A stretch of 64,000 bases of DNA, taken from contig NZ_CP085193.1 of NCBI RefSeq assembly GCF_024298965.1, positions 3,100,001-3,164,000 of the forward strand, read 5' to 3'. Numbering within the stretch: position 1 is the first letter of the stretch; each line of letters starts with the position of its first letter. This DNA comes from Streptomyces rapamycinicus NRRL 5491. GTDB taxonomy: Bacteria; Actinomycetota; Actinomycetes; Streptomycetales; Streptomycetaceae. Under the pieces are notes generated by a model that was given only the letters and a program-made list of their open reading frames with translations, did no database searches and was not told the DNA's origin. Positions 1-64,000 of the stretch are shown piece by piece. Both the position numbers and the translations under genes were made by a program.

Positions 1-141
1 AGCGACCCGCGGGCGATCGGCGAAGGCGTCACCGGGCGCGCCGCGCCGCATCCACGCGCAGTGGATGTAGGTGTTGTGGCCGCCACCGACGTAGCACTGC
101 GGGACCTACTGCGCGGCCGCCGCGCCGAACGTGGGAACCGT
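1..141. other. Left edge, possible partial minus-strand gene
   Basis: No complete gene is present. On the minus strand one frame running off the left edge (about positions 1-105) reads as plausible protein, including the stretch CYVGGGHNTYIHCAW, but I cannot place a start or a family. It could be the 5' part of a gene lying outside the window. Confidence 0.2.
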
Positions 142-1458
142 TTACGAGACAGCCCTGTCTACGCGAATCACCGCTGGTGGATCCCAGGTCGTGCTCGCTG
201 GCCGGTAGAGGCGGAGCATGAGGCGGAATGGACCGCTCGGCGCGGGTAGCCAGTTGACGTCGTGTGCCGGGCGGGAAGCCTGGATGCGGATGGTCAAAGA
301 GCCGTCGTCACCCAGCCGCAGGTCTGATGTCCGGTCCCCGATGGCGTATCGATCGATCTCATTATCGACCAGGAGGCCCTGGGCGTGGTACATGGTGAGT
401 GACCAGAAGGCATGGACCGGCGGGAGCGCGTCGGCGGTGAAGGTGATCTCGTAGTTCCAGCGCTCACCGTCGAGCGGCTCGCCTGCGCCGTCCACCTCGC
501 AGACGGGATACAGGGCCTCGCTCACCGGGTTGATGAAGATCTGGGAATGGGCGACAGCGGCCCGTAGGAGGTGGTCGCCTCCGAAGGCTGTTCCGACGTC
601 GTTGACCGCCCAACCGTTCGTCAGGCGACCGAACGAGCGAACATGTCGATCGATGTCGTCGTATCCCCGTCTCAGGCCCTCGGCAATCGCACGCGTGGCC
701 GGGGATGACAGCTCGCCGATATCCTGTACCCGTGACTGGTCGATGTCGCGACGTAGGGCGTCAGTGACGGCGTCCGGGTCGGCGTCGTCGAGCACCTGGG
801 CCAGTGCCATGGCGAAGGCTGTGGGATCGGTGATCTCCGCCTGCCGGGTGTAGCGCGCGAGTTCCGCGTCGCGGGGGGCCAGGACGGGTGGCGCGCCGCG
901 CGGCGTGATCTTCAGTTCGATCGCGTCCTGGAGCTGGTGCGCGCGCTCCAAGTCGAGGTCGTCGGCCGCGTCCACCAGGATGCGTCCGACGACCATGACA
1001 TACCGCCAGTTGGTGCGCAGCCTGACCTCATCGGTGTCCTCGTCCAGGCGTGCCGGCCCGTTGCCGATCCTGATGGTGGGCAGTGGTCCGCCCGACGTGG
1101 TCCGGCTGATCGCGATCGGTGACGTGGTATCCGGAAGGGCCAGCTGGAAGCTGGCGTAACGGCCACCGAAATCGGGCAAGCGCAGCTCGAACTCATTGTG
1201 CCGGACGTCCAGCCAGGCAACCGAGTACAGCGTGTCCACGTTGGGGGCGACCCCAACCGTCAGTGTCGGATCAGACAGCCGTCGCTGGTGGCCGAAGGCG
1301 TTCAGGGGCGCGCCCGCAGAGGTCGGCGGGCGCGGCGCGAATGGGTCGAGAGGTTGGACAAAGTTGAGTCGTACCCGCTGAGCGAAGATCAGTGGGTACG
1401 CCCACACCTGGACGTCTCGGGCGGCGGCCTCGAGGGTCGCCTCGGGTGCAGGTTGCAC
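142..1458 (-). CDS. DUF1254/DUF1214 domain protein
   Basis: The 438-aa product has the DUF1254 N-terminal half (WAYPLIFAQR, then NVDTLYSVAWLDV near residue 75) and the DUF1214-like C-terminal half (FWSLTMYHAQG, then the NWLPAPSGPFRLMLRLY signature near the end). This layout is typical of the family, whose biochemical role is not established. No signal peptide or membrane segment is visible, so it is probably cytoplasmic. It is transcribed divergently from a second DUF1254 gene across a short AT-rich gap, which suggests shared control. The two proteins share architecture but are clearly diverged, so this is an old paralogy rather than a recent duplication. Function is not inferred. Confidence 0.85.
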   Translation of the reverse strand: MQPAPEATLEAAARDVQVWAYPLIFAQRVRLNFVQPLDPFAPRPPTSAGAPLNAFGHQRRLSDPTLTVGVAPNVDTLYSVAWLDVRHNEFELRLPDFGGRYASFQLALPDTTSPIAISRTTSGGPLPTIRIGNGPARLDEDTDEVRLRTNWRYVMVVGRILVDAADDLDLERAHQLQDAIELKITPRGAPPVLAPRDAELARYTRQAEITDPTAFAMALAQVLDDADPDAVTDALRRDIDQSRVQDIGELSSPATRAIAEGLRRGYDDIDRHVRSFGRLTNGWAVNDVGTAFGGDHLLRAAVAHSQIFINPVSEALYPVCEVDGAGEPLDGERWNYEITFTADALPPVHAFWSLTMYHAQGLLVDNEIDRYAIGDRTSDLRLGDDGSLTIRIQASRPAHDVNWLPAPSGPFRLMLRLYRPASTTWDPPAVIRVDRAVS

Positions 1459-1590
1459 TCCCCAGCTCCTTGTTAAAGTAAATTCAGTTCAACTAACGTA
1501 GCATTGAAGTTGTGGCGATGCGCTAAAGGGAGGTGGCCGCCTGTGCCTCGGACGCGGGCTGGAGCCGAGCGCGAGACTGAGCAGGTGGGC
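1459..1590. promoter_or_regulatory. Divergent promoter region of the DUF1254 pair
   Basis: This is a short gap between two divergent genes. Positions 1471-1500 are AT-rich compared with the surrounding DNA and contain TCAGTTCAA (1484-1492). The reverse complement of the same nonamer occurs at 3834-3842 just before the MFS permease gene, so it may be an operator shared by the three genes. The plus-strand ORF also opens at 1504, but the ATG at 1591, preceded by GCAGGTGGGC, gives a protein of family-like length. Confidence 0.4.
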
Positions 1591-2955
1591 ATGGACTGGC
1601 GCGGCTACGACGCCTCTGGGATCGAGCAGCTCGGCAGGGCCGGGCACCCGGACATCGTGCCGGCGGAGGCGGCTTGGCGAAGGCGCTGGGTGGAGAGTCT
1701 GAGCCTCCAGGCAGTCGTGTACGGGTTGCCGGCAGCACTGCAGTACGCCCAGATGTGCGTGGACGCCCTGGCCCCGGGAGCCACCCCAGGCATAGCGAAG
1801 TTCCGGCACGAGCGCGCGCTGGCCGGACCAGGCTTCAGCGCGTTCCGTGCACCCAATGTCGACACTCTCTACTCCAGTGCATGGTTGGACCTGCGCGGGC
1901 AGGCCGTGGAGCTCCGGACACCAGACTTTGGAGATCGCTACTTCACGGTCCAGCTCGTTGACGCCTACAGCAACGCCCTCAACATCAGCAACCGCACAGT
2001 CGGCTCGGCTTCCGCTCGCTACTGGCTGGTCCCGGCGCAGTGGGCCGAGACGGCGCCGGAAGGCACGACGCTCGTGCGTGTCCCGACCGCCGTGACGTGG
2101 TTGCTGATGCGGATCCAAGTGATCGGCGGCGACGTGTCCACCGTGCACGAGCTTCAGAACGCCGTCACGATCGCACCGGCCAAAGGAGCCCGAAACGCGC
2201 TCGGGCCACTCGTCGATCCGCAGTCGGTCGAAGAGGACTGGCAGGCATACTTCCGTGCCCTCGACGCGGCGATACGGCTGAACATGTACCCACGCGAGGA
2301 GCACGCCCACGTGCACCAGTTCCGTGCGCTCGGCCTGCTGGGCCGCGAGCAGTGGGACCCTGGCGCCCTCGATCCGGTGACCGCCGACGGAATGGCGGCC
2401 GGCTTCGAGGCGGCGATGGCGATGCTGAAATCGGCCCGACGCCAGTTGGGGGCGGACACGGGCACCAGGTGGACACGCGTCCTGGACAAGGGAGCACACG
2501 GGCACAACTTTCTCGCCCGGGCGGTGATGAACCACGTCGGGCTCGGCGCCAACGTCACCGAGGAGAACGCCTCCTTCAACACCCACGTCGACGCGGAAGG
2601 AAACCAACTGGGGGGCCGTCACGGCGACTACAGCCTGACCTTCGACGTCCCACCACCGAACGGCGCATTCTGGAGCGTCACGCTCTACCACGTCGAGACC
2701 GGACGTGTCTTCGACAATCCACTCGGCCGACACTGCATCGGCAGCGCCAATCTGGAATCCGCCGGGCCGGCCGGGTCAGTCCGGCTCGTGATCGCCCGAA
2801 GCGATCCGAAGGTGCCGAACTGGCTCCCGTGCCCAGACGACGACTTCTACCTGATCCTGCGCATTTACTCCCCGGGCGATGCCGTGCCCCGCGGGGATTG
2901 GCTGCCGACGCCCGTCCGGCGGATGGCGGGCGCGGCGAGCCGAACGTGCCAGTAG
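1591..2955 (+). CDS. DUF1254/DUF1214 domain protein
   Basis: The 454-aa product starts MDWRGYDASG. It shows the DUF1254 motif NVDTLYSSAWLDL near residue 90 and the C-terminal DUF1214 motifs FWSVTLYHVETG and NWLPCPDDDFYLILRIY. An in-frame start exists at 1504, but the 29 extra residues are arginine-rich and unlike the family, so I place the start at 1591. The gene is divergent from the other DUF1254 gene. Such proteins are often encoded near transporters or degradation genes, and an MHS permease follows here after a decayed insertion sequence. No catalytic role is known. The product is probably soluble. Confidence 0.85.
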   Translation: MDWRGYDASGIEQLGRAGHPDIVPAEAAWRRRWVESLSLQAVVYGLPAALQYAQMCVDALAPGATPGIAKFRHERALAGPGFSAFRAPNVDTLYSSAWLDLRGQAVELRTPDFGDRYFTVQLVDAYSNALNISNRTVGSASARYWLVPAQWAETAPEGTTLVRVPTAVTWLLMRIQVIGGDVSTVHELQNAVTIAPAKGARNALGPLVDPQSVEEDWQAYFRALDAAIRLNMYPREEHAHVHQFRALGLLGREQWDPGALDPVTADGMAAGFEAAMAMLKSARRQLGADTGTRWTRVLDKGAHGHNFLARAVMNHVGLGANVTEENASFNTHVDAEGNQLGGRHGDYSLTFDVPPPNGAFWSVTLYHVETGRVFDNPLGRHCIGSANLESAGPAGSVRLVIARSDPKVPNWLPCPDDDFYLILRIYSPGDAVPRGDWLPTPVRRMAGAASRTCQ

Positions 2956-2972
2956 GGCTACGTTAGGCGTAT

Positions 2973-3768
2973 TTGCCGATTTTGTTCGGTTTCGGGCGCG
3001 GTGGATTGGTTGATACGCACCAGCTGGAGGATCTGCGGGCGAGGTCAACTGGGCCCGCGGCGGATGCGTTCGCGTCGGCGCCGCGGCACGACGAGCGAAG
3101 GGAATCTGTTACCTGGCGGGGGCTGATGCTGGACGGGCGGCGTAGGTCGGTCCAGCCGATGGCGGAGCGGCTGCCGGACGGCGATGAGCAGAACCTGGGG
3201 CAGTTCGTGAATCAGTCGCCGTGGGATCCCGGTGCCGATGCGGCGGCGGAACGCGGAGCTGATGGTGCCGCTGATCGACTCGGATGCCTGGGCGGGAAGA
3301 TGTCGGTCGGGGTCGGACATCAGCACTGTGGCGCGCTGGGCAAGCAGGCGAATTGCCAGGTCGCGGTCACCATGCACGCCGTCAGCGAAGACCCGGGATC
3401 GCGCCTGTTGCAGTGGCGGCCGTTCCTGCCCAGGTAGTGGGCCCAGGAATCCGCGCGGCGGCGTGTGGCCGGGGCGTCACAGGAGGCGGGGCACCGAGGG
3501 AAGCGGCGGCTGGGGCTGGACGAGCTGGTCGGGTGGGGTCTGGTGCCACCGCTGGTGGTGGCCGACGCCGGCTACGCTCAGAACGCCGACTTCCGGCACG
3601 CGCCGGCCAAGGGGACATTCCCTGGATGGTCGGTGTCTGCGGCGATGTGACCGTCCAGCCGCACGAAGCGGCTCCCGCGGCCCTGGGCTGCTCCGGCAAC
3701 GGCCGCAAACCTCTGCCCCGCTACCGGACCAGGCATCAATCAGCAAGACCCACATCAACCTAACCGAA
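2973..3768 (+). pseudogene. Decayed IS701-type transposase
   Basis: Fragments of an IS701-like DDE transposase lie in order but in different frames. Positions 2973-3437 give RGLMLDGRRRSVQPMAERL, QFVNQSPWD and CGALGKQANCQVAV. Positions 3465-3650 give GLDELVGWGLVPPLVVADAG. About 3670-3750 gives a weak match to the proline-rich segment near the C-terminus (GRKPLPRYR). The catalytic core is interrupted by at least two frameshifts and the ends are missing, so the element cannot move by itself. No terminal inverted repeats were found. It separates the DUF1254 genes from the MFS gene. Confidence 0.8.
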
Positions 3769-3833
3769 TCCTGCTGGATCTCGTGCCGCCTCAAGCTTTT
3801 CATGGCACCTGCACTCCGTGCATGCGAAAGCCC

Positions 3834-3851
3834 TTGAACTGATTTCAGTTT
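3834..3851. promoter_or_regulatory. Possible operator before the MFS gene
   Basis: TTGAACTGATTTCAGTTT lies about 65 bp before the permease start in otherwise GC-rich DNA. Its first nine bases are the reverse complement of a nonamer in the DUF1254 intergenic region (1484-1492). ACTGA and TCAGT also form a short inverted repeat within it. The two-site match suggests a common repressor, but this rests on very short sequence. Confidence 0.35.
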
Positions 3852-3913
3852 GTCTCTAGGGTGACGGCCGATTGGCCATGACGATTGTCCTGCCGGAGCG
3901 CAAGGGAGCGCCG

Positions 3914-5254
3914 ATGTCGAAACAATCGCTGCCCGAACGGGAACGAGTGGCTCGTAGAGCGAGTCTGGCCGCAGCCGCCGGAACGGCGATCGAGTACTAC
4001 GACTACGCGCTCTATGGCTATCTCGCAGTCGTGCTGGCCCGCCTGTTCTTTCCCAGCCACGACGGCCTGGTCGGGTTGCTCAGCACGCTTGGTGTGGTCG
4101 CGAGCGGATCCCTGGTCCGACCGCTCGGCGGACTGTTCTTCGGACGTCTGGGCGATCGCCGTGGCCGCAAGGTGGTCCTGATGGTAACGGTCACCCTGAT
4201 GGGCACAGCGACCACGCTCACGGGCCTGCTGCCCACCTATGCGGCGGTCGGGCTCCTCGCACCGATTCTCCTGACGGTCCTGCGCCTCGTGCAGGGCTTC
4301 TCTGCCGGAGGCGAGGTCGGCGGAGCGGCGTCGCTGTCCACCGAGTCGGCCCCTGCCCGGCGGCGTGGCCTATTCGGCTCTGCGACCTCGATCGGGGTGT
4401 CCCTCGGGCTCGCCGGCGCAGCCGCAACGGTCGGGACACTGACCGACGTCACGTCCGCCGAACAGTTGAATAGCTGGGGCTGGCGGGTACCCTTCCTCAT
4501 CGCCGGGCCCCTGCTGGCGGTTGCCCTTCTCTACCGGATGCGGGTGGAGGACTCCCCACTGTTCGTGGAGATGGTGAAGGAGGCGGCTCCTCCCAAGGCC
4601 CCGGTGACCGAGGTCCTCCAGGCCCACAGGGCTGCCGTCCTCCGGGTAATGGGCATCGCCTACTCGACCATGACCACCGGGGGGATCGCGTCGGTCTATA
4701 TCGTCGTTCATCTGTCGGCGGTGCTGAAGTATCCGTTGGCCGGGGCCCTGTGGCTGGTCGTCCTGATCGCGCTGATGCCGCTGGCGATCATTCCGTGGGC
4801 AGGTTCCCTGAGCGATCGCTTCGGACGGCGCCGCATCTTGGCGGCCGGCATGGGGGGATTCCTCATCCTCGCCGTTCCCTGCTTCTGGATGATGCAGCAG
4901 GGATCTCTCGCACTCGCCGTCGTCGCCACACTGATCCTGAACATTCCCTTCGGCATCCAGCAGGGTGTGGTCTACACGATGTATTCGGAGCTGTTCCCGA
5001 CGCGGGTCCGCTACACCGGCATCTCGCTCGGCTTCAACGTTGGCGGGATCATCGGCACGGGGGTCGTCTCACTGGTATCAACCTCGCTGGTCGCCGTCAC
5101 CGACCTCACCATTGCCCCGGCGTTCTACATCATCTTCGCCGCGGTCGTGGGGCTGATCATCATTGGGACTATGCGCGAGAGCTCAAGCCACGACCCGGCA
5201 GCCGAGTCGCGAGCCAATGAGGCAGCCACGGTGGTCACCAAATCCGCGCAATGA
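3914..5254 (+). CDS. MHS-family major facilitator permease
   Basis: This 446-aa, 12-TM permease belongs to the metabolite:H+ symporter branch (shikimate, alpha-ketoglutarate, proline/betaine carriers). It has the family's opening (TAIEYYDYALYGYLA), the loop 2-3 signature GRLGDRRGRK, the helix-4 motif QGFSAGGEVGGA, and the second-half copy GSLSDRFGRRR. The ATG at 3914 has AAGGGAG 5 nt upstream; an in-frame ATG at 3872 lacks a good site. It probably imports a small organic acid or zwitterion with protons. It is monocistronic, and a hairpin and repeat follow at 5303. Substrate is not predictable. Confidence 0.88.
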   Translation: MSKQSLPERERVARRASLAAAAGTAIEYYDYALYGYLAVVLARLFFPSHDGLVGLLSTLGVVASGSLVRPLGGLFFGRLGDRRGRKVVLMVTVTLMGTATTLTGLLPTYAAVGLLAPILLTVLRLVQGFSAGGEVGGAASLSTESAPARRRGLFGSATSIGVSLGLAGAAATVGTLTDVTSAEQLNSWGWRVPFLIAGPLLAVALLYRMRVEDSPLFVEMVKEAAPPKAPVTEVLQAHRAAVLRVMGIAYSTMTTGGIASVYIVVHLSAVLKYPLAGALWLVVLIALMPLAIIPWAGSLSDRFGRRRILAAGMGGFLILAVPCFWMMQQGSLALAVVATLILNIPFGIQQGVVYTMYSELFPTRVRYTGISLGFNVGGIIGTGVVSLVSTSLVAVTDLTIAPAFYIIFAAVVGLIIIGTMRESSSHDPAAESRANEAATVVTKSAQ

Positions 5255-5302
5255 GCCAGGCGCAGTGGGCGCGGCGTAGCGCAGCAGACGCTGCATCGGC
5301 CC

Positions 5303-5391
5303 GGCCGGGCGTGACCGGCCTGTCAAGTGTCCGAGGGGGGAGTTGGACCGATACCCCACGGATCACACCGATCGTGACTCAGCTGGAGCTT
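5303..5391. repeat. Hairpin plus tRNA-Leu-3'-like repeat, copy A
   Basis: GGCCGG-N6-CCGGCC (5303-5320) is followed by GTGTCCGAGGGGGG (5327-5340) and then TTGGACCGATACCCCACGG. The 14-mer is identical to the reverse complement of the 3' end of the tRNA-Leu gene at 62976-62989. Copies B (45740) and C (55438) have the same order of hairpin, GTGTCCGAGG and TACCCCACGG block. Apart from this, the stretch 5255-5604 holds no gene that I can support. Confidence 0.6.
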
Positions 5392-5604
5392 CACTCTTCG
5401 TGACCGGCGGCTGGAGCGCGAACTCCAGGTTGGGCGGAGGCACTCATACGCCCCTGGTCCGGATGAGAGCGCCCTCGACGATCGCGTTCGTCAGCTGGGC
5501 CAGGAGCCCACTCTCTCCTTCAGACGTAACGGCTACGGGGCCTGTCTGCGGCACTGTCCACCGAGCTGGGTTCCGCGAGCCACCCATGCGAGGTAGTCGC
5601 GACC

Positions 5605-5844
5605 CTAACTGGCGTCGAAGACACCGGCCCCCCACGCCCCGACGACGATGACCAAAATGCTTCCTGCCAGATAGAAGGGTGAATGGCCACCCGGGAGAAT
5701 TGTCACGGCATCGGTGAACTCCTCGATCCAGTTGACCACCGACGTGATCAGGCTGAGCCCGAGAAGGGACCACCCGACAATCCGAGAGGCTCGGGAGCGG
5801 ATGTGCAGTCGACCTACCTTGATCTTTTGCGCTTCCTTGGTCAT
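5605..5844 (-). CDS. Small two-TM membrane protein
   Basis: The 79-aa product has two hydrophobic segments (about residues 24-41, VGWSLLGLSLITSVVNWI, and 56-74, PFYLAGSILVIVVGAWGAG) behind a basic N-terminus. Its start codon overlaps the lgt stop by 4 nt (ATGA), so it is translationally coupled to lgt and was probably acquired with it. I do not recognise a family. It may assist or accompany the neighbouring lipoprotein-modifying enzyme, but that is only a positional inference. Confidence 0.7.
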   Translation of the reverse strand: MTKEAQKIKVGRLHIRSRASRIVGWSLLGLSLITSVVNWIEEFTDAVTILPGGHSPFYLAGSILVIVVGAWGAGVFDAS

Positions 5845-6704
5845 GCCACGGTTCTCTCTTCTGGGTCTGAGCGTACGGATGCGGTGTCGGAGTCCGGCGG
5901 AGCCTCGCGCTCACCGCGCCTCGCCGAACGGATGAGGAAGACGGCAGCCACGGAGAAGACGGCGATCGAGGTCCAGTCGTTGAGGCGAAGCCCCGCGAAG
6001 TCATGGGCCTCGTCGATCCGCAGATACTCGATCCAGAAGCGGCCGACCGTGTACGCGGCGGCATAGAGGGCGAAGGTCTGGCCCCGCTTCAGGGCGGACC
6101 GCCGACCGGCCCACATCAGCAGGAAGGCGACGCCGATGTCCCACAGTGACTCGTAGAGGAATGTCGGGTGGTACGTCGCGATATCGGGGCTGCCCCCTGG
6201 ACGGTGCACGGGATCGATCCTCAGCCCCCACGGAAGCGTGGTCGGTCGCCCGTACAGCTCCTGGTTGAACCAGTTGCCCCAGCGGCCGACGGCCTGGGCC
6301 AAGGCGAGGCCCGGTGCCACGGCGTCCGCGAAGTCGAGCAGCGAGATGCCTTGGCGTCGGCAGCCGATCCAGGCACCGAGCGCACCGAACATGACCGCGC
6401 CCCAGATACCTGGTCCGCCCTCCCAGATCCGCAAAGCCTTCCATGGATTGCCGCCTTCGCCGAAGTACGCGTCGGGGCTGGTGATCACGTGGTACAAACG
6501 GCCGCCGACGACGCCGAACGGCACGGCCCAGATCGCGATGTCGTCCACTTCGTGGCGGTCGTACCCGCGGGCGGCCCAACGTTGCCGGGTGAGCCAAACG
6601 GCCACGAAGATACCCAGGATGATGCAGAAGGCGTACGCCCTCAGAGGCAGTGGTCCCAGGTGTACGACTCCTTGTGCCGGACTGGGCAGGTAAGCGAGTT
6701 GCAT
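5841..6704 (-). CDS. lgt: Prolipoprotein diacylglyceryl transferase
   Basis: Lgt moves diacylglycerol from phosphatidylglycerol onto the lipobox cysteine of prelipoproteins in the cytoplasmic membrane. The 287-aa product has about seven TM segments. It carries the family signature GRWGNWFNQELYG, the GGRLYHVI segment with its conserved Arg and His, and the late YTVGRFWIEYLR motif. It is shorter than the main chromosomal Lgt of most streptomycetes, which usually has a long C-terminal tail. It is therefore likely a second, island-borne copy. It sits beside two lipoprotein genes (9467, 10295) that could be its clients. A palindrome resembling BlaI/CopY operators lies 20 nt upstream. Confidence 0.9.
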   Translation of the reverse strand: MQLAYLPSPAQGVVHLGPLPLRAYAFCIILGIFVAVWLTRQRWAARGYDRHEVDDIAIWAVPFGVVGGRLYHVITSPDAYFGEGGNPWKALRIWEGGPGIWGAVMFGALGAWIGCRRQGISLLDFADAVAPGLALAQAVGRWGNWFNQELYGRPTTLPWGLRIDPVHRPGGSPDIATYHPTFLYESLWDIGVAFLLMWAGRRSALKRGQTFALYAAAYTVGRFWIEYLRIDEAHDFAGLRLNDWTSIAVFSVAAVFLIRSARRGEREAPPDSDTASVRSDPEERTVA

Positions 6705-6724
6705 CCCATCAGCATACGCTTATC

Positions 6725-6741
6725 TGCTAAGTTAATTAGCA
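6725..6741. promoter_or_regulatory. Palindrome upstream of lgt
   Basis: TGCTAA-N5-TTAGCA lies 20 nt before the lgt start in an AT-rich pocket. The CTTAG/CTAAG core also appears in the palindrome at 8816-8837. Both fit the dyad style of BlaI/MecI/CopY repressors, one of which is encoded at 7882-8250. Assignment to that repressor is inference. Confidence 0.45.
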
Positions 6742-6976
6742 CAAGTTCGAACCGATCACATCGGGTAAGGCCCCCCGCCGCCGCCACTGCCCCGGGCAAT
6801 CCCCTGCCGCGCCCACCACACCCCTCCGCTATTCGACTAAGTGGCATAGCGGTACCCTGTCGGCAGCACCTCGCGAACCGGGAGCCTCTGCCCGAGCGGC
6901 GCCCCTGGCGCAGGCAGGAAGGCGGGCCGGGGCTCCCGGGAGGTGTGGGGCAGGAAGTGGGGCAGGGTTGGTGTGA

Positions 6977-7885
6977 TCAGGGTCCGCAGGCCACCAGCAG
7001 TGGCAGCAGCGGAGCTACGGTACTGGCCACCACGACACCCAGCCACGTCACACGGTGCGGCCGGGGGCGCGGTGCGAGGACGCGGCGCAGCCGGATGAGG
7101 GCACCCGGCCCGCCGACGCCCAGAGCTCCCCGTGGCGCCTGCCCCGCGGCTACCTCACACATGGCGGTCGCCAGTGCGTCCCTGGAGTGGCTTCGTAGGG
7201 CTCTGTCATCCGCGATCATCTCTACCAGCAGCGTGATCTGCTCCTTGGCGTGCCGGGCGAGCGGCAGGCCGGGGAAGGCGCGGGAGAACGCGTCGATGAG
7301 CAGGTGGAGCAGGTGGTGCCGGCCCTCGATGTGGGCGCGCTCATGCTCCAGCACGGCACGCATCTGTGCATCGGACAGGACGTCGAGTGCGGCCTGGGTG
7401 ACAACGACGCGACGGCGACGTCCCGGAAGGCAGTACACGGCGGGTGCGCCATGGTCCACGACCGTGGCGTCGTATCCGGGGGCCGGCTCGCCGACCAGAG
7501 TGAGCATGTCGAGATGACGCTGCCGCGCTCGGCGCGCCCGCCATGTACAGAGGACGAACCAGCCGAAAGGCAGCAGCACGATCACGGCAGGGGCGCTGAG
7601 CGCCAGGACGTCCCCGAGGGTGGGCGCGGACTCGCTTACCGGGGCTTCGGCGGCCAGACCGCAGACGCCGAGCAGCCCGACAAGGCCCTCGTGCACATGC
7701 CGCTCGGTGAGGACCAAGTGGTACACCATGAGCGCGGTCGCGACGACGAACGTCGCCATGAGTCCCTGCCATGCGAGGACCGCTATGACCGGAGCGCGGT
7801 GGGGCCACCGTGCCCGGGACAGCAGAGCCGGAACCGCGGTGCCCACCAGGGCCGCGTAACCGCCCAGTGCCACAGCCGTGATCAC
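6977..7885 (-). CDS. M48/M56-type membrane metallopeptidase
   Basis: The 302-aa membrane protein has TM segments at about residues 1-20, 34-57 and 90-112, the zinc-protease motif HERAH (HEXXH) near residue 180, and a C-terminal TM segment. It resembles the BlaR1-like M56/M48 peptidases encoded with BlaI-type repressors in actinobacteria. It starts at a GTG that overlaps the stop of the repressor gene by 4 nt (GTGA). By analogy it would relay a signal (metal or cell-envelope stress) or degrade the repressor. No penicillin-binding sensor domain is visible, so it is not a full BlaR1. Confidence 0.85.
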   Translation of the reverse strand: MITAVALGGYAALVGTAVPALLSRARWPHRAPVIAVLAWQGLMATFVVATALMVYHLVLTERHVHEGLVGLLGVCGLAAEAPVSESAPTLGDVLALSAPAVIVLLPFGWFVLCTWRARRARQRHLDMLTLVGEPAPGYDATVVDHGAPAVYCLPGRRRRVVVTQAALDVLSDAQMRAVLEHERAHIEGRHHLLHLLIDAFSRAFPGLPLARHAKEQITLLVEMIADDRALRSHSRDALATAMCEVAAGQAPRGALGVGGPGALIRLRRVLAPRPRPHRVTWLGVVVASTVAPLLPLLVACGP

Positions 7886-8250
7886 GCATCGCTCCGCTTT
7901 TTGGCCGCTCGGAGGGCCGAGCGCAGGGCGTCCGCCTCTTCCGGTGTGATCTGTTCGATGAAACTGACCAGAGTTCCGACCGGATCCGGGTTACCGCCGA
8001 GGGCCTCCTGCATCTGCGACGCCGTGTACTGCTGCCGGGTGCACGTGGGCTCGTACACCCAGGCCCGCCCCTCCTTGTGCCGCTTCAGCATGCCCTTGCT
8101 GTACAGAATGTCCGCCACGGTCTTTACCGTGCTGTAGGCGATGGGCCGCTTCTTGCTGAGGTCCACCAGTACGTCACGTGCGGTCGCCGGCCGCCCCCAG
8201 GCCCACAGGCGGTGCATGATCTCCGCCTCGAGCTCACCCAGCTGACGCAC
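7882..8250 (-). CDS. BlaI/MecI/CopY-family repressor
   Basis: This 122-aa winged-helix repressor begins VRQLGELEAEIMHRLWAWG and contains the recognition-helix region KRPIAYSTVKTVADILYSKG typical of the family. I choose the GTG at 8250 because AAGGGAG lies 7 nt upstream and it gives the standard length. The longer frame back to 8382 overlaps the upstream gene. It is coupled to the M48 peptidase gene and overlaps the upstream membrane gene by 17 nt. Likely operators are the palindromes at 8816-8837 and 6725-6741. In actinobacteria such repressor/peptidase pairs control copper or beta-lactam responses; the surroundings favour metal. Confidence 0.9.
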   Translation of the reverse strand: MRQLGELEAEIMHRLWAWGRPATARDVLVDLSKKRPIAYSTVKTVADILYSKGMLKRHKEGRAWVYEPTCTRQQYTASQMQEALGGNPDPVGTLVSFIEQITPEEADALRSALRAAKKRSDA

Positions 8251-8791
8251 GATCGCTCCCTTCGCCCCCGGAATGCGAAGCCTCCGGCACCGGTGACCGC
8301 TCATCGTAGTGGGCCGATTCCCGGAGCCCTGCGGAGCCTTGGCGAGGAGGCGAGGTCGGCACGGGGCAAGCGGCTGCCGCACGGAGCCGCCGCACCAGGG
8401 CGTGTGCGAGCAACACCAGCGAGACCACGGCCAGGACCGGCTGCGCGGGGGCCCAGTACGAGAGGGCTCCGCTCACCCCGAGGGCCAGCACCACCAGCTT
8501 GTTGCAGATCGGGCAGCCGACCGCGAACGCGGACAGCACACCCGCGAGCAGCGCCCGGCGCCCTCGCGGCCCATCGGTCCGCGCGGCCAAAGGCCCATGC
8601 ACGTACGTCGCCACCAGCAGTCCCATGAGCAGCGATGACGCCACCCAGACCGGATAGTTCCACCACAGCACCGGGGTCATCCGGGTATAGAAGGGCGTGC
8701 GTACGACTCCGGTCGGCACACCGATCGCGGCTCCGGCGGTAAGGGCCACGGCCACCGCCACCACCCACTGACGTGGCGTCCACGTACGCAT
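8234..8791 (-). CDS. Four-TM membrane protein with CPIC motif
   Basis: The 185-aa protein has about four TM helices. The third carries GCPICNKLVVLALG, where a CXXC pair inside a helix could bind metal or form a redox pair. The C-terminal 40 residues are hydrophilic. The ATG at 8791 has GAGAGGCGG upstream. It heads the operon with the BlaI-type repressor and the M48 peptidase and lies 25 nt from a CTACT/AGTAG palindrome, so it is probably repressor-controlled. The molecular role is unknown; metal handling is inferred from motif and neighbours. Confidence 0.75.
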   Translation of the reverse strand: MRTWTPRQWVVAVAVALTAGAAIGVPTGVVRTPFYTRMTPVLWWNYPVWVASSLLMGLLVATYVHGPLAARTDGPRGRRALLAGVLSAFAVGCPICNKLVVLALGVSGALSYWAPAQPVLAVVSLVLLAHALVRRLRAAAACPVPTSPPRQGSAGLRESAHYDERSPVPEASHSGGEGSDRASAG

Positions 8792-8815
8792 GCGCCCGCC
8801 TCTCTGCCGCCACCA

Positions 8816-8837
8816 CTACTGCCAAACAACTTAGTAG
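8816..8837. promoter_or_regulatory. Probable BlaI/CopY-type operator
   Basis: CTACT-N12-AGTAG lies in the gap between the divergent membrane-protein operon and the DUF6153 gene. Dyads of this kind are the usual operators of actinobacterial BlaI/CopY repressors. It could control both directions. Confidence 0.55.
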
Positions 8838-8924
8838 ATTACCCTCAACGTCCGACCCGCACGGCATGATCCGGTCCGCTTCGGTACTGTCGGAGGGCAG
8901 AGCGACCACAGACGGAGCCACGAC

Positions 8925-9379
8925 GTGCATGTGAGCCGATATGTACGAGCAGGAGGTGCCCTCGGGCACCTCCTGCTCGTCGTCGTGCTCGCGATGGGCA
9001 TTTTCGTGATGCACTCGATGGGCCATCCCGACAGCGCCGCCGACACGAGCATGGGAGCAGCTCACACATCGGCCACGACGACCGCCCACACAGGCGGCGG
9101 CATGTCCTCGCCGCAGGCCGTTGTCGTCACCTCGCACTCTTCGGATTCCCATCAGGACAGCAAGCGTCCTCCCATCCCCCGGCCATGGGGATGGACATGG
9201 CCTCCCTGTGCGTGGCCGTGCTCGGCACGTGGATTCTCGCCGGTCTTCTCCGCGCGGTTCTGAGCCACGAGACGGACTGGCCGGCACTGCTTCGCGATGG
9301 CGCCGTGGCGGCCCTGCGCCCCAATCCGCCTCCGCCCAGACCACCTGACCTCGCTCAACTGTCAGTCCTGCGGATCTAG
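8925..9379 (+). pseudogene. Frameshifted DUF6153 family protein
   Basis: The first part (from ATG 8925) gives an N-terminal hydrophobic segment, HLLLVVVLAMGIFVMHSMGH, and a His/Met-rich stretch. The second part (frame of 9185) gives MGMDMASLCVAVLGTWILAGLL and ends PPDLAQLSVLRI, the usual DUF6153 ending. The two frames join if one C is added to the C5 run at 9176-9180, so a single-base deletion or a sequencing error explains the break. DUF6153 proteins are small His/Met-rich membrane proteins found with DUF305 lipoproteins in metal-related loci, as here. Confidence 0.7.
8946..8979. repeat. Strong hairpin at the DUF6153 5' end
   Basis: Perfect 15-bp arms (CGAGCAGGAGGTGCC and its complement) flank a 4-nt loop at codons 8-19 of the DUF6153 gene. 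A hairpin this strong at the start of a coding region could act as an attenuator or terminator, or could reduce translation initiation. Confidence 0.7.
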
Positions 9380-9466
9380 GCCGAACGCCACCGTGGGCAG
9401 CTCTCGCTGCCCGCGCCACCCCGTTCGACAGCTTTTCCACAGCACAGACACCACGAGGTTTTCGAC

Positions 9467-10171
9467 ATGACCGCCATCAAGCGCAGCACGCTCCGTCCGC
9501 GCGTCCGCCGTATCGCTCTGGTCAGCACCGTCGCCGCCGCGGGCTTGGTCCTCGCCGCCTGTGGCAACGACGACGACATGAGCGGCATGGACCACGGGAG
9601 CAAGAGCTCCGCCTCGTCCAGCGCGGCCTCCGGGGAGAACCCCGCACCGGGCACGTTCAACGACGCGGACGTGAAATTCGCGCAGATGATGATCCCCCAC
9701 CACGAGCAGGCCGTCGAGATGTCCGAGCTCGCCGACGAGCGGGCCGAGGACGCCAAGATCAAGACCCTCGCCGGGGACATCGAAAAGGCCCAGGATCCCG
9801 AGATCAAGAAGATGAAGTCCTGGCTCAAGGCATGGGGCAAGCCCGAGTCCGGCAACAGCATGCCCGGCATGGACCATGGCTCCGACAGCGGCATGCCCGG
9901 TATGGATCACGGCTCCAGCGGCTCCGACAACTCGGGTATGGCCGGGATGATGTCCGACAAGGACATGAAGGAGCTGAAGGCCGCAAAGGGCACGGACTTC
10001 GACAAGATGTTCGCGCAAATGATGATCGACCACCACAACGGGGCGATCGACATGGCCAAGGACGAGCAGAAGAGCGGCAAGAACGCCACCGCGAAGAAGC
10101 TCGCCGACGATGTGGTGAAGACCCAGACCACCGAGGTCAAGCAGCTCCAGGGCATCCTCGACAAGCTCTGA
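9467..10171 (+). CDS. DUF305 lipoprotein, tandem ferritin-like repeats
   Basis: This 234-aa lipoprotein has the lipobox LVLAAC (Cys32). Two DUF305 units follow, each with the MMI(P/D)HH pair: MMIPHHEQAVEM near residue 75 and MMIDHHNGAIDM near residue 185. Between them are Met/His/Asp-rich MPGMDHGS repeats, a composition typical of periplasmic copper-binding segments. It is expected to sit on the outer face of the membrane. Its lipid anchor could be added by the nearby second Lgt. DUF305 proteins are widespread in metal-resistance loci, though their exact chemistry is unsettled. Confidence 0.9.
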   Translation: MTAIKRSTLRPRVRRIALVSTVAAAGLVLAACGNDDDMSGMDHGSKSSASSSAASGENPAPGTFNDADVKFAQMMIPHHEQAVEMSELADERAEDAKIKTLAGDIEKAQDPEIKKMKSWLKAWGKPESGNSMPGMDHGSDSGMPGMDHGSSGSDNSGMAGMMSDKDMKELKAAKGTDFDKMFAQMMIDHHNGAIDMAKDEQKSGKNATAKKLADDVVKTQTTEVKQLQGILDKL

Positions 10172-10294
10172 TCCGATCACACACCGACCGCTCCGGGCTC
10201 AGCCGGTCACTCCGGGAGCCCGGGGCGATCCCCTCACTCCTACTGGGCCGCGCCCGGTCATGCCCCGGCCCGCCCCCACGATTCCCGAGGACCC

Positions 10295-11161
10295 ATGAAA
10301 ACGCACCGCGCCGTCCAGGCAGCCACCGCTGTCGGCCTCGGCCTCACGCTGGCCGCCTGCTCCAGCGGTGACGGCGACACGGACTCGTCCCCCGCCGTCA
10401 CGACCGTCAGCCACATCCACGGACTTGGGCTGGACCCGTCCGATCAGCGCCTGTACGTCGCAACCCACGAAGGCATCTACACCCCCGATTCCAAGGGCAA
10501 TCCGCAACTGGTGGGCGACAGCAAGGACGACTTCATGGGCTTCACGGTGGCCCAGGGCAAGACCTTCTACGCCAGCGGCCACCCCGCCTCCGGAACGGAC
10601 GGTCCCGGCAACAAGGGACTGATCAAGAGCACCGACGCGGGCAGGACCTGGAAGTCGCTCTCCCTCTCGGGTAAGTCCGACTTCCACGCCCTGGACTACG
10701 CATACGGCACCGTCTACGGCTACGACTCCACCGGCGGCCTGCTCCGCACCAGCGAGAACGGCACCACCTGGAAGGACGGAGCGACCCTCCAAACGCTCGA
10801 CATCGCGGTCGCCCCGGACAACGCCGGCCTCGTCCTCGCCACCACCGCGGAAGGAGTCGCCCGCAGTACCGACGGCGGCAAGACCTTCACCAAAGGCAAG
10901 CAGCCGGTGATGGCCTTCCTCTCCTGGAAGGCCAAGAACGCCCTCTACGGCGTCGACACCTCCGGCAAGCTGAACCACAGCGCCGACGGCGGCGCCACAT
11001 GGAAGAAGCTCGCCACAGTCCCCGGCGGACAGCCCCAGGCTCTCACCGCCGTCGACACCGGGCACATCCTGGCCGCGACGCAGAACGGCGTGTACGAGTC
11101 GAGGGACGGCGGCAAGACCTTCACCAAGCGCCTCGCCGTCGAGTCGAGCGGCGGCCACTGA
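10295..11161 (+). CDS. BNR/propeller-like lipoprotein (F510_1955-type)
   Basis: The 288-aa product has a signal peptide with lipobox TLAAC (Cys22). Repeated propeller blades follow with sialidase-like Asp-box motifs (STDAGRTWKSL, SENGTTWKDG, STDGGKTFTKG, SADGGATWKKL, SRDGGKTFTKR). It matches a family annotated as F510_1955 glycosylhydrolase, although hydrolase activity is not demonstrated and no catalytic residues are evident. The opening HIHGLGLDPSDQRLYVATHEG is characteristic. It lies 124 bp after the DUF305 gene and is probably coexpressed in the metal locus, anchored outside the membrane. Confidence 0.85.
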   Translation: MKTHRAVQAATAVGLGLTLAACSSGDGDTDSSPAVTTVSHIHGLGLDPSDQRLYVATHEGIYTPDSKGNPQLVGDSKDDFMGFTVAQGKTFYASGHPASGTDGPGNKGLIKSTDAGRTWKSLSLSGKSDFHALDYAYGTVYGYDSTGGLLRTSENGTTWKDGATLQTLDIAVAPDNAGLVLATTAEGVARSTDGGKTFTKGKQPVMAFLSWKAKNALYGVDTSGKLNHSADGGATWKKLATVPGGQPQALTAVDTGHILAATQNGVYESRDGGKTFTKRLAVESSGGH

Positions 11162-11363
11162 CTTTCCCGCGAAACGGATGTTGGCCGCGCCGACAATCCT
11201 GCCGTGGGAGACGGGGCACGGGCTTGCTGCCGACGGGTCCACTTCCCGTGGATCTCTTCTCACCCCGGACAGACGACCCGCGCCCGCTTACTGCAAGAGG
11301 TTTGCACATAAGCTGTCATCGCAGGAAGCCACATCACGAGATCATTCCCGAGGGAAGCCATCC

Positions 11364-12470
11364 ATGACCGCACGAGTTCGCCGCTTCGACCGAGGCGAGA
11401 TACATCGACTCGCAGCGATGTACGGCGTGGTGGCGGCACTCCACATCGTGGGATTCGGACTGTTCGCGTACTACAACGCGCGCTACCACGGTCTCACCGA
11501 CAGCCAGGGGCGGTTGCTGTACGCCGGGGCCGCGGGATTGGCCTACACGCTCGGTATGCGCCACGCCTTCGACGCCGACCACATCTCAGCCATCGACGAC
11601 ACCACCCGCTATCTGCTGCAAAAGGGCAAACGCCCGCTCGGACTGGGCCTGGCCTTCTCACTCGGCCATTCGTCCGTCGTGTTCGGCCTCTCCGTCGGCA
11701 TCGCCTTCGCCGCTCAGGCCGCCAACCGCTTCCAGGCAGGCTTCGCGGAGATCGGCGGCGTCATCGGGACTCTGGTCTCCGGCGTCTTCCTCTACGCGAT
11801 CGCCGCACTGAACCTGGCGGTGCTGCGTGGCATCGTCCGCACCTGGCGCGAGGCGAAAGCGGGCCGCCACGAACCGGAGGAACTGGAGCAATAGCTTGCC
11901 GACCGCGGGCTGATGAACCGGGTCTTCAAGGGCCGCTGTAACCGGTTCATCGAGCACAGCTGGCAGCTCTACTTCGTGGGCCTGCTCTTCGGCCTCGGAT
12001 TCGACACCGCCACCCAGGTGGGCGCGCTGGGCCTGGCGGCGGGTTCGGCCGCGGACGGCACGCTGCCGCCACTCGCCATCATCGCCCTGCCGCTGATCTT
12101 CGCCGCCGGCATGAGCCTGATGGACACCACCGACGGGGTGTTCATGGCGAAAGCGTACGAGTGGTCGTTCTCCAACCCGGTCCGCAAGATCTACTACAAC
12201 CTCACCATGACCGGCCTGTCGATCTTCGTCGCATTCATCGTCGGCACCGTGGAACTGGTTTCACTACTCGCGGAGCAGCTGGGCGCGGCCGACCATCGGC
12301 CCTGGTCGTGGCTCACCGGCGTCGACCTCAATGCGATCGGCATCGTCATCGTGGTGACATTCCTGGTGACCTGGATCGGCGCCGTGACGCTCTGGAAGGT
12401 GCGGCGCTTCGACGAGCGATATCCGCCACAGCGCACCCCTGCCGAGACGAGGCCCGATCCATCGCCCTGA
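11364..12470 (+). pseudogene. NiCoT nickel/cobalt permease with in-frame amber
   Basis: One reading frame encodes a HoxN/NixA-type permease. The first part has the metal-binding signature RHAFDADHI in TM II, and the second has GLGFDTATQVG and GMSLMDTTDGVFM. A single TAG at 11892-11894 (…EELEQ, stop, LADRGLMNRVF…) cuts it in two at the cytoplasmic loop between the halves. CAG to TAG would explain it, and the rest of the frame is intact. The start at 11364 has GAGGGAAG upstream. A second start at 11913 could give a separate C-terminal half. Unless suppressed or reassembled, transport is probably lost. Confidence 0.85.
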
Positions 12471-12543
12471 CCGGTAAAGGGCCGACGTACCGGCGGCCGA
12501 GCCGGGAACCCCGGCCAGGTCGCGACAGCCGTCGGGTGACTGG

Positions 12544-12593
12544 GCCCACGGATCACGTCGCTCACCACCGTGCTGGCTCTGGCCTAGCCGCGG
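12544..12593. repeat. Partial dispersed repeat, copy D
   Basis: This stretch resembles the right half of copies B and C: CCCACGGATCAC, then GTGCTGGC and TAGCC. The hairpin and the GTGTCCGAGG core are absent. The 12471-12680 interval between the permease and the catabolic cluster otherwise holds nothing that I can support. Confidence 0.4.
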
Positions 12594-12680
12594 TTCCGAA
12601 CCCCTGACAGAGCCCTCAGCCCTGGCCGACCTCGGAGCGCCCGCACCCACAGCGTCGACCAGTGGCACACCGACGTCACC

Positions 12681-13436
12681 TCAAAGCGGCCTCTCAGGCG
12701 TGCGACGAGCGGCGCGGTGGCCGATGGTCTGGCCCCCGTCGATGAGGAACTCCCCGCCCGTGGTGTACGAGGCGTCGTCGCTCGCGAGGAAGAGCACCAT
12801 GCGGGTGACCTCCTCGGGCTCCCCGATGCGGGGTACCGGCTGATGGGCGAAGAGGTCGGGGGAGGCCGCCTCGCCCATCGGTGTGCGGATGACGCCCGGG
12901 TGGACGGAGTTGACGCGCACCCCGGTGCCCGCCATGTCGAGCGCGGCGGCCTTGGTCATCCCCCGCACGCCCCACTTGCTCGCCACATAGCCGACGCTGC
13001 CGGCGAAGCCCGTCATACCGGTGGCGGAGGAGACGTTGACGACCGCGCCGTGGCCGCGCTCGCGCATACCGGGGAGGACCGTGTGCATACCGAGGAAGGC
13101 ACCCACCAGGTTGACGTCGAGGATCTGCCGGAAGTGTTCGGGAGACTGCTCTTCCACACTGCCACGGTGGATGATCCCCGCGTTGTTGACCAGGACGTCC
13201 ACCGGGCCGAGGGTGTCCTGGACCGCGCGGACGACGGACTGCCATCGCCTTTCGCCGGTGACGTCGAGGTGGCAGTACCGCGCCTGGGGGAGCTCGGCGG
13301 CCAGGGCCTCTCCCTCGTCGTCGAGGAGGTCGCAGATGGCGACCCGGGCGCCTTCCGCGGCCAGCCCACGGGCATGCGAGGCGCCCATGCCCCGGGCTCC
13401 GCCGGTGACGATCGCGACTTTTCCTTCGAAGCGCAT
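12681..13436 (-). CDS. Short-chain dehydrogenase/reductase
   Basis: The 251-aa classical SDR has the cofactor motif TGGARGMG near residue 12, NNAG near residue 87, Ser (NVSSATG) near residue 137 and the YVASK catalytic pair near residue 151. It ends with the usual GGEFLIDGG. Acidic residues after beta-2 (CDLLDDEG) favour NAD(H). The ATG at 13436 follows GAAGGGAAG. It is the last gene of the minus-strand catabolic cluster and likely oxidises a hydroxyacyl-CoA or alcohol intermediate. Confidence 0.88.
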   Translation of the reverse strand: MRFEGKVAIVTGGARGMGASHARGLAAEGARVAICDLLDDEGEALAAELPQARYCHLDVTGERRWQSVVRAVQDTLGPVDVLVNNAGIIHRGSVEEQSPEHFRQILDVNLVGAFLGMHTVLPGMRERGHGAVVNVSSATGMTGFAGSVGYVASKWGVRGMTKAAALDMAGTGVRVNSVHPGVIRTPMGEAASPDLFAHQPVPRIGEPEEVTRMVLFLASDDASYTTGGEFLIDGGQTIGHRAARRTPERPL

Positions 13437-13496
13437 GGTGAACTTCCCTTCCACTGCGACGAGTCGGACTCATCGGGGCGCTGAGCGGCACCCACC

Positions 13497-14255
13497 TCAA
13501 GGGCGGCCGAAGGACTCGATGATCGTGGCGGCTTCCGGCGTCATGACCGCCTCGGCGATCACTTGGGCCTCTTCCCAGCCTCTCCGCTCACGCGATGTGA
13601 CCCAGCTGGTGCGCAGCAGGTGTTTGGTCCGCCCGAGGGCGAACGCCGGTCCCGCGGCGAGCCGTTCGCCGAGTTGGAGTGCCCGGTCGCCGAGCGCCGT
13701 GTCGTCGACCACTTCGTTGACCAGCCCCCAGGCCGAGGCTTCCTCGGCGGTCAGTGTCCGTCCCGTGAGGGCGAGTCCGAGTGCGCGCTGTTGTCCGATC
13801 GCGCGGGGCAGGAGGTACGAGACACCGCAGTCGGGTGTCAGTCCGGCGTCGGCGTAGGCCAGGAGGAACTTCGTCGACGCCGCCGAGACGATCACGTCGC
13901 AGCTCAGCATCAGCGCCAGACCGGCACCCGCCACGGCCCCCTGGACCGCGGCGACGACCGGCTTGTCCAGCGCCGCGAGCCGTTGCAGGGCGAGATCGAG
14001 GGTGATGGCCAGTTCCTCCAGGTAGGCCGCCCGGTCCGGCGCGGCGGCCATGGCGGTCACATCGCCCCCCGCGCAGAACCGCCGGCCCGCACCGCGGACG
14101 AGTACCGCTCGCACGGCGGGATCGGCCGCCCGGTCCACCGCCGCGGTGAAGGCACGCGCCGTGGACAGGTCCACGGCGTTCGCGTGAGCCGGCCTGGCCA
14201 GGGTGATACGGGCCACGTCTGCCGCGCAGTCATAGCGCACGAGGTCGTCTGTCAT
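13497..14255 (-). CDS. Enoyl-CoA hydratase/isomerase, PaaG-like
   Basis: This 252-aa crotonase has oxyanion-hole segments GRRFCAGGDV and GAVAGAGLALMLSCD. The second catalytic position reads GLTPDCG, with Asp where hydratases usually have Glu. That fits the isomerase-type (PaaG/ECI) subgroup rather than a simple hydratase. An upstream GTG at 14267 would sit immediately after the stop of the previous gene, but the ATG at 14255 gives the normal N-terminus. It probably acts on a double bond or epoxide position of the cluster's CoA thioester. Confidence 0.85.
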   Translation of the reverse strand: MTDDLVRYDCAADVARITLARPAHANAVDLSTARAFTAAVDRAADPAVRAVLVRGAGRRFCAGGDVTAMAAAPDRAAYLEELAITLDLALQRLAALDKPVVAAVQGAVAGAGLALMLSCDVIVSAASTKFLLAYADAGLTPDCGVSYLLPRAIGQQRALGLALTGRTLTAEEASAWGLVNEVVDDTALGDRALQLGERLAAGPAFALGRTKHLLRTSWVTSRERRGWEEAQVIAEAVMTPEAATIIESFGRP

Positions 14256-14267
14256 GTCAACGCACAC

Positions 14268-17138
14268 TCACTCACGCTCGGAGGGACGGTCGTCGGAGGG
14301 TCGGAGGTGCTGGGCCAGCAACTGGGCGAGATGGGTGCCGCGGACCCCGGCGAGCTGGTCGAGTTGAGTCCGGCAGGAGAACCCGTCGGCCAGCACGACC
14401 GCGTCCGCCTCCGCCTTCCGCACGGCCGGCAGCAAAGCCGTCTCCGCCACGGCGACGGAGATCTCGTAGTGTCCCCGCTCGACGCCGAAGTTCCCGGCCA
14501 GCCCGCAACAGCCGCCGACGGTGCGTACGGTGGCGCCGGCGTGTCCGAGCAGTTCGGCGTCGGCGGTCCAGCCCATGACGGCGTGCTGGTGGCAGTGCGG
14601 CTGTGCGATGCCGCACACACCGTCGAGCCTCGGCGGTGTCCACGTGGCGGTGGCCGTCAGCAGTTCGGCCAGCGTGCGCGTCGCGGCTCGTACCGCTGTC
14701 GCACGCGGGTCGCCGGGCAGCAGTTCGGCCGCGTCCTTGCGCAGTACCGCGGTGCAGGACGGCTCCAGCCCGACGACGGGGATCCCTTCCTCCAGGGCGG
14801 GTTCGAGCGCGTCCAGGCTGCGCCGCAGTTGGGCGCGGGCTCCATCGAGCTGGCCGGTGGAGATCCAGGTGAGGCCGCAGCAGACGGGCCCGTCGGTGAG
14901 CCGCACGGCGTACCCGGCGTCCTCGAGCACCGCCACGGCCGCCTCCCCGACCTCCGGGCTGAAGTGGTCGGTGAACGTGTCGAACCACAGGAGCACCGGT
15001 GTCCCGGTGGCGGCGGATCGCCCGGCGAACCACTGCCGGAAGGTGGGGGTGGCGAACGCGGGCAGCTCCCGGCGGGCGTCGACACCTCCCAGCCGCTTGA
15101 CGAGCGCCGCGGGCCACGGCCTGCTCAGCACGGCGTTGGCCACGCGGGGCAGGCGTGAGGCCAGGCGTGCCCAGCGGGGCAGCCATCCCAGGGCGTAGTG
15201 GGCGGCCGGTCTGATCCGGCGGCGGTAGCGCTGGTGGAGCGCCTCGGCCTTGTAGGTGGCCATGTCCACACCGGCCGGGCAGTCGGCCGAGCAGCCCTTG
15301 CAGGACAGGCACAGGTCCAGTGCCTGCGCCACGTCATCCGAGCGGAATCCTGTGATCAGCGAGCCGTTCGCGACCTCTTGGAGTACCCGGGCCCGGCCCC
15401 GGGTGGAGTCCTTCTCGTCCCGTGTGGCCAGATAGGACGGGCACATGACACCGCCCGCGTCCGTGGTGTCCGATCGGCACTTGCCGATCCCGACGCAGCG
15501 GTGCACCGCGTTCGCCAGATCACCTCGGTCGTGCGGGTAGGCGAAGCCGAGGCCGCCGGTCAGTGACCGGGCGGCGGGCGCCCGAAGGTCCGCGTCGAGC
15601 GGCGCCGGGTCGGTGAGGACACCGGGGTTGAGCAGGTTGTCCGGGTCGAATACGCGCTTGACCTGGCGGAACGCCTCGATGGCCGCGGCGGAGTACATAT
15701 ACGGCAGCAATTCGCCGCGCGCCCGGCCGTCGCCGTGCTCGCCGGACAGGGAGCCACCGTAGTGGCCGACCAGCCGGGCGGCGTCGACCACGAACTCGCG
15801 GTAGCGGTCCGGCGCCGTGGCGAGGGGGAAGTCGATCCTGGCGTGCACACATCCCTCGCCCAGGTGGCCGTACATCAGCCCGTCGACGCCGTGCTCCCGC
15901 ATCAGCCGGCCGAACGCCCGCAGGTAGTCGCCGAGGCGGACCGGGGGCACCGCGGCGTCCTCCCAGCCGGGCCACGCGGGCTCACCGGCCGGGCTGCGGC
16001 CACCGAGCCCGACGCCGTCCTCACGGATCGCCCACAGCGCCCGCGCGGGCCCGCCCGTGACGACCGCGGAGTCGAGGCAGTCGGCGTCCGTGATGAGCTT
16101 CGCCGCGTTCGCCCGTGCCTCGGCTTCGGTGTCGCCCGGCGTTTCCACGAAGAGCCAGCCATCTCCCCGGGGGAGATCGGGCACCGCGCCGCCGCCGCGC
16201 CGGGAGCGGACGACCTCCACCAGGCGGGCGTCCATTCCCTCGATCGCCACGGGGTGGTGCGGCAGCAGAGCCGGTACCGCATCGGCGGCCGTGGGCATGT
16301 CGGGATAGCCCAGCACCGCCAGTGCCACGGCGGGGGGAGGTTCGACCAGCCTCACCACCGCGCCCAGCACCACACCGAGCGTGCCCTCGCTGCCGACGAG
16401 GAACTTCGCCAGATCCGCGCCGTTCTCCGGCAGCAGGTGCTCCAGCGAATAGCCCGACACCTGCCGACCGAACCGCCCGAACTCGGTGCGGATCACCGCC
16501 AGGTGCTCGCTGACGAGGTCTTCCAGCGCACGGCCCTTGTCACCCGCGGCGCGCAGGCCGGACCGGCCGAGGCGGCGGGCGTCCAGCCGCTCGCCGTCGG
16601 CGGTCAGGGCGGTGAGGGACACGACGTTGTCGGCGGTGCGGCCGTACCGGAGCGCCCGCGCGCCGCAGGCGTTGTTGCCCAGCGAACCGCCGATCGTGGC
16701 GCGGGCATGGGTCGAGGGATCGGGCCCGTACCGCAATCCGTACGGGGCCGCGGCGGCGCTGATGTGATCGAGGATCGCTCCCGGCTGGACGGTGGCCGTC
16801 CGCGCCTCGGCGTCCACCAAGAGCACCCGGTTCAGATGCCGGGAGAAGTCCAGGACGATACCGGTGCCCACCGCGTTGCCCGCGGTCGAGGTCCCGCCGC
16901 CCCGGCTGGTGACCGGAACCCCCGCGGAGCGCGCGACCGCGACGGCGGCCGCGACCTCGTCGGGGTGCCGGGGGAAGGCCACGACCGCGGGTACGACACG
17001 GTAGTTGGAGGCGTCCGACGCGTACTCCGCCCTGCGGCGGGCGCTGACATCGGCTTCTGCCAGTCCGGCACGGCGCAACGCGTGTGCCAGTTCCCGGCGC
17101 TCCGCCGGGCCGCCGTCCGGCGCTTTCCGTCCGCTCAT
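14268..17138 (-). CDS. FAD-linked oxidase fused to Fe-S/CCG domain
   Basis: This 956-aa GlcD-GlpC type fusion has an FAD-binding PCMH domain in the first quarter (TSRGGGTSTAG, TIGGSLGNNACG, LVGSEGTLGVV). The FAD-oxidase C-terminal domain ends in SGEHGDGRARG and FDPDNLLNPG. Next come two Fe-S clusters with CLSCKGCSADCPAG, then CCG-domain cysteines CCGLTW and CCGLAGNFG. Such proteins oxidise 2-hydroxyacids (lactate, glycolate, D-2-hydroxyglutarate) and pass electrons through the clusters. The start overlaps the stop of the MDR gene (ATGA). A hydroxyacid could be an end-product of the pathway, which is inference. Confidence 0.9.
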   Translation of the reverse strand: MSGRKAPDGGPAERRELAHALRRAGLAEADVSARRRAEYASDASNYRVVPAVVAFPRHPDEVAAAVAVARSAGVPVTSRGGGTSTAGNAVGTGIVLDFSRHLNRVLLVDAEARTATVQPGAILDHISAAAAPYGLRYGPDPSTHARATIGGSLGNNACGARALRYGRTADNVVSLTALTADGERLDARRLGRSGLRAAGDKGRALEDLVSEHLAVIRTEFGRFGRQVSGYSLEHLLPENGADLAKFLVGSEGTLGVVLGAVVRLVEPPPAVALAVLGYPDMPTAADAVPALLPHHPVAIEGMDARLVEVVRSRRGGGAVPDLPRGDGWLFVETPGDTEAEARANAAKLITDADCLDSAVVTGGPARALWAIREDGVGLGGRSPAGEPAWPGWEDAAVPPVRLGDYLRAFGRLMREHGVDGLMYGHLGEGCVHARIDFPLATAPDRYREFVVDAARLVGHYGGSLSGEHGDGRARGELLPYMYSAAAIEAFRQVKRVFDPDNLLNPGVLTDPAPLDADLRAPAARSLTGGLGFAYPHDRGDLANAVHRCVGIGKCRSDTTDAGGVMCPSYLATRDEKDSTRGRARVLQEVANGSLITGFRSDDVAQALDLCLSCKGCSADCPAGVDMATYKAEALHQRYRRRIRPAAHYALGWLPRWARLASRLPRVANAVLSRPWPAALVKRLGGVDARRELPAFATPTFRQWFAGRSAATGTPVLLWFDTFTDHFSPEVGEAAVAVLEDAGYAVRLTDGPVCCGLTWISTGQLDGARAQLRRSLDALEPALEEGIPVVGLEPSCTAVLRKDAAELLPGDPRATAVRAATRTLAELLTATATWTPPRLDGVCGIAQPHCHQHAVMGWTADAELLGHAGATVRTVGGCCGLAGNFGVERGHYEISVAVAETALLPAVRKAEADAVVLADGFSCRTQLDQLAGVRGTHLAQLLAQHLRPSDDRPSERE

Positions 17139-18109
17139 GCCATGCTCACCGCGACCTTCAGGCGGCCTGTCGCCGGTACGTCGGCACACTCGTAGGCGGC
17201 CTGGACGTCGCCCACCTCGTAGGTGTGTGTCACATAGTGTTCCGCCAGGACCCGATGGGCCGCCAGGTACCGGCCGGCCGCCTGAAGGTAGCGGCGGCGC
17301 TCCAGCGTCGTACCGGCCTGCATCGTCAGTTGCTTGCGCAGGAACTTCCACATGTCCAGCGCATACGGGTGTTCCTCGGGGATGCCGAAGTAGTGGATCA
17401 GACCGGCCGGCGCCACAGCGTCGACCGCGTCGCCCAGTGTCGCGGTCTGGTGGCCGATCGCCTCCACGACCACACCCGGCCGCTGGTCGTCGTCCAGGTG
17501 CGCGGTCCAGCGCCCGGTCGCGCCGTGAACGGCCTCGTCCACCCCGAAGAGACCGGCGATGTCGCCGCGGTCGACGACATCCACCCCGGTGACCCGCCGC
17601 GCTCCTCGGTCCTTGATGACGTGGCTGAACAGGACTCCGATCGGCCCCTGGCCGAGGACGGCCACCTCGGCGCCGGTCAGGGACCCCAGCCGGTCGACGG
17701 CGGACAGCACGCAGGCCAGCGGTTGCAGCAGGACGGCGGTGGCCGGGGCCAGCGCCGCGTCGTACTCGGCCAGCCCCGCTCCCGCGGTGACCACGTATTC
17801 GGCGATGGCGTTGGCGGAGTCCGCCCATCCGACCACCCGTGTGCCGGGCGCGAGAGAGGCGTCCCGCGAAGCCACCACCTCTCCGACCACTTCGTGCATC
17901 GGGAAGCCCGGGAGGCCGGGAGCGCCGGGACCGTTGTCCCGCGCGACCAGCGGTGCCCGGAGGCCGCGGAAGTCCGGGGCGTCGCTGCCGCAGATGCCAC
18001 CGGCGAGGGAACGCAGCAGCACCTGTCCGTCCCCCAGATCACCGGCTTGCGGCGCGGGCACATCAACCTTCTCGAACCGCCTCGGCGCGGCAAGCACATA
18101 CGCCCACAT
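17135..18109 (-). CDS. MDR-family alcohol dehydrogenase-like protein
   Basis: The 324-aa product has the medium-chain dehydrogenase fold. GGICGSDAPDF near residue 38 supplies the catalytic Cys, FPMHEVVGEVV resembles the GHE motif, and VAVLGQGPIGVLFSHV is the Rossmann glycine motif. The structural-zinc cysteine cluster is absent, as in several MDR subfamilies. Asp in VTGVDVVDR after beta-2 favours NAD(H). It is coupled to the FAD/Fe-S gene by ATGA and lies 21 nt after the crotonase gene. It likely oxidises or reduces a pathway alcohol or aldehyde. Confidence 0.82.
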   Translation of the reverse strand: MWAYVLAAPRRFEKVDVPAPQAGDLGDGQVLLRSLAGGICGSDAPDFRGLRAPLVARDNGPGAPGLPGFPMHEVVGEVVASRDASLAPGTRVVGWADSANAIAEYVVTAGAGLAEYDAALAPATAVLLQPLACVLSAVDRLGSLTGAEVAVLGQGPIGVLFSHVIKDRGARRVTGVDVVDRGDIAGLFGVDEAVHGATGRWTAHLDDDQRPGVVVEAIGHQTATLGDAVDAVAPAGLIHYFGIPEEHPYALDMWKFLRKQLTMQAGTTLERRRYLQAAGRYLAAHRVLAEHYVTHTYEVGDVQAAYECADVPATGRLKVAVSMA

Positions 18110-18130
18110 CGTCGAACGCTCGCTTTCTCG

Positions 18131-19033
18131 TCAGCTCTCGTCACCGGTCGCGGAGCGCGCACCGGAGGCACCCATGGCGCGGGCGTCCAGGCCGCCCAGG
18201 GTGTCCCCCGCCACCTCCGCGTTGTGCGCGTGTGCGAAGTGGTGCAGGCCGAAGACGGAATCCATGCCGGCCCTCATGCCTTGCAGGTCCTCCGCCTGGT
18301 TGACCGCCTTCTTGGCCAGCGCGAGGCCGAACCGGGGCATCGCGCCGATGCGTTCGGCGATCTCCAGCGTGTCTTCGAGCAGTCGCTCACGCGGCACCAC
18401 ACGGTTCACCATTCCCAGCTCGTAACAGCGTTGAGCGCTGATCCTGTCGCCGGTGAACAACAGCTCCTTGGCTGCCCTGGGATTCATCACCCACGGATGT
18501 GCGAAGTACTCCACCCCGGGGATTCCCATCCGGACCACGGGGTCGGCGAAGAAGGCGTCGTCGGAGGCGATGACGAAGTCGCACGCCCATGCCAGCATCA
18601 GCCCGCCGGCGATACAGGCGCCGTGCACCATCGCGATCATCGGTTTCGGAATCTCACGCCAACGTCGGCACATTCCCAGGTACACCTCGGATTCGCGGGC
18701 GAAGCGCTGGTCGCCGCCCTGCTTGTCCGTGTGGTCCCACCAGAGCACGGCCTTGCGGTCGAAGGACCGGTCCGTGTCCCGGCCGGGGGTGCCGATGTCG
18801 TGCCCGGCGCAGAAGTGCGGCCCGTTTCCCCCGAGCACGATGACCTTGACCCGCTCGTCGTCGACGGCGCGGGTGTACGCGGCGTCGAGCGCGTAGGTCA
18901 TGGCGGAGTTCTGCGCGTTGCGGTACTCGGGACGGTTGAGCCGGACGACCGCCACGTTTCCGACGCGCTCGTAGGTGACGACCGGGCCGTCGTTCATCGT
19001 CGCTCCGTCGGGCGTGTTCCAGGTGGCGGTCAC
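18131..19033 (-). CDS. Enoyl-CoA hydratase/isomerase family protein
   Basis: This 300-aa crotonase has VIVLGGNGPHFCAGHDIG and HGACIAGGLMLAWACDFV as oxyanion-hole regions. An inserted segment around WWDHTDKQGGDQRF makes it longer than standard hydratases. The GTG at 19033 overlaps the thiolase stop (GTGA), matching the cluster's coupling style. The ATG at 18997 is an alternative that removes 12 residues. The expected Glu pair is not obvious in MGIPGVEYFAHP, so hydratase activity is likely but not certain. It may act on a bulky acyl-CoA. Confidence 0.84.
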   Translation of the reverse strand: MTATWNTPDGATMNDGPVVTYERVGNVAVVRLNRPEYRNAQNSAMTYALDAAYTRAVDDERVKVIVLGGNGPHFCAGHDIGTPGRDTDRSFDRKAVLWWDHTDKQGGDQRFARESEVYLGMCRRWREIPKPMIAMVHGACIAGGLMLAWACDFVIASDDAFFADPVVRMGIPGVEYFAHPWVMNPRAAKELLFTGDRISAQRCYELGMVNRVVPRERLLEDTLEIAERIGAMPRFGLALAKKAVNQAEDLQGMRAGMDSVFGLHHFAHAHNAEVAGDTLGGLDARAMGASGARSATGDES

Positions 19034-20238
19034 GAAAGGCGTTCCAGGATCATGGCCATGCCCTGACCGCCGCCGACGCACATGCCGACCATCCCGACCT
19101 GCCGGTCGTTCCACTGGAGGGCGTTGATGAGCGTGGTGGTCATGCGGGCGCCGGTCATGCCGAACGGATGGCCGAGCGCGATGCCCCCGCCGTGCACATT
19201 CAGGCGTGCGGGGTCCACGCCGAGGTCCCGCGCGCTGGGGATGACCTGCGCGGCGAACGCCTCGTTCAGCTCGACCAGGTCGATGTCCCCGATCGACATA
19301 CCGGCCCGTGCCATGGCCTGGCGGCAGGCGTCGACCGGCCCGAGGCCCATGATCTCGGGCGACAGGGCGCTCACTCCGGTGGAGACGATACGGGCCAACG
19401 GAGTCGCCCCGAGTTCGGCGGCCTTGCGGTCGGACATGATCACCAGGGCCGCCGCGCCGTCGTTGAGCGGGCAGCAGTTGCCCGCCGTGACGGTGCCGTC
19501 GGGCCGGAACACCGGCTCCAGCCCGCTCAGGCCCTCCATCGTCACACCGGGGCGGGGGCCGTCGTCCTGGGAGACGACGGTTCCGTCCGGGAGCGTGACC
19601 GGTGTGATATCGCGTTTCCAGAACCCGCTCGCGATCGACTCCTCGGCCCGGCTCTGGCTGCGCAGGGCGAACTCGTCCTGCTCCGTCCTCGACACCCCCC
19701 GCAGCTCGGCCACGTTCTCGGCGGTGTGTCCCATCGCGATGTAGACGTCCGGGAGGGTCCCCCGCTCCCGCGGGTCGCGCCAGGGGCGGTCGGCCCGTTC
19801 GGTGCGGGCCGTCGCCTCGGCGAACACGTCGTTCTTGGTGTCGGGCAGTCCGTCCGCCTTGCCCTGGCCGTAACGGCTGACGGTCTCGACACCGGCGGCC
19901 ACGAAGGCCTCGCCCTCCCCCGCCCTGATCGCGTGGAAGGCCATTCGGGCGGTCTGGAGGCTGGAGGAGCAGTAGCGGTTCACGGTGGTGCCCGGAACCC
20001 GGTCCATACCGGCGAGCACACCGACCACCCGGGCGATGTTGTAGCCCTGCTCACCCGCGGGCTGCGCACACCCGATCATCAGGTCGTCCAGCTCGTGCGG
20101 ATCCAGCTGCGGGACCTTGGCCAGCGCCTCCTTCACCATCAGGGCGGCGAGGTCGTCCGGGCGGGTGTCCCGGAGCGCCCCTTTACGGGCGCGGCCTATC
20201 GGGGAGCGTGCGGTCGCGACGACGACTGCCTCGGGCAT
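19030..20238 (-). CDS. Acetyl-CoA acyltransferase (thiolase)
   Basis: The 402-aa degradative-type thiolase catalyses CoA-dependent cleavage of a 3-ketoacyl-CoA. It has the nucleophilic Cys in NRYCSSSLQT near residue 90, the catalytic His in GGGIALGHPFGMTG, and the second Cys in GMCVGGGQGMA near the C-terminus. AAGGAG lies 7 nt before the ATG at 20238. It precedes and is coupled to a crotonase, and the MaoC hydratase, SDR and ligase genes lie just upstream, giving a complete beta-oxidation set. Confidence 0.93.
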   Translation of the reverse strand: MPEAVVVATARSPIGRARKGALRDTRPDDLAALMVKEALAKVPQLDPHELDDLMIGCAQPAGEQGYNIARVVGVLAGMDRVPGTTVNRYCSSSLQTARMAFHAIRAGEGEAFVAAGVETVSRYGQGKADGLPDTKNDVFAEATARTERADRPWRDPRERGTLPDVYIAMGHTAENVAELRGVSRTEQDEFALRSQSRAEESIASGFWKRDITPVTLPDGTVVSQDDGPRPGVTMEGLSGLEPVFRPDGTVTAGNCCPLNDGAAALVIMSDRKAAELGATPLARIVSTGVSALSPEIMGLGPVDACRQAMARAGMSIGDIDLVELNEAFAAQVIPSARDLGVDPARLNVHGGGIALGHPFGMTGARMTTTLINALQWNDRQVGMVGMCVGGGQGMAMILERLS

Positions 20239-20270
20239 GGTGACTCCTTCGGACTCGGTGGTGAGGGGGT

Positions 20271-20735
20271 TCAGGGGACGAGGAACCGTACGGTCTCGGC
20301 GACGCAGGCCGGCTTGGCCTCGCCCTGGATTTCGAGGGTGTACCGGATCACCGCCCGCACCCCGGCGTCCGTGTCCTCGATCCGCGCCAGCTCGGCGGTG
20401 GCCCGGATGCGGGAACCCGCCGTGACCGGATGGGGGAACCTCACCTTGTTCGTTCCGTAGTTGATCGCCATCCGCACTCCGTCGACCCGGAAGATCCGGC
20501 CGCCCAGCAGCGGGATGAGCGAGAGCGTGAGGTATCCGTGCGCGATCGTCGCCCCGTAGGGACCGGCCGCGGCCCTGACAGGGTCGACGTGGATCCACTG
20601 TGTGTCCCCGGTGACGTCCGCGAAGGCGTCGATCCGCTGCTGGGTGATCTCCAGCCAGTCGCCGACGCCGAGGAGTTGTCCCCGCGCGGCACGGAATTCC
20701 TCAAGGGTGCCGAAGACGCGCGTCGGGGCCGTCAT
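20271..20735 (-). CDS. MaoC-type enoyl-CoA hydratase
   Basis: The 154-aa hot-dog fold protein has the hydratase-2 motif: ITQQRIDAFADVTGDTQWIHVDP (Asp and His near residues 41 and 47), followed by IAHGYLTLSLIPLL. It is expected to hydrate a 2-enoyl-CoA to the (3R)-hydroxyacyl-CoA, which the adjacent MFE-2-like SDR could oxidise. The start overlaps the stop of that SDR gene (ATGA), so they are coupled. The length is normal for single-domain MaoC proteins. Confidence 0.9.
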   Translation of the reverse strand: MTAPTRVFGTLEEFRAARGQLLGVGDWLEITQQRIDAFADVTGDTQWIHVDPVRAAAGPYGATIAHGYLTLSLIPLLGGRIFRVDGVRMAINYGTNKVRFPHPVTAGSRIRATAELARIEDTDAGVRAVIRYTLEIQGEAKPACVAETVRFLVP

Positions 20736-21631
20736 GAGCGCGGCGCTCCGTCGATCCGGCTGTTGGGCCGGGCCTTCGCCACCAGCGCCGGCAGTGCGTC
20801 GTCCAGTTCCTCGGCCTCCCAGCGGCCCTGCTTGACCAGGGTGGGTCCCTTGACCCAGGTCTCGGCCACGCTGATCTCGCCGCCCTTGACGGTGATCACG
20901 CGGCCGGTGACGCCCTCGCTGTGCGGGCTCGCCAGCCATACGACGACGGGCGAGATGTTCGCCGGCGATCCGACGTCGAACCCGGTCCGGGCGCTCTCCT
21001 CCCGCACCTGGGCCGTATAGCTCGCCACATCCTCCGTCATACCGGTCAGCGCGGTCGGCGCGACCGCGTTCACACCGACGCCCAGACGGGCGAGTTCGTC
21101 CGCGGCGGTGACGGTGAACGCGGCGATTCCCGCCTTCGCGGCCGCGTAGTTCGTCTGGCCCACGTTGCCGAACAGGCCGGAGGGGGATGAGGTGTTCACG
21201 ATCCGGGGATGCGGTGTCGGAGTCCCGGCCTTACTCCGTTCGCGCCAGTACGCCGCGGCGTGCCGGGCGACGCAGAACGTTCCGCGCAGATGGACCTCGA
21301 TGACCGCGTCCCATTGCTCGGGGCCCATGGTGACCAGCATCTTGTCCCTCAGGATGCCCGCGTTGTTCACCACGGCGTGCAGGTCGCCGAACTCCTCGAC
21401 CGCCGCCCTGACCAGCCGCAGGGCCGCGTCCCAGTCGGAGACGTCGCCCCGGTGGGCGATCGCCTCACCGCCCAGCTCGCGGATCTCCTGAACCACTCCG
21501 TCCGGGGATGCCACGTCGTTCACCACCACCGTGGCGCCCTGGCGGGCGAACTCCAGGGCGTGCTCCCGGCCAATCCCGGTCGCCGCTCCGGTGACGATCA
21601 CCACCCGGCCCACGCACACTCCCCGTGTCAT
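20732..21631 (-). CDS. SDR, MFE-2/HSD17B4-like (3R)-hydroxyacyl-CoA DH
   Basis: The 299-aa SDR has TGAATGIGREHALEFARQGA and VVVNDV, the pattern of the dehydrogenase unit of peroxisomal multifunctional enzyme type 2. NNAGILRDKM and TNYAAAKAG (catalytic Tyr/Lys) follow. The C-terminal 60-residue extension beyond the SDR core is usual for this group. It fits oxidation of the (3R)-hydroxy product of the adjacent MaoC protein. It has 4-nt overlaps on both sides (ligase upstream, MaoC downstream). A start at the internal VGRVVIVTGAA is possible. Confidence 0.87.
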   Translation of the reverse strand: MTRGVCVGRVVIVTGAATGIGREHALEFARQGATVVVNDVASPDGVVQEIRELGGEAIAHRGDVSDWDAALRLVRAAVEEFGDLHAVVNNAGILRDKMLVTMGPEQWDAVIEVHLRGTFCVARHAAAYWRERSKAGTPTPHPRIVNTSSPSGLFGNVGQTNYAAAKAGIAAFTVTAADELARLGVGVNAVAPTALTGMTEDVASYTAQVREESARTGFDVGSPANISPVVVWLASPHSEGVTGRVITVKGGEISVAETWVKGPTLVKQGRWEAEELDDALPALVAKARPNSRIDGAPRS

Positions 21632-23253
21632 CCGTCGTTCACCTCACTCGGTGTGTCCAGGTCCGTCAGCAACTGCTTGACCATGGGCTTGTTGTGCTTG
21701 CCGAACTCGGTCTTCGGCAGCTCCGCCACCAGCACGATCCGCTCCGGGTGGGACTGACGCGGTACGTCGCGCTCCGCCAAGAGCCCAGTGAGGTCGGCCA
21801 GGGTCGGCTCGCTTCCGGGGCGGGGCACGACGACCGCGACCGCCTGCTCCCCGAGCCGGGGGTGCGGCATGCCCACGACGGTGATATCGACGACGTCAGG
21901 GTGCTGGACGAGGAGACGCTCGAGCTCCAGCGGGTCGATGTTGATACCGCCGCGCCGGATCACGTCCTTGAGCCGGCCCACGTAGCGCACGAACCCCAAG
22001 TCGTCGATGGACATGATGTCCCCCGTGCGCAGATATCCGTCACGGGTCACCGCCTCCGCGGTGAGATCGGGGCGCTGGAGGTAGCCCAGCATCAGGGACG
22101 GGCCTCGCACCAGGTATTCGCCCACGTCGCCACCGCCTTCGATGAAGCACTCGACGCCGTCGAAGGGGAGGCCGTCGCGCGCCATGCGGACGTCCTGAGC
22201 GGCGTCCGCCGGCATCACCGCGTGGCCCACGCATTCGGTGAGACCGTACATGCGCCGGATCCGGAGGCCGAGCCGCCGTTCGGCGGCCGCGTACCGCTCG
22301 TCGGAACCGGACCCCGCGCTCAGGCCGCGCACCGACGACCACAACGACACGTCCTCGTCGTCGAGTTGCAGCAGGTCGTAGATGTGGGTGCCGGACATCA
22401 GGCACCAGGTCACGCCGTGCCGGCTGACGGCGCGGCCGGTCTCGTGCACCTCCCAACGGGCGACGGGCAGCACCGAGGCACCGGCGATGATCGGCGCGAA
22501 GAGGGTGAAGATGGTCCCGCTCGCATGCCCGAAGGGACCGGTCGACAGGACCACGTCCGACGGGGACAGACCGCACCGCTCGACATACTGGGTGGCCGCG
22601 TAGACGGCGGCGTTCTCGGAGTGCATCACGACCTTGGACGGGCCCGTGGTGCCGCCGGTGGAGAGCAGAAGGAAGGGTGCGCCGGTGTCGGTGTCGGCTA
22701 CCTCGGCCGGGTCGAAACCCGAGCCCGCAGAGGCCACATCGGGCAGTTCGGACGCCCAGGCCGGCGCGTGTGCGGCGTCCGTGAGGACGAGGGTGCGCAG
22801 GCTCGGCGCGTCCTTCGCCAGGTCCTCGGCCGTGCCTCTCCAGTCCCGCTTGGCCAGGACCCGGCCGGAGATCACCGCGACCTCCGCATGGGTCACGTCC
22901 AGCAGGCCCAGGAGCTGGGACCGGGTGGCCCGGCTCGGCAGCGGGGCCAGTGTAGCGCCGACGCACGAGGCGGCGGCCACGACCGCGGTCGCCTCCCATC
23001 CGCTGACGAGGGGAGCCACCACCGTATCCCCCGGGCCGACTCCGCGATCGAGCAGAAAGGCGGCGAAACGGCGGGCCGCGGTGGCGACTTCGGCGTACGT
23101 CCTGGCGTCGTCCCCCACATACAGCGGGGCGTCCGGGGTTCGCCGGGCCCGCTCGGCGAGGATCCGCATCAAACCGGTGTCCTGCCACAGGCCGAGGTTC
23201 CGGTACGACGCCTGGAGCTCCGCCGGCAGGAGCGGATGTGAGCTAGGACTCAT
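21628..23253 (-). CDS. AMP-forming acyl-CoA synthetase
   Basis: This adenylate-forming ligase of about 541 aa carries LLLSTGGTTGPSKVV (P-loop), RRMYGLTECVGH, GYLRTGDIMSID, the hinge RLKDVIRRGGINI, and the C-terminal catalytic Lys in PKTEFGKHNKP. It activates a carboxylic acid to the CoA ester, the entry step of the cluster. The ATG at 23253 and an in-frame GTG at 23262 are both possible; they overlap the end of the upstream SDR gene. The substrate is unknown, and the divergent binding-pocket region does not match common fatty-acid or benzoate ligases that I can recall. Confidence 0.9.
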   Translation of the reverse strand: MSPSSHPLLPAELQASYRNLGLWQDTGLMRILAERARRTPDAPLYVGDDARTYAEVATAARRFAAFLLDRGVGPGDTVVAPLVSGWEATAVVAAASCVGATLAPLPSRATRSQLLGLLDVTHAEVAVISGRVLAKRDWRGTAEDLAKDAPSLRTLVLTDAAHAPAWASELPDVASAGSGFDPAEVADTDTGAPFLLLSTGGTTGPSKVVMHSENAAVYAATQYVERCGLSPSDVVLSTGPFGHASGTIFTLFAPIIAGASVLPVARWEVHETGRAVSRHGVTWCLMSGTHIYDLLQLDDEDVSLWSSVRGLSAGSGSDERYAAAERRLGLRIRRMYGLTECVGHAVMPADAAQDVRMARDGLPFDGVECFIEGGGDVGEYLVRGPSLMLGYLQRPDLTAEAVTRDGYLRTGDIMSIDDLGFVRYVGRLKDVIRRGGINIDPLELERLLVQHPDVVDITVVGMPHPRLGEQAVAVVVPRPGSEPTLADLTGLLAERDVPRQSHPERIVLVAELPKTEFGKHNKPMVKQLLTDLDTPSEVNDG

Positions 23254-24022
23254 GACCACCATCCACGAGGAGAGACATACCCGTCACGTAGGACGCCGCG
23301 TCGCTGGCGAGGAACCTGACCACGCGGGCGACCTCCTTGGCCTCCGCCCACCGGCCCATGGGAATCTGGGCGATCGACCGGTCACGGAATTCCCGCTGCT
23401 GCTGCGCCGCGGTCAGATCGGTTTCCACGAGATGGGGCGCGACCAGGTTGGCGCGCGCGCCGGACGGGGCGAGCTCACGTGCCAGGGTCTTGGTGAGCCC
23501 CACGAGCGCGTGCTTGCCCGACACGTACGCCGACAGCGCCGGCCGGCCGTGGAACGACGCGCTCGACCCCACGGTGACAATGTTCCTGCCGGTGCCGCCG
23601 GGAGCGGACCGCCAGTTCCGCATCACGGCCCGGGACGCCAGGAAGACGCTGGTCAGGTTCAGCTCGATGGTCTTGCGCCAGCCGTCGGCCCGGATGTCGG
23701 GGAGCGGCACCTTGAACGGCGCCCCGCCCACGTTGTTGACCAGGACGTCGACGCGACCGAACCGGTCCACCGCCCGCGCCACCATGGCCTCCGCGGCCTC
23801 CTCGTCGGTCATGTCGGCCACCACGCACTCGACGGCGCTCCCGAGCGCGGCGATGCCGTCCCGTGCGGCCTCGAGGGCCTCCGGCCGACGGGCGGCCAGG
23901 ACGATCCCCTCGGCCCCGGCCTCGGCGGCCTCCACCGCGATTGCCTTTCCGATACCGCGGCTGGCGCCGGTGACCAGCACCACCTTTCCCTCCAGCCGGA
24001 AGGGCGTGTCCGAGGCGTTCAC
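23243..24022 (-). CDS. Short-chain dehydrogenase/reductase
   Basis: The 259-aa SDR shows TGASRGIGKAIAV, VNNVGGAPF, TVGSSASFHG and the YVSGK catalytic pair. It ends SYVTGMSLLVDGG. LAARRPEAL after beta-2 suggests NADP(H) preference. The GTG start overlaps the stop of the upstream hydrolase gene by 4 nt (GTGA). The family-typical N-terminus confirms this start over the longer reading. It is likely a 3-ketoacyl reductase or dehydrogenase of the pathway. Confidence 0.87.
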   Translation of the reverse strand: MNASDTPFRLEGKVVLVTGASRGIGKAIAVEAAEAGAEGIVLAARRPEALEAARDGIAALGSAVECVVADMTDEEAAEAMVARAVDRFGRVDVLVNNVGGAPFKVPLPDIRADGWRKTIELNLTSVFLASRAVMRNWRSAPGGTGRNIVTVGSSASFHGRPALSAYVSGKHALVGLTKTLARELAPSGARANLVAPHLVETDLTAAQQQREFRDRSIAQIPMGRWAEAKEVARVVRFLASDAASYVTGMSLLVDGGHES

Positions 24023-24750
24023 CCCTGGCCCCGCACGACGATCGCTCGCAGGTGTTCCAGCCACCGGACCACCTCCTCGGCATGGTCCACGAACGGCATG
24101 TGCGCCGCCGATCCGACGGGTACGAGCGCGCCCCCGGTCCGCTCCGTGAGGGCGATGTGGTCCCGGAGCGAGACCGACCGGTCGAAACCCCCGCGGAGCA
24201 CGAGCGTCATCGGCTGGGCGACGGCCGGGTCGATCCGCGGCCGGTGGTCGCGGATGGCCCGCAGATGCCGGGCCATCGTGCCCGCCTCGCGCGATTCGAA
24301 GTCGGCCACCACGGCCCTGAGGTGCTCAGGTTCCGAGTCGGGGCCGACGCAGCGCCGCGCCGTCTCGGCGAACATGGCCGCGCCCTTGGTGTCAACACGC
24401 TTGATCAGCTCCTCGGAGACGGGGAATTCCCAGCCCGCGGCGAGCAGCATCAGACCTGCCACGGGCATACGCTGAGCGCATTCGAGCGCCACCAGCGCAC
24501 CGAGGGAATTCCCGACCAGGACGCGCGGGGCCGGCATCAGCAGGAGCGACGCTTCGAGCGCGTCGGCCATCGCGGGGACGCTCTCGACGTCCGGCAGGGC
24601 CGACACCATGCCAGAGAAACGTTTCGCTACGGGCTGCCACAGCGTGGCGCCGCCGCCGGCGCCGGGCAGGAACGCCCAGGACACGGTGGCCCCCCGACCG
24701 TCTCGCGCGAGGCCGTCGTGGATGAGATCGGTCGCCTCGTCGATGCTCAT
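24019..24750 (-). CDS. Alpha/beta hydrolase
   Basis: The 243-aa product has a hydrolase fold with WAFLPGAGGG (oxyanion loop), the nucleophile elbow VGNSLGALVALE (Ser near residue 81) and a late His in SAAHMPFVDHAEEVVRWLEHL. The ATG at 24750 overlaps the stop of the phosphotransferase-like gene (ATGA). It could act as a thioesterase, C-C hydrolase or lactonase in the pathway. The short cap gives no more specific clue. Confidence 0.83.
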   Translation of the reverse strand: MSIDEATDLIHDGLARDGRGATVSWAFLPGAGGGATLWQPVAKRFSGMVSALPDVESVPAMADALEASLLLMPAPRVLVGNSLGALVALECAQRMPVAGLMLLAAGWEFPVSEELIKRVDTKGAAMFAETARRCVGPDSEPEHLRAVVADFESREAGTMARHLRAIRDHRPRIDPAVAQPMTLVLRGGFDRSVSLRDHIALTERTGGALVPVGSAAHMPFVDHAEEVVRWLEHLRAIVVRGQG

Positions 24751-25718
24751 GCCATCAGCTCCATCCCGACGTCGATGAGTCCGGGAATGGTTCTCGTCAG
24801 TCCCTCGTACACGGGGTCGATACGCCTTCCGCGTCGGTGCAGTCCCAGGTTGTAGCCGAGGATGGCCGCGTACTTGTGACACGTCGCGGCGAGGACGTAC
24901 TCAAAGTGTGATTCGTCCGCCATCGCCACCATGTCCGCCAGGGGGATCGCGGCCGCCGCACCGCTGTAGCGCTCCCCGAACCGTTCGCGGATCGCGAGCA
25001 GGCACAGGCCGGCTTTGTCCGACGCCGTGACGCCCAGGTGCGCGATCTCCCAGTCGAGGACCGCGGCCACGGCGCCCCCGCGGAAGACCAGGTTGCCCGG
25101 GTGGTAGTCACCGTGCACGAGCCGGACCCGGCCGGGGGCGGGCGTACCCCCCAGCAGCTTCGCCTCCAGCTCCGGGGCGCGGTGCACCAGCTCGGCGGGG
25201 GCGCGCTCGCGCAGTGCCGCCCATCGGCGGACCTCGGCCGCGGGCTCCGTCACCGGTTCGTCGCCGATCCCGGTGGCCGGGGGTGGCACGGCGCCGATCA
25301 GGTCGATCGTCTCGAAGGCGGCGCGCATCAGAGCGTGCGGAGTCATCCTCTCCAGGGCCGTATTCAGATGATCTCCTTCGACCTTGGCCATGAGCACGAA
25401 TGGCCGTCCGTCGATCACCGGGTCGGCGGAGAAGGCGAGGATCTCCGGCACGGGTACGGGGGTCGATGCCAGCGTGTCCATGATGCGGGCCTGCCGTGCC
25501 ACATCGGCGGGACCGACCGGCCGGGCCCCCGACGGGGGCAGCCGCAGGACGGCCTCGGTCCGCCGGCCCTCCCGTTCGGCCTCGACCCAGTAGGTGAAGC
25601 CCGAATGGCTGTCCGGGATGGCCCGCAGCGACACGTCCCGTGCCCCGGGCCAGGCGGCCTCGAGTGCCGCGGCGAGCACCGGGAGGCCGGACGGCCTCGC
25701 CGTCGGTTCAGTCGTCAT
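24747..25718 (-). CDS. Phosphotransferase (APH)-family kinase-like protein
   Basis: The 323-aa protein has a choline/aminoglycoside kinase fold. The Brenner-type catalytic loop is LVHGDYHPGNLVF and the metal-binding segment is VLDWEIAHLG. In actinobacteria such genes often sit beside acyl-CoA dehydrogenase genes in fatty-acid or sterol catabolic operons, as here. The true substrate of these versions is not known, and antibiotic resistance should not be assumed. It overlaps the dehydrogenase gene by 11 nt and the hydrolase gene by 4 nt. Confidence 0.88.
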   Translation of the reverse strand: MTTEPTARPSGLPVLAAALEAAWPGARDVSLRAIPDSHSGFTYWVEAEREGRRTEAVLRLPPSGARPVGPADVARQARIMDTLASTPVPVPEILAFSADPVIDGRPFVLMAKVEGDHLNTALERMTPHALMRAAFETIDLIGAVPPPATGIGDEPVTEPAAEVRRWAALRERAPAELVHRAPELEAKLLGGTPAPGRVRLVHGDYHPGNLVFRGGAVAAVLDWEIAHLGVTASDKAGLCLLAIRERFGERYSGAAAAIPLADMVAMADESHFEYVLAATCHKYAAILGYNLGLHRRGRRIDPVYEGLTRTIPGLIDVGMELMA

Positions 25719-26994
25719 GGTCGCTCCGTGCCAGTACGTCGGCGGCGAAGTCCGCCGCAGCGGCGCGCCGGGTGGGCACGTGGTCGGACGGCCACGGCCC
25801 CTCCGGAGCCGTGTAGCCCTTGAGGACCTGCCGGGCGACGGCGGTCTTGTGGACCTCGTCCGCACCGTCCACGAAGCGGGCCGCGCGGGCGCGGCGGTAC
25901 ATGTGCTCCAGCGGCAGGTCACCGGAGAAGCCCAGCGCTCCGTTGGCCTGGATCGCCCGGTCGATGACGCGGTTCAGCACCTCGGCACCGAAGTATTTGA
26001 TCATGGCGATGTCGGTCTTCGCCGCCGCCGCTCCTTGCGTGTCGATGACCCAGGCCGCCTTCAGGGTCATCAGCCGGGCGGCCGTCAGCTCCGCGGTGCT
26101 GTCGGCGATCCACGACCGGACCAGGTCGGATTCGGCGAGCGGACGGCCCCGGACCTCCCGTTGCAGCACGCGCTCACACATGATGTCCAGGGCACGCTGG
26201 GCCTGGCCCAGCCATCGCATGCAGTGATGGATCCGGCCGGGCCCGAGGCGCATCTGTGCGATCTTGAAACCGTCGCCCACGCCGCCGAGGATGTTGGCCG
26301 CGTCGATGCGGCAGTTGTCGTATCGCACCTCGGGATGGCCGAACCCCAGGCGCTCCGCACCGATCATGGTCGGGACGTTGCGGACCACATGGAGCCCCGG
26401 GGCGTCCTTCGGCACGATGAACATCGACGCCCGTCGGTGCGGTCGTTCGTCCGGGTCGGTGACGGCCATGACGATGAGGAAGTGCGCGGCCATCGCGTTG
26501 GAGCTGAACCACTTGTGCCCGTTGATCAGCCAGGTGCCTCCGTCACGGATGGCCGTGGTGCTCATCCGGGTGGGGTCCGACCCGGCGTTGTCCGGCTCGG
26601 TCATCGAGAACGCCGACCACATCCGGCCGTCGAGCAGCGGGTGGAGCCAGGTCTCCTTCTGCTCGGGCGTGCCGGCGAGGGCGAGGATCTCGGCATTGCC
26701 GGAGTCCGGGGCCTGACAGCCGAAGGCGTACGGGCCCCAGAACGACGTGCCGATGATCTCGTTGAGCTGTGCCAGCCTGACCTGGCCGAGCCCTTGCCCG
26801 CCGACCTCGGGCGGGAGGTGAGCCGCCCACAGGCCGCGCGACTTCACCTCCGCCTGAACCGCCCGCAGAACGGCCTCGAACTCCTCGTCCTCCACATCGA
26901 GGACTTCCAGCGGCCACACATGGGTCTTCATGAACTGCCGGACCCAGCTCAGCTCACGTTCGAACGCCGGATCCGCCGCGAACACCCCGGACAT
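25708..26994 (-). CDS. Acyl-CoA dehydrogenase family protein
   Basis: The 428-aa flavoprotein has FSMTEPDNAGSDPTRM (FAD-contact loop), NGHKWFSSNA, and a C-terminal QANGALGFSGDLPLEHMYR plus VDGADEVHKTAVAR, in the pattern of ACAD11-like enzymes. Its pairing with an APH-family gene also mirrors ACAD10/11, where kinase and dehydrogenase domains act on 4-hydroxyacyl-CoAs. That makes a similar two-step dehydroxylation possible here. The ATG at 26994 has GGAGG 10 nt upstream. Confidence 0.9.
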   Translation of the reverse strand: MSGVFAADPAFERELSWVRQFMKTHVWPLEVLDVEDEEFEAVLRAVQAEVKSRGLWAAHLPPEVGGQGLGQVRLAQLNEIIGTSFWGPYAFGCQAPDSGNAEILALAGTPEQKETWLHPLLDGRMWSAFSMTEPDNAGSDPTRMSTTAIRDGGTWLINGHKWFSSNAMAAHFLIVMAVTDPDERPHRRASMFIVPKDAPGLHVVRNVPTMIGAERLGFGHPEVRYDNCRIDAANILGGVGDGFKIAQMRLGPGRIHHCMRWLGQAQRALDIMCERVLQREVRGRPLAESDLVRSWIADSTAELTAARLMTLKAAWVIDTQGAAAAKTDIAMIKYFGAEVLNRVIDRAIQANGALGFSGDLPLEHMYRRARAARFVDGADEVHKTAVARQVLKGYTAPEGPWPSDHVPTRRAAAADFAADVLARSDHDD

Positions 26995-27026
26995 GTCGTG
27001 CACTCCTCCCGCGTGCCGGATGGGGG

Positions 27027-27827
27027 TCAGCGCCCTTCCCACTTCGGCTCACGCTTCTGGACGAAGGCGGTGGCGCCTTCCTTCGCGTCCTGGGTCTGGT
27101 GGTTGCTCATCACCATGAAGTGCTCCAGCAGGGCGATCGTCTCCCGGTCCGACTCCAGTCCACGGCCGACCGCGAGCTTGCACCACTCCATCGCGAGGGG
27201 GCTCTTGTTGATCAGCGGCGCGACGAACTCGTCGATGGCCTGCTCGAGCTCGTCCGCCGGCACGGACAAGTTGACCAGTCCCCACTCCTCGGCCTGCTTG
27301 CCGCTGAGGAGCTTGCCACTCCAGAACAGTTCCTTGGTCTTCCGCAGGCCGATGGACCGCGGAACCGCCCAGTACGGGCCGGCCCCGCCGAGCAGGCCGC
27401 GGTTGAGGTGGTAATCACCGATCTGCGCGTCGTCGGTGACGATGGCCAGGTCGCACCACATCATCATCTCGAAGCCACCGGCGACCGCGAACCCGTGCAC
27501 GATGGCGATCGTCGGCTTGGAGATGTGCCAGTCGTTGCTGAGCGCGAGCAGCCCCGACGAGCGGACGATGCGCCAGCTCTCCGCCTGGTTGCCGAGCGCC
27601 TCACCCGACAGTTCCTTGAGGTCCCGCCCCGCGCAGAAGGCCCGGCCACGGCCGCGGATGAGGATCGCGCGGACCTCCTCGTCCGCGTCCGCCAGCTTCA
27701 GCGCTTCCTCCCGCTCCCGGGCGAGGGTGTTGTTGATCGCGTTCAGCGACTCCGGCCGGTTCAGCCAGATGGTCGCGACCTTGCCATCGTGCGACTTCTC
27801 GTACTCGAGGGTCTCGAAGGTCACCAC
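27027..27827 (-). CDS. Enoyl-CoA hydratase/isomerase family protein
   Basis: The 266-aa crotonase has RGRGRAFCAGRDLKEL and HGFAVAGGFEMMMWCDLA. LLGGAGPYWAVP at the second catalytic region lacks an evident Glu there, so the reaction may be isomerisation or C-C bond chemistry rather than hydration. The start is at paired GTG codons (27827 or 27824) preceded by AGGAGAGAG. It is the first gene after the AT-rich operator site at 27846 and may begin a transcription unit that includes the downstream genes to 12681. Confidence 0.85.
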   Translation of the reverse strand: MVTFETLEYEKSHDGKVATIWLNRPESLNAINNTLAREREEALKLADADEEVRAILIRGRGRAFCAGRDLKELSGEALGNQAESWRIVRSSGLLALSNDWHISKPTIAIVHGFAVAGGFEMMMWCDLAIVTDDAQIGDYHLNRGLLGGAGPYWAVPRSIGLRKTKELFWSGKLLSGKQAEEWGLVNLSVPADELEQAIDEFVAPLINKSPLAMEWCKLAVGRGLESDRETIALLEHFMVMSNHQTQDAKEGATAFVQKREPKWEGR

Positions 27828-27845
27828 AGGACTCTCTCCTTTTCG

Positions 27846-27870
27846 GATCTTTGATAAAAAATCTAATATC
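27846..27870. promoter_or_regulatory. Candidate GntR operator, site 1
   Basis: GATCTTTGATA (27846-27856) is embedded in an AT-rich run ending CTAATATC, 19 nt upstream of the crotonase start. The same 11-mer, or 9-10 of its bases, recurs before three other units of the cluster. Confidence 0.5.
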
Positions 27871-27911
27871 CAAAATACGGGCCAGCGGGGCTTCCCACAA
27901 GAGGGAAACCG

Positions 27912-28922
27912 TCAGGGGATGAACGTCTCGACCAGGGAGACCTCCCCGGTCGCGAACCTTCCGAGCGCCGCCTGGTGCGTGGCCGCACTCCCCCACCTGC
28001 TCTGGAGCTCATGGCCGTACAGCAGCCACCGGTGCAGCGGGTGCTCCCTGGTGAACCCCATGCCCCCGTGGATCTGCAGCGCGTGGTCATTGGCCAGCGC
28101 CCCGGCCCGGCTCGCCACGGCCTTCGCCACGGCGGCCGCCAGGCCGCTCCCGGGGTCGCCGGCGGCGAGCGCCCGCGCGGCGCTCCACGCCGTCGGCCGC
28201 GCCGACTCGAGCGCGGCCGCCATGTCCGCCAGCATGTGCTTGACCGCCTGGAAGCTCCCGATCGGGACCCCGAACTGTTCTCGCGTACGGGCCTGCGCCA
28301 CGCTCAGCTCCAGCAGCCGCCGGGCGACGCCGCCCAGCAGTGCCGCCGTGACCCACGCGCCCCTGGTACGCAACTCGGGCACCGACGCCTCCGGCTCGCC
28401 GAGGGCCGACCCGGTCCACTCCGCGGACGGCTCTGTGCCGGCCCGCGCCACGCCGTCGGTGGCCGGCGCACCGGCCTCGGACACCCATATCCGGCCCTCG
28501 TGCTCGACGAGCACCAGGCCGGCGCCCCGGCGGGTGCCCGTCCCACCGCTCGGGCACAAGGTCGCCCCCAGGCTGTGTCCGGCCGCGAGCGCGGGCAACC
28601 AGCGCTCGCGCTGCTCGGCCGTTCCGTAGCGGGCCACCATCGGCGCCACCACGCCGACCGTCTCGGCGATGGGGACCGGCACATCGGCGTAGCCCGCCTC
28701 CTCGACGATCAGCACCACATCGGCCTCGGTCATGCCCGCGCCACCGGACTCCTCCGGAACCGCCAGCAGCGGCAGGCCGATTTCGGCGAACGTGGCGCGC
28801 GCCGCGGCCACATCCGCGTCCCCCGGCGCCGCCGCCCCGTCCGCCAGGGCGGCGAAGGCCTTCGCCGCCAGCCGGGCGAACTCGGTCTGCTCGTCGCTGA
28901 ACGCATCGATCACGGCGCTCAC
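27912..28922 (-). CDS. Acyl-CoA dehydrogenase, smaller partner subunit
   Basis: The 336-aa dehydrogenase-fold protein starts at the GTG (28922) overlapping the stop of the neighbouring dehydrogenase gene by 4 nt. It keeps the C-terminal QIHGGMGFTREHPLHRWL region but the central FAD loop is degenerate. Adjacent, coupled pairs of this kind form alpha2beta2 heterotetrameric acyl-CoA dehydrogenases in mycobacterial steroid-catabolic systems, where active-site parts are split between subunits. The pair is therefore likely to act on a bulky cyclic or branched acyl-CoA. Confidence 0.88.
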   Translation of the reverse strand: MSAVIDAFSDEQTEFARLAAKAFAALADGAAAPGDADVAAARATFAEIGLPLLAVPEESGGAGMTEADVVLIVEEAGYADVPVPIAETVGVVAPMVARYGTAEQRERWLPALAAGHSLGATLCPSGGTGTRRGAGLVLVEHEGRIWVSEAGAPATDGVARAGTEPSAEWTGSALGEPEASVPELRTRGAWVTAALLGGVARRLLELSVAQARTREQFGVPIGSFQAVKHMLADMAAALESARPTAWSAARALAAGDPGSGLAAAVAKAVASRAGALANDHALQIHGGMGFTREHPLHRWLLYGHELQSRWGSAATHQAALGRFATGEVSLVETFIP

Positions 28923-30073
28923 CTCGGCATTCCGAGCACGCGCTCGGCGATGATGTTCTTCTGGATCTGGTTGGTCCCCGCGAAGATGCGGGCGGCGCGC
29001 GCGTACCAGTACTCGGCCATCCACTCCTCGGCCCGCTCCGTCGACGCCCCGTCGCGCAGATCGCCCGTCGCGCGCAGAACGCTCTCCCCGAGCTGGAACA
29101 GCCGCACCTGGAGCTCGGACCAGATGAGCTTGTTGTAGGCGGCGGTCGCCGTCGGGGGGTCGGCCGTGGCCTCGGCCGCCACCCGGGACGCGTAGTCCCG
29201 GTACATGAGCACCTGGGCCAGCACATCGCCGAACTCCAGCTCGACCGCCGGATCGAGTCGCACCCCCGCCGAGGCGACGGCCCGGCGCAGGGATTCGAGA
29301 CGGTTCAGGTACTGGATGTAGCTGCGCCGTCCGACTCCTCGCTCAAAGCCGAGCGCGGTCATGGCGACGCGCCAGCCGTTGCCGATTCCGCCGACGACGT
29401 TGTCGAGGGGGACCCGTACGTCCTCGAAGAAGATCTCGGCGAACTCGGGCCGGTCGTTGAGTTGAGTGATGGGCCGGACGGTCACCCCGGGTGTGCGCAG
29501 GTCGATCATCACCCAGGTGATGCCACGGTGCTTGGGCCCGGCGCTGTCCGTGCGGACCAGGGCGAAGATCCAGTCGGCGTAGTGCGCTCCGGTGGTCCAG
29601 ACCTTCTGCCCGTTGACGACCAGGTCGTCACCGCTCTGTTCGGCCCGGGTGCGCAGAGCGGCCAGGTCGCTCCCCGCGTCCGGCTCGCTGAACCCCTGGC
29701 ACCACACCTCGTCCGCGCGCAGCATCGCCGGCAGCCAGCGGTGTCGCTGCCGTTCGGTGCCGAACGCCATGAGGGTCGGGCCCGCCAGCATCAAACCCTG
29801 GATGTTGATCCGCACCGGGCCGCGCGCCCGCTCGTACTCCTCCTGGAAGACAAGGCGCTCCCGTTCGCTCGCGCCGCGTCCGCCGTGCTCCACCGGCCAG
29901 TGCACGGCGGCGTACCCGGCATCGGCCAGCTTCCGCTCCCACGCCCGGTAGCCCGCCGAAGCGGCATGGCCGTCGAGCGGGGGAAGAGCCCGCGGCACAT
30001 GTTCTCCGAGCCAGGCGCGCAGCTCCGCGCGCCAGTCGTCCAGGCTCCGCCCTCCGGCTACTGCCTGTGTCAT
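28919..30073 (-). CDS. Acyl-CoA dehydrogenase, larger partner subunit
   Basis: The 384-aa protein has GFSEPDAGSDLAALRTRA, VNGQKVWTTGAHYADW, and the C-terminal RIFAGTNQIQKNIIAERVLG. These are hallmarks of FadE-type enzymes of steroid or terpenoid catabolism. The ATG at 30073 follows GAGGAG. It is followed by the smaller subunit gene with a GTGA overlap, so the two are probably made in equal amounts. It would introduce the alpha,beta double bond into the CoA thioester. Confidence 0.9.
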   Translation of the reverse strand: MTQAVAGGRSLDDWRAELRAWLGEHVPRALPPLDGHAASAGYRAWERKLADAGYAAVHWPVEHGGRGASERERLVFQEEYERARGPVRINIQGLMLAGPTLMAFGTERQRHRWLPAMLRADEVWCQGFSEPDAGSDLAALRTRAEQSGDDLVVNGQKVWTTGAHYADWIFALVRTDSAGPKHRGITWVMIDLRTPGVTVRPITQLNDRPEFAEIFFEDVRVPLDNVVGGIGNGWRVAMTALGFERGVGRRSYIQYLNRLESLRRAVASAGVRLDPAVELEFGDVLAQVLMYRDYASRVAAEATADPPTATAAYNKLIWSELQVRLFQLGESVLRATGDLRDGASTERAEEWMAEYWYARAARIFAGTNQIQKNIIAERVLGMPR

Positions 30074-30107
30074 CGTCACTCCTCGCAAGCCCCGCGATTC
30101 TGATTAA

Positions 30108-30120
30108 ATATCATTGATAT
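30108..30120. promoter_or_regulatory. Candidate GntR operator, site 2
   Basis: ATATCA-T-TGATAT is a palindrome with perfect 6-bp arms, 34 nt before the dehydrogenase start, in an AT-rich pocket. Its TGATAT half matches the TTTGATA half of the other candidate sites. Confidence 0.5.
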
Positions 30121-30171
30121 GGTCATAATGATCTCAGGATGAGAGGGAGCGATACTCCTCCATCGCCGCGC

Positions 30172-31824
30172 TCAGTAGTCCGGAGCCGGTACGGCATCGG
30201 GGTCGATCTTCACATCGATGAGCACGGGCCGGTCCCGGTGTTCGATCGCCGCCAGCGCCTCATCGAGTTCGGCCCGGTTCCGTACGGTGAGGCCCTGCCC
30301 GCCGAGAGCGGTGGCCACCGGCCCGAGATCCGGCCAGGTGAAGGTCGAGATCGCCGGGTCCATGCCCTTGTCGCGCAACTGGACGTGCTCCGCGCCGTAG
30401 GCCCCGTCGTTGAGGACCACCACGACCAGATCCAGTCCGTGCCGGACCGCGGAGCCGAACTCCGCGAGCCCGCCCAGCATGAAGCCGCCGTCTCCGGTCA
30501 CCAGCAGCGTCGGCCGCCCTGGCGCGCCGAAAGCGGCGCCGACGGCGTTTCCCATGCCCAGCCCGATCGAGCCGAAGTTGACGGTGTGGACATACGCGCG
30601 GGGCTCCGGCACCTGCAGGATCCTGAAGGCGTGGTGGATGAACCGCCCGCCGTCGAAGACGAGCGTGCGCTCCTCCGGAAACCTCGACTCCAGCCGGATG
30701 AGCGCGGTGCGGATGTCCACCGTCGAGTCCGTACCACGGTCCGGGAACTCATGACGCTTCCGCGCGGCCAGCCGCTCGGCGAGCTTCGGCGAGGCAAATC
30801 CCGTGGGCTTGACCTCGGCCTCGTCGAGCCAGGCGACCAAGCCGTCGGCCACCGCCGTGGCATCGCCCACGACTCCCACGTGCACGGCCGAGTGCCGCAG
30901 CGGCGCACCGCGGTCGACGTCGACGTGGACGAGCTTCTTTCCCTCCAGCAACGAGCCTTCGGCCGTGGTCCACTTGTTCAGCGAGGCGCCGAACGCCACG
31001 ACGCAGTCGCTCCGTGCGATGACGTCCAGGGCGCTCTGATGGGAGAGCGTCCCGAAGATCCCGAGGTCGTACGGCTCACCCCGGAAGAGGTCCCGCGCCC
31101 GCAGCGTCGTCGCGACCGGTGCCCCGATCCGGCTCGCCAGGCGCAGCAGCGCCTTGCGCGCGTCCGGTGTCACGGCTCCCTGCCCGGCGAGGACGATGGG
31201 ACGCTCGGCCGAACCCACGACGCCCACGGTTCGGTCCATCACCTCCGGGTCCGGTGGCACGGCTTGCGAAGGCAGCCACCCCGGGGGAAGCGGCGCGTAC
31301 GCCACCTCTTCCCACTGGAAGTCCACCGGCATGTTGAGCACCACGGGACGGCGCTCCAGAACGGCACGGCGGATCGCCGTCGTCAGGTCCTCGGCCACCG
31401 TGTGCGGGGTACGGACCTGTTCGAAACCGGCGCCGGTCGGCAGCACCACGTCCCGTTGGGAGATGTTCTGGAAGTTCTCCCGGTCCGCGACCGCGGTGTC
31501 ACCGGCGATCAGCAGCACCGGGGTGCGGTCCCTGACGCCTTCCACCAGCGCGGTCACGGTGTTGGTCAGCGCGGGGCCGTGGGTGACGGTGGCGACGCCG
31601 AGACGGCCCGACGTCCGCGCGTACCCGTTCGCGGCCAGCACGGCGCCGGCCTCGTTCGCCATCGAGACGAAGGTCCCTCCCGCGTGGCGCTGAAAAGCGT
31701 CCATCACATAGAGGTTCGCGTCGCCCAGCACCCCGAACACGGTGGTGACACCGTGGTCGGACAGCGCCCGCGCGGTCGCTTCGTGGAACAACATGGCCAC
31801 TCCGTTCAGCTCACGAGCCGTCAC
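30172..31824 (-). CDS. ThDP-dependent acetolactate synthase-like enzyme
   Basis: The 550-aa ThDP enzyme has the catalytic Glu in MANEAGAVLAANGYAR near residue 59 and the ThDP-binding motif GDGGFMLGGLAEF to NDGAYGAEH near residues 440-470. The family also contains benzoylformate decarboxylase, oxalyl-CoA decarboxylase and 2-hydroxyacyl-CoA lyase, and the pocket residues do not decide between them. The GTG start overlaps the permease stop (GTGA), so it is cotranscribed with an ABC importer. That suggests the imported compound is a 2-keto acid or a precursor of one. Confidence 0.87.
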   Translation of the reverse strand: MTARELNGVAMLFHEATARALSDHGVTTVFGVLGDANLYVMDAFQRHAGGTFVSMANEAGAVLAANGYARTSGRLGVATVTHGPALTNTVTALVEGVRDRTPVLLIAGDTAVADRENFQNISQRDVVLPTGAGFEQVRTPHTVAEDLTTAIRRAVLERRPVVLNMPVDFQWEEVAYAPLPPGWLPSQAVPPDPEVMDRTVGVVGSAERPIVLAGQGAVTPDARKALLRLASRIGAPVATTLRARDLFRGEPYDLGIFGTLSHQSALDVIARSDCVVAFGASLNKWTTAEGSLLEGKKLVHVDVDRGAPLRHSAVHVGVVGDATAVADGLVAWLDEAEVKPTGFASPKLAERLAARKRHEFPDRGTDSTVDIRTALIRLESRFPEERTLVFDGGRFIHHAFRILQVPEPRAYVHTVNFGSIGLGMGNAVGAAFGAPGRPTLLVTGDGGFMLGGLAEFGSAVRHGLDLVVVVLNDGAYGAEHVQLRDKGMDPAISTFTWPDLGPVATALGGQGLTVRNRAELDEALAAIEHRDRPVLIDVKIDPDAVPAPDY

Positions 31825-33518
31825 ATCTTGCTCAGCGTGTCGGAGCCGCCGAGCAGCATCGCCAGGCCGACACCGGCGCCCGTCACGGCGGTCATCACCA
31901 GGGCGACGGCCGCCACCATCGGATAGCTGCCGTTGTTCCAGTAGTCGTACAGCAGCGTGCCCATGACCCGGGTGGTGGAGGACCGCACGAGGAGCGAGGC
32001 GGTGAACTCATGGGTCAGCAGCACGAACAGCAGGGCCGCCGATCCGGCCAGGCTCGAGCGCACGAGCGGCAGCACGATGGTCGCGTAGGTCCGGACGAGG
32101 CCCGCCCCGCTCGCCCGGGACGCCTCGATATAGCCCCGCCCCAGGGCGAGAAGGGTGGACAGCTGCATCCGGGTGGCGAACGGGATCATCAAGGTGACAT
32201 AGGCGAGGATCATCACCCATGGCGTCCCGTACAGCACGAAGGGGCGCGAGGTGTAGGTGATCAGGAAGCCCGCACCGAAGATCACCGCGGGTATGCCCAG
32301 TGGCATCGACACCAGGAAGTCCAGGATGACGCGCATCACCCGGTAGCGCTGTCCACGGATCAGCACGCACGCCACCGCGAACCCGAGGGGCAGCGTGATC
32401 GCCATCGCCGCCACCGCGTAGGTGACGCTGTTGCCGATCGCCGAGACCGCCTCCGGCTGTGCGAACAGTTCGTTGAAGTTCTCCAGCGACAACTTGGCGA
32501 AGGACAGCTTTCCCGTCCAGTAGGGCGACAACGACACGAAGGCCAGGGCGCAGAGCGGCAGCACGCTCGAGATCGCGGCGTAGAACACGATGACGACGAC
32601 CGCGAACACCGACGACCCTCCGCCCGTGCGCATGCCCTTTCCGGTGTGGGTGACGAACCGCGACTCGCCGCCCAGCAGCCGCTTCTGCGCCAGCACGACG
32701 ATGATCCCGGCGATGAGCAGCGGAGAGCCGAGTGCGGCGGCCGGGCCGTACTCCACCGGGGTCGTCGAGACATGCCGGTACATCTCGGTCGTGAGGACCT
32801 GCACCCCGGCATTGCTCCCCAGCAGCAGAGGCGCCGTGAGCTGTCCGAGACTCAGCAGCAGTACGACACCGGCCGCGTAGACCAGGGAGGGACGCAACAG
32901 CGGAAGCGTGACGGTGAAGAACACCTTGATACGCCCGGACCCGCTCACCCGGGCCGCCTCCTGGAGGTCCTCACCGATGTTCCGCAGGCCGGACGTGACG
33001 AACACGTAGACGAAGGCGCTGAGGGAGATGCCGGTGATGAAGATGATCCACTCGATCGAGTTCACGTCGAGCGGCCCCTCGGACCGGCCGGACCAGAAAG
33101 GCAGCACGCGCAGCACGTTGTTCAGGTAGCCGGCGCTGGGCGACGCCAGGAAGGACCACCCCACCACGGAGGCCACCGCGGGGAGGACCAGCGGGAGCAT
33201 CGGGAAGATCCGCAGAAACCGCAGCCGCCGGGGCAGCCTGCTGGCGGCCCATGCCAGCAGGGTGCCTGCCACGAGCGCCAGGGCGACCGACCCGAGGGCG
33301 AGCCAGATCGTGTTGAGAACGGTACGGCCGATACCAGTGGCCGAGAACGCCTGCCGGTATCCCTCCGCCCCGCCGCTGAACGCCCTGATCTGGAGGCTCA
33401 CCAGCGGCGCGACGACCAGATATCCGATCACGACCACAAGGGCGGCCAGTCCGAGTCGCGCGGGAGCCGAACGAAGCACACTGGGCCCGGTCGCGGTGGT
33501 GAACGGCCTCCTGATCAC
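31821..33518 (-). CDS. ABC importer permease, two fused domains
   Basis: The 565-aa, roughly 12-TM protein has two BPD-type permease domains in tandem. Each carries an EAA-like loop: EDLQEAARVSGSGRIKVFFTVTLP in the first and YIEASRASGAGLVRTYATIVLP in the second. This fused form is typical of Fe(III)/FbpB and phosphonate/thiamine-type importers. It overlaps the ATPase gene by 4 nt and the ThDP enzyme gene by 4 nt. Confidence 0.92.
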   Translation of the reverse strand: MIRRPFTTATGPSVLRSAPARLGLAALVVVIGYLVVAPLVSLQIRAFSGGAEGYRQAFSATGIGRTVLNTIWLALGSVALALVAGTLLAWAASRLPRRLRFLRIFPMLPLVLPAVASVVGWSFLASPSAGYLNNVLRVLPFWSGRSEGPLDVNSIEWIIFITGISLSAFVYVFVTSGLRNIGEDLQEAARVSGSGRIKVFFTVTLPLLRPSLVYAAGVVLLLSLGQLTAPLLLGSNAGVQVLTTEMYRHVSTTPVEYGPAAALGSPLLIAGIIVVLAQKRLLGGESRFVTHTGKGMRTGGGSSVFAVVVIVFYAAISSVLPLCALAFVSLSPYWTGKLSFAKLSLENFNELFAQPEAVSAIGNSVTYAVAAMAITLPLGFAVACVLIRGQRYRVMRVILDFLVSMPLGIPAVIFGAGFLITYTSRPFVLYGTPWVMILAYVTLMIPFATRMQLSTLLALGRGYIEASRASGAGLVRTYATIVLPLVRSSLAGSAALLFVLLTHEFTASLLVRSSTTRVMGTLLYDYWNNGSYPMVAAVALVMTAVTGAGVGLAMLLGGSDTLSKM

Positions 33519-34666
33519 GCGATCACCCCGACGGACGCCGGCTCGGCAACGTGGTGGGAGCCTTCGGAAGCGTCGAAGTAGCGGGCGGCCTCCGTGTCGA
33601 AGGCGAAGACGACCCGGTCTCCGCGCCCCAACGCCCCGAGGAAGTCGTCGGATCGCCGGATGTCGGCCCGTACGCTCAGCCGGAGCCCGCCACCGGTCTG
33701 GACGGTCACGTCGAGATGCCTGCCGCCGAACTCCACGTCCGCGACGACGACCGGAAGTCCCGCCTCATGGGGGGCGAGGGCATCGGGCCCGGTGGCCAGG
33801 CGCGCATCGTCCGGGCGCACCCGTACCACCGCGTCGCCCGCGGCATGTGGCGGCCGGAGCGCCGCGCCGAGGACCTCATCCGTACCCGACTTCCAGACAC
33901 CATCGGTGAAGTGGGCGACGATCCGGTTCGACATACCGGTGAACGCCGCGACGTACTCCGTGGCGGGCTCCTCGAACACCTCCCGGGGAGAGCCCAGTTG
34001 CTCGATCGCCCCGGATCGCATGATGGCCATCCGGTCCCCGAGTGCGAGGGCCTCGCTCTGGTCATGCGTGACGAACACCGCCGTGAACGGCTTGCGTTGA
34101 TGAAGCTCGTGGAGTTCCGCCCGTACCTGGTCACGCAACCGGGCGTCGAGGTTGCTCAGCGGTTCATCGAAGAGCACCAGGTCGGGCTGTGCGACAAGGC
34201 CTCGCGCCAGCGCCACACGTTGCTGCTGGCCGCCGCTGAGCTGGGACGGATAACGGTCGAGCAGATCCTGGCAGTCGACGAGCCCAGCGGTCCTCTCGAC
34301 CTGACCGGACGCGAGAGCCTCTTTCATCTTCCGCGCCTTGAGGGGGTAGCAGATATTCTTGCGCACGGTCATATGCGGCCACAGGGCATACGACTGGAAC
34401 ACCATCCCGATGAAACGCCTGTTGGGCGGAAGATCGATTTTGCTCGCGTGGTCGAAGACGACCGAGTCACCCAGCCGGATCGTTCCCGCCCCGGGACTCT
34501 CCAGCCCGGCGAGACAGCGGAGGGTCGTGGTTTTCCCGCAGCCACTCGGGCCCAGGAGAACCAGGAATTCGCCGTCCTCGATCTCGAGATCGAGGTCCGC
34601 GACCGCGACCGTGGGTGGGTTCCCGTCGAAGCGACGGGTGAGTCCGCAGACCGACACGTGGGACAT
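33515..34666 (-). CDS. ABC importer ATP-binding protein
   Basis: The 383-aa ATPase has Walker [11 protein letters not shown], signature [15 protein letters not shown], Walker [14 protein letters not shown] and switch His in [12 protein letters not shown]-terminal TOBE-like domain ([10 protein letters not shown]) places it in the polyol/iron/spermidine class. The ATG at 34666 has GAGAGGAAAG upstream; the longer frame to 34735 lacks family similarity. It energises the adjacent fused permease. Confidence 0.93.
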
Positions 34667-34756
34667 GACTTTCCTCTCGGCGATGAGCAGGCAGTGCGGT
34701 CTTGAGCAGGCCGGCAGGGGGAACGTCACCGCCATGTCGGCTCAGTCCCGGATCGG

Positions 34757-35872
34757 CTACCGGAACGTCTTGTTGAACTTGTCGACGAAGGCCCTGAAAC
34801 GCTCAGGACTCGCGGTCATCACGCCACCCGTGGTGGTCTTGTCGGCGGTTGTCGCGACCCCGGGGATGTCGGGGAGCACCGATGCGATGCGGTGCGCGAG
34901 AATTTCCTGGCCCGCCGGCGAGAACATGTAGTTCATCAGCAGTTGTGCGGCGTTCGGATGCTTGGCGCCCTTCAGGACGCCTTCGTAGAACGACGCCGCC
35001 CAGGCCGGATGCGCGAGGCCGCCGTCGACCGGAGCGCCGGAGTCCTTGGCCTGGTAGAGCGCGACCTGGGCAACCTGCGTGGCGGCGGAGATCTCACCGG
35101 ACGCCAACCCCTCGGACATCGCTGCGCCCGCCTGGTAGATGCGCGGCTTCTGCTGGGCGAGTTTCTCCAAGTAGTCGGCGCCGTATCGTTTCTCCAGATA
35201 GGTGTAGAAGTCCATGACAGACGGCGTGAAGGGAGCCAGAATTCCGATCTTGCCGCCGGACAGTTTCGGGTCCAGCAAGTCACGAAAGCCTTTGAGACCC
35301 TTGGGGTAGCGCTCGGTATTCCACGCGTAGCTCATCGTGGTAGCCGCCGATCGCACCACATGAGGGACCAGGGTATTCGCCTTCCGGTCGAATCCGGAAG
35401 CGTTGAGGGCCGGCCCCCGCGGAGCGATGAACGCGCCTTCCGCGGACTTCGTCTTGAGATAGTTCTCGTCGGACATGCCGACCATGTCGGCGACGCGGTT
35501 TCCGGTCTTGGCCTCGGCGTCGATCTTGGGCTCGAGGTCACTGTCGGCGGCCCGGAAGACGCGCACCTTGATCCCGTACTTCTTTTTGAAGGCCGTCGCC
35601 AGCTGGCTCATGGTGTCCTCGGCGTGGGCGGTATAAACGACCACCTCACCTTCCGATTTCGCGTCCCGGACGAGCTTCTGCCACGACGCGTCACCCTTGG
35701 GCCCCGTCCGCTCAGACAGCTTCCACTGCGGGGAAGCCTTTCCCGAACCGCATGCGGTCAGCGCGAGCCCCAGCACAAGGGCGATCACGGCGGGCCAGAG
35801 GCGTGAGAGTTGATCGAGCCGTTGGGACGCGGTCGCCCGCGCGCCCCAACGTGTACCTGGGAACGTCACCAC
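34757..35872 (-). CDS. Extracellular solute-binding lipoprotein (family 1/Fe3+-like)
   Basis: The 371-aa lipoprotein has a signal peptide with lipobox LALTAC. VVVYTAHAEDTMSQLATAFKKKYGIKV starts the AfuA/FbpA-type fold and ASVLPDIPGV lies near the end. The paired tyrosines of ferric-binding proteins are not clearly present, so an organic ligand such as a phosphonate or keto acid is as likely as iron. The GTG start at 35872 has AAGGGG 6 nt upstream. It heads the importer-ThDP operon, and a palindromic operator lies 22 nt upstream. Confidence 0.88.
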   Translation of the reverse strand: MVTFPGTRWGARATASQRLDQLSRLWPAVIALVLGLALTACGSGKASPQWKLSERTGPKGDASWQKLVRDAKSEGEVVVYTAHAEDTMSQLATAFKKKYGIKVRVFRAADSDLEPKIDAEAKTGNRVADMVGMSDENYLKTKSAEGAFIAPRGPALNASGFDRKANTLVPHVVRSAATTMSYAWNTERYPKGLKGFRDLLDPKLSGGKIGILAPFTPSVMDFYTYLEKRYGADYLEKLAQQKPRIYQAGAAMSEGLASGEISAATQVAQVALYQAKDSGAPVDGGLAHPAWAASFYEGVLKGAKHPNAAQLLMNYMFSPAGQEILAHRIASVLPDIPGVATTADKTTTGGVMTASPERFRAFVDKFNKTFR

Positions 35873-35893
35873 GGCTAACCCCTTCAAATATTT

Positions 35894-35908
35894 CTGATAA
35901 AAGATCAG
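35894..35908. promoter_or_regulatory. Candidate GntR operator, site 3
   Basis: CTGAT-N5-ATCAG is a perfect inverted repeat containing GATAAAAGATC. Nine of 11 bases match the reverse complement of the GATCTTTGATA core, just upstream of the solute-binding protein gene. Confidence 0.5.
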
Positions 35909-35920
35909 GATGCGGCTCAT

Positions 35921-36330
35921 TAGATACCGCTGCGAGTTGGCCGGTCAAGGGGTGTGCACGCGTGAAAGGTGCGGCGATGGCCGACGCACGAAAGCCGCCC
36001 ATACCGGGCATGCGGCGCCCTTGCCGTCGACCGGCCCGGCGGCATCCGACCGCCCCGCCGCCGCTGGTCAGGGTCCGTCGTCGAAGGGGGCGCCCGGCCG
36101 CGAGCCGAAGCGGCGCGCCAGTCAGGTGGCACTGCGGCACCCCGACGCGCCCACGGTCTCATGGACGCGCTGGTGGAGCGCGCGGGGGCGTCGGCGACGT
36201 GCGACCGTCGGCTGGAACCTCTCAGGGCCGACGGGCCACCCGCGATGCGCTGTTATTCACGTCCGCCGACGGCCGAAACCATACGGCGACGTCCGAGCCC
36301 ACGCGGAGCCCGCCTTCACCGGCCGGTCGG
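35921..36330. other. Gap with no supported gene
   Basis: About 410 bp lie between the solute-binding gene start and the stop of the GntR gene. Several overlapping frames are open on both strands, but none has recognisable motifs or a convincing start. I see no gene here. Confidence 0.5.
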
Positions 36331-36993
36331 TCAGCCCGCGGGCAACTCGGCGGTATGGCCGCCGTCGGCGTCGTCCGCAAGGGGAAGGAAACGCACCGCG
36401 TGCGTGCCTGTGCGGCGTACATGGTCCCGCATGGCCTCGCCGGCGGCCTGGGCGTCACCATGCTCGAGGTGCTCGATGATCGCGAGGTGATCGCGCACCG
36501 CGATCTCCCAGCCGGCGTCGTGGAACCCGACCGGGACGCTGCTCGCCAGAAGCCCGAGCAGCCACATCAGCCGGGGAGACCGGCTGGCCCGGTTGATGAT
36601 GGCGTGGAAGTGGTCGTTGGCGGTTTCTCGCTGGGCCGGGTCCTTGTCGGAGGCCATCTCGTCCACCGCGGCCCGGAGTGAGGCGACCTCCTCCTTGGAG
36701 AGGTTGGCCGCGGCCCGCTCGGTCGCCAGTCCGGAGACCATGGCGTAGACCTCGTACTGATCGAGGATGTCCTGACGGCGGAAGTCCCAGACAAAGGATC
36801 CTCGCCGCGGAATGGTCTTGATGAGACCCTCCCGCTCAAGGGCGATCATGGCCTCGCGGATGGGCAGCCTGCTCAGCTCGAGCCGCTCGGCGAGCTCATC
36901 CTGGTTGATGCGCTCCCCCGGCTTGAGCTCCCCGGTAAAGATCGCCCGGCGAACCCACCGTGCGACTTCCTCCTGAAGGTTTGGCCGCGCCAT
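36331..36993 (-). CDS. GntR-family (FCD) transcriptional regulator
   Basis: The 220-aa FadR-subfamily regulator has an N-terminal winged helix (GELKPGERINQDELAERLELSRLPIREAM, EGLIKTIPRRGSFV). A helical FCD domain follows (residues about 80-205), with His residues of a metal/ligand site in NDHFHAII and RDHLAIIEHLEHGD. The ligand is usually a carboxylate or CoA intermediate that releases DNA. It lies among the cluster's operons, and candidate sites occur before its own gene and four others, so it is the likely local regulator. There is no obvious CDS overlap, so it is probably autonomous. Confidence 0.92.
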   Translation of the reverse strand: MARPNLQEEVARWVRRAIFTGELKPGERINQDELAERLELSRLPIREAMIALEREGLIKTIPRRGSFVWDFRRQDILDQYEVYAMVSGLATERAAANLSKEEVASLRAAVDEMASDKDPAQRETANDHFHAIINRASRSPRLMWLLGLLASSVPVGFHDAGWEIAVRDHLAIIEHLEHGDAQAAGEAMRDHVRRTGTHAVRFLPLADDADGGHTAELPAG

Positions 36994-37042
36994 CCCGCTC
37001 CCTCATTCATGGTTCGCGATGCACCCGCGAGGCCGTTTACAA

Positions 37043-37053
37043 TATCAAAGATC
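37043..37053. promoter_or_regulatory. Candidate GntR operator, site 4 (autoregulatory)
   Basis: TATCAAAGATC is the exact reverse complement of the GATCTTTGATA core at 27846. It lies 50 nt upstream of the gntR start, which fits autoregulation. Confidence 0.5.
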
Positions 37054-37130
37054 CGCGATGCGCCTCGACGGCGGTTCACGCCCGTCGCCCATCGCGCTCC
37101 GGCCCCCGGTGACCGGCGCCCCGGAACCGG

Positions 37131-37523
37131 TCATGGCCCGTCCGACGCGGCCCAGACCGCCGGGCGGGAGGAGTAGGCGACATACTCCTCGAACTGCCCC
37201 AATTCACGGTCGAACAACGCGTGCGAGACGAACGAGCCGACGACCGCGCCACTCGGATCCTTGACCGTCCCGGAGATGAAACACCGGTCGCCACTGCGCG
37301 CCCGTCCGGTGACTTCATGGTGCGTCCGTCGCAGCCCCCGGCGCCGGAACAGGGCCAGCACGGCCGCACGCCCGTACACCTCGTGGCGCCCGGCCCCCGG
37401 CGGCTCCTCGACGTACGGGGGGTGCGAGTACCGCGCCGACTCACTGAAGCAGTTCGCCGCGCCGGCGAAGTCGCCGGACTCGAGGCACCGGAAGTACCTC
37501 TCGATGAGATCGAAGGCATCCAC
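37131..37523 (-). CDS. SnoaL-like/NTF2-fold protein
   Basis: The 130-aa product starts at GTG 37523 (GGGAGG 6 nt upstream) with VDAFDLIERYFRCLESGDFAGAANCFSESARYSHPPY, the opening helix and strand of the SnoaL/NTF2 fold. Later strands include CFISGTVKDPSGAVVGSFVSHALFD. Family members act as small isomerases, cyclases or hydratases, or have no known catalysis. The longer upstream reading is arginine-rich and not family-like. An operator-like site lies 19 nt upstream, placing it in the regulon. Confidence 0.82.
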   Translation of the reverse strand: MDAFDLIERYFRCLESGDFAGAANCFSESARYSHPPYVEEPPGAGRHEVYGRAAVLALFRRRGLRRTHHEVTGRARSGDRCFISGTVKDPSGAVVGSFVSHALFDRELGQFEEYVAYSSRPAVWAASDGP

Positions 37524-37541
37524 GGCATCCCTCCCAGATTT

Positions 37542-37552
37542 TATCTTTGATA
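37542..37552. promoter_or_regulatory. Candidate GntR operator, site 5
   Basis: TATCTTTGATA lies in the SnoaL-like gene leader and differs at one position from the site at 27846. It is followed by the AT-rich ACATTATCC. Confidence 0.5.
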
Positions 37553-37627
37553 CATTATCCCATCCTCTCGCGCAGGGGCAAGCAGCGCTCCAGGAACGCC
37601 GACCGGGAGCAAGGTCGTCGCCAGGGG

Positions 37628-37790
37628 TCACCCACGTTCCACCACGGTCGCGTTGGCCATCCCGCCTCCCTCGCACATCGTCTGCAGCCCGTAGCAGCCT
37701 CCGGTCCGGTGGAGCTGGTGGACCAGCGTCGTCATCAGCCGGGCGCCGGTCGCGCCCAGCGGATGCCCTGAGCGCGATGGTGCCGCCGAA
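37628..37790 (-). pseudogene. C-terminal thiolase fragment
   Basis: GHPLGATGARLMTTLVHQL and TMCEGGGMANATVVERG are the active-site and C-terminal segments of an acetyl-CoA acetyltransferase. The N-terminal 300 or more residues are missing and the frame breaks just before GHPLG. It is a remnant from an earlier cluster gene, truncated by the recombination that also left the IS3 piece next to it. Confidence 0.8.
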
Positions 37791-37979
37791 GGGAGAAGTA
37801 CGAGTTCCCCGCGCGCTTTCAAGTTGCCGCGATCTCCTCCGTTATCATCTTGTGCTTCCTGGCCACCCTCTTGTCGTAGCGGTCAGGTGCCTGTCCGGAA
37901 ACGCATGACACCTCAACATGGGCCTGACCTGGAATTCTGGGCATGCGTTATGCGGCTGACGTCAGCGTTGTTGATGTTG

Positions 37980-38180
37980 TTCGGGACGCGGTCTCGTGGG
38001 CGATCGGGCTGCGGTGCCCGGCTGGTGTACTGGGCGCCGAGGTCGGTGTGCACCGATCGCCGCGGCGAGGCCGCCGCGGGCGTGTTCGGCGGCGGCCAGG
38101 CCGCCGGTGACAAGTTCGGTGCGCATGTGATCCGCGATCTCCCAGCCGGTCAGGCGGCGCGAGGCGAGGTCGATCACGGT
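37980..38180 (-). pseudogene. IS3-family transposase fragment
   Basis: VIDLASRRLTGWEIADHMRTELV is the first part of an IS3-type integrase core, and HTDLGAQYTSRA appears in a second frame where the second catalytic Asp region should be. Only about 65 residues survive, with a frameshift, so it is dead. Confidence 0.75.
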
Positions 38181-38256
38181 ATAAGTTACGTGGAATCAGG
38201 CTGAAGGATGGACCAGCCGTCGAGGGCGGTACGTGGGCCCAGGTCTCGCGTTGAGC

Positions 38257-38502
38257 GTGTTCGTGACGGCGTTGTCGGAGAAGTGGCCGGTCCTGGAACG
38301 GCATGAGCGGGCGGCCGAGTGGCTGCAGATCGGGTTGGATCTGGGCCGGGCGCCCCGGACGATCGACGCGTACGCCCGTGGTCTGAGCGAGTTCTTGCTG
38401 GCGTGCGAGCGGGACGGGATCGATCCGGAGGGGGCCAACCGCAGTCATGTGGCCTCGTTTGTAGGTGAGTTGAGGACGCAATTGCCGCTGCCCGTAAGGT
38501 GA
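38257..38502 (+). pseudogene. N-terminal fragment of a tyrosine recombinase
   Basis: ALSEKWPVLERHERAAEWLQIGLDLGRAPRTIDAYARGLSEFLLACERDG resembles, in successive blocks, the SAM-like core-binding domain of a phage-type or transposon-type integrase. The catalytic domain is absent, because at 38500 the sequence switches to a serine-recombinase tail. Confidence 0.65.
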
Positions 38503-38890
38503 TCGCCGCCTGCGACGCCAAGCTCGCCACCCACCGCGCCGCTCTCCAAGCGGGCGCGGACCCCGCCGTCGTCACCCAGTGGATCACCGAAACTCAGGCC
38601 CGCCGGGTGAGAGCCGGAGCTGAGCTGCGCGCCTCACCGAAGGGGGCGGGGCCCGGATGTCCCGCGACGAGATCGCCCGGCTCGTCCGCTCGATCAAGGA
38701 CCTGGCCACCGTGGTGCGCCAGGCCGAGCCCGAGGACAAGGCCGAGATCTACCGACAGCTCGGGCTGCGGCTCACCTATGGTTCCGGGAAACACAAAGTG
38801 CTGGCCGAGATGAGACTCGACCAGCACTCGCGCGAAGCCCGTGGGCCATCAGCACGTGTCCGAGGCCCGACACGCACCATACGTACACGC
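38499..38890 (+). pseudogene. C-terminal fragment of a serine recombinase
   Basis: IAACDAKLATHRAALQAGAD and WITETQARRV lie in one frame. After a shift, MSRDEIARLVRSIKDLATVV and KAEIYRQLGLRLTYGSG continue in another. Together they form the coiled-coil and tail region of a large serine recombinase. The catalytic and zinc domains are missing. Confidence 0.7.
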
Positions 38891-38984
38891 CGGTGTTGCG
38901 GGGCGAGCTGCTCCTGCCGTAGTCCCCGGGTTCAAGCCGTCGGCGGCGCGCCGTGACATCGACGACACGCCGCCACCTCCTACG

Positions 38985-39080
38985 GCGCGGCGGAGATGAG
39001 ATCGCCCAGGTCGTCCGCTCGATCAAGGACCTGGCCACCGTGGTGCGCCAGGCCGGGTCCGAGGACAGGGCCGAGATCTA
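38985..39080 (+). repeat. Second partial copy of the recombinase tail
   Basis: This stretch of about 95 bp repeats 38661-38755 with few mismatches (GAGATCGCCC, TCGATCAAGGACCTGGCCAC) and then breaks into unrelated DNA. The stretch to 39265 holds no gene that I can support. Confidence 0.7.
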
Positions 39081-39265
39081 GGGAACGTGGCCTATGGCCC
39101 GCGTCGATCTCGTGCTGCTTCACCAGTTCCGCAGCTGGGTGAAGCTCTTCCACGAGAAGCTCGGGGGGCCGTGCCGACACCAAGCCCTTGCCCATAACGA
39201 TGGCAGCGGCTCTCGGGCGGCTCCAACCACGGGTGACGCAAGGCTGGCGCAGGCCGCCACACCGG

Positions 39266-40072
39266 TCAACGGTCGCGGTCACGATCGAGATGGAGACCAT
39301 CGCCTTGGCGGCTGCGCGGCGGAGGGCAAGCTGCTTCCGACACGTCGTGGGACGACAGCACCCCCGGTCGACCCGGGGCCAGGGTTACGTCGAATCGCAG
39401 GCATGCCGCGACATGAGGGGAGTCGCCCAGCGGGGTGTTGGTGAACCTTTGGGTGATACTGACACTCTGCCGATGCCGTTCGACCAGGGCGTGGGGGCCA
39501 ACGGCGTGTGCTATCTCGCTAGACGTCAACTCTCCGCCACCGGCATCGCTCGCCAACTGTTCCCGAGCTTTGAAAGCCTTCCGGTAGACAGTGTCTAGTT
39601 CCCGCTCTCTGAGGTCCAACCCCTGGCGGGGGCAAGCCTTCAGCAAGCGCGTCGTTACCGAGGCACCCAGGGCGCGCATGGGGGTGATGGTGTAGGAGTA
39701 GCAGCGAGTGACCTGTCCGCGTCCTCCCGCGATCGGGCTGCCGTCGTCGTAATGAGAGGTGAAGGCGGCCACGACCTCGGCTACGGTGTCGTGGACCGTG
39801 TAGGAGTCCAGGTTTGCGGTCCGCGAGACCTGCCACAGCGTGAAGTGAACGTGGGCGGACGAGGGGAACGGTGTGTTCCCACTCTGCCGGATGGCGCGGC
39901 CGAACGCATGGGCCAGGTCGGAGGACGCCTTGATGGCCGCCTGCTTGTTGTGGTGCGCCGTCCTTTCCTGCCCGATGTACACGCTGACGATGCCGACGAG
40001 TGCGAGGACGCAGACCGCACCGAGGGCCTTGGCCCACGGTGCGGTGCGTCCCCTTCCGGGATCACGCCTCAA
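39266..40072 (-). CDS. Single-TM hypothetical protein
   Basis: The 268-aa protein starts at TTG 40072, with CAGGAGG about 8 nt upstream. A TM anchor follows a short basic N-terminus (ALGAVCVLALVGIVSVYIG), then a coiled segment and an extracytoplasmic domain. That domain contains HFTLWQVSRTANLDSYTVHDTVAEVV and RCYSYTITPMRALGASVTTRLLKACP. The last 50 residues look less native and may be read-through into recombined DNA. I do not recognise a family. Confidence 0.6.
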   Translation of the reverse strand: MRRDPGRGRTAPWAKALGAVCVLALVGIVSVYIGQERTAHHNKQAAIKASSDLAHAFGRAIRQSGNTPFPSSAHVHFTLWQVSRTANLDSYTVHDTVAEVVAAFTSHYDDGSPIAGGRGQVTRCYSYTITPMRALGASVTTRLLKACPRQGLDLRERELDTVYRKAFKAREQLASDAGGGELTSSEIAHAVGPHALVERHRQSVSITQRFTNTPLGDSPHVAACLRFDVTLAPGRPGVLSSHDVSEAACPPPRSRQGDGLHLDRDRDR

Positions 40073-40346
40073 GGGCGTTGCCTCCTGCTGTCCGGGGCGT
40101 CGTTCGCCTCGCGCAGACTTCCGGTCGCCTGCTGCGCAGCGCGTGAGTACGCGCGAGTTCCGGTCTTGTTGGGTGATAGCTCTTCCTGCTGATGCACCCG
40201 CTGTCCGTCGAGAGGCACGTGAAGTCCCCATCCCCGTTCTGCGCCTTGACGAGCTTGTTGACTCCCTCGGGAGCGGAACAGGCCCGTTTTCCGTCGTAGC
40301 TGCGGTCGGGATTGACATAGCCGATCTTCTTGTCGCCGAGCCTCCA
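40062..40346 (-). CDS. N-terminally truncated hypothetical fragment
   Basis: This open frame (about 94 codons, no convincing start) has high GC3 and reads IGYVNPDRSYDGKRACSAPEGV and GDGDFTCLSTDSGC, which looks like genuine exported-protein sequence with paired cysteines. It overlaps the next gene start by 11 nt, suggesting former translational coupling. Its 5' end is missing. Confidence 0.35.
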   Translation of the reverse strand, partial: WRLGDKKIGYVNPDRSYDGKRACSAPEGVNKLVKAQNGDGDFTCLSTDSGCISRKSYHPTRPELARTHALRSRRPEVCARRTTPRTAGGNALEA

Positions 40347-40399
40347 TCACCCCGGAACGCCTCAGAAAGAATTCTCAGTCCGTAGCGTCGGGCGGCATC

Positions 40400-40930
40400 T
40401 CACCTCTCGGCGTATTGCAGGAACAGCACACCCAGGACGACGAGTCCGGCGGCTTCCAGAATGGAGACCGCGACCAGAAGGGCGCTGTCCATGCTGTGGC
40501 ACCAGAAGGTGATAAGCGCGGCAAAGGGAGTGACGAGGAAGGCCACCAGATCGACGACTGTCTGTGTGGTCTTGCGCGAGATCCGTCTGTCGTCGCTGCG
40601 ATGGTAGGTCTCCCAGCCGAACAGCGGTTCCTCCACGTTTGTGGCCTCGGCGAGCCGGGACGCGAGCTCGGTGCGGACGTAGCGTCCGATGGCTGAGATC
40701 TTTTCGTCGTTGACCAGGTGCGTCCATCCGAGCACAAGACACACCACCGGAAGGGCCAGGATCAGCTGCGGGTAGTCCGTCTGCGCGGCGACAGCCGCGA
40801 CGGCGGTCACCGCCGCGAGCGTCACGTACAGCAGGTTGTCCCGAAAGCCGATACGTGCCCGCTGCTCGTCCTTGATCTGTGCGTACTCGGCAAGGAGTAG
40901 GGCGCTAGTGCTCCGTTCGCTGTCCGTCAT
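40400..40930 (-). CDS. Four-TM membrane protein
   Basis: The 176-aa protein begins with the hydrophilic helix SALLLAEYAQIKDEQRARIG. Two hydrophobic hairpins follow: about residues 30-68 (LLYVTLAAVTAVAAVAA and LILALPVVCLVLGW) and about 125-172. No catalytic motif is present. The two-by-2TM layout resembles membrane effector proteins of bacterial conflict systems. It lies 150 bp downstream of the NUDIX-PNP-TM operon behind a hairpin terminator, so it is probably a separate but related unit. Confidence 0.7.
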   Translation of the reverse strand: MTDSERSTSALLLAEYAQIKDEQRARIGFRDNLLYVTLAAVTAVAAVAAQTDYPQLILALPVVCLVLGWTHLVNDEKISAIGRYVRTELASRLAEATNVEEPLFGWETYHRSDDRRISRKTTQTVVDLVAFLVTPFAALITFWCHSMDSALLVAVSILEAAGLVVLGVLFLQYAER

Positions 40931-41016
40931 GACTGGCTGTCACCCTCGTTTTCGCGACACCGTGGCAGGGGGGTGGCTCGGTGGTATTCATACTCGGCCC
41001 GTGGTGCCTGGACCTT

Positions 41017-41048
41017 CAGGGAGCTGCCGTGCTCTCGGCAGCTCCCTG
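41017..41048 (-). terminator. Hairpin terminator of the NUDIX-PNP-TM operon
   Basis: Perfect 13-bp arms (CAGGGAGCTGCCG and its complement) around a 6-nt loop lie 34 nt beyond the stop of the multi-TM gene. There is no U-tract, as is common in streptomycetes. Confidence 0.7.
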
Positions 41049-41081
41049 GCCGGTCGGCCTCCGGATCCGGTCCGGGAGGAC

Positions 41082-43130
41082 TCAGTCGGTGCTGTTCGCG
41101 GGCGGTGGACTGTCGGCGTTGTTCCGCTCGACCCAGGCCTTCCCGTCGGCCGCGATGCCCTCCAGGAGACGAAAAGTATGGGCGAAGCCGGCCGCGTCGA
41201 GGTTGATCTGCGAGAGGTCCCGGGCGTTCTCGTACGGTTCGAGCTGGTGGCTGTCGGCGTCCTTGATCCGGATGGTTCTGGCCGGGCCGTTGGAGAGGAG
41301 CAGCGCCATCTCGTAGCCGATGCGGTCGTCCTCGGTGACCTGCACGGAGGAGAACGCGTCGAAGCGGTAGTTGGTGCGTTGTTCGCCCGGGCGAGTGGCA
41401 CGGGCGAAGTCGACTACGGTGCTGATCTCGCGGATACCGTTCCGTGTGGCCAGGAACAGCCGGAGGGTGTATCGGGAGTAGCGCCAGGGGCCGCCTCGGC
41501 GCCGTGCTCGTCTGTAGGGGCGTGCCGGTGTCGTCAGGATCGTGTGGGCGATGATGTCGTACCAGGTGAGCTGGTGGTGACGGAGCACATCGGCGGTGAA
41601 CAGGATCTTGTCGTGGCTGAGCCACGCCTCCATCTCGGCGTCGGAGGGCCGGATGGCTTCCAGTTGCTCCTTCCAGCGCTGGAACTCCTCCTCACGTGCG
41701 TACATCCGCAGGTGGTACTCCTGCGTCTCCTCGGCGAACCGCTGTTCCTCGCTGCGTATGTGCAGCCACACCGACGCTGCCCGGCGCCCGCTCCCGATGG
41801 CGCCGATGAACACGGCGAACGTCAGGAGCCCGTGGAGCGCACTCGCCGAACCTGTCGCGGCGGTGGCGGTGGCGGCCAGGGACGTGAGGCCCAGGACGGC
41901 GAGGGCGGGCACGCAGGCGAGTTTCGTCGTCACCGGAGTCCGGTACTGCTGTCGGTGGGCGAACAGCGTGCCGTTGTTGTGGCGGTCCTTGGCGTCCCGG
42001 GCCAGGTAGCGGATCAGCCAGTTGACCCGGTCGACGCTGATTCTGCTCTCCCGGTAGAGGAACGCGACCTCGGCGGCCAGAACGGCGCGGATGCCAGTGG
42101 TGTGGGCGAGCCACTCGGGCCGGTCGCACCCGTGCGGCACGTACGTGCCGAAGTAGTGCTCGAAGGACTTGCGGACGCCGCTGGTGAACCCGTCCGCCGC
42201 GAGGGTCCCGCCGCCCGCGGACGCGGGGGAGGGAACAGCCGGGGAGTGGGCCGGATCCGGTACCGGCTCCTGGTTCGACGCTTGGCCCAGCTCCTGCTCC
42301 TTGGACTGGAGCCGGTGCTTGTTGTGCCACCATCGCTGGCCGAACCTGGCGGCGAGGAATCCGGTGCCGAGCGCGATCAGCAGCTCGACGATCGCGGTCA
42401 GCGGCTCCGCGATCACTGCCGAGATCCCGAGGAATCCCGCAGTGACGACGAACAGACCGGTCCAGGCCGCCAGGCGAGGATGGTGACGGAAAGCGGTGCT
42501 CTCCTCGGGAGGCCGGGTCCGTGCCCCGATGGGATCGGGCTCGAAGTAGTACCGCACCCGCCGGGAGCGGTCACCACGGAACTGCCCGGCCTTGGCGAGC
42601 TCGCAGATCTCGGCCCACAGGGTGGCTTTTGTCCGGCTGGTGAGCACGAGGTCGAGGTGGTGGACGATCAGGTCACGCTGGGGCGGTGCCAGATCCCTCA
42701 GCCGCTTCAGCACGGCGGCGGTCTCACTGTCAGCTTTGCCGGGCAGTGCCAGCAGATCGAAGACGACCTGCAGACCGGGCTTCCAGTCCTTGTCCTCGGC
42801 GTAGCCCTGCATGACGTCCCGCGTCCGGTCCAGCTGACGGCGCTCCTCGGCACTGAGGTCGTGGTGGGCGCGTTTGCTGAGCATGGCGAGCGCCCAGTGG
42901 AAGCGGATCTGCGGGCCGTCGTGGTTGTGGGTGATCGCGTCCCAGATCAGTTCCCGCGCCCGGCCGGGTAAGCCTTCTTCCAGACAACGGACACCGACCT
43001 CGTACTTCTTCTGGGGCGAGGCGTCCGGCGGGACAATGTTGTTGATGGTGGAGTCGAATATGATCCCGGCCTGGGCGCCGACGAAGGAGTCGTGCGCCTC
43101 GTTGTGCGTGGAGGGGAAGCCCTCGGTCAT
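41082..43130 (-). CDS. Multi-TM protein with N-terminal amyloid-like motif
   Basis: The 682-aa product has a short motif near residues 16-30 (FVGAQAGIIFDSTIN). An alpha-helical TPR-like region follows (about 40-185; YEVGVRCLEEGLPGRARELIWDA). A first TM hairpin lies at about 221-262, a Pro/Ala linker at about 288-305, and a helical region with a second TM hairpin at about 402-447. A cytoplasmic C-terminal half reads FDAFSSVQVTEDDRIGYEM. The start overlaps the upstream PNP gene stop (ATGA). Its motif aligns with one in the PNP protein (AG-[EI]-[VI]-x-[GD]-S-T-[VI]), suggesting the two associate. It is a candidate membrane effector; enzymatic motifs are not visible. Confidence 0.85.
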   Translation of the reverse strand: MTEGFPSTHNEAHDSFVGAQAGIIFDSTINNIVPPDASPQKKYEVGVRCLEEGLPGRARELIWDAITHNHDGPQIRFHWALAMLSKRAHHDLSAEERRQLDRTRDVMQGYAEDKDWKPGLQVVFDLLALPGKADSETAAVLKRLRDLAPPQRDLIVHHLDLVLTSRTKATLWAEICELAKAGQFRGDRSRRVRYYFEPDPIGARTRPPEESTAFRHHPRLAAWTGLFVVTAGFLGISAVIAEPLTAIVELLIALGTGFLAARFGQRWWHNKHRLQSKEQELGQASNQEPVPDPAHSPAVPSPASAGGGTLAADGFTSGVRKSFEHYFGTYVPHGCDRPEWLAHTTGIRAVLAAEVAFLYRESRISVDRVNWLIRYLARDAKDRHNNGTLFAHRQQYRTPVTTKLACVPALAVLGLTSLAATATAATGSASALHGLLTFAVFIGAIGSGRRAASVWLHIRSEEQRFAEETQEYHLRMYAREEEFQRWKEQLEAIRPSDAEMEAWLSHDKILFTADVLRHHQLTWYDIIAHTILTTPARPYRRARRRGGPWRYSRYTLRLFLATRNGIREISTVVDFARATRPGEQRTNYRFDAFSSVQVTEDDRIGYEMALLLSNGPARTIRIKDADSHQLEPYENARDLSQINLDAAGFAHTFRLLEGIAADGKAWVERNNADSPPPANSTD

Positions 43131-44320
43131 GCCGGTTCACCCGCCGCCGCGATCAAGGACGCAAGACCGGAGGCCAGTTCCGGGTGGCCGTCGAGCAGGC
43201 CGCGTAACTTCCTGAGCGCCATAGCTGCCTTCTTCGGAGGCGCCGGGGCGTTCGCGGTGCACTTCTCCGCTGCGCGCCTCGCGATGCTCAGTTCGGCCTG
43301 TGCCTCATGGTGAATGTCCGCGTCGAGGGTCCCGTCGGCGTGGTGTCGTGCCAGGTGCTCCCGGAAGCGGTCCAGCTCCGCGACCAGTTCCGCCGGGGTG
43401 GATGCCTTCGGAGCTGCCCCGCTGACATGGACGGTGCTGCCGGTGACCTCTCCGGCCATGATTCCCACCGTGCTGGAAAAGGCCGTGTTGACGACGCTTC
43501 CGCCGCCCCTGCCAGTTCTGTCTTTCTGAGCCATGACAATCTGCTCCTCTTCCTCTGCTTCCACTGCCAGTTCTGCTTCCTTGATCAGTTCCGCAGCCAG
43601 CCGTACCGCGAAAGCCGCCGCGTTCGCCGCGGCGCGCGGTTGCCGATCGCGGTCCTCCGCGCCGTTCTTCGTGCCGTCCGCCCGGTCACTGATGCCACGG
43701 ACGACGCCGACCGGCAGGCCGCTGAGATGGCCGGCCTGTGCCACGCCGGCGGCTTCCATGTCGATCGCGAACGCGTCGTTGTAGTGCTGCCGGAGCCATG
43801 CGGCCTCGGCGGAGTTCCGCGAGTTCTGCAGGACCTCACCGGCGGCTATCGGGCCGAAGTGCACCCGCGGCACTTCCCCGTTCTCCGGTGCGTGGCCGGC
43901 CCGGTCCGTCATCCGGGCCAGATGCTGGCCGAGCTGGATGATGGGGTGCGGCGCCTCCCACACCCGGGGCCGCGCCTTGAGCCCGTCGTCCTCGCTGGTC
44001 GCGCCGTGGTAGGCGTACACATGGGTGGCCATCACCACGTCGCCCAGCGCGATCGAGCTCCGCATGCGGCCGGCGACACCGACGAACAGCACGGCTGCCG
44101 GAGAGAAGTGCTCGATAGCGCGCTCCGCCAGCACTGCGGCCGAATGGTTCCCCTTGCTCGTCAGACCGAGTGCCACACGGCACGAGGTGCCCGGCACCGT
44201 CCCGACCTCGAACCGCGTGCCGGTCTTGTGCACGGTCACCTGCGGATCGGCCAGTTTCCGGTGCACGGCCTCGTATTCAAGATTGAGGGCGGTGAGAATC
44301 ACCACCAGGTCATTTGGCAT
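43127..44320 (-). CDS. Nucleosidase/PNP-domain protein with amyloid-like motif
   Basis: Residues 1-245 of this 397-aa protein form a PNP_UDP/MTA-SAH nucleosidase domain: VVILTALNLEYEAV, LFVGVAGRM, FAIDMEAAGVAQAG, VVRGISDRADGTKNG. An acidic linker and a Gly-rich motif follow (274-300, ending IMAGEVTGSTVHV). A C-terminal helical domain spans about 303-395. Such nucleosidase domains occur as N-terminal modules of bacterial and fungal NLR-like immune proteins, but there is no NTPase here. It may hydrolyse or sense a purine nucleoside. Six nt separate it from the NUDIX gene, and it overlaps the TM gene by 4 nt. Confidence 0.88.
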   Translation of the reverse strand: MPNDLVVILTALNLEYEAVHRKLADPQVTVHKTGTRFEVGTVPGTSCRVALGLTSKGNHSAAVLAERAIEHFSPAAVLFVGVAGRMRSSIALGDVVMATHVYAYHGATSEDDGLKARPRVWEAPHPIIQLGQHLARMTDRAGHAPENGEVPRVHFGPIAAGEVLQNSRNSAEAAWLRQHYNDAFAIDMEAAGVAQAGHLSGLPVGVVRGISDRADGTKNGAEDRDRQPRAAANAAAFAVRLAAELIKEAELAVEAEEEEQIVMAQKDRTGRGGGSVVNTAFSSTVGIMAGEVTGSTVHVSGAAPKASTPAELVAELDRFREHLARHHADGTLDADIHHEAQAELSIARRAAEKCTANAPAPPKKAAMALRKLRGLLDGHPELASGLASLIAAAGEPA

Positions 44321-44326
44321 TTCTTC

Positions 44327-45085
44327 TCATTCCTTCGCGTCTTCCTCTGTTCGTTCTTCCGCCTGCTGTTCCGCCGGTGCCGGCACGGGCCGGACCAGCG
44401 GAGGCGAGAGCACCGTGGTCGGTCCCGCGCGGAACAGGCGTGCGGGGCGCCCCACCGTGGTCCTGCGTCCCGTCCCGGCCGGAACGATGAACCCGTCCAC
44501 GGCCTGGACCTTCCGGTAGAAATTCCGGGTGTCGAGCGTGACGCCCCACACCGCCTCGTACACCTGCCGCAACTCGGCGATGGTGAAAAGGTCTCCACAG
44601 AACGCCGTGGCCAGTGCGGAGAACTCGAGTTTCGTACGGGCGCGTTCAATTCCGTCCGTCACTATCCGATCGTGATCGAAAGCGAGCTTCATCTGCCCGG
44701 AAAGGACCGTGTCCGTCGGAATCCATGAGGCATTCGCGGCATCCGTTCCCGCGACCGGCTCAGGAAGGCGCGGCGCGATCGCCAGATGCGCAACCGAGAC
44801 GACCCGCCCACGCGGATCGCGCCCTGGATCCCCATAGGTGGCCAACTGCTCCAGATGAAACTGCCGGGCATCAACAGCGGTTTCCTCGCCCAGCTCGCGG
44901 CGAGCGGCCTCCGGGATCGCCTCACCGGCGTGGTTGAGGAAACCGCCGGGCAGCGCCTGCATGCCAGCGAAGGGTTCCTTGCCCCGCTCCACGAGCAGGA
45001 CACACAGCCGCCCCTCACGCAACGTCAGGATTACAAGGTCAACTGTGAGCAGAACGGACGGCGGCGCCCAGGAATCATCACGCAT
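44327..45085 (-). CDS. NUDIX domain protein with winged-helix tail (NrtR-like)
   Basis: The N-terminal NUDIX domain of this 252-aa protein spans residues about 8-150, with the box GGFLNHAGEAIPEAARREL then GEET. It has one extra residue between the first Gly and Glu and Ala for the usual Gly after EE-T, so catalysis is uncertain. The C-terminal region (FTIAELRQVYEAVWGVTLDTRNFYRKVQAVDGF) matches the winged helix of NrtR-type regulators. The ATG at 45085 has no ribosome site and lies 7 nt from a TANNNT -10 box, so the mRNA may be leaderless. An ADP-ribose or nucleotide signal could relieve repression of its own operon. Confidence 0.88.
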   Translation of the reverse strand: MRDDSWAPPSVLLTVDLVILTLREGRLCVLLVERGKEPFAGMQALPGGFLNHAGEAIPEAARRELGEETAVDARQFHLEQLATYGDPGRDPRGRVVSVAHLAIAPRLPEPVAGTDAANASWIPTDTVLSGQMKLAFDHDRIVTDGIERARTKLEFSALATAFCGDLFTIAELRQVYEAVWGVTLDTRNFYRKVQAVDGFIVPAGTGRRTTVGRPARLFRAGPTTVLSPPLVRPVPAPAEQQAEERTEEDAKE

Positions 45086-45092
45086 GGTGCCG

Positions 45093-45121
45093 ACCGTATC
45101 GGGTTGCTGTCACATTGACAA
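45093..45121 (-). promoter_or_regulatory. Promoter and likely autoregulatory operator of NUDIX operon
   Basis: On the minus strand TTGTCA and TACGGT are separated by 17 nt, the spacing of a housekeeping-type promoter. TGTCA-N3-TGACA (45108-45120) overlaps the -35 element, a natural site for a dimeric winged-helix regulator such as the NUDIX protein encoded just downstream. Confidence 0.6.
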
Positions 45122-45273
45122 TAAGCGTCCTCGATCTGCCCTCTGCGGCAGATCACCTCTATGACCCGGACGAGCAAGAACCGGGACTGCAAGACGTTCG
45201 GCTCCCGTAATCGGTGGCAACCAGGAGCGACAAGCATCGTTGGCGTGGTGTGCGAGATGTCAAGGAGCTTGTG

Positions 45274-45510
45274 AACGTGGTGATTTCGAGGTTGTCGGTA
45301 CTGGTCATCGAGGGTGTGACGGACGAGGGCGATCTGATCCGGGTGACGGCGCGGACCCAGGATGGTCTCCGGTGTCGTGCCCCACGTGTGGGACGCCTCC
45401 AGGGCGGGTGTACGGGTTCCACGGGCGGGTAGTGGCGGACGTTCCGGTGGACGGACGTCGGGTCGTCGTCTCGGTGCAGGTCCGGCGCCTGTCAGTGATT
45501 ACTACACAGC
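45274..45510 (+). pseudogene. N-terminal ISL3-family transposase fragment
   Basis: VVISRLSVLVIEGVTDEGDLIRV in one frame and SCPTCGTPPGRVYGFHGRVV plus ADVPVDGRRVVVSVQVRRL in another form the zinc-binding N-terminus (CPXCG) of an ISL3 transposase. The DDE domain is gone. A frameshift lies near 45365. Confidence 0.8.
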
Positions 45511-45688
45511 GCTACCACCGATTACGGTACAGAGCCGCTCGTTTGACAGATTCCCACTCAGCGCACAACAGATCCGGGATACCGCCGGAGTCTCGGAGGG
45601 ACTGCGCAACGTATCCGCACAGTCAGCACAGGGCAGAAAGACCCGCTCCACGATGCCCCCGACATCACCATCAGCTACGAACACGCAA

Positions 45689-45720
45689 CAAGGGCCGCGA
45701 CCGTAAGGTCGAGGCCCTTG
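45689..45720. terminator. Hairpin adjoining repeat copy B
   Basis: CAAGGGCC-GC-GACC-GTAA-GGTC-GA-GGCCCTTG forms a nearly perfect stem with one internal mismatch pair. It could terminate transcription in either direction. Confidence 0.65.
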
Positions 45721-45739
45721 TCTCCGTATCGCCAGGCTC

Positions 45740-45820
45740 GTGTCCGAGGGGGTATCTGGACCAATACCCCACGGCTCACACCCCTCACGACGGTGCTGGC
45801 GCTGGCGTAGCCACGGGATT
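45740..45820. repeat. tRNA-Leu-3'-like repeat, copy B
   Basis: GTGTCCGAGGG is followed by GGGGTAT and ATACCCC arms of a second hairpin, then CACGGCTCACACC and GTGCTGGCGCTGG. It aligns over about 70 bp with copies A and C and with partial copy D. It carries a hairpin 20 nt to its left. Confidence 0.6.
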
Positions 45821-45974
45821 GACACGTGAGGCGGTTCCCGGACCACGGCCGGGAGCGCGACGGACGGCAGCGTCTACCGCCGGGCCCGCAGCACGAGACC
45901 ATGGACGTCAGCGGGAGGGATCCCCGCGGAGCCGCGCTCAGGTGACGTGGTAGTTCGCGATCAACCTGCACCTG

Positions 45975-46265
45975 GTGCGGTTCCACATGCTGGACCGTGC
46001 GCCCTTGACCTCGGGCCAGGGCCCGCAGACCTCTGCGCTGACAAGCATCAAGGTCGGCAAGGCCCAGCCACCCAGCCCCACCGAGCAAGGCCCGAAAGAC
46101 CCGGTGCAGATGCCGTCCGGCCAGGTCACCCGTGACAAGGCGCTGTCCGACAAGCGCGGGCTCTACGTCCGGCCCTGCCACATCGTCGAACACGAGGACA
46201 ACAAGATGATGCGGGCCCAGAAGTGGGCTTGGCCGTCCGAAGCTGTCGGTGTCTCCGAGCGGTAG
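45975..46265 (+). CDS. Short hypothetical, possibly a gene fragment
   Basis: The 96-codon frame from GTG has very high GC3 and reads SGQVTRDKALSDKRGLYVRP and HIVEHEDNKMMRAQKWAW, suggesting real or former coding sequence. There is no ribosome site and the frame continues upstream to a stop at 45950, so the N-terminus is probably lost. No family was recognised. Confidence 0.35.
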   Translation: MRFHMLDRAPLTSGQGPQTSALTSIKVGKAQPPSPTEQGPKDPVQMPSGQVTRDKALSDKRGLYVRPCHIVEHEDNKMMRAQKWAWPSEAVGVSER

Positions 46266-46510
46266 CAGGCCGCGGGTGCGCGTCGGCGGCTTGTCGACCA
46301 TGTACGGCGACCTTTCCGTTCTGGTCCAGGGGTCGGCTGATGCACAGCTGAAGGAATGGTGTCAGCGGTGGGGGTGGCCGGGGTTCCGTCGGAGAAGCGG
46401 GTCGGGGCGCCGTTGGCGAGCGTGCGCTGAGATCCCCGCAGGCCGCGGAAGCCGACGATCAGGTCCGCCCGCTCCCCTGGAGAGATCACCAGTAGTGCGT
46501 CCCCAGGGGC

Positions 46511-47314
46511 GTGCGCGGAGAGGGCAAGTGGGAGCACACCGGTCGCAGCTACCGGAGCATCGCCCGCTACTGGCATGTCCTGGACCCGATCCTCAAGGGG
46601 TGGCTCGCGGACGGTACCGAGAGCCTGCGCGAGATCACTCAGGACGACGTCAAGCGCGCCATCGCCACCCGCAAGGGGACGCCGGCCCGCTCGATCCACA
46701 TCGTCCTTCGGAACGTCTTCCGGGCCCTTCGGCAAGAAGGTGTGATCTTCCGCGATCCCACCCGCGGCCTCGTCTTCGCCGGGATCAACAAGCCCCCACC
46801 TTCCGTGCCCTCGGACCGGCTGGCTGGCGTCCTCAGCCACGCACGGAACGAATTCCAACGCTTCGTGATGGTGCTGGTCTGCGTTCACGCGCTCAGCGGC
46901 ACCGACATGCGCCACCTGCTACTCACCGACCTCGACCTGTCCCGTGAGCGCCTCATCGTCCGGCGCCCCGGCAAACGGCACATCATCTACCTGGACGAAC
47001 TCACCTACCGTTGCGCCTCCGCGTGGCTGCGTGAACGTCACCGCCGCTGGCCGGTAACCACCAACCCGCATCTGCTGATCAACCGATGGACTGCGGTAGA
47101 CACCACTCACTCGCCCATCGGCACCACGTTCGCCAACATCTTCCGGCCCACCGGACTCACGATGCCGACGCTGCGGCAAGACCGAATCCGCGATGAGGCG
47201 TTCGAGGTCGACGACCCGCTCCACCTGATGCGCCTGTTCGGCATCTCCTCGCAGACCGCCATGCGGTACATCACCGCGGCCCACCCTGAACGCACCGCGA
47301 AGCTGCCCCGGTAG
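46511..47314 (+). CDS. Degenerate tyrosine recombinase/integrase
   Basis: The 267-aa product has a core-binding segment (YWHVLDPILKGWLADGTESL) and a catalytic-domain-like half with Arg in SGTDMRHLLLTDLDL and Tyr in TAMRYITAAHPER. The HxLRH box reads PTLRQDRIRDEA, so both usual His residues are absent and activity is doubtful. It is shorter than full integrases and probably lost its N-terminal region. It lies left of a direct repeat shared with 51081, so it may mark an element edge. Confidence 0.65.
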   Translation: MRGEGKWEHTGRSYRSIARYWHVLDPILKGWLADGTESLREITQDDVKRAIATRKGTPARSIHIVLRNVFRALRQEGVIFRDPTRGLVFAGINKPPPSVPSDRLAGVLSHARNEFQRFVMVLVCVHALSGTDMRHLLLTDLDLSRERLIVRRPGKRHIIYLDELTYRCASAWLRERHRRWPVTTNPHLLINRWTAVDTTHSPIGTTFANIFRPTGLTMPTLRQDRIRDEAFEVDDPLHLMRLFGISSQTAMRYITAAHPERTAKLPR

Positions 47315-47317
47315 ACC
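47284..47317. repeat. Direct repeat, left copy
   Basis: This copy overlaps the 3' end of the integrase gene (CCCTGAACG, AAGCTGCCCCGGT). It matches 51081-51113 in about 30 of 33 positions with one gap. Confidence 0.65.
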
Positions 47318-47320
47318 ACG

Positions 47321-47647
47321 CTACGGGGCGGGACCTACCGGGGCATCGGAGCTGGGGGTGTGGAGGGCGGGTGGCGGGAAGGCGTCGACCGCGACCAGCA
47401 GGTCCTTCGCCGCGCGCCTCAGGTCTGGCGGGTCAGGGGCGCCGGGCAGGCTCAGCAGCGCGTCCGCCGCACTGCGCACACACGCTGCGGCAACCTCGTC
47501 CGGCCATTCCGTCAGCGAGCCGGTCAGGACCCGGTACGCGTCCCGCAGCATACCCAGCGCCCGTATGCCCGACGCGCCCCGCGCGGTCAGGGCCTTCCCC
47601 AGGTCCTCGTCGATTTCGGGAGTTCGCCCGCACCCGTGAGCGGCGTC
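47321..47647 (-). pseudogene. Hypothetical C-terminal fragment
   Basis: A coding-like frame reads RTPEIDEDLGKALTARGASG and IRALGMLRDAYRVLTGSLTEW, with AADALLSLPGAPDPPDLRRA downstream. It resembles a short helical protein common in streptomycetes, but the frame opens after a stop without a good start (47647). The internal ATG at 47551 would give 76 aa. The family is unknown. Confidence 0.45.
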
Positions 47648-47659
47648 TCATTGCTCACC

Positions 47660-48119
47660 AGTGCACCGTAGAGCCGGCCGGACCACATCGGGGCCAGAAC
47701 CAGGCACCCCGTCGCCCACCGCCGCACGGCTACCTCAACCCAGGCGTCCCGCAGTCTGGTTGCGGCGGCCGCTCACCTGATTGGGTGAACTCCACGGCTC
47801 TGGGCGGTGGTTGTGTCGCGGACAGTGGCAAATTCCGTGCTGCACGTCGGTGGCTCATCACCGGCGTCCGCCTCATGCCGCCTCCGGCGGAGCAGGAGCA
47901 AGCTGCGAGAGGTCCAGGCGCCACCGAGGCGCTGTTGGGGCTGATCGTTCTTCGGACGCTGGCCGGTGGACCGTACGGGGCGAGGACCGCCGCACACCCT
48001 CACGGTGTCGGCCCGATTCCTCGTCGGCACGAGGCTTCGGCACTCGGGCGCGTGACACGCTCCCGATGGTCGGGAGTTTCTGTGCTCGCCCGGGATGCCC
48101 CGGGTGGAAGGACGACACC
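47660..48119. other. Gap with no supported gene
   Basis: About 460 bp precede the 842-aa gene. Open frames here lack recognisable motifs. The promoter of the downstream gene presumably lies here but no clear consensus was seen. Confidence 0.4.
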
Positions 48120-50648
48120 ATGGCCGTGAAACGGTCCGACGACATCTACCCGCAGATCGGCAACGCCCTCTGGGCCGACCGTCTGGCGGACGCAATCGAG
48201 AACACCTGCGCGGACTACGAGGTCGTACCGCCTCCGCGGCAGGCGATCCTCGAGGGTCTGGCCGCCGCGCTCCCGGACACCGAGATCAAGGCCCTGATCG
48301 CCACCCAGCGCGGCAGGAAGGTCCTCAAGCCCACCGTCTGCCGGCCCGCGAAGGCCGGCGACGAACAGGTGCTCCTGCTGACCTGCGATGTCCACGGCGC
48401 CGCGGTGGTTCCGTGGGACCTCAACGACCGCACGGCCAGCTGCTGGTCGTCGCCCGCCCCGGAGGCCAGCCAACGCGTCAAGGACCTCGTCGCCGTCGAG
48501 CTAGCGCTCCAGGACGCCGCGAAGGGCGCGAAGTCCGCCGAGAAGGAGCGGGAGGCGCTGCGCCGGGCGCCCGGGGACGACACGTACGCGTCGCAGGCGT
48601 TGGCGGCGGCCACACAGAAGCATCAGGACGCCATCCGTCACCTGCACGAGCTTGAGGCCGAGAAGCACGCTCTGCTCGCCGCGCTGGGCCACCGGCGGCC
48701 GCGCCCGGTGGTCCGCGCCGTCCATGAGGACGGGCAGCCGAAGGCGGCGCTCACCCTCGCCGAGCAGCCGTACGCGGTGGCCGTGCACATGCAGCGGTAC
48801 GCCGCCGATAACCTGAAGCGCGCCGGCACGAAGCGCGGGTACGACCTGGCCGAGTCCCTCGCGGACGCGGGCCAGCTTTCCAAGGGCATGAACGTCCTGC
48901 AGCAGTGGCAGATCACCCACGCCGACGGCACGGTGTCGAAGCCGTGGCGGCTGGCTGCGGTGACGGGGAACAACCGTGCGCTGGCCCGGTTGGATGTCTT
49001 CCGGGTACGTCCGGAGCACCTGGTCATGGGCATGCCGCAGTCTCTCGTGCCCCTGCCGAAGGACAAGAAGGACGGCCCCGAGCCCCTGCTGCTGAGTCTG
49101 CGGGAGATCCTGAACCGCCTCTCTGCCCGGCTCAACCGGGATGGTGCGAAGCCGGAGACGGAGGCGACCGACCCGTCGCTCCGGGCGGCGAAGATCGCCA
49201 CGGTGTCCGCGGAGATCGTGATCGGCTGCACGAATCCCGAGGCCCTGGAACACGTCCTGCGGGCCCTGAACGTCAACGACCACCTGCGCGGCATCCAGCC
49301 CTACGACGAGGACGCGCGGCTGATCGCCCTGTTCGCGACGCTGGTCGACGCCTACGCCAGGGAGTCCCTCCTCGCGGACGCGCTCGCTGAGGCGTTCCCC
49401 GACGCGCGCGGGGCGGACCTCCTCGATCTGACGGGGGTGCGCGACGCGCTGACGGTCAACGGGCCGCTCGATCCGCTGGAGCCGCTCGTGCCCGCGGGCG
49501 CCGACCTCTCCCCGGTCGTGCTGCGTGACATCGCGGTGCAGGCCATCACCGCCTTGGTGTTCCCCGGGATTCCGCCCGAGGCGCCGCAGCAGGCGAACGG
49601 GCGCACCGTCCGCGACACCGGACGGTTTTGGCCGGTCGTCAGGGGGACGCTGCAGGAGCCGGCGTGGAGCCAAATCCGGGCGAAGGCAGCCGAAGGGCGT
49701 ATGCGTCTGTGGTCCGCCGCCGTCGCGCAGCTGTTCGTGCACCGGGGCAACATCCTCTCCGCCCTCGGCCTCTTCGGCACCACGGAGACCAAGGAGGGCG
49801 CCGGACAAGATCCGAGGCCGCTCACGGAGCTGCTCCTCGGGGCGGAGGCCGGTGACGCGACCGCCTGGACCGCCCTGGTCCGGCGGATGACACCGGCGCT
49901 GATCCACGCTCCGCAGCCGTTCATCACCCCGGGGCAGGGCAGCGAGGCCAGCGATGGGCGCAAGGGAGTGCGCCGCACCCCCAAGAGCGCCCTCGCCGCC
50001 TTGACACTGGCGTACACGGTGGGCGCGCCAGGTGTCAGCCGGGCCCTTCTGCTCGCGTTCGCGAAGGCAGTGCTGAAGCAGCCGGATGCGCCGCGGCCGC
50101 CCGAGCCGGACGATGGCACGCCCCTGATCTGTTACGGCGAGCAGCATTGGGCCGAGGCAGACCGGACGGCGATCACTGCGGGGATGGTGATCGCCCCTGA
50201 CACCGAGGGCCGGCCCACCCGTTACGTCGCCGACAAGGCGTGGTTCGACGAGCTGTTCCCCGTGAGCCTCGGTACCCCTGCGCCGACCGCGTCCGCAAAC
50301 TCCGCCGACGCACCTGCGGGCGCCGGGAACACCGCGGACGCCGACACCCCGCCCATCGCGCACGGCGAGGCGGCCCCCGACCCGCGCGACCAGCTCGCCA
50401 AGCTGCGCCGGGAACTGCCGGCGCGGGTCGAACTCGCCGAGGGGAATTACCAGAAGGCGGTGGACGCCTCCCACGCCCTGATGACGGACTTCGAGGAGGC
50501 GCACCGCCTGCGTGTCCAGCTTGAGGAGGAGTCGCTCCCGGCCGAGCGGCGGATCGAGTGGATGGAGAAGCTGTCGAAGGCCCGGGCCGCGGCGCAAGCC
50601 AGCGTGACGACGCTCGAACAGGTGGAAGCGCTGATCCTCAAGATCTGA
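48120..50648 (+). CDS. Large protein of unknown function, coiled-coil ends
   Basis: The 842-aa product starts MAVKRSDDIYPQIGNALWAD. A coiled-coil region lies at about residues 125-190 (VELALQDAAKGAKSAEKERE). A segment around residue 280 reads LAAVTGNNRALARLDVFRV, vaguely like the GNNR/DGQ-type loops of ParB-like proteins. Alpha-helical central domains follow, then a low-complexity Ala/Pro linker near 730 and a second coiled coil at the C-terminus (ERRIEWMEKLSKARAAAQAS). No signal or TM segments are seen. I do not recognise the family. It sits between direct repeats and beside defence-type genes, suggesting a mobile or immune role. Confidence 0.7.
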   Translation: MAVKRSDDIYPQIGNALWADRLADAIENTCADYEVVPPPRQAILEGLAAALPDTEIKALIATQRGRKVLKPTVCRPAKAGDEQVLLLTCDVHGAAVVPWDLNDRTASCWSSPAPEASQRVKDLVAVELALQDAAKGAKSAEKEREALRRAPGDDTYASQALAAATQKHQDAIRHLHELEAEKHALLAALGHRRPRPVVRAVHEDGQPKAALTLAEQPYAVAVHMQRYAADNLKRAGTKRGYDLAESLADAGQLSKGMNVLQQWQITHADGTVSKPWRLAAVTGNNRALARLDVFRVRPEHLVMGMPQSLVPLPKDKKDGPEPLLLSLREILNRLSARLNRDGAKPETEATDPSLRAAKIATVSAEIVIGCTNPEALEHVLRALNVNDHLRGIQPYDEDARLIALFATLVDAYARESLLADALAEAFPDARGADLLDLTGVRDALTVNGPLDPLEPLVPAGADLSPVVLRDIAVQAITALVFPGIPPEAPQQANGRTVRDTGRFWPVVRGTLQEPAWSQIRAKAAEGRMRLWSAAVAQLFVHRGNILSALGLFGTTETKEGAGQDPRPLTELLLGAEAGDATAWTALVRRMTPALIHAPQPFITPGQGSEASDGRKGVRRTPKSALAALTLAYTVGAPGVSRALLLAFAKAVLKQPDAPRPPEPDDGTPLICYGEQHWAEADRTAITAGMVIAPDTEGRPTRYVADKAWFDELFPVSLGTPAPTASANSADAPAGAGNTADADTPPIAHGEAAPDPRDQLAKLRRELPARVELAEGNYQKAVDASHALMTDFEEAHRLRVQLEEESLPAERRIEWMEKLSKARAAAQASVTTLEQVEALILKI

Positions 50649-50751
50649 CCGGTCAGATCGGGTACGGGCGGGCCCTCGGCACGGTCGAGGGACCGCCCCC
50701 TCGTTCCTGCTCCGCGAACACCGCCGGCCCGCAACGGCCTCGAGGCACAGG

Positions 50752-51112
50752 TCCGCGGTCAGATACCGCTCCTCACCGTGCCCCGAGCGCTGGACGACGC
50801 CACGGTCAGCGCGATCGTCGGTCGGCCGGTCGACAGATGGGAACAGGCCCGTCTGGTGCTTGAGGTGATCGAGGCCGAGCACGGGATGGCGCCGCAAGGT
50901 CGCCGAGATGGCCCGCAAGGTCGCCGAGATGGCCCGCCTTGCCCTGGCCGTGCGCGAGGCCGAGGGAGCTGAGCGGCTGCCCGAGGCCATGCTGCGGGAC
51001 CTGCCGACCAACGGGGACGCGGCGCCTGGCCCTGCTGCGGGCCGGGCTCCTGGAAGAGGCCGGCAAGCCCATTCGGTTCCCCCTGAACGAACCGCCAAGC
51101 TGCCCCGGTGAC
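50752..51112 (+). pseudogene. Frameshifted small hypothetical gene
   Basis: PRALDDATVSAIVGRPVDRW, then ARLVLEVIEAEHGMA, lies in one frame. After a tandem 21-bp duplication (CGCAAGGTCGCCGAGATGGCC, about 50893-50937), VAEMARLALAVREAEGAERL continues in a second. LALLRAGLLEEAGKPIRFPL follows in a third. Two frameshifts, one probably caused by the duplication, make it non-functional. The parent family is unknown. Confidence 0.55.
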
Positions 51113-51113
51113 C
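51081..51113. repeat. Direct repeat, right copy
   Basis: CCCTGAACGAACCGCCAAGC and TGCCCCGGTGACC match the integrase 3' end at 47284. The two copies bracket 3.8 kb containing the 842-aa gene. Confidence 0.65.
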
Positions 51114-51122
51114 GAGCCCAGT

Positions 51123-51635
51123 TCAGGCGTCCTGGGAGCTCTCGGTACTGTCCTTGGACTCGGCCATCACTCTGCCGCCGACGAAAGCCACACCGAGGGC
51201 GACTGCGGCGGTAGCGCCGACCAGCACCTTTTTGAGCGCCCCATCCAAGAACTGCTTGTTCTCGCTGTCCTTTTGAGATTGCATCCTTGCAGTTTCCTGG
51301 ATCTGCTCGATCAGAAACTTCTTCTCTTCCCGGCTCAGGTCGTCTTTGCCGAGTTCGCCCTTGAGGATGTCCCTGACCTCCTGCCAGGCCCGGTGGACAT
51401 GCTCCTGACTTTGGTTGTTGGCTGAGAACGTAGACTGGTGCGCTCTCTCGATGGCACTCACAGCATCCTTGGCGAAGTCCTTGAACGCGGGGAACTGTTC
51501 GACGATCTTGAGAGCCACCTCGGTGTCCATGTTGGGCATCATGGCTGCGAACCTGACCATCTTATCTTTGGAGAGGTTCCTCCAGGACTCGATCCCAAGC
51601 GCCTTCATGATCTGAGCTTCGTTCTTGTACTTCAT
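51123..51635 (-). CDS. C-terminally membrane-anchored hypothetical protein
   Basis: The 170-aa product starts MKYKNEAQIMKALGIESWRN (ATG 51635, AAGGGGG about 9 nt upstream). It is a charged helical protein with EKKFLIEQIQETARMQSQKD as a likely coiled coil and a C-terminal TM segment (VLVGATAAVALGVAFVGG) before a short tail. Lys, Asn, Gln and Met are frequent and codon use is less GC-biased than neighbours, which points to horizontal transfer. The family is unknown. A tail-anchored helical protein in a defence-rich region could be a membrane toxin or stress factor. Confidence 0.75.
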   Translation of the reverse strand: MKYKNEAQIMKALGIESWRNLSKDKMVRFAAMMPNMDTEVALKIVEQFPAFKDFAKDAVSAIERAHQSTFSANNQSQEHVHRAWQEVRDILKGELGKDDLSREEKKFLIEQIQETARMQSQKDSENKQFLDGALKKVLVGATAAVALGVAFVGGRVMAESKDSTESSQDA

Positions 51636-51757
51636 GCCACGGACCCCCTTGACTTCAGCCGGGCAGCCATGGGGGCAAAGGCCCACAGACGCCGCCAATC
51701 GCTCCAGACCCCCTGGGCTGATCTGCCTGTAACCTAACGCGAGTTGGCCCCGAACCC

Positions 51758-52135
51758 ATGCGTCTCCTGACGCAATGCGCCGGCCGCTCGGTCCGGTTCG
51801 AGCTCTACCGAGTCTCAGATTCTGTGAACTGGCGCGCTTTCGCCTGTTCGCGCCTCGATGAGGTTTTGGTCAACGAAGCGGGCGCGTTGTACGACCGCTT
51901 CCGCCACCTCGGAGTCTTCGACCGAGCACAGGTCAGGAACATCGCACTCCGCCACGAGGGACGCGTGATGGCACTCCGCTTCTCCGATACACAATTATTG
52001 TCGCGCCCTGTGCCTTTGGCTCGTCTCCGGCACCTCGCCGAGGCGCAGGGGCATAAGTTGTCCCTGCGGTCGAACTTCCGGATCAGCCCGCGACTGTTCC
52101 GCGCCGTGTATGAGGAAGGGCACGCCAGACCGTGA
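51758..52135 (+). CDS. Hypothetical protein coupled to ASCH gene
   Basis: The 125-aa product contains NIALRHEGRVMALRFSDTQLLSRPVPL and RISPRLFRAVYEEGHARP, broken here by unlisted residues. It may be N-terminally shortened, because the first 20 residues look unlike the rest. Its stop overlaps the GTG start of the ASCH gene by 4 nt, so the two products probably act together. I do not know the family. Confidence 0.6.
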   Translation: MRLLTQCAGRSVRFELYRVSDSVNWRAFACSRLDEVLVNEAGALYDRFRHLGVFDRAQVRNIALRHEGRVMALRFSDTQLLSRPVPLARLRHLAEAQGHKLSLRSNFRISPRLFRAVYEEGHARP

Positions 52136-52614
52136 CACCGCCATCGAGGAAACCGGTCCTGATGTCGATCCACCCGCGCTTCGCCTCGGCGACTCTCGAC
52201 GGCACCAAGACCGTCGAGCTGCGTCGGCGTCGGGTCGCCTTCCCGCCGGGGGCCCTCGTGGTGCTCTACGCCTCCGCGCCCGAGATGGCACTGGTCGGCA
52301 CCGTCCGCGTCGACACCGTCGTCACCGCTGAACCAGGCCACCTCTGGGAGAGCGTTGCCGCGCGATCCGGAATCACCCGGCGCGAATACGATCAGTACGC
52401 GACCGGGGTCGGCGCGCTGTCAGCGCTCTTCCTCGATACTCCGAGGAAACTGCCCGCGCCCGTGCCGCTCACCACGCTGCGCCGAGCGTGCTCGTCCTTT
52501 ACCGTCCCGCAGAGTTACCGCTATTTCAACGTGGAGGAACTCAAGTCCATCGCAAGCGCCGACGCAGCAGGTGCCGAACTCCTCCAGCGGGTCATCGACT
52601 CCGGTTCCGCCTGA
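52132..52614 (+). CDS. ASCH-domain protein
   Basis: The 160-aa product has the ASCH/PUA-like opening VLMSIHPRFASATLDGTKTV then ELRRRRVAFPPGALVVLYAS and TVRVDTVVT. The SIHPxFAxxIxxGxKTxExR pattern is the conserved nucleotide/RNA-binding face of the family. Prokaryotic ASCH proteins include ribonucleases and putative sensors of modified nucleotides. The start codon overlaps the upstream gene (GTGA). Its position just before a GmrSD-like gene suggests membership of a defence module. Confidence 0.8.
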   Translation: MTPPSRKPVLMSIHPRFASATLDGTKTVELRRRRVAFPPGALVVLYASAPEMALVGTVRVDTVVTAEPGHLWESVAARSGITRREYDQYATGVGALSALFLDTPRKLPAPVPLTTLRRACSSFTVPQSYRYFNVEELKSIASADAAGAELLQRVIDSGSA

Positions 52615-52787
52615 TGAGGAACCCGAGGGGTTGCCCGGGCCGCTGTGGTGTACGCGTGTCTGGACAAGGACTGATCCGACGGTCGGGCACGCGGGCCGGG
52701 CTGCTTCGAATTCCACGCCTGTCGATGCGAGGCCATAGGGTCTTTCCCATACGCTTCGACCGCATCGAGCACCAGTGGGGGGCCACT

Positions 52788-55364
52788 ATGCAAGCCAAGG
52801 AGACGCTGTTAGCCGACCTCGTTCAGGGACGCGCCCAGCAGTTCCAGGTGCCGCTCTACCAGCGGACGTATTCCTGGACGGAGAAGCATCTGAAGCAGCT
52901 GTGGAGCGACATCCTGGAACAGGCCGAGCTGCTGGAAACCGGAGGGAAAGCCAGCACGCACTTCCTCGGTTCGCTCGTGCTCGCCCCGTCCCCGCAGAAC
53001 GAGGCCACGTTCCCCCGCTGGCTCGTCGTCGACGGTCAGCAGCGGCTGACCACGCTCGCCCTCGCCCTCGCCGCTATCCGTGACCACATCGCCGGGACCC
53101 AGCCGGAGGAGGCCGAGCGCATCGATGAGGAATACCTGATCAACAAACGCAAGAGCGGCCACGACCACCTACGACTGCTGCCGACCCAGGCCGACCGGCC
53201 CCCGTTCGCCGCGCACATCCGCGGCGCGGTCACGGACCAGGCCGCCGGCGGCGGCGTCGCGGCGGCTTACGGCTTCTTCCGCCGCAAGCTCGTCGAAGCG
53301 GACGATCCTGCGGCCCCGCAGGACGTGTTCCGCCTCGAGCAGGCCATCACCTCCCGGCTCACGCTGGTGGCGGTGACCGCCGAGCGCGGCGACAATGTGC
53401 ACCGCATCTTCGAGTCCCTCAACAACACCGGACTCAAGCTCAGCCAGGCCGACCTGCTGCGCAACTACCTCTTCATGCGGCTGCCCACCCGCGGGGAGCA
53501 CATCTACGAGACCTACTGGCTGCCGCTGCAGAACAGCCTGAGCAACGACGAGCTCGAACAGCTCATGTGGCTGCAACTGGTGCTCGATGGGGACGACCGG
53601 GTCCGCCGCCAGGACCTGTACACCGCTCAGCAGCAGCGATTCGAGCACGGGGAGGTGGGCGAGCCGGAGATCGAGGCGTACATCAGGGAACTGCACCGCC
53701 ACGGGACTCTCTTCCGTCGGCTGCTCCACCCCGAAGAGGAGCCTGACGCATCGGTCCGCGCCCATCTGCACCGCCTGGACGCCTGGCAGGCCCAGGTCAC
53801 CTACCCCGCGCTGATGCTGCTGCTCGACCGGCGCGAGCGCGGGGAGCTCGACTCCCCCGCCACGGCCCGCGCCATGTCGTACATCGAAAGCTTCCTGGTC
53901 CGCCGGATGATCTGCCGGGTGCCGACGAACAACCTCAACCGGATCTTCCAGGCCATGCCCGGTCAGCTCCCGCTCGACGTGCCGGTCGACCAGGGCCTGC
54001 ACCAGCTGCTCTCCGCGGACAACCGCTTCTGGCCCGACGACGACGAACTGCGCGAGAAGGCCCGCACAGCCCCCTTCTACCAGTACGGGCGCTGGAATCA
54101 GCGCAGGATGGTCCTGGAGCGGCTGGAGGAAAGCCACGAGCATCCCGAGCCTGTGGACTTCGCCGCCGCCCAGCTCACCATCGAGCACGTCATGCCGCAG
54201 TCGCCCGGTGACGAGTGGCTGGAGATGCTGCGCGAGGACGCGGCCGACTCCGAGAGCACGGAGGACCTGCACGCCCGGCTGCAGCACACCCTCGGGAACC
54301 TGACCCTCACCGCGGTCAACTCCGAGCTGTCCAACCACCCCTTCGAACGCAAGCAGGGCTTGCTACAGGGCAGCCACCTGGAGATGAACCGCCGTATCGC
54401 CGCCACCGAGCGCTGGGGAGCCACGGAGATCCTGGCCCGCGCCGACGAGCTCGCCGAGCGCGCGATCGGACTGTGGCCGGCCCCGCTGCGAGGCGTCGGC
54501 CGCGCGGAGCGCAGCCGGGACTGGCATCTGGCCCACCAGGTGCTCGCGGCGCTGCCGCACGGCACATGGACCTCCTACGGCGACCTCGCCGCGTTCCTCG
54601 GCTCGGGAGCCCAGGCCGTGGGCACCCATCTGGCCAACACGCCCCAGGTGGCCAACGCGTACCGGGTGCTCACCTCCGACGGAAAGGTCTCCGACGGCTT
54701 CCGCTGGGCACCCCAGGACACCGGCGGCGACATCCGCGCCCGACTGGCCGCCGACGGCATTCGCTTCACCATCTCCGGAGCCGCCGACCCGGCACAGCGC
54801 CTCACCTCCGACGATCTCGCCCTGCTGATCGCCGGCGCCGACGAGGACCAGACGGACGGCGAGGACACCACACAGGACACCGCGACAGCCGGCCAGGGCG
54901 AGGAGACACGCGCAGACCGGTTCATCCGCCAGCTCACTGCGGACGACTCCCCCGAAACGGTGGAGGCGGTACGCACGCTCCTCGCTCGCTGGGAAGCACT
55001 CGGCGGCTGGATCGGCTACGGCGCGGGACACGTCACCACCAGCGCATTCCTCGTACTCGGAGAGGCAGGCGGACCCGGACACGGCATCTGGCCGCTGACG
55101 CTCTACCCGGGCAGCGGGCGCGGCGGCACGGCCGAGGTGGTCTTCCAGCACCTCGCGGCGCGCGAGCCCTTCACCGACCGAGCCCTGCGAGCCGAACTCC
55201 TCAGGCGCCTCAACGAACTGGAGGGCGTCGACATCCCGGAAGGCAAGCTGGAACTCCGGCCCAGCTTCCGGCTGTCCCTGCTGGAGAAGGACCACAACCG
55301 CAAGCTGCTCACTGAGACCCTGACCTGGTTCCGGGACCGCTGGGAGAGCGGGCGCACGTCCTGA
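52788..55364 (+). CDS. GmrSD-type endonuclease with alkyltransferase-like domain
   Basis: Residues about 1-220 of this 858-aa protein form the DUF262/GmrS nucleotide-binding domain, with VVDGQQRLTTL (81-91) and FESLNNTGLKLSQADLLRNY. The DUF1524/GmrD HNH nuclease has IEHVMPQ (465-471) and TLGNLTLTAVNSELSN. Near residues 580-660 an MGMT/ATL-like DNA-binding domain (HQVLAALPHGTWTSYGDLAAFLG, GTHLANTPQVANAYRV) lacks the methyl-acceptor PCHR motif. The final 150 residues form an unassigned domain. GmrSD enzymes cleave modified (glucosylated or hydroxymethylated) phage DNA, and the extra domain may read alkylated or modified bases. ATG 52788 follows a G-rich leader. Confidence 0.9.
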   Translation: MQAKETLLADLVQGRAQQFQVPLYQRTYSWTEKHLKQLWSDILEQAELLETGGKASTHFLGSLVLAPSPQNEATFPRWLVVDGQQRLTTLALALAAIRDHIAGTQPEEAERIDEEYLINKRKSGHDHLRLLPTQADRPPFAAHIRGAVTDQAAGGGVAAAYGFFRRKLVEADDPAAPQDVFRLEQAITSRLTLVAVTAERGDNVHRIFESLNNTGLKLSQADLLRNYLFMRLPTRGEHIYETYWLPLQNSLSNDELEQLMWLQLVLDGDDRVRRQDLYTAQQQRFEHGEVGEPEIEAYIRELHRHGTLFRRLLHPEEEPDASVRAHLHRLDAWQAQVTYPALMLLLDRRERGELDSPATARAMSYIESFLVRRMICRVPTNNLNRIFQAMPGQLPLDVPVDQGLHQLLSADNRFWPDDDELREKARTAPFYQYGRWNQRRMVLERLEESHEHPEPVDFAAAQLTIEHVMPQSPGDEWLEMLREDAADSESTEDLHARLQHTLGNLTLTAVNSELSNHPFERKQGLLQGSHLEMNRRIAATERWGATEILARADELAERAIGLWPAPLRGVGRAERSRDWHLAHQVLAALPHGTWTSYGDLAAFLGSGAQAVGTHLANTPQVANAYRVLTSDGKVSDGFRWAPQDTGGDIRARLAADGIRFTISGAADPAQRLTSDDLALLIAGADEDQTDGEDTTQDTATAGQGEETRADRFIRQLTADDSPETVEAVRTLLARWEALGGWIGYGAGHVTTSAFLVLGEAGGPGHGIWPLTLYPGSGRGGTAEVVFQHLAAREPFTDRALRAELLRRLNELEGVDIPEGKLELRPSFRLSLLEKDHNRKLLTETLTWFRDRWESGRTS

Positions 55365-55406
55365 GAAGCGGGCCGGACGAGGGAAACCAGGGGGGACTGT
55401 CCTGGG

Positions 55407-55434
55407 CTACGGACGATCTCGTGAACGTCCGTAG
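55407..55434. terminator. Hairpin adjoining repeat copy C
   Basis: CTACGGACG-N10-CGTCCGTAG lies 42 nt after the GmrSD-like stop and just left of repeat copy C. It may terminate that gene and the converging operon. Confidence 0.65.
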
Positions 55435-55437
55435 AAC

Positions 55438-55510
55438 GTGTCCGAGGGGGGATTGCAACCATTACCCCACGGATCCAACCGCTGATCACGGTGCTGGAAC
55501 TACTGGCGCC
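55438..55510. repeat. tRNA-Leu-3'-like repeat, copy C
   Basis: GTGTCCGAGGGGGGATTGCA is followed by ACCATTACCCCACGGATCC and GATCACGGTGCTGG. It has the same order as copies A and B, including the hairpin on its left. Confidence 0.6.
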
Positions 55511-55571
55511 CCAGTGAACGGATGCGCAGGTCCGAGCCCTCAGTGGGGCGCCCGGGACGTGGGAAGCATCG

Positions 55572-58500
55572 TCACTCTCTGACCAGCCGGCCCGAGGCGA
55601 GGACAGCGATGTGATCGCCGAAGCAGCAGATCAGGTGCCCCTCTTCGCTGAGCGCCACCGCGCGGCAGGGGGCCATGAGGTGCACCACACCGGTCTGCCG
55701 ACGCATCGTCAGGTCCCAGACTCGCACCGTCCGGTCACCGGAGCCGGTCACCGCGACGGCGCGACCGTCCAGGGACGCGCAGGCGACGGCGGTCACCGGC
55801 CCGGTGTGGCCGGCCAGCGGCCCTCCGATGGGTGTTCTCGTGTCCAGGTCCCACACCCGCGCCGTCCGGTCATCCGAGCCGGTGACCGTGACCAGTCCAC
55901 GGGCGAGCGCGGTGACGGCCAGCGCGCGCACCGCGCCCGGCCGGTCGTGATCGCCGAGCGGGGACGTGCTCCCGGTGGCCGGATCCCACACCCGCAGCTC
56001 CCCACAGGCGGAGGCGACGACGCCAACCGGCCGACCGTTCAGCGCCCCGCATGCCACGGCGCGCAGTGGGCCGTCGGACACGGTGACCGGCTCGCCGAAC
56101 GGCTCCCCGGTCGCCAGATCCCACGCCCGCGCCGTGCCGTCCTCGGCCGCGCCGACCACGAGGGGTCGGTCGTCCAGCGTCATGCACGCCACCGCCGTGA
56201 TACCGCTTCCGCCCCGGGCCATCCGGGTGGCGAGAGCCTGCCCGCTCGTCAGGTCCCAGACCCGCACTGTGCCGTCATCCGAGCCGGTGACCGCGACCGA
56301 ACGCCCGTCGAGCACCGTGCATGCCACCGCGACCACCGTGGCGATGTGCCCGGTCAGGGGCTTGCCAAGGGCCTGCCCTGTCGACGCGTCCCACATCCGA
56401 ACGGTCTTGTCGCTGGCGCCGGTGACCGCCACCGGCCGGTCGCCCAGCCGGGTGGCCACGGCCACGGTGACTTCGCCGGTGTGGCCAGTGCGCCATGCAC
56501 CGACCCGCTTCCCGGCGGTCAGCAGGTCCCAGACCCGCACCGTCCGGTCGTCGGACGCCGTCACGGCGATGGGGCTGCCGTCGAGGACCAGGCAGGCCAC
56601 CGCGTTCACGCCTCCGGTGTGTCCGGTCATCGGCTCCCCGGCGGACTCCCCGGTGGCCAGTTCCCAGGCCCGCACCGTCCCGTCGCTGGAGGCGGAGACG
56701 GCGACCGGCCGCCCGTCCAGCACCGCGCAGGTGATCGCGACAACGGCCCTGGTGTGCCCGAACATCGGCCCGCGGACCAGCCGCCGCGTTCCCAGGTCCC
56801 ATACCCGAAGCGTCCCGTCGCTGGAGGCGGTGACCAGGACCGGGCGACCGCCCAGCCGCGCGCAGGCCACCCCGTTCACCCAGGCCCCGTGCCCGGTCTG
56901 CATCGGGTCCAGGACCGGCCGGCTGGTCTCCAGGTCCCACACCCGCACCGTGCGGTCACCCGAACAGGAGATCGCCACCGGGCGGCCGTCCAGCTCGGTG
57001 CAGGCGACCGCCGCCACTGTGCTGGTGTGCCCGGTCATCGGCTGCCCGATGGCCTTGCCCGTGGCCAGATCCCACACCCGTACCGTGCCGTCGTACGAGC
57101 CGGTGACGGCGACCGGGCGGCCCAGCTCGGTACATGCCGCCGCGACCACGGGCCCGGTGTGTCCGGCCAGTGGCCCGCCGACCGGCGTGCCCGTGTTCAG
57201 GTCCCACACGCGCACCGTCCGGTCGCCGGACCCGGTGACGGCGACCGGCCGCCCGTTCAGTTCGATGCACGCTACGGCGGTCACCGCCCCGGTGTGACCG
57301 GTCAACGGTTGCCCGACGGACCTGCCGGTGGCCAGCTCGTGCACCCGGACCGTGGTGTCGCCGTGTCCGGTGACGGCGACCGGATGACCGTCGAGCAGCG
57401 CGAGTGCCATGGCACGCACCGGCCCGGCGGCGGACGGCAGGGTGTCGCGCAGCGTGGGGGAGAGCGTGCCACCCGACCCCCACAGGGGTTTCCACATGTG
57501 GTCCGCGGCACGGCCGTTGAGCGCCGCGAGGAAGGGCGAGACGTTGTACCGGGCCGCGTCCAGGGCGAGGATCTGGCGTCGTTCGTCGGTGCCGGTGCGG
57601 CGGTGGGTGCCGAAGGAGGTGCGGTAGATGGTGGCGGGGAGCTGGGCGGCCGGGGACCGGGCCATGGGCAGGTGGGGCATCAGCCCGGCCGGGTCGGCGT
57701 GCACCAGGTACTCGGGGTCGGTGACCAGTTCGTCGAGCAGCCCGCCGTGCGCTGCGTGCCCGGCCAGGTGGCGCCGGGTGTACGGGTGGGCGCGGCTCCA
57801 GTCGCGAGCGCCGTCAGGGCCGTAGGGGACCCGGGAGACCAGGGTGCGCGTGAACGCGGCATGTACCGCGGCCGTCTCCACGCCCTCGCGTAGATGCTCG
57901 GCGAGCGCGCGGTGGTAGAGCCGGTAGGCGGACCGGCCGTCCTCGGTGACCTCGACCACGTAGGCCCCGGCGGCCTCGCGCAGCCACAGCAGGTCGTCGT
58001 CGACGCAGGGGCGTTCGGACACCGCCTCGGCCAGCGGTGCCCAGATGTCCTCCCAGGGCAGCCCGCGGCCCTCTGCGAAGGCCAGCGGGCGCAGCAGGTC
58101 GGTGGCGCGGGCCGCGTCCGCGCCCAAGCGCTGCCGCAGGTCCCGGCGCATGGCCTCGCTGGGCAGCTTAGGCAGGCTGGCCCGCCAGGCAGGGTCGGCC
58201 GGGTCGGGCAGCGCGGGGTCGGCCGCCAGGGTGCCCGCGGAGATCCGGGCGACGAGGAACGACCGGCCGGCCGCCGCGGCGATCCCGCGGGCGACGGCCA
58301 TCCGCAGTGGAGGCGGGCAGTTCTCGTAGGGAGAGCGGGGGTGGGCCCTGATGAGGGTGCGGATCGTGTACTCCAGCAGGGCGTCCGGGTCCGCGTACCG
58401 GTCGGCGTCGAGATCGACGACGTCGATCCGCCCGGTACGCTCCAGTTCAAGCCAGGGCAGCAGGTGCGGGCGGGTGCCCATCAGCAGCCGGACCCGGCCG

Positions 58501-59855
58501 CTGGCGTGTGTGATCAGGGGGCGCAGTACCTGGCTGCACAGGAGGATCGGGGTGGCTGCCTCGTCGAGGGCGTCGATCAGAACGGTGAACGGCCGATCGT
58601 CGCTGGACTTCCGGGGCCCGAGGGCTTCCAGGAACTCCCCCAGCGTGCCGGCCCGGACCCGGGCGCCGGCGGCCAGGCCCTGGAGCACTTGATCGTTGGT
58701 GAGGTTCTGGGCGTGGATGCTGACGTCGACGGCGTGCTGCGGCAGGGACTGCGGGTCCAAGACCAAGCTGTCGAAAGGGACGGTGCGGCGCCGCTCGGGG
58801 TGGGTCAGGGCGGCGATCAGGCCGAGGACGGCTGTCTTGCCCGAGCCCGGGTCCCCGGTGACGGCCAGCGCGGGCTGCGCGGGACTGCGGGCCACAAGCC
58901 AATCGGTGATCGTGCCGAGCGCCGCCCGGCGGCCGGCGAACCACCAGCCGGCGTGGTCGGGAGTGGCGCCTTGGGCTCCGGCCAGCAGCCGGGTGCGGAA
59001 CTCGGTCTCCCGCCGCGCGGCGTGCTCCTCCCACTGGGCGGCCTGCTGAAGCTCCAGGTCGACCTCGGTACGTCGGGTTTGGTGGCGGGGGTTGGCGAGG
59101 AAGGGCGGCACCTCGCCGGTCAGGCCGATTTGGGTGAGGCCGATGCGCTGGTGGGGAGGCCGGTCCGGGTGGTCGTTCATCCGCTGAACCACGGAGTCCA
59201 GCGCCAGGGTGCGCGGGCCGTGGCCCGCGGTGGCCAGGCTGGTCACAGCCTGTTCGAGGAGATGGGGGAACGCCCCGGTTTCGGCTTGTTCCTGGGGCTG
59301 GGCGGCGGAGATGACGATCAGGCCGGAGCCGGTCTCCTCGCCCCACTGGTGGTTCATCCGGTCCAGGGCGGCGGCGGCGAGTTCGTTGCCGCCCCGGCCG
59401 GAGTAGCAGGTGTCCAAGAGCATGAGCAGGCGGCGCACATGGGTGCGGCGCAGAATCTTGCGGGCCAGGCGGCGGGTGGGCAGAGCGTCGTCGATGTCCT
59501 TGGGGTCGGTGTCCGCGGTGAGCAGGACGTGCTCGCCGTCGTCGTCGAGGACTTCGCCGTGTCCCGCGATGTAGACGGCGACCAGGTCGTCGGGTCGGCG
59601 CTCCGCGGACATGCAGAACGCGCGCAGTCCAGTGGTGAGCTGATCGCTGGTCGGATCAAGTCCGAGATCGGTGACGTGACGGTAGCCGAGGCGGTTGGTG
59701 AAGAGTTCGACGACGCGTCGGCGGGCGTCGGCCAGGTCGGGGCGGTCCCAGCCGAGATGGGTGGCCTTCGGGTACCGGGTGATCGCCGTTGCGATCAGGA
59801 AACGGCGGGGCGCCGAGCCGTCCTCAGCCGGCACCGAGCCGTCCTCAGGCGGCAC
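55572..59855 (-). CDS. Caspase-NTPase-WD40 protein (STAND-like)
   Basis: This 1427-aa protein has an N-terminal caspase-like peptidase with His99 (YIAGHGE) and Cys150 (LDTCYSG). An NTPase follows with Walker A VTGDPGSGKTAVL (about 332-344) and Walker B TVLIDALDEA. A helical region comes next, then 14 WD40-type units (each ending near TVRVWDLATG), enough for two seven-bladed propellers. This is the NLR/STAND plan, with a sensor array and an NTPase switch controlling a protease, as in bacterial death effectors. The GTG at 59855 overlaps the hydrolase gene by 11 nt. The near-identical repeats suggest ongoing duplication or diversification. Confidence 0.92.
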   Translation of the reverse strand: MPPEDGSVPAEDGSAPRRFLIATAITRYPKATHLGWDRPDLADARRRVVELFTNRLGYRHVTDLGLDPTSDQLTTGLRAFCMSAERRPDDLVAVYIAGHGEVLDDDGEHVLLTADTDPKDIDDALPTRRLARKILRRTHVRRLLMLLDTCYSGRGGNELAAAALDRMNHQWGEETGSGLIVISAAQPQEQAETGAFPHLLEQAVTSLATAGHGPRTLALDSVVQRMNDHPDRPPHQRIGLTQIGLTGEVPPFLANPRHQTRRTEVDLELQQAAQWEEHAARRETEFRTRLLAGAQGATPDHAGWWFAGRRAALGTITDWLVARSPAQPALAVTGDPGSGKTAVLGLIAALTHPERRRTVPFDSLVLDPQSLPQHAVDVSIHAQNLTNDQVLQGLAAGARVRAGTLGEFLEALGPRKSSDDRPFTVLIDALDEAATPILLCSQVLRPLITHASGRVRLLMGTRPHLLPWLELERTGRIDVVDLDADRYADPDALLEYTIRTLIRAHPRSPYENCPPPLRMAVARGIAAAAGRSFLVARISAGTLAADPALPDPADPAWRASLPKLPSEAMRRDLRQRLGADAARATDLLRPLAFAEGRGLPWEDIWAPLAEAVSERPCVDDDLLWLREAAGAYVVEVTEDGRSAYRLYHRALAEHLREGVETAAVHAAFTRTLVSRVPYGPDGARDWSRAHPYTRRHLAGHAAHGGLLDELVTDPEYLVHADPAGLMPHLPMARSPAAQLPATIYRTSFGTHRRTGTDERRQILALDAARYNVSPFLAALNGRAADHMWKPLWGSGGTLSPTLRDTLPSAAGPVRAMALALLDGHPVAVTGHGDTTVRVHELATGRSVGQPLTGHTGAVTAVACIELNGRPVAVTGSGDRTVRVWDLNTGTPVGGPLAGHTGPVVAAACTELGRPVAVTGSYDGTVRVWDLATGKAIGQPMTGHTSTVAAVACTELDGRPVAISCSGDRTVRVWDLETSRPVLDPMQTGHGAWVNGVACARLGGRPVLVTASSDGTLRVWDLGTRRLVRGPMFGHTRAVVAITCAVLDGRPVAVSASSDGTVRAWELATGESAGEPMTGHTGGVNAVACLVLDGSPIAVTASDDRTVRVWDLLTAGKRVGAWRTGHTGEVTVAVATRLGDRPVAVTGASDKTVRMWDASTGQALGKPLTGHIATVVAVACTVLDGRSVAVTGSDDGTVRVWDLTSGQALATRMARGGSGITAVACMTLDDRPLVVGAAEDGTARAWDLATGEPFGEPVTVSDGPLRAVACGALNGRPVGVVASACGELRVWDPATGSTSPLGDHDRPGAVRALAVTALARGLVTVTGSDDRTARVWDLDTRTPIGGPLAGHTGPVTAVACASLDGRAVAVTGSGDRTVRVWDLTMRRQTGVVHLMAPCRAVALSEEGHLICCFGDHIAVLASGRLVRE

Positions 59856-60699
59856 CGAGTCCTCCGACGATGGCCGCGCCGGTGCGGGCGTCCGTCAGAT
59901 AGGCGGTCGCGTCGTGAGCGTGAGCTCCGTTGTGAACCACCACGCCGGTCACTCGCGGGCCGAACGCCGGGCGCAGGTCCTTGACCAAAGCCACGACATC
60001 GCCGTGGTCCACCACATTCGTCCACGCCAAGTCCGCACCGCCCGGCCACCGGTGGACCGGGCCGGGGTCCGGCTCGAGCCGGTCGAGCACCATGCGCATC
60101 CCGAGCGGCGAGCCGAGGGTCACCAGCGCCCGCACCGGATGGCCGGGCAGGGCACACAGCGCCTCATAGGCCACCACCGAGCCCAGCGAGTGTGCCACGA
60201 CGACCCGGGTGTCGTCGCCGATGGCCGCATGCACCCGACCCCGAACCGCCTCGCGCAGCCCCGACTCGGTCAGGTAACGGCGGGTCTGCTTCAGGTCGAA
60301 GACCAAGGCCCGGAGTGCCAGGCCGGAGAAGAACCGCGACCGGGACAGGGCGCGCAGGGCGGCCTGCACCGACCGGGGAGTGCGCGCCAGGGTGTCGCCG
60401 CGCGGCGGCGCCACCCGGTCGTCCACCGCCGCAGCAGCCTCCCACCAGGCGAGGAGCAGATCCTGCTCGAAGCCCTCCGCCACGTCGGCGGAGGTGTAGG
60501 GCGGGTCGCCCACCGCCAGCGGGCGCCCGGCCGGCCGGAACAGGTCGCCGTAGAAGCCCATGGCCAGATCCCCCTCCCCCGGCAGTGCGCCGCCGGCCTG
60601 CCGCAGGCCGTCCCGCAGCGCCGGTCGCCATCTGCTCAGCAGGCTCTCTTGCCCCAGTACTTGTTGGCCCACCCCGTGTACCCCGACCACACGCGCCAT
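59845..60699 (-). CDS. Alpha/beta hydrolase (lipase-like) partner
   Basis: The 284-aa hydrolase has RVVGVHGVGQQ as its oxyanion loop and VVVAHSLGSVVAYEAL as its nucleophile elbow (Ser171). VVDHGDVVALVKDLRP and a late His in VVHNGAHAHDA complete the likely catalytic set. The ATG at 60699 has GAGGGTGG upstream; longer starts lack similarity. It is the first gene of a two-gene operon with the caspase-NTPase-WD40 protein. Esterases and lipases paired with caspases occur in conflict systems, so it may be a second effector or a protease target. A TATAGT at 60734-60739 may be its -10 element. Confidence 0.87.
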   Translation of the reverse strand: MARVVGVHGVGQQVLGQESLLSRWRPALRDGLRQAGGALPGEGDLAMGFYGDLFRPAGRPLAVGDPPYTSADVAEGFEQDLLLAWWEAAAAVDDRVAPPRGDTLARTPRSVQAALRALSRSRFFSGLALRALVFDLKQTRRYLTESGLREAVRGRVHAAIGDDTRVVVAHSLGSVVAYEALCALPGHPVRALVTLGSPLGMRMVLDRLEPDPGPVHRWPGGADLAWTNVVDHGDVVALVKDLRPAFGPRVTGVVVHNGAHAHDATAYLTDARTGAAIVGGLGAA

Positions 60700-60916
60700 G
60701 CCACCCTCGCGTCCACATCGCCCCACCAAGAACACTATATGAGGGCGCCCCGGCGGCCCGCCCGCATCCGGCGGCCGTGAGCGATGGGAAGTCGGGGAGC
60801 ACGCCCAGACCTGAAGTCGAGGCCCTGCTGACGGATTCGGCCACTGACGATACGGCTGTGGTGACACAAGGAAGGCTCCGCGGTAGCCCGAGCCACGTTC
60901 CCACTCATCGCCCGAG

Positions 60917-61402
60917 ATGCGAGCCTCTCATACGGACCGGGACCGGATGGTGGATGTGCTGCGTATCGCGGCGGGGAACGGCCTGCAGGACGAAGGCAAG
61001 ATCGGGCACATCGGCCTGTCGAAAGTCACCCCCGAGGACATCGACGACGCCCGCCAGGAATTCACCGTCGCCGCGGTCCAGAACGTCCTCAACATAACCG
61101 TGCTCCGACCCGCGCTGAAAAACTACAGCGACCTCGACATCGCCTACGTCGCATACCGACCACTCGACGCCGTCGCCCTCGCTGCCACCTGGGGAGTCGC
61201 CGAGCCCTCCACTGGCTCTTCAACCGCGGCGACCACATCGCCCCACCCTCAGCACAAGCCAACCGCAACACATCGAACCCCTCGTGACCGCTGCCATGGA
61301 CTCGACATGACGGCGACGCGAACGACCTCTCCCACCGCGTCCAGCCCAGCACCCGCACCAACGCGAAAGAGCGCTCCTACGAGAACTGGCGGCCACCAGT
61401 AA
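60917..61402 (+). pseudogene. Chimera of DUF1707 and aldo/keto reductase pieces
   Basis: The frame opens with the DUF1707 signature MRASHTDRDRMVDVLRIAAG. At about 60980 it switches in-frame to aldo/keto-reductase sequence (LQDEGKIGHIGLSKVTPEDI, EFTVAAVQNVLN, DIAYVAYRPLDA). After about 61200 it is low-complexity with no similarity. Neither domain is complete. It records a recombination junction rather than a useful fusion, although it could still be translated. Confidence 0.75.
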
Positions 61403-61604
61403 CCGCGGTATCGCTACTCGTCCCCGTCGGGCCCGGGTCTCTGCTCGTGCCCGAAGCCCTGGGCCACATCGACCTACCCATCGGCACAGTGCACGACGGC
61501 AGACCCCATGGCAGGCCCGCCCAACAGATGCTGATGGGCCCGAACGGCATCCCAGTCGCGCGAAGGGCCGTCGTAGACGAAATGAGGACCGGGCCACTCC
61601 GAGG

Positions 61605-61805
61605 CCGGTACAGCGAGGCGACCGACGGCGACTTGCCCGCGTTCTTCCCCGTTTTGATCGTCAGCCTCTTCGCGATGTCGAGTACCGGCACGCCCTTGTT
61701 CTTCAGCGCGATGGCGAAGGTGAGCATGTCCCCGTCGATGACCTTCGGCCGTCCGCCGTGGTTGCCCTTCGCCTCGGCGGTCACCTGCCCCTCGAGGACG
61801 ACCAA
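61605..61805 (-). pseudogene. C-terminal serine recombinase (resolvase) fragment
   Basis: GRPKVIDGDMLTFAIALKNK and DIAKRLTIKTGKNAGKSPSV form the hinge and helix-turn-helix of a resolvase-type recombinase. The catalytic domain is missing and the frame continues into unrelated sequence. Confidence 0.7.
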
Positions 61806-61809
61806 GCCC

Positions 61810-62118
61810 CTATCCCAAGTGCAGCAACGCGAAGCCAGCGGCGCACAGGACGCCTCCTGCGAGGGCTATGAAGCCTCCTGACATCCTCATCCGCGCTTCC
61901 GGGGAGACCGGATGGACGGGTTCGGCAAGGCTGCCCCTGAGCAGGCGGGCTTCGCGGACACGTGCTCTCATTCGCGCGGCTTGGCGGGTGGACATCCCGC
62001 GTACGTCGAAGGCGAAGCCCAAACCGAAGATCACGGCGATCGCACCGGCGCCGAGGGCCCCGACGCAGAATGCCAGCGGCGGGCCAGAGCGAGCGGCCAG
62101 CGGGAGCAGAGCAAACAT
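61810..62118 (-). CDS. Two-TM membrane protein
   Basis: The 102-aa product has an N-terminal TM (PLAFCVGALGAGAIAVIFG), a basic middle helix (QAARMRARVREARLLRG) and a C-terminal TM (GGFIALAGGVLCAAGFALL). A normal start and stop suggest an intact gene among fragments. The family was not recognised. Confidence 0.6.
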   Translation of the reverse strand: MFALLPLAARSGPPLAFCVGALGAGAIAVIFGLGFAFDVRGMSTRQAARMRARVREARLLRGSLAEPVHPVSPEARMRMSGGFIALAGGVLCAAGFALLHLG

Positions 62119-62332
62119 CCCGGCATCCTATCTGAACTGCACATCTTACGATTGGGGACTGACGGTCAATCCGTGCCGGACCGCGGTGCCCCCGGCAACA
62201 GCAGCGGCTGACCAGACGCCCGGTGGGGAAGCGGCGTCGCGTTGCCCGGCAATGATTTCTGCCTCCTGCACGGACGGCTCGTGCAGTTCAACCACTTCAC
62301 CGGGACAGGGAACTGAGCCGACAAGGAACCTT

Positions 62333-62640
62333 CGTCCCCTCCTTGAGGCACTGGACCTGCTGGAAGGCGCCGTCCGAGCCCCGGCCGACGGCCCGCGCAC
62401 GCAGATCGACAACGTGCGGACCAGGCTACGGAAGGCCGAGAGACACACCTCGAGTACCTCGCGATCGCCCGCAAGACCGTCAGCGGCCTCGCCGACCGGC
62501 TCCCCACATCCCCGCTCGAGCTGCCCGAGCACCCGGACTACCCGCACATCCTCGCCGCCTTCAACGAGGCGAGCTTCTCGATCGCGCCGGGCGGGCACCG
62601 TGGCCCAGCATCGGGGTCGGGCGGTGCCCGGTCGGGTCAT
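62333..62640 (+). pseudogene. Frameshifted hypothetical fragment
   Basis: ALDLLEGAVRAPADGPRTQI and NVRTRLRKAER in one frame are followed by LEYLAIARKTVSGLADRLPT and EHPDYPHILAAFNEA in another. This resembles a regulator-like hypothetical seen near streptomycete insertion elements. It is truncated at both ends. Confidence 0.5.
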
Positions 62641-62646
62641 CCTCGG

Positions 62647-63012
62647 GTGAGCACGCATCTCAGCGGTCTGCCGGTCGGCATCATCCGTGGCATCAGTGAC
62701 CGGGCGGACGGCACGAAGAACGGCGCGGAGGACCGCGAGCGGCAACCGCGTGCCGCGGCGAACGCGGCGGCTTTCGCGGTACGGCTGTCGACGAACCTCA
62801 CGACCGAGCGGATCCAGCGGATGGTCACCGAGCTCGGCTCCGTCAAGGACCGGCTCCTCGCCGCCGCCCCCGAACGCAAGCAGCCCCGGTACGAGAGCCT
62901 CGGACTCGCACCCATCTTCGACGTGAAAAAGAGGACCGTGATCGTGGAATCACAGCCCTCATGTACGTACGGAGAGTGTCCGAGGGGGGACTTGAACCCC
63001 CACGCCCGATAA
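62647..63012 (+). pseudogene. PNP fragment fused to serine-recombinase C-terminus
   Basis: A 123-bp segment (about 62660-62785) is about 96% identical to part of the PNP gene at 43602-43725 (GISDRADGTKNGAEDR). It then joins in-frame to a recombinase tail (LTTERIQRMVTELGSVKDRL) that ends CPRGDLNPHAR by reading through the reverse complement of the tRNA 3' end. The tail pattern is typical of serine integrases inserted at tRNA genes. The catalytic part is gone. Confidence 0.75.
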
Positions 63013-63061
63013 AGGGCACTAGCACCTCAAGCTAGCGCGTCTGCCATTCCGCCACCCGGAC
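62977..63061 (-). tRNA. tRNA-Leu (GAG)
   Basis: The 85-nt type II tRNA has acceptor GTCCGGG paired with CTCGGAC (one G-T), discriminator A, anticodon loop CTTGAGG (GAG), a long variable arm (TGCCCTTTATCGGGC) and T-arm GGGGGTTCAAGTCCCCC. CCA is not encoded. Its 3' end overlaps the reading frame of a recombinase remnant, as expected for an integration site. Confidence 0.93.
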
Positions 63062-63144
63062 CAGGTGTGCTCCGCGGCTCGGCCGCGGCGACACGGACCA
63101 CGATACCAAGGTTTGGGAGTGCGTTTCACCTGCGTATGCCGGGC

Positions 63145-63184
63145 GCCCACCCCCGCGCCGACCTGGGGGGACGCGGGGGTGGGC
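63145..63184. terminator. Hairpin between tRNA-Leu and ALDH genes
   Basis: GCCCACCCCCGCG and its exact complement (63172-63184) form a 13-bp stem just past the ALDH stop. It is the likely terminator for that gene. Confidence 0.75.
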
Positions 63185-63195
63185 ACGGAGGGTGG

Positions 63196-64000
63196 TCAGT
63201 CGGGCATCAGGTGGTAGTCGGGGAAGTTGCCGGGGAGGCGCTCGGGGTCCGGGCCGTCGGTGACGGCGCGGACCAGGAGGTCTCCGCCGACGAAGGCGCC
63301 GCGCCAGGAGGCGCCGAAGCCGCCGAAGAGCTCATCGCGGTCGCCGCGGGAGCGGGGCTTGCCGTGGCCGGTCTTGAAGGCGCGGATCTGGGGGGCCAGG
63401 CGGTCGTAGGTGTCGGGGTCGTCGCAGGAGAGGGTGGCGACGAGGGCGCCGTTGCTGGCGTTCATGGCGGCGAGCAGTTCGGCCTCGGTGTCGACCAGGA
63501 CGAGGGTGTCGACCGGGCCGAAGGGCTCGGCGTGGTGGAGCGGGGAGGTCGAGGGCGGGTTGAGGAGGGTGACGGGGGCCGTGTAGGCGGAGAGGTCCTG
63601 GCCGGGGAGGAAGTGGCCGTCGGCGAGGTCGCCGCGGTGGAGCGGGACGGCGCCGCGGTCGATGGCCTCGGACACCTGGTCGGCGAGTTCCTTGGCCTTG
63701 GCCGCGTTGATCAGGGGGCCGAAGTCCAGGTCGGGGAGGTTGTCGGTGGGGTTCTCCACCGCCAGGGGGTGGCCCACGCGGATGGAGCGCGCCGCCGGGA
63801 GGTAGACGGAGAGGAAGGCGTCGAAGGACGAGCGCTGGACGACGAAGCGCGGATAGGCGGTGCAGCGCTGCTTGCCGTAGTCGAAGGTCTTGCGGATCAG
63901 CGGGGCGAGGGCGTCCCAGTCGGTGAAGTTCCAGATGCCCCAGGCGTTGAGCCCCTCCTGCTCGAGGATGTGGCGCTTGCCGAGGTCGGCGACGGCGGTG
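63196..64000 (-). CDS. Aldehyde dehydrogenase, 3' part
   Basis: The frame runs off the right edge, so only the C-terminal 268 residues are seen. They include GKQRCTAYPRFVV around the catalytic Cys, DFGPLINAAKAKEL and EPFGPVDTLVLVDTEAELLA. The ending reads GNFPDYHLMPD. The shape fits the NAD(P)-dependent aldehyde dehydrogenase superfamily, possibly the PaaN-like group, but the N-terminal cofactor domain lies outside the window. Confidence 0.85.
   Translation of the reverse strand, partial: TAVADLGKRHILEQEGLNAWGIWNFTDWDALAPLIRKTFDYGKQRCTAYPRFVVQRSSFDAFLSVYLPAARSIRVGHPLAVENPTDNLPDLDFGPLINAAKAKELADQVSEAIDRGAVPLHRGDLADGHFLPGQDLSAYTAPVTLLNPPSTSPLHHAEPFGPVDTLVLVDTEAELLAAMNASNGALVATLSCDDPDTYDRLAPQIRAFKTGHGKPRSRGDRDELFGGFGASWRGAFVGGDLLVRAVTDGPDPERLPGNFPDYHLMPD

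Follow-up and report, generated by a model that had tools for sequence, protein, structure and literature searches.

Three neighbouring genes in the window (the whole 64-kb stretch of DNA analysed) encode, in this order, a NUDIX-winged helix protein, a PNP-fold enzyme and a membrane (TM) protein, all on the minus strand (Table 1). The enzyme and the TM protein carry a common short motif, which raises the question of what such an operon does, and which motif bearer would sense and which would act. We consider it rather probable that this self-regulated operon is a membrane-anchored, NLR-free motif-templating switch.

Table 1. Features of the operon and its surroundings, in window positions
Feature	Position	Strand	Basis
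Conserved palindromic operator TTATTGTCAATGTGACAGCAA, presumed NrtR-type site	45104..45124	-	upstream comparison
Promoter-like TTGTCA-17-TACGGT	45093..45121	-	read from window sequence; ends 7 nt before ATG
Gene 1, NUDIX + NrtR-type winged helix regulator, 252 aa	44327..45085	-	Pfam
Predicted PNP/MTAN-fold nucleosidase with motif and C-terminal helical module, 397 aa	43127..44320	-	Pfam, PDB sequence matches
PNP-side motif, residues 274-301	43418..43501	-	conservation over distinct PNP sequences
Helical module after PNP motif, residues 310-397	43130..43393	-	alignment and profile search
Membrane protein, 682 aa: N-terminal motif, TPR-like repeats, two membrane-segment pairs, PH-like domain	41082..43130	-	
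TM-side motif, residues 9-34	43029..43106	-	conservation; mostly disordered in model
TPR-like helical repeats, residues 39-195	42546..43016	-	structure model
First long helical pair, residues 213-285, two membrane segments	42276..42494	-	model; hydropathy maxima 225-241, 243-261
Second membrane-segment pair, residues 400-460	41751..41933	-	model; hydropathy maxima 404-420, 429-445
PH-like C-terminal domain, residues 509-661	41148..41606	-	structure model
Hairpin, 13-bp arms, 3' of TM gene	41017..41048	-	41000-41085 folds with z -4.7
G4, accessory small membrane protein, 176 aa, beyond hairpin	40400..40930	-	44/58 named loci

The operon and its regulator

The coupled gene order of the original prediction was borne out: 6 nt separate the NUDIX-winged helix gene from the PNP gene, and the PNP and TM genes overlap by 4 nt (ATGA). 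The claimed 13-bp-arm hairpin is also present; it has no T run downstream, and a terminator scan of the region returned nothing. Beyond it lies a fourth gene, G4, which had been overlooked. Its product has four hydrophobic segments and was matched on the same strand, 5-174 nt downstream, at 44 of the 58 named loci, three of these matches being partial or doubtful (L117, contig end; L140, 47 aa; L128, 40% identity, 250 aa). A pore family for G4 was not adopted, as matches were weak (PRA1 in 8/20, best 0.0021; 8xMP in 3/20, best 0.0029); its best PDB sequence match had an E value of 0.093.

The PNP gene adjoins the TM gene at all 58 named loci and the NUDIX gene is present at 56, the remaining two lying on short contigs; all 11 additional loci from outside the genus likewise keep the trio together. 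Within the genus the distribution is patchy, with the TM protein in 33 of 392 genomes. A profile of the enzyme's motif plus helical module (18 rows from such TM loci, ten candidates scored per genome) was applied to 384 genus genomes and matched 31, each of which belongs to these 33. One weak second module match in genome G172 (L179, 6.5e-6) had no trio member within 13 kb and was not used. Flanks were seldom common: 54 loci with 4 kb on each side gave 40 groups for the upstream and 43 for the downstream flank (800 bp shared), and we hence regard the operon itself as the conserved unit.

The first gene product combines a Nudix domain with an NrtR winged helix (Pfam NUDIX 9.3e-16, NrtR_WHD 5.5e-14); the NCBIfam NtrR model matched with an E value of 1.4e-33, yet under its cut-off (116.4 of 400 bits). 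Comparison of upstream regions revealed a palindrome, TGT-N6-GACA, located 31-36 nt ahead of the start in all but one of 70 distinct sequences (69/70), i.e., a predicted NrtR-type site at the operon's own promoter. In the 12.5-Mb genome G000 the palindrome occurs at a single place (≤2 mismatches). The -35 hexamer of the promoter-like element falls within it, and in 57 of the 70 upstream sequences TTGNNN-(17 or 18)-TANNNT stops 7 nt short of the start. Because the element ends so close to the ATG, the transcript is probably leaderless. The shared promoter that had been claimed was thus recovered by comparing relatives; a generic sigma-70 scan of the window found none for the operon. A regulatory role of the NUDIX-winged helix protein, also proposed before, fits putative binding to this operon-specific palindrome, and the operon may be self-regulated in Streptomyces and related actinobacteria.

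The available part of PMC6800001 describes a similar arrangement for MsNrtR, a Nudix-winged helix autorepressor of Mycobacterium smegmatis with a 23-bp palindrome at its own promoter that leaves DNA on ADP-ribose. The letters of the MsNrtR and operon palindromes differ (CTTCTTGT...ACARGAAG type against GTTTTCGA-N7-TCGAAAAC), and the palindrome here precedes this operon, with no second genome site found. As NrtR elsewhere controls NAD genes (same source, same part) and the enzyme resembles MTA/SAH nucleosidase, one could think of housekeeping nucleoside or NAD salvage with the TM protein serving uptake. This is very improbable in view of the patchy distribution, the single operator and a TM protein with TPR-like and PH-like parts that matches no Pfam transporter family; moreover, salvage leaves the motif pair and the enzyme exchange described below unexplained.

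A motif pair in enzyme and membrane protein

The second gene product matched Pfam PNP_UDP_1 over residues 6-241 (1.4e-32) and MTA/SAH nucleosidase structures by sequence. E15, E189 and D212, which by analogy with MTAN we take as the catalytic Glu, Glu and Asp, were kept in 68 of 68 distinct PNP sequences. Family match and residues together predict PNP/MTAN nucleosidase activity.

For the TM protein, model and hydropathy indicate about four membrane segments besides TPR-like and PH-like parts. Pfam gave no family above cut-off and no NTPase domain, nor did it find an NTPase domain in distant TM relatives. The partner thus lacks the NB-ARC or NACHT domain of an NLR, and its model consists of TPR-like, TM and PH-like parts instead. 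The whole model had no Foldseek match below 1e-3; the TPR-like and PH-like parts were the sole matching parts (VIA-align, middling Z), and we claim no family for them. ABC-exporter matches over residues 200-486 probably reflect just a resemblance of long helices.

We analyzed the motifs in 68 pairs with distinct PNP sequences, obtained from 80 by removing identical PNPs; L026, L117 and L118 (contig ends) and L151 and L152 (broken copies) were left out before conservation was counted. Both motifs are conserved islands in their proteins. On the PNP side, G286 (99%), A289 (100%), V292 (99%), S295 (96%) and V297 (96%) follow a linker of 47% mean conservation. On the TM side, S15 (91%), G18 (93%), Q20 (96%), A21 (94%) and S27 (87%) stand out, and position 24 is V in 94%, where the window has I. 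The PNP-side core mostly has M (84%) where the TM side has Q (96%). In the model, TM residues 1-24 and 26-30 have pLDDT <50.

The whole-PNP best match of the TM N-terminus was the motif in 68 of 68 pairs, and the converse search gave the same count. Hence adjacent gene products share one short motif, N-terminal in one of them, as in BASS-type pairs. In the window the local score was 41 against a shuffle mean of 19.6, and none of 1000 shuffles reached it. The common motif of the original prediction is therefore beyond chance and stronger than it had been stated; the motif regions are also conserved and pairwise matched among close relatives, as it had proposed to check.

Motif pairs changed together between lineages. 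With ten lineages, co-change had p 0.0005 in all 200 draws, and with nine regrouped lineages a median p of 0.0005 (maximum 0.001). It was weaker with PNP-type groups only (six groups, median p 0.0021; five regrouped groups, median p 0.0105, maximum 0.054). Lineages and members for these and the ranking tests were picked by hand: L062 was included in the nine-lineage test and left out of the ranking and the ten-lineage test; L173 (family f19) was placed with f20 by motif in the ten-lineage test, and with other f19 and Pseudonocardiales-type loci in the nine-lineage test. Of 18 enzyme motifs, only 10 had the cognate TM protein as top match; it ranked from second to seventh for L141, L144, L146, L149, L040 and L061; the window pair is not among the best (rank 7 of 18), and the L138 pair scored like shuffled sequence (94/1000). 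When the whole L066 TM protein was compared with nine loci by tblastn, it found the partner enzyme's motif at E values of 2.4e-7 (L066) and 1.4e-4 (L064). Sequence comparison thus indicates that the regulator, enzyme and TM genes stay together and that the motif pair changes together between lineages.

Co-change and conservation need no more than a specific contact, and the PNP motif lies inside its protein, with helices after it. The motifs might then mediate conventional non-amyloid contact, i.e., beta augmentation or a mixed sheet in a static enzyme-TM membrane complex. We regard this as possible but rather doubtful, given the shortness of the motif, its predicted disorder in the TM protein and the fact that some lineages (L060, L037) come near the published G-x-Q-x-G core. 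The accessible text of PMC9815663 gives the PP motif as NxGxQxGxN. The operon's likeness to RHIM, PP and BASS3 lies in a G-x-Q core, clearest in L060, where both partners have G-x-Q-[IF]-G; L037 has GFQAG in both. Most operon members differ in carrying G-[IVF]-Q-A or G-I-M-A. A Pfam search of the operon proteins at E values up to 1, which presumably included a RHIM model, gave no RHIM match; profiles often miss such short motifs.

Exchange of the enzyme

The trio was together wherever flank was present, as the conservation check of the original prediction required; this part of the claim did not extend to eight distant genus relatives of the TM protein, which lack the NUDIX and PNP genes. Seven of the eight have instead a predicted class III cyclase that carries the motif and module of the PNP protein, and at the eighth, L060, the motif module stands without enzyme. 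Six of the seven cyclase loci carry a Crp-type regulator in place of NrtR, the exception being L066, without a Crp gene. The cyclase fold was assigned by structure comparison (Foldseek to Cya2, 1.9e-7, probability 1.00), and D29, D71, N136 and R140 are invariant in six cyclase-type proteins; we take these to be the two metal Asp and the Asn-x3-Arg of class III cyclases. Pfam and PDB sequence searches with the distant-locus enzymes found no cyclase. The helical module of the PNP protein is common to the cyclase-type proteins, as alignment and profile search indicate. As judged from these comparisons, the enzyme part is exchangeable between PNP nucleosidase and class III cyclase, and the regulator mostly changes with it.

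Possible direction of signalling and related systems

The original prediction had the nucleosidase as sensor, its motif templating a TM protein that permeabilises the membrane. About four membrane segments and a frequent four-segment partner, G4, agree with this, as does the BELL effector of bacterial pairs, thought to be membrane-targeting in the available part of PMC7889193. In described amyloid-motif pairs, effectors have the motif on the C-terminal side and receptors at the N-terminus (PMC9815663, PMC7889193, each as far as accessible), opposite to the placement it would need. By this analogy the nucleosidase would act as effector and the TM protein as receptor or anchor, and the proposed direction is probably reversed. 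Against the analogy, about 95 residues follow the PNP motif, unlike the C-terminal motifs of described effectors. Also contrary to the original direction, the membrane segments are bordered by TPR-like and PH-like parts, and with its N-terminal motif these give the TM protein a receptor- or anchor-like appearance. As for the enzyme, its presumed catalytic residues are intact and a different enzyme fold takes its place in distant relatives, so that an effector or signal maker is a better fit than a passive sensor. We therefore think it unlikely that the PNP protein senses and the TM protein kills.

In the motif-templating switch that we favour, the TM protein would serve as receptor or scaffold. 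Once a signal arrives at the membrane or via the TPR-like domain, the protein's disordered N-terminal motif would assemble; this would template the enzyme's matching motif, and the enzyme would be gathered and switched on at the membrane. The PNP enzyme would then hydrolyse a purine nucleoside or nucleotide, causing depletion or a signal, and the regulator would respond to the resulting nucleotide state, NrtR through ADP-ribose and Crp through cNMP, by setting operon expression. The operon may thus be an amyloid-type signalling switch without NLR-type receptor, a putative cross-beta nature of the assembly being plausible. More tentatively, and with less than even confidence, we suggest a complete NLR-free amyloid signalosome, in which a TPR/PH membrane receptor templates a nucleotide enzyme by means of motifs exclusive to the two, and the transcription factor encoded in the operon senses whichever nucleotide that enzyme controls (cNMP by Crp, ADP-ribose or a related nucleotide by NrtR), i.e., an exchangeable, self-adjusting nucleotide switch. 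The way in which transcription factor and enzyme are swapped together also hints at what the system measures. With motif peptides, a cognate/non-cognate matrix, a short operator and two enzymes, the operon is a concrete testable candidate in many actinobacteria.

Dyrka 2020 reportedly describes the bacterial amyloid signalling sequences BASS1-10. BASS motifs with BELL effectors and NLRs, as presented in the available parts of PMC7889193 and PMC8086366, resemble the operon in adjacent or overlapping genes, a C-terminal-side effector motif equal to the partner's N-terminal motif, occurrence in actinobacteria and diversity of motif families. In contrast, the partner here is TPR-TM-PH-like with no NTPase domain found, an enzyme replaces BELL, the enzyme motif precedes a helical module, and the operon has its own presumed autoregulatory transcription factor. 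Fungal PNP_UDP effectors, which carry the PUASM motif and pair with NACHT receptors, likewise have a PNP_UDP enzyme followed by a glycine-rich motif that is repeated at the N-terminus of the neighbouring product (PMC9815663, accessible part), whereas here we find a bacterial operon with a regulator gene, another motif and neither NACHT nor WD40 found. VMAP/vWA and TRADD-N conflict systems also swap cNMP cyclase and PNPase beside a constant core; this operon is absent from the conflict-system descriptions in the available parts of PMC7159879 and PMC8195603. Pfam, unlike for those systems, found no vWA, MoxR, STAND or TRADD-N in the operon's three proteins. In the open-access literature, i.e., with subscription papers such as Dyrka 2020 outside the scope, we found no description of the operon.

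Bacterial ATP nucleosidases act as defence effectors. They are mentioned in the accessible part of PMC10197012 and share with the operon a PNP-fold enzyme, which PADLOC matched to the effector model PDLC00759 (6.9e-22) and to another model (1.3e-12); none of their known sensor partners was seen at the operon. PADLOC otherwise matched only the NUDIX protein, weakly (0.02), and neither TM protein nor G4. We also scanned flank proteins of 130-700 aa that lie up to 4.5 kb from the operon and were chosen by simple codon bias. Of the 58 loci 25 were sampled; two gave none, and the other 23 yielded 77 proteins. At E 1e-10, PADLOC models matched for mad3 (2 proteins), PDC-S03 (2), AriA (2), PDC-S14 (1), GajB models (1) and RTasHel (1), which may overlap on the same proteins. 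Phage defence by association was not adopted; these matches speak neither for nor clearly against it, and flanks and PADLOC together give a phage-defence role little support. Among the Pfam families listed for the flanks (25 of 70), most were metabolic.

Composition and distribution of the operon

The operon lies on the minus strand of the 12.47-Mb chromosome and comprises genes for a NUDIX-NrtR winged-helix regulator, a nucleosidase of PNP fold and a membrane protein of 682 aa (TM). The tight coupling of the three genes claimed in the original prediction was confirmed, i.e., a 6-nt gap is followed by a 4-nt overlap. Closest named records are Streptomyces sp. NBS 14/10, S465, S. endocoffeicus and S. 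antioxidans. Nearest relatives of the nucleosidase are MTA/SAH nucleosidases; Glu15, Glu189 and Asp212, presumably catalytic as in MTAN enzymes, are unchanged in 68 of 68 distinct relatives. TM matched no Pfam family above the cut-off. Its structure model (mean pLDDT 77.6) begins with a disordered N-terminal part that contains the motif, continues with TPR-like helices and two pairs of long helices that include membrane segments, and ends in a PH-like domain. In the window, a 13-bp hairpin separates the TM gene from a fourth gene, G4, which among 58 named loci was not found at nine Pseudonocardiales-type loci (order checked for Saccharopolyspora only) and five Streptomyces loci.

Coordinates of the operon, its surroundings and features at other loci
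Feature	Location	Strand	Remark
NUDIX-NrtR regulator	window 44327-45085	-	
PNP	window 43127-44320	-	
TM	window 41082-43130	-	
G4	window 40400-40930	-	176 aa, four hydrophobic segments; downstream at 44/58 named loci
Probable mobile-element remnants	window 45240-45953, 46511-47314, 38233-38502	+	both sides of operon
Open frame	window 47781-50648	+	955 aa
Most divergent PNP-type locus	L039 5074-6355	+	two NUDIX-like matches
Stand-alone protein	L060 8465-8833	-	122 aa; motif and module only, no enzyme; beside TM relative
Module-like stretch	L179 (G172:C24:52329-52703)		second, weak (6.5e-6); glycine/valine-rich motif

TM was present in 33 of 392 genomes of the genus, as 25 close and 8 distant copies. 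The predicted co-occurrence of the trio held for the close copies: apart from the window's own, PNP adjoins 24 of 24 and NUDIX 23 of 24, the exception lying on a 3.5-kb contig. It held as well outside the genus, where all three genes were present at 11 of 11 class-wide matches (motif module in 13 of 296 genomes, E 1e-5), but failed for the eight distant TM relatives. All 58 named loci have PNP and 56 have NUDIX, the remaining two being short contigs; the 4-nt overlap is present in 55. They come from Streptomyces, Kitasatospora, Streptacidiphilus, Haloechinothrix, Saccharopolyspora, Halosaccharopolyspora, Actinopolyspora, Actinosynnema, Amycolatopsis and one record titled Saccharothrix. Because flanking DNA mostly differs between loci, we regard the operon as the conserved unit. 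Two named loci (L151, L152) carry apparently broken copies with interrupted PNP and TM reading frames; intact copies are common.

The motif-module profile matched 31 of 384 genus genomes, all with TM; two further TM genomes with PNP adjacent (G423, G426) may not be among the 384 drawn. No trio member was found within 13 kb of L179; the helical module may be shared by a broader group of Streptomyces proteins.

Paired motifs in enzyme and membrane protein

Within PNP the motif stands out as a conserved island: the linker on one side of it is variable (mean top-residue frequency 0.47), and the helical module lies on the other. As predicted, it is kept among orthologues, with 96-100% conservation at G286, A289, V292, S295 and V297; the TM motif is conserved to 87-96% at S15, G18, Q20, A21, position 24 and S27. 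The two motifs, e.g., NTAHNSTVGIMAGSVKESSVYL / NSAAYDSTVGIQAETVHNSNVYFV at L044, had been proposed to be alignable, and this was borne out reciprocally. Compared with the whole PNP protein, the TM N-terminus aligned best with the motif in every one of 68 pairs (mean score 49.4, compared with 24.9 elsewhere); the reverse comparison likewise gave 68/68.

Motif partners vary together across lineages, e.g., GFQAGQVSGG / GFQAGEVSGG (L037), ARVGQQIDVNHGPI / ARVGQVIGQNYGRI (L039) and NYGDSYGSQIG / NWGDSWGPQFG (L060). For eight lineage representatives chosen by hand, the cognate sum was reached by 2 of 40320 permutations, including the identity. With ten lineages (37 pairs), p was 0.0005, the floor for 2000 permutations, in all 200 random draws; regrouping by family into nine (38 pairs) gave a median of 0.0005 and a maximum of 0.001. 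Co-change was weaker among six PNP-type groups (median p 0.0021) and five (median 0.0105, maximum 0.054), and four cyclase-type groups gave a median of 0.0425, near the smallest possible value. Much of the signal is the division between distant lineages. Since the cognate TM came first for no more than 10 of the 18 enzyme motifs and seventh for that of the window, and the L138 pair was no better than shuffles (94/1000), motif specificity is at lineage level. We consider coupling of enzyme and TM through the paired motifs very probable. At L060 both partners share the core G-x-Q-[IF]-G, which among the motifs seen comes closest to the published core of RHIM/PP.

Presumed operator and exchange of enzyme and regulator

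TGT-N6-GACA precedes the NUDIX start by 31-36 nt in 69 of 70 distinct upstream sequences (82 loci; shuffle expectation 0.26%), and in some of them it extends into a palindrome of 21-23 bp that is perfect or nearly so. The site overlaps the -35 box of a promoter-like pair, whose end lies 7 nt upstream of the ATG in 57 of 70 sequences, implying that the transcript is leaderless. A search of the window's genome (≤2 mismatches) located the pattern only at this operon. Mycobacterium smegmatis NrtR is described as an autorepressor released by ADP-ribose (PMC6800001). For the operon's NrtR-type regulator we infer operator binding and ligand, and consider autoregulation very probable. The only upstream sequence without TGT-N6-GACA is that of L039, whose PNP protein is shorter and lacks the helical module.

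The eight distant TM relatives have neither PNP domain nor NUDIX upstream; at seven, a class III cyclase replaces PNP (L066 fold: Foldseek 1.9e-7, probability 1.00), with D29, D71, N136 and R140 invariant in all six aligned. Motif and helical module are positioned as in PNP. With the whole L066 TM protein, tblastn found the motif inside the adjacent enzyme (E 2.4e-7), and enzyme motifs at L064 (1.4e-4) and L061 (8.8e-4), E-values valid for the nine-locus set only. A Crp-type regulator, with cNMP-binding and Crp HTH domains shown by Pfam on two of the six, lies upstream at six of seven cyclase loci (not L066). A distant cyclase relative, P0080 (7e-14, 54% query coverage), carries such domains (PF00027, PF13545) in one chain, which fits this pairing. 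Another cyclase-protein relative, P0027, contains a TIR-type domain (PF13676).

Proposed mechanism and relation to known systems

Described amyloid-motif pairs lie in adjacent genes, with the motif C-terminal in the effector and N-terminal in the receptor (PMC9815663, PMC7889193); by this placement the enzyme would be the effector and TM a receptor or scaffold. The TPR-like and PH-like parts and the enzyme exchange also fit this assignment. Taken together, these three points lead us to propose that the TM motif would template the enzyme motif at the membrane and thereby switch on nucleosidase or cyclase, while the operon's own regulator would sense nucleotide state. By analogy, the direction from TM to enzyme is slightly favoured; an amyloid nature of the assembly is evenly balanced, and nucleotide feedback through the regulator is rather less likely than not.

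The operon's parts are of known kinds. The nearest precedent encountered are fungal PNP_UDP effectors with motif and NACHT partner (PMC9815663). In contrast to these, the partner here is TPR-TM-PH-like, a shared module stands behind exchangeable enzymes, and the transcription factor is matched to the enzyme. No NLR partner was found at the operon; we hence do not class it among bacterial amyloid signalling sequence (BASS) systems, its amyloid nature being only putative. The literature searches, which covered open-access papers, listed no description of the operon.

Immunity, stress response and development are candidate roles of the operon; sampled flanks gave no argument for defence islands. 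Of the probable mobile-element remnants, one has an ISL3-type zinc ribbon (1.1e-7), and two phage-integrase SAM-like domains gave weak matches that fall just short of the cut-off; the 955-aa frame matched neither Pfam nor PADLOC at 0.01. One database name of the TM relative P0170 begins 'SMODS and SLOG-associating 2TM effecto...', a hint that another annotator linked it to conflict systems.
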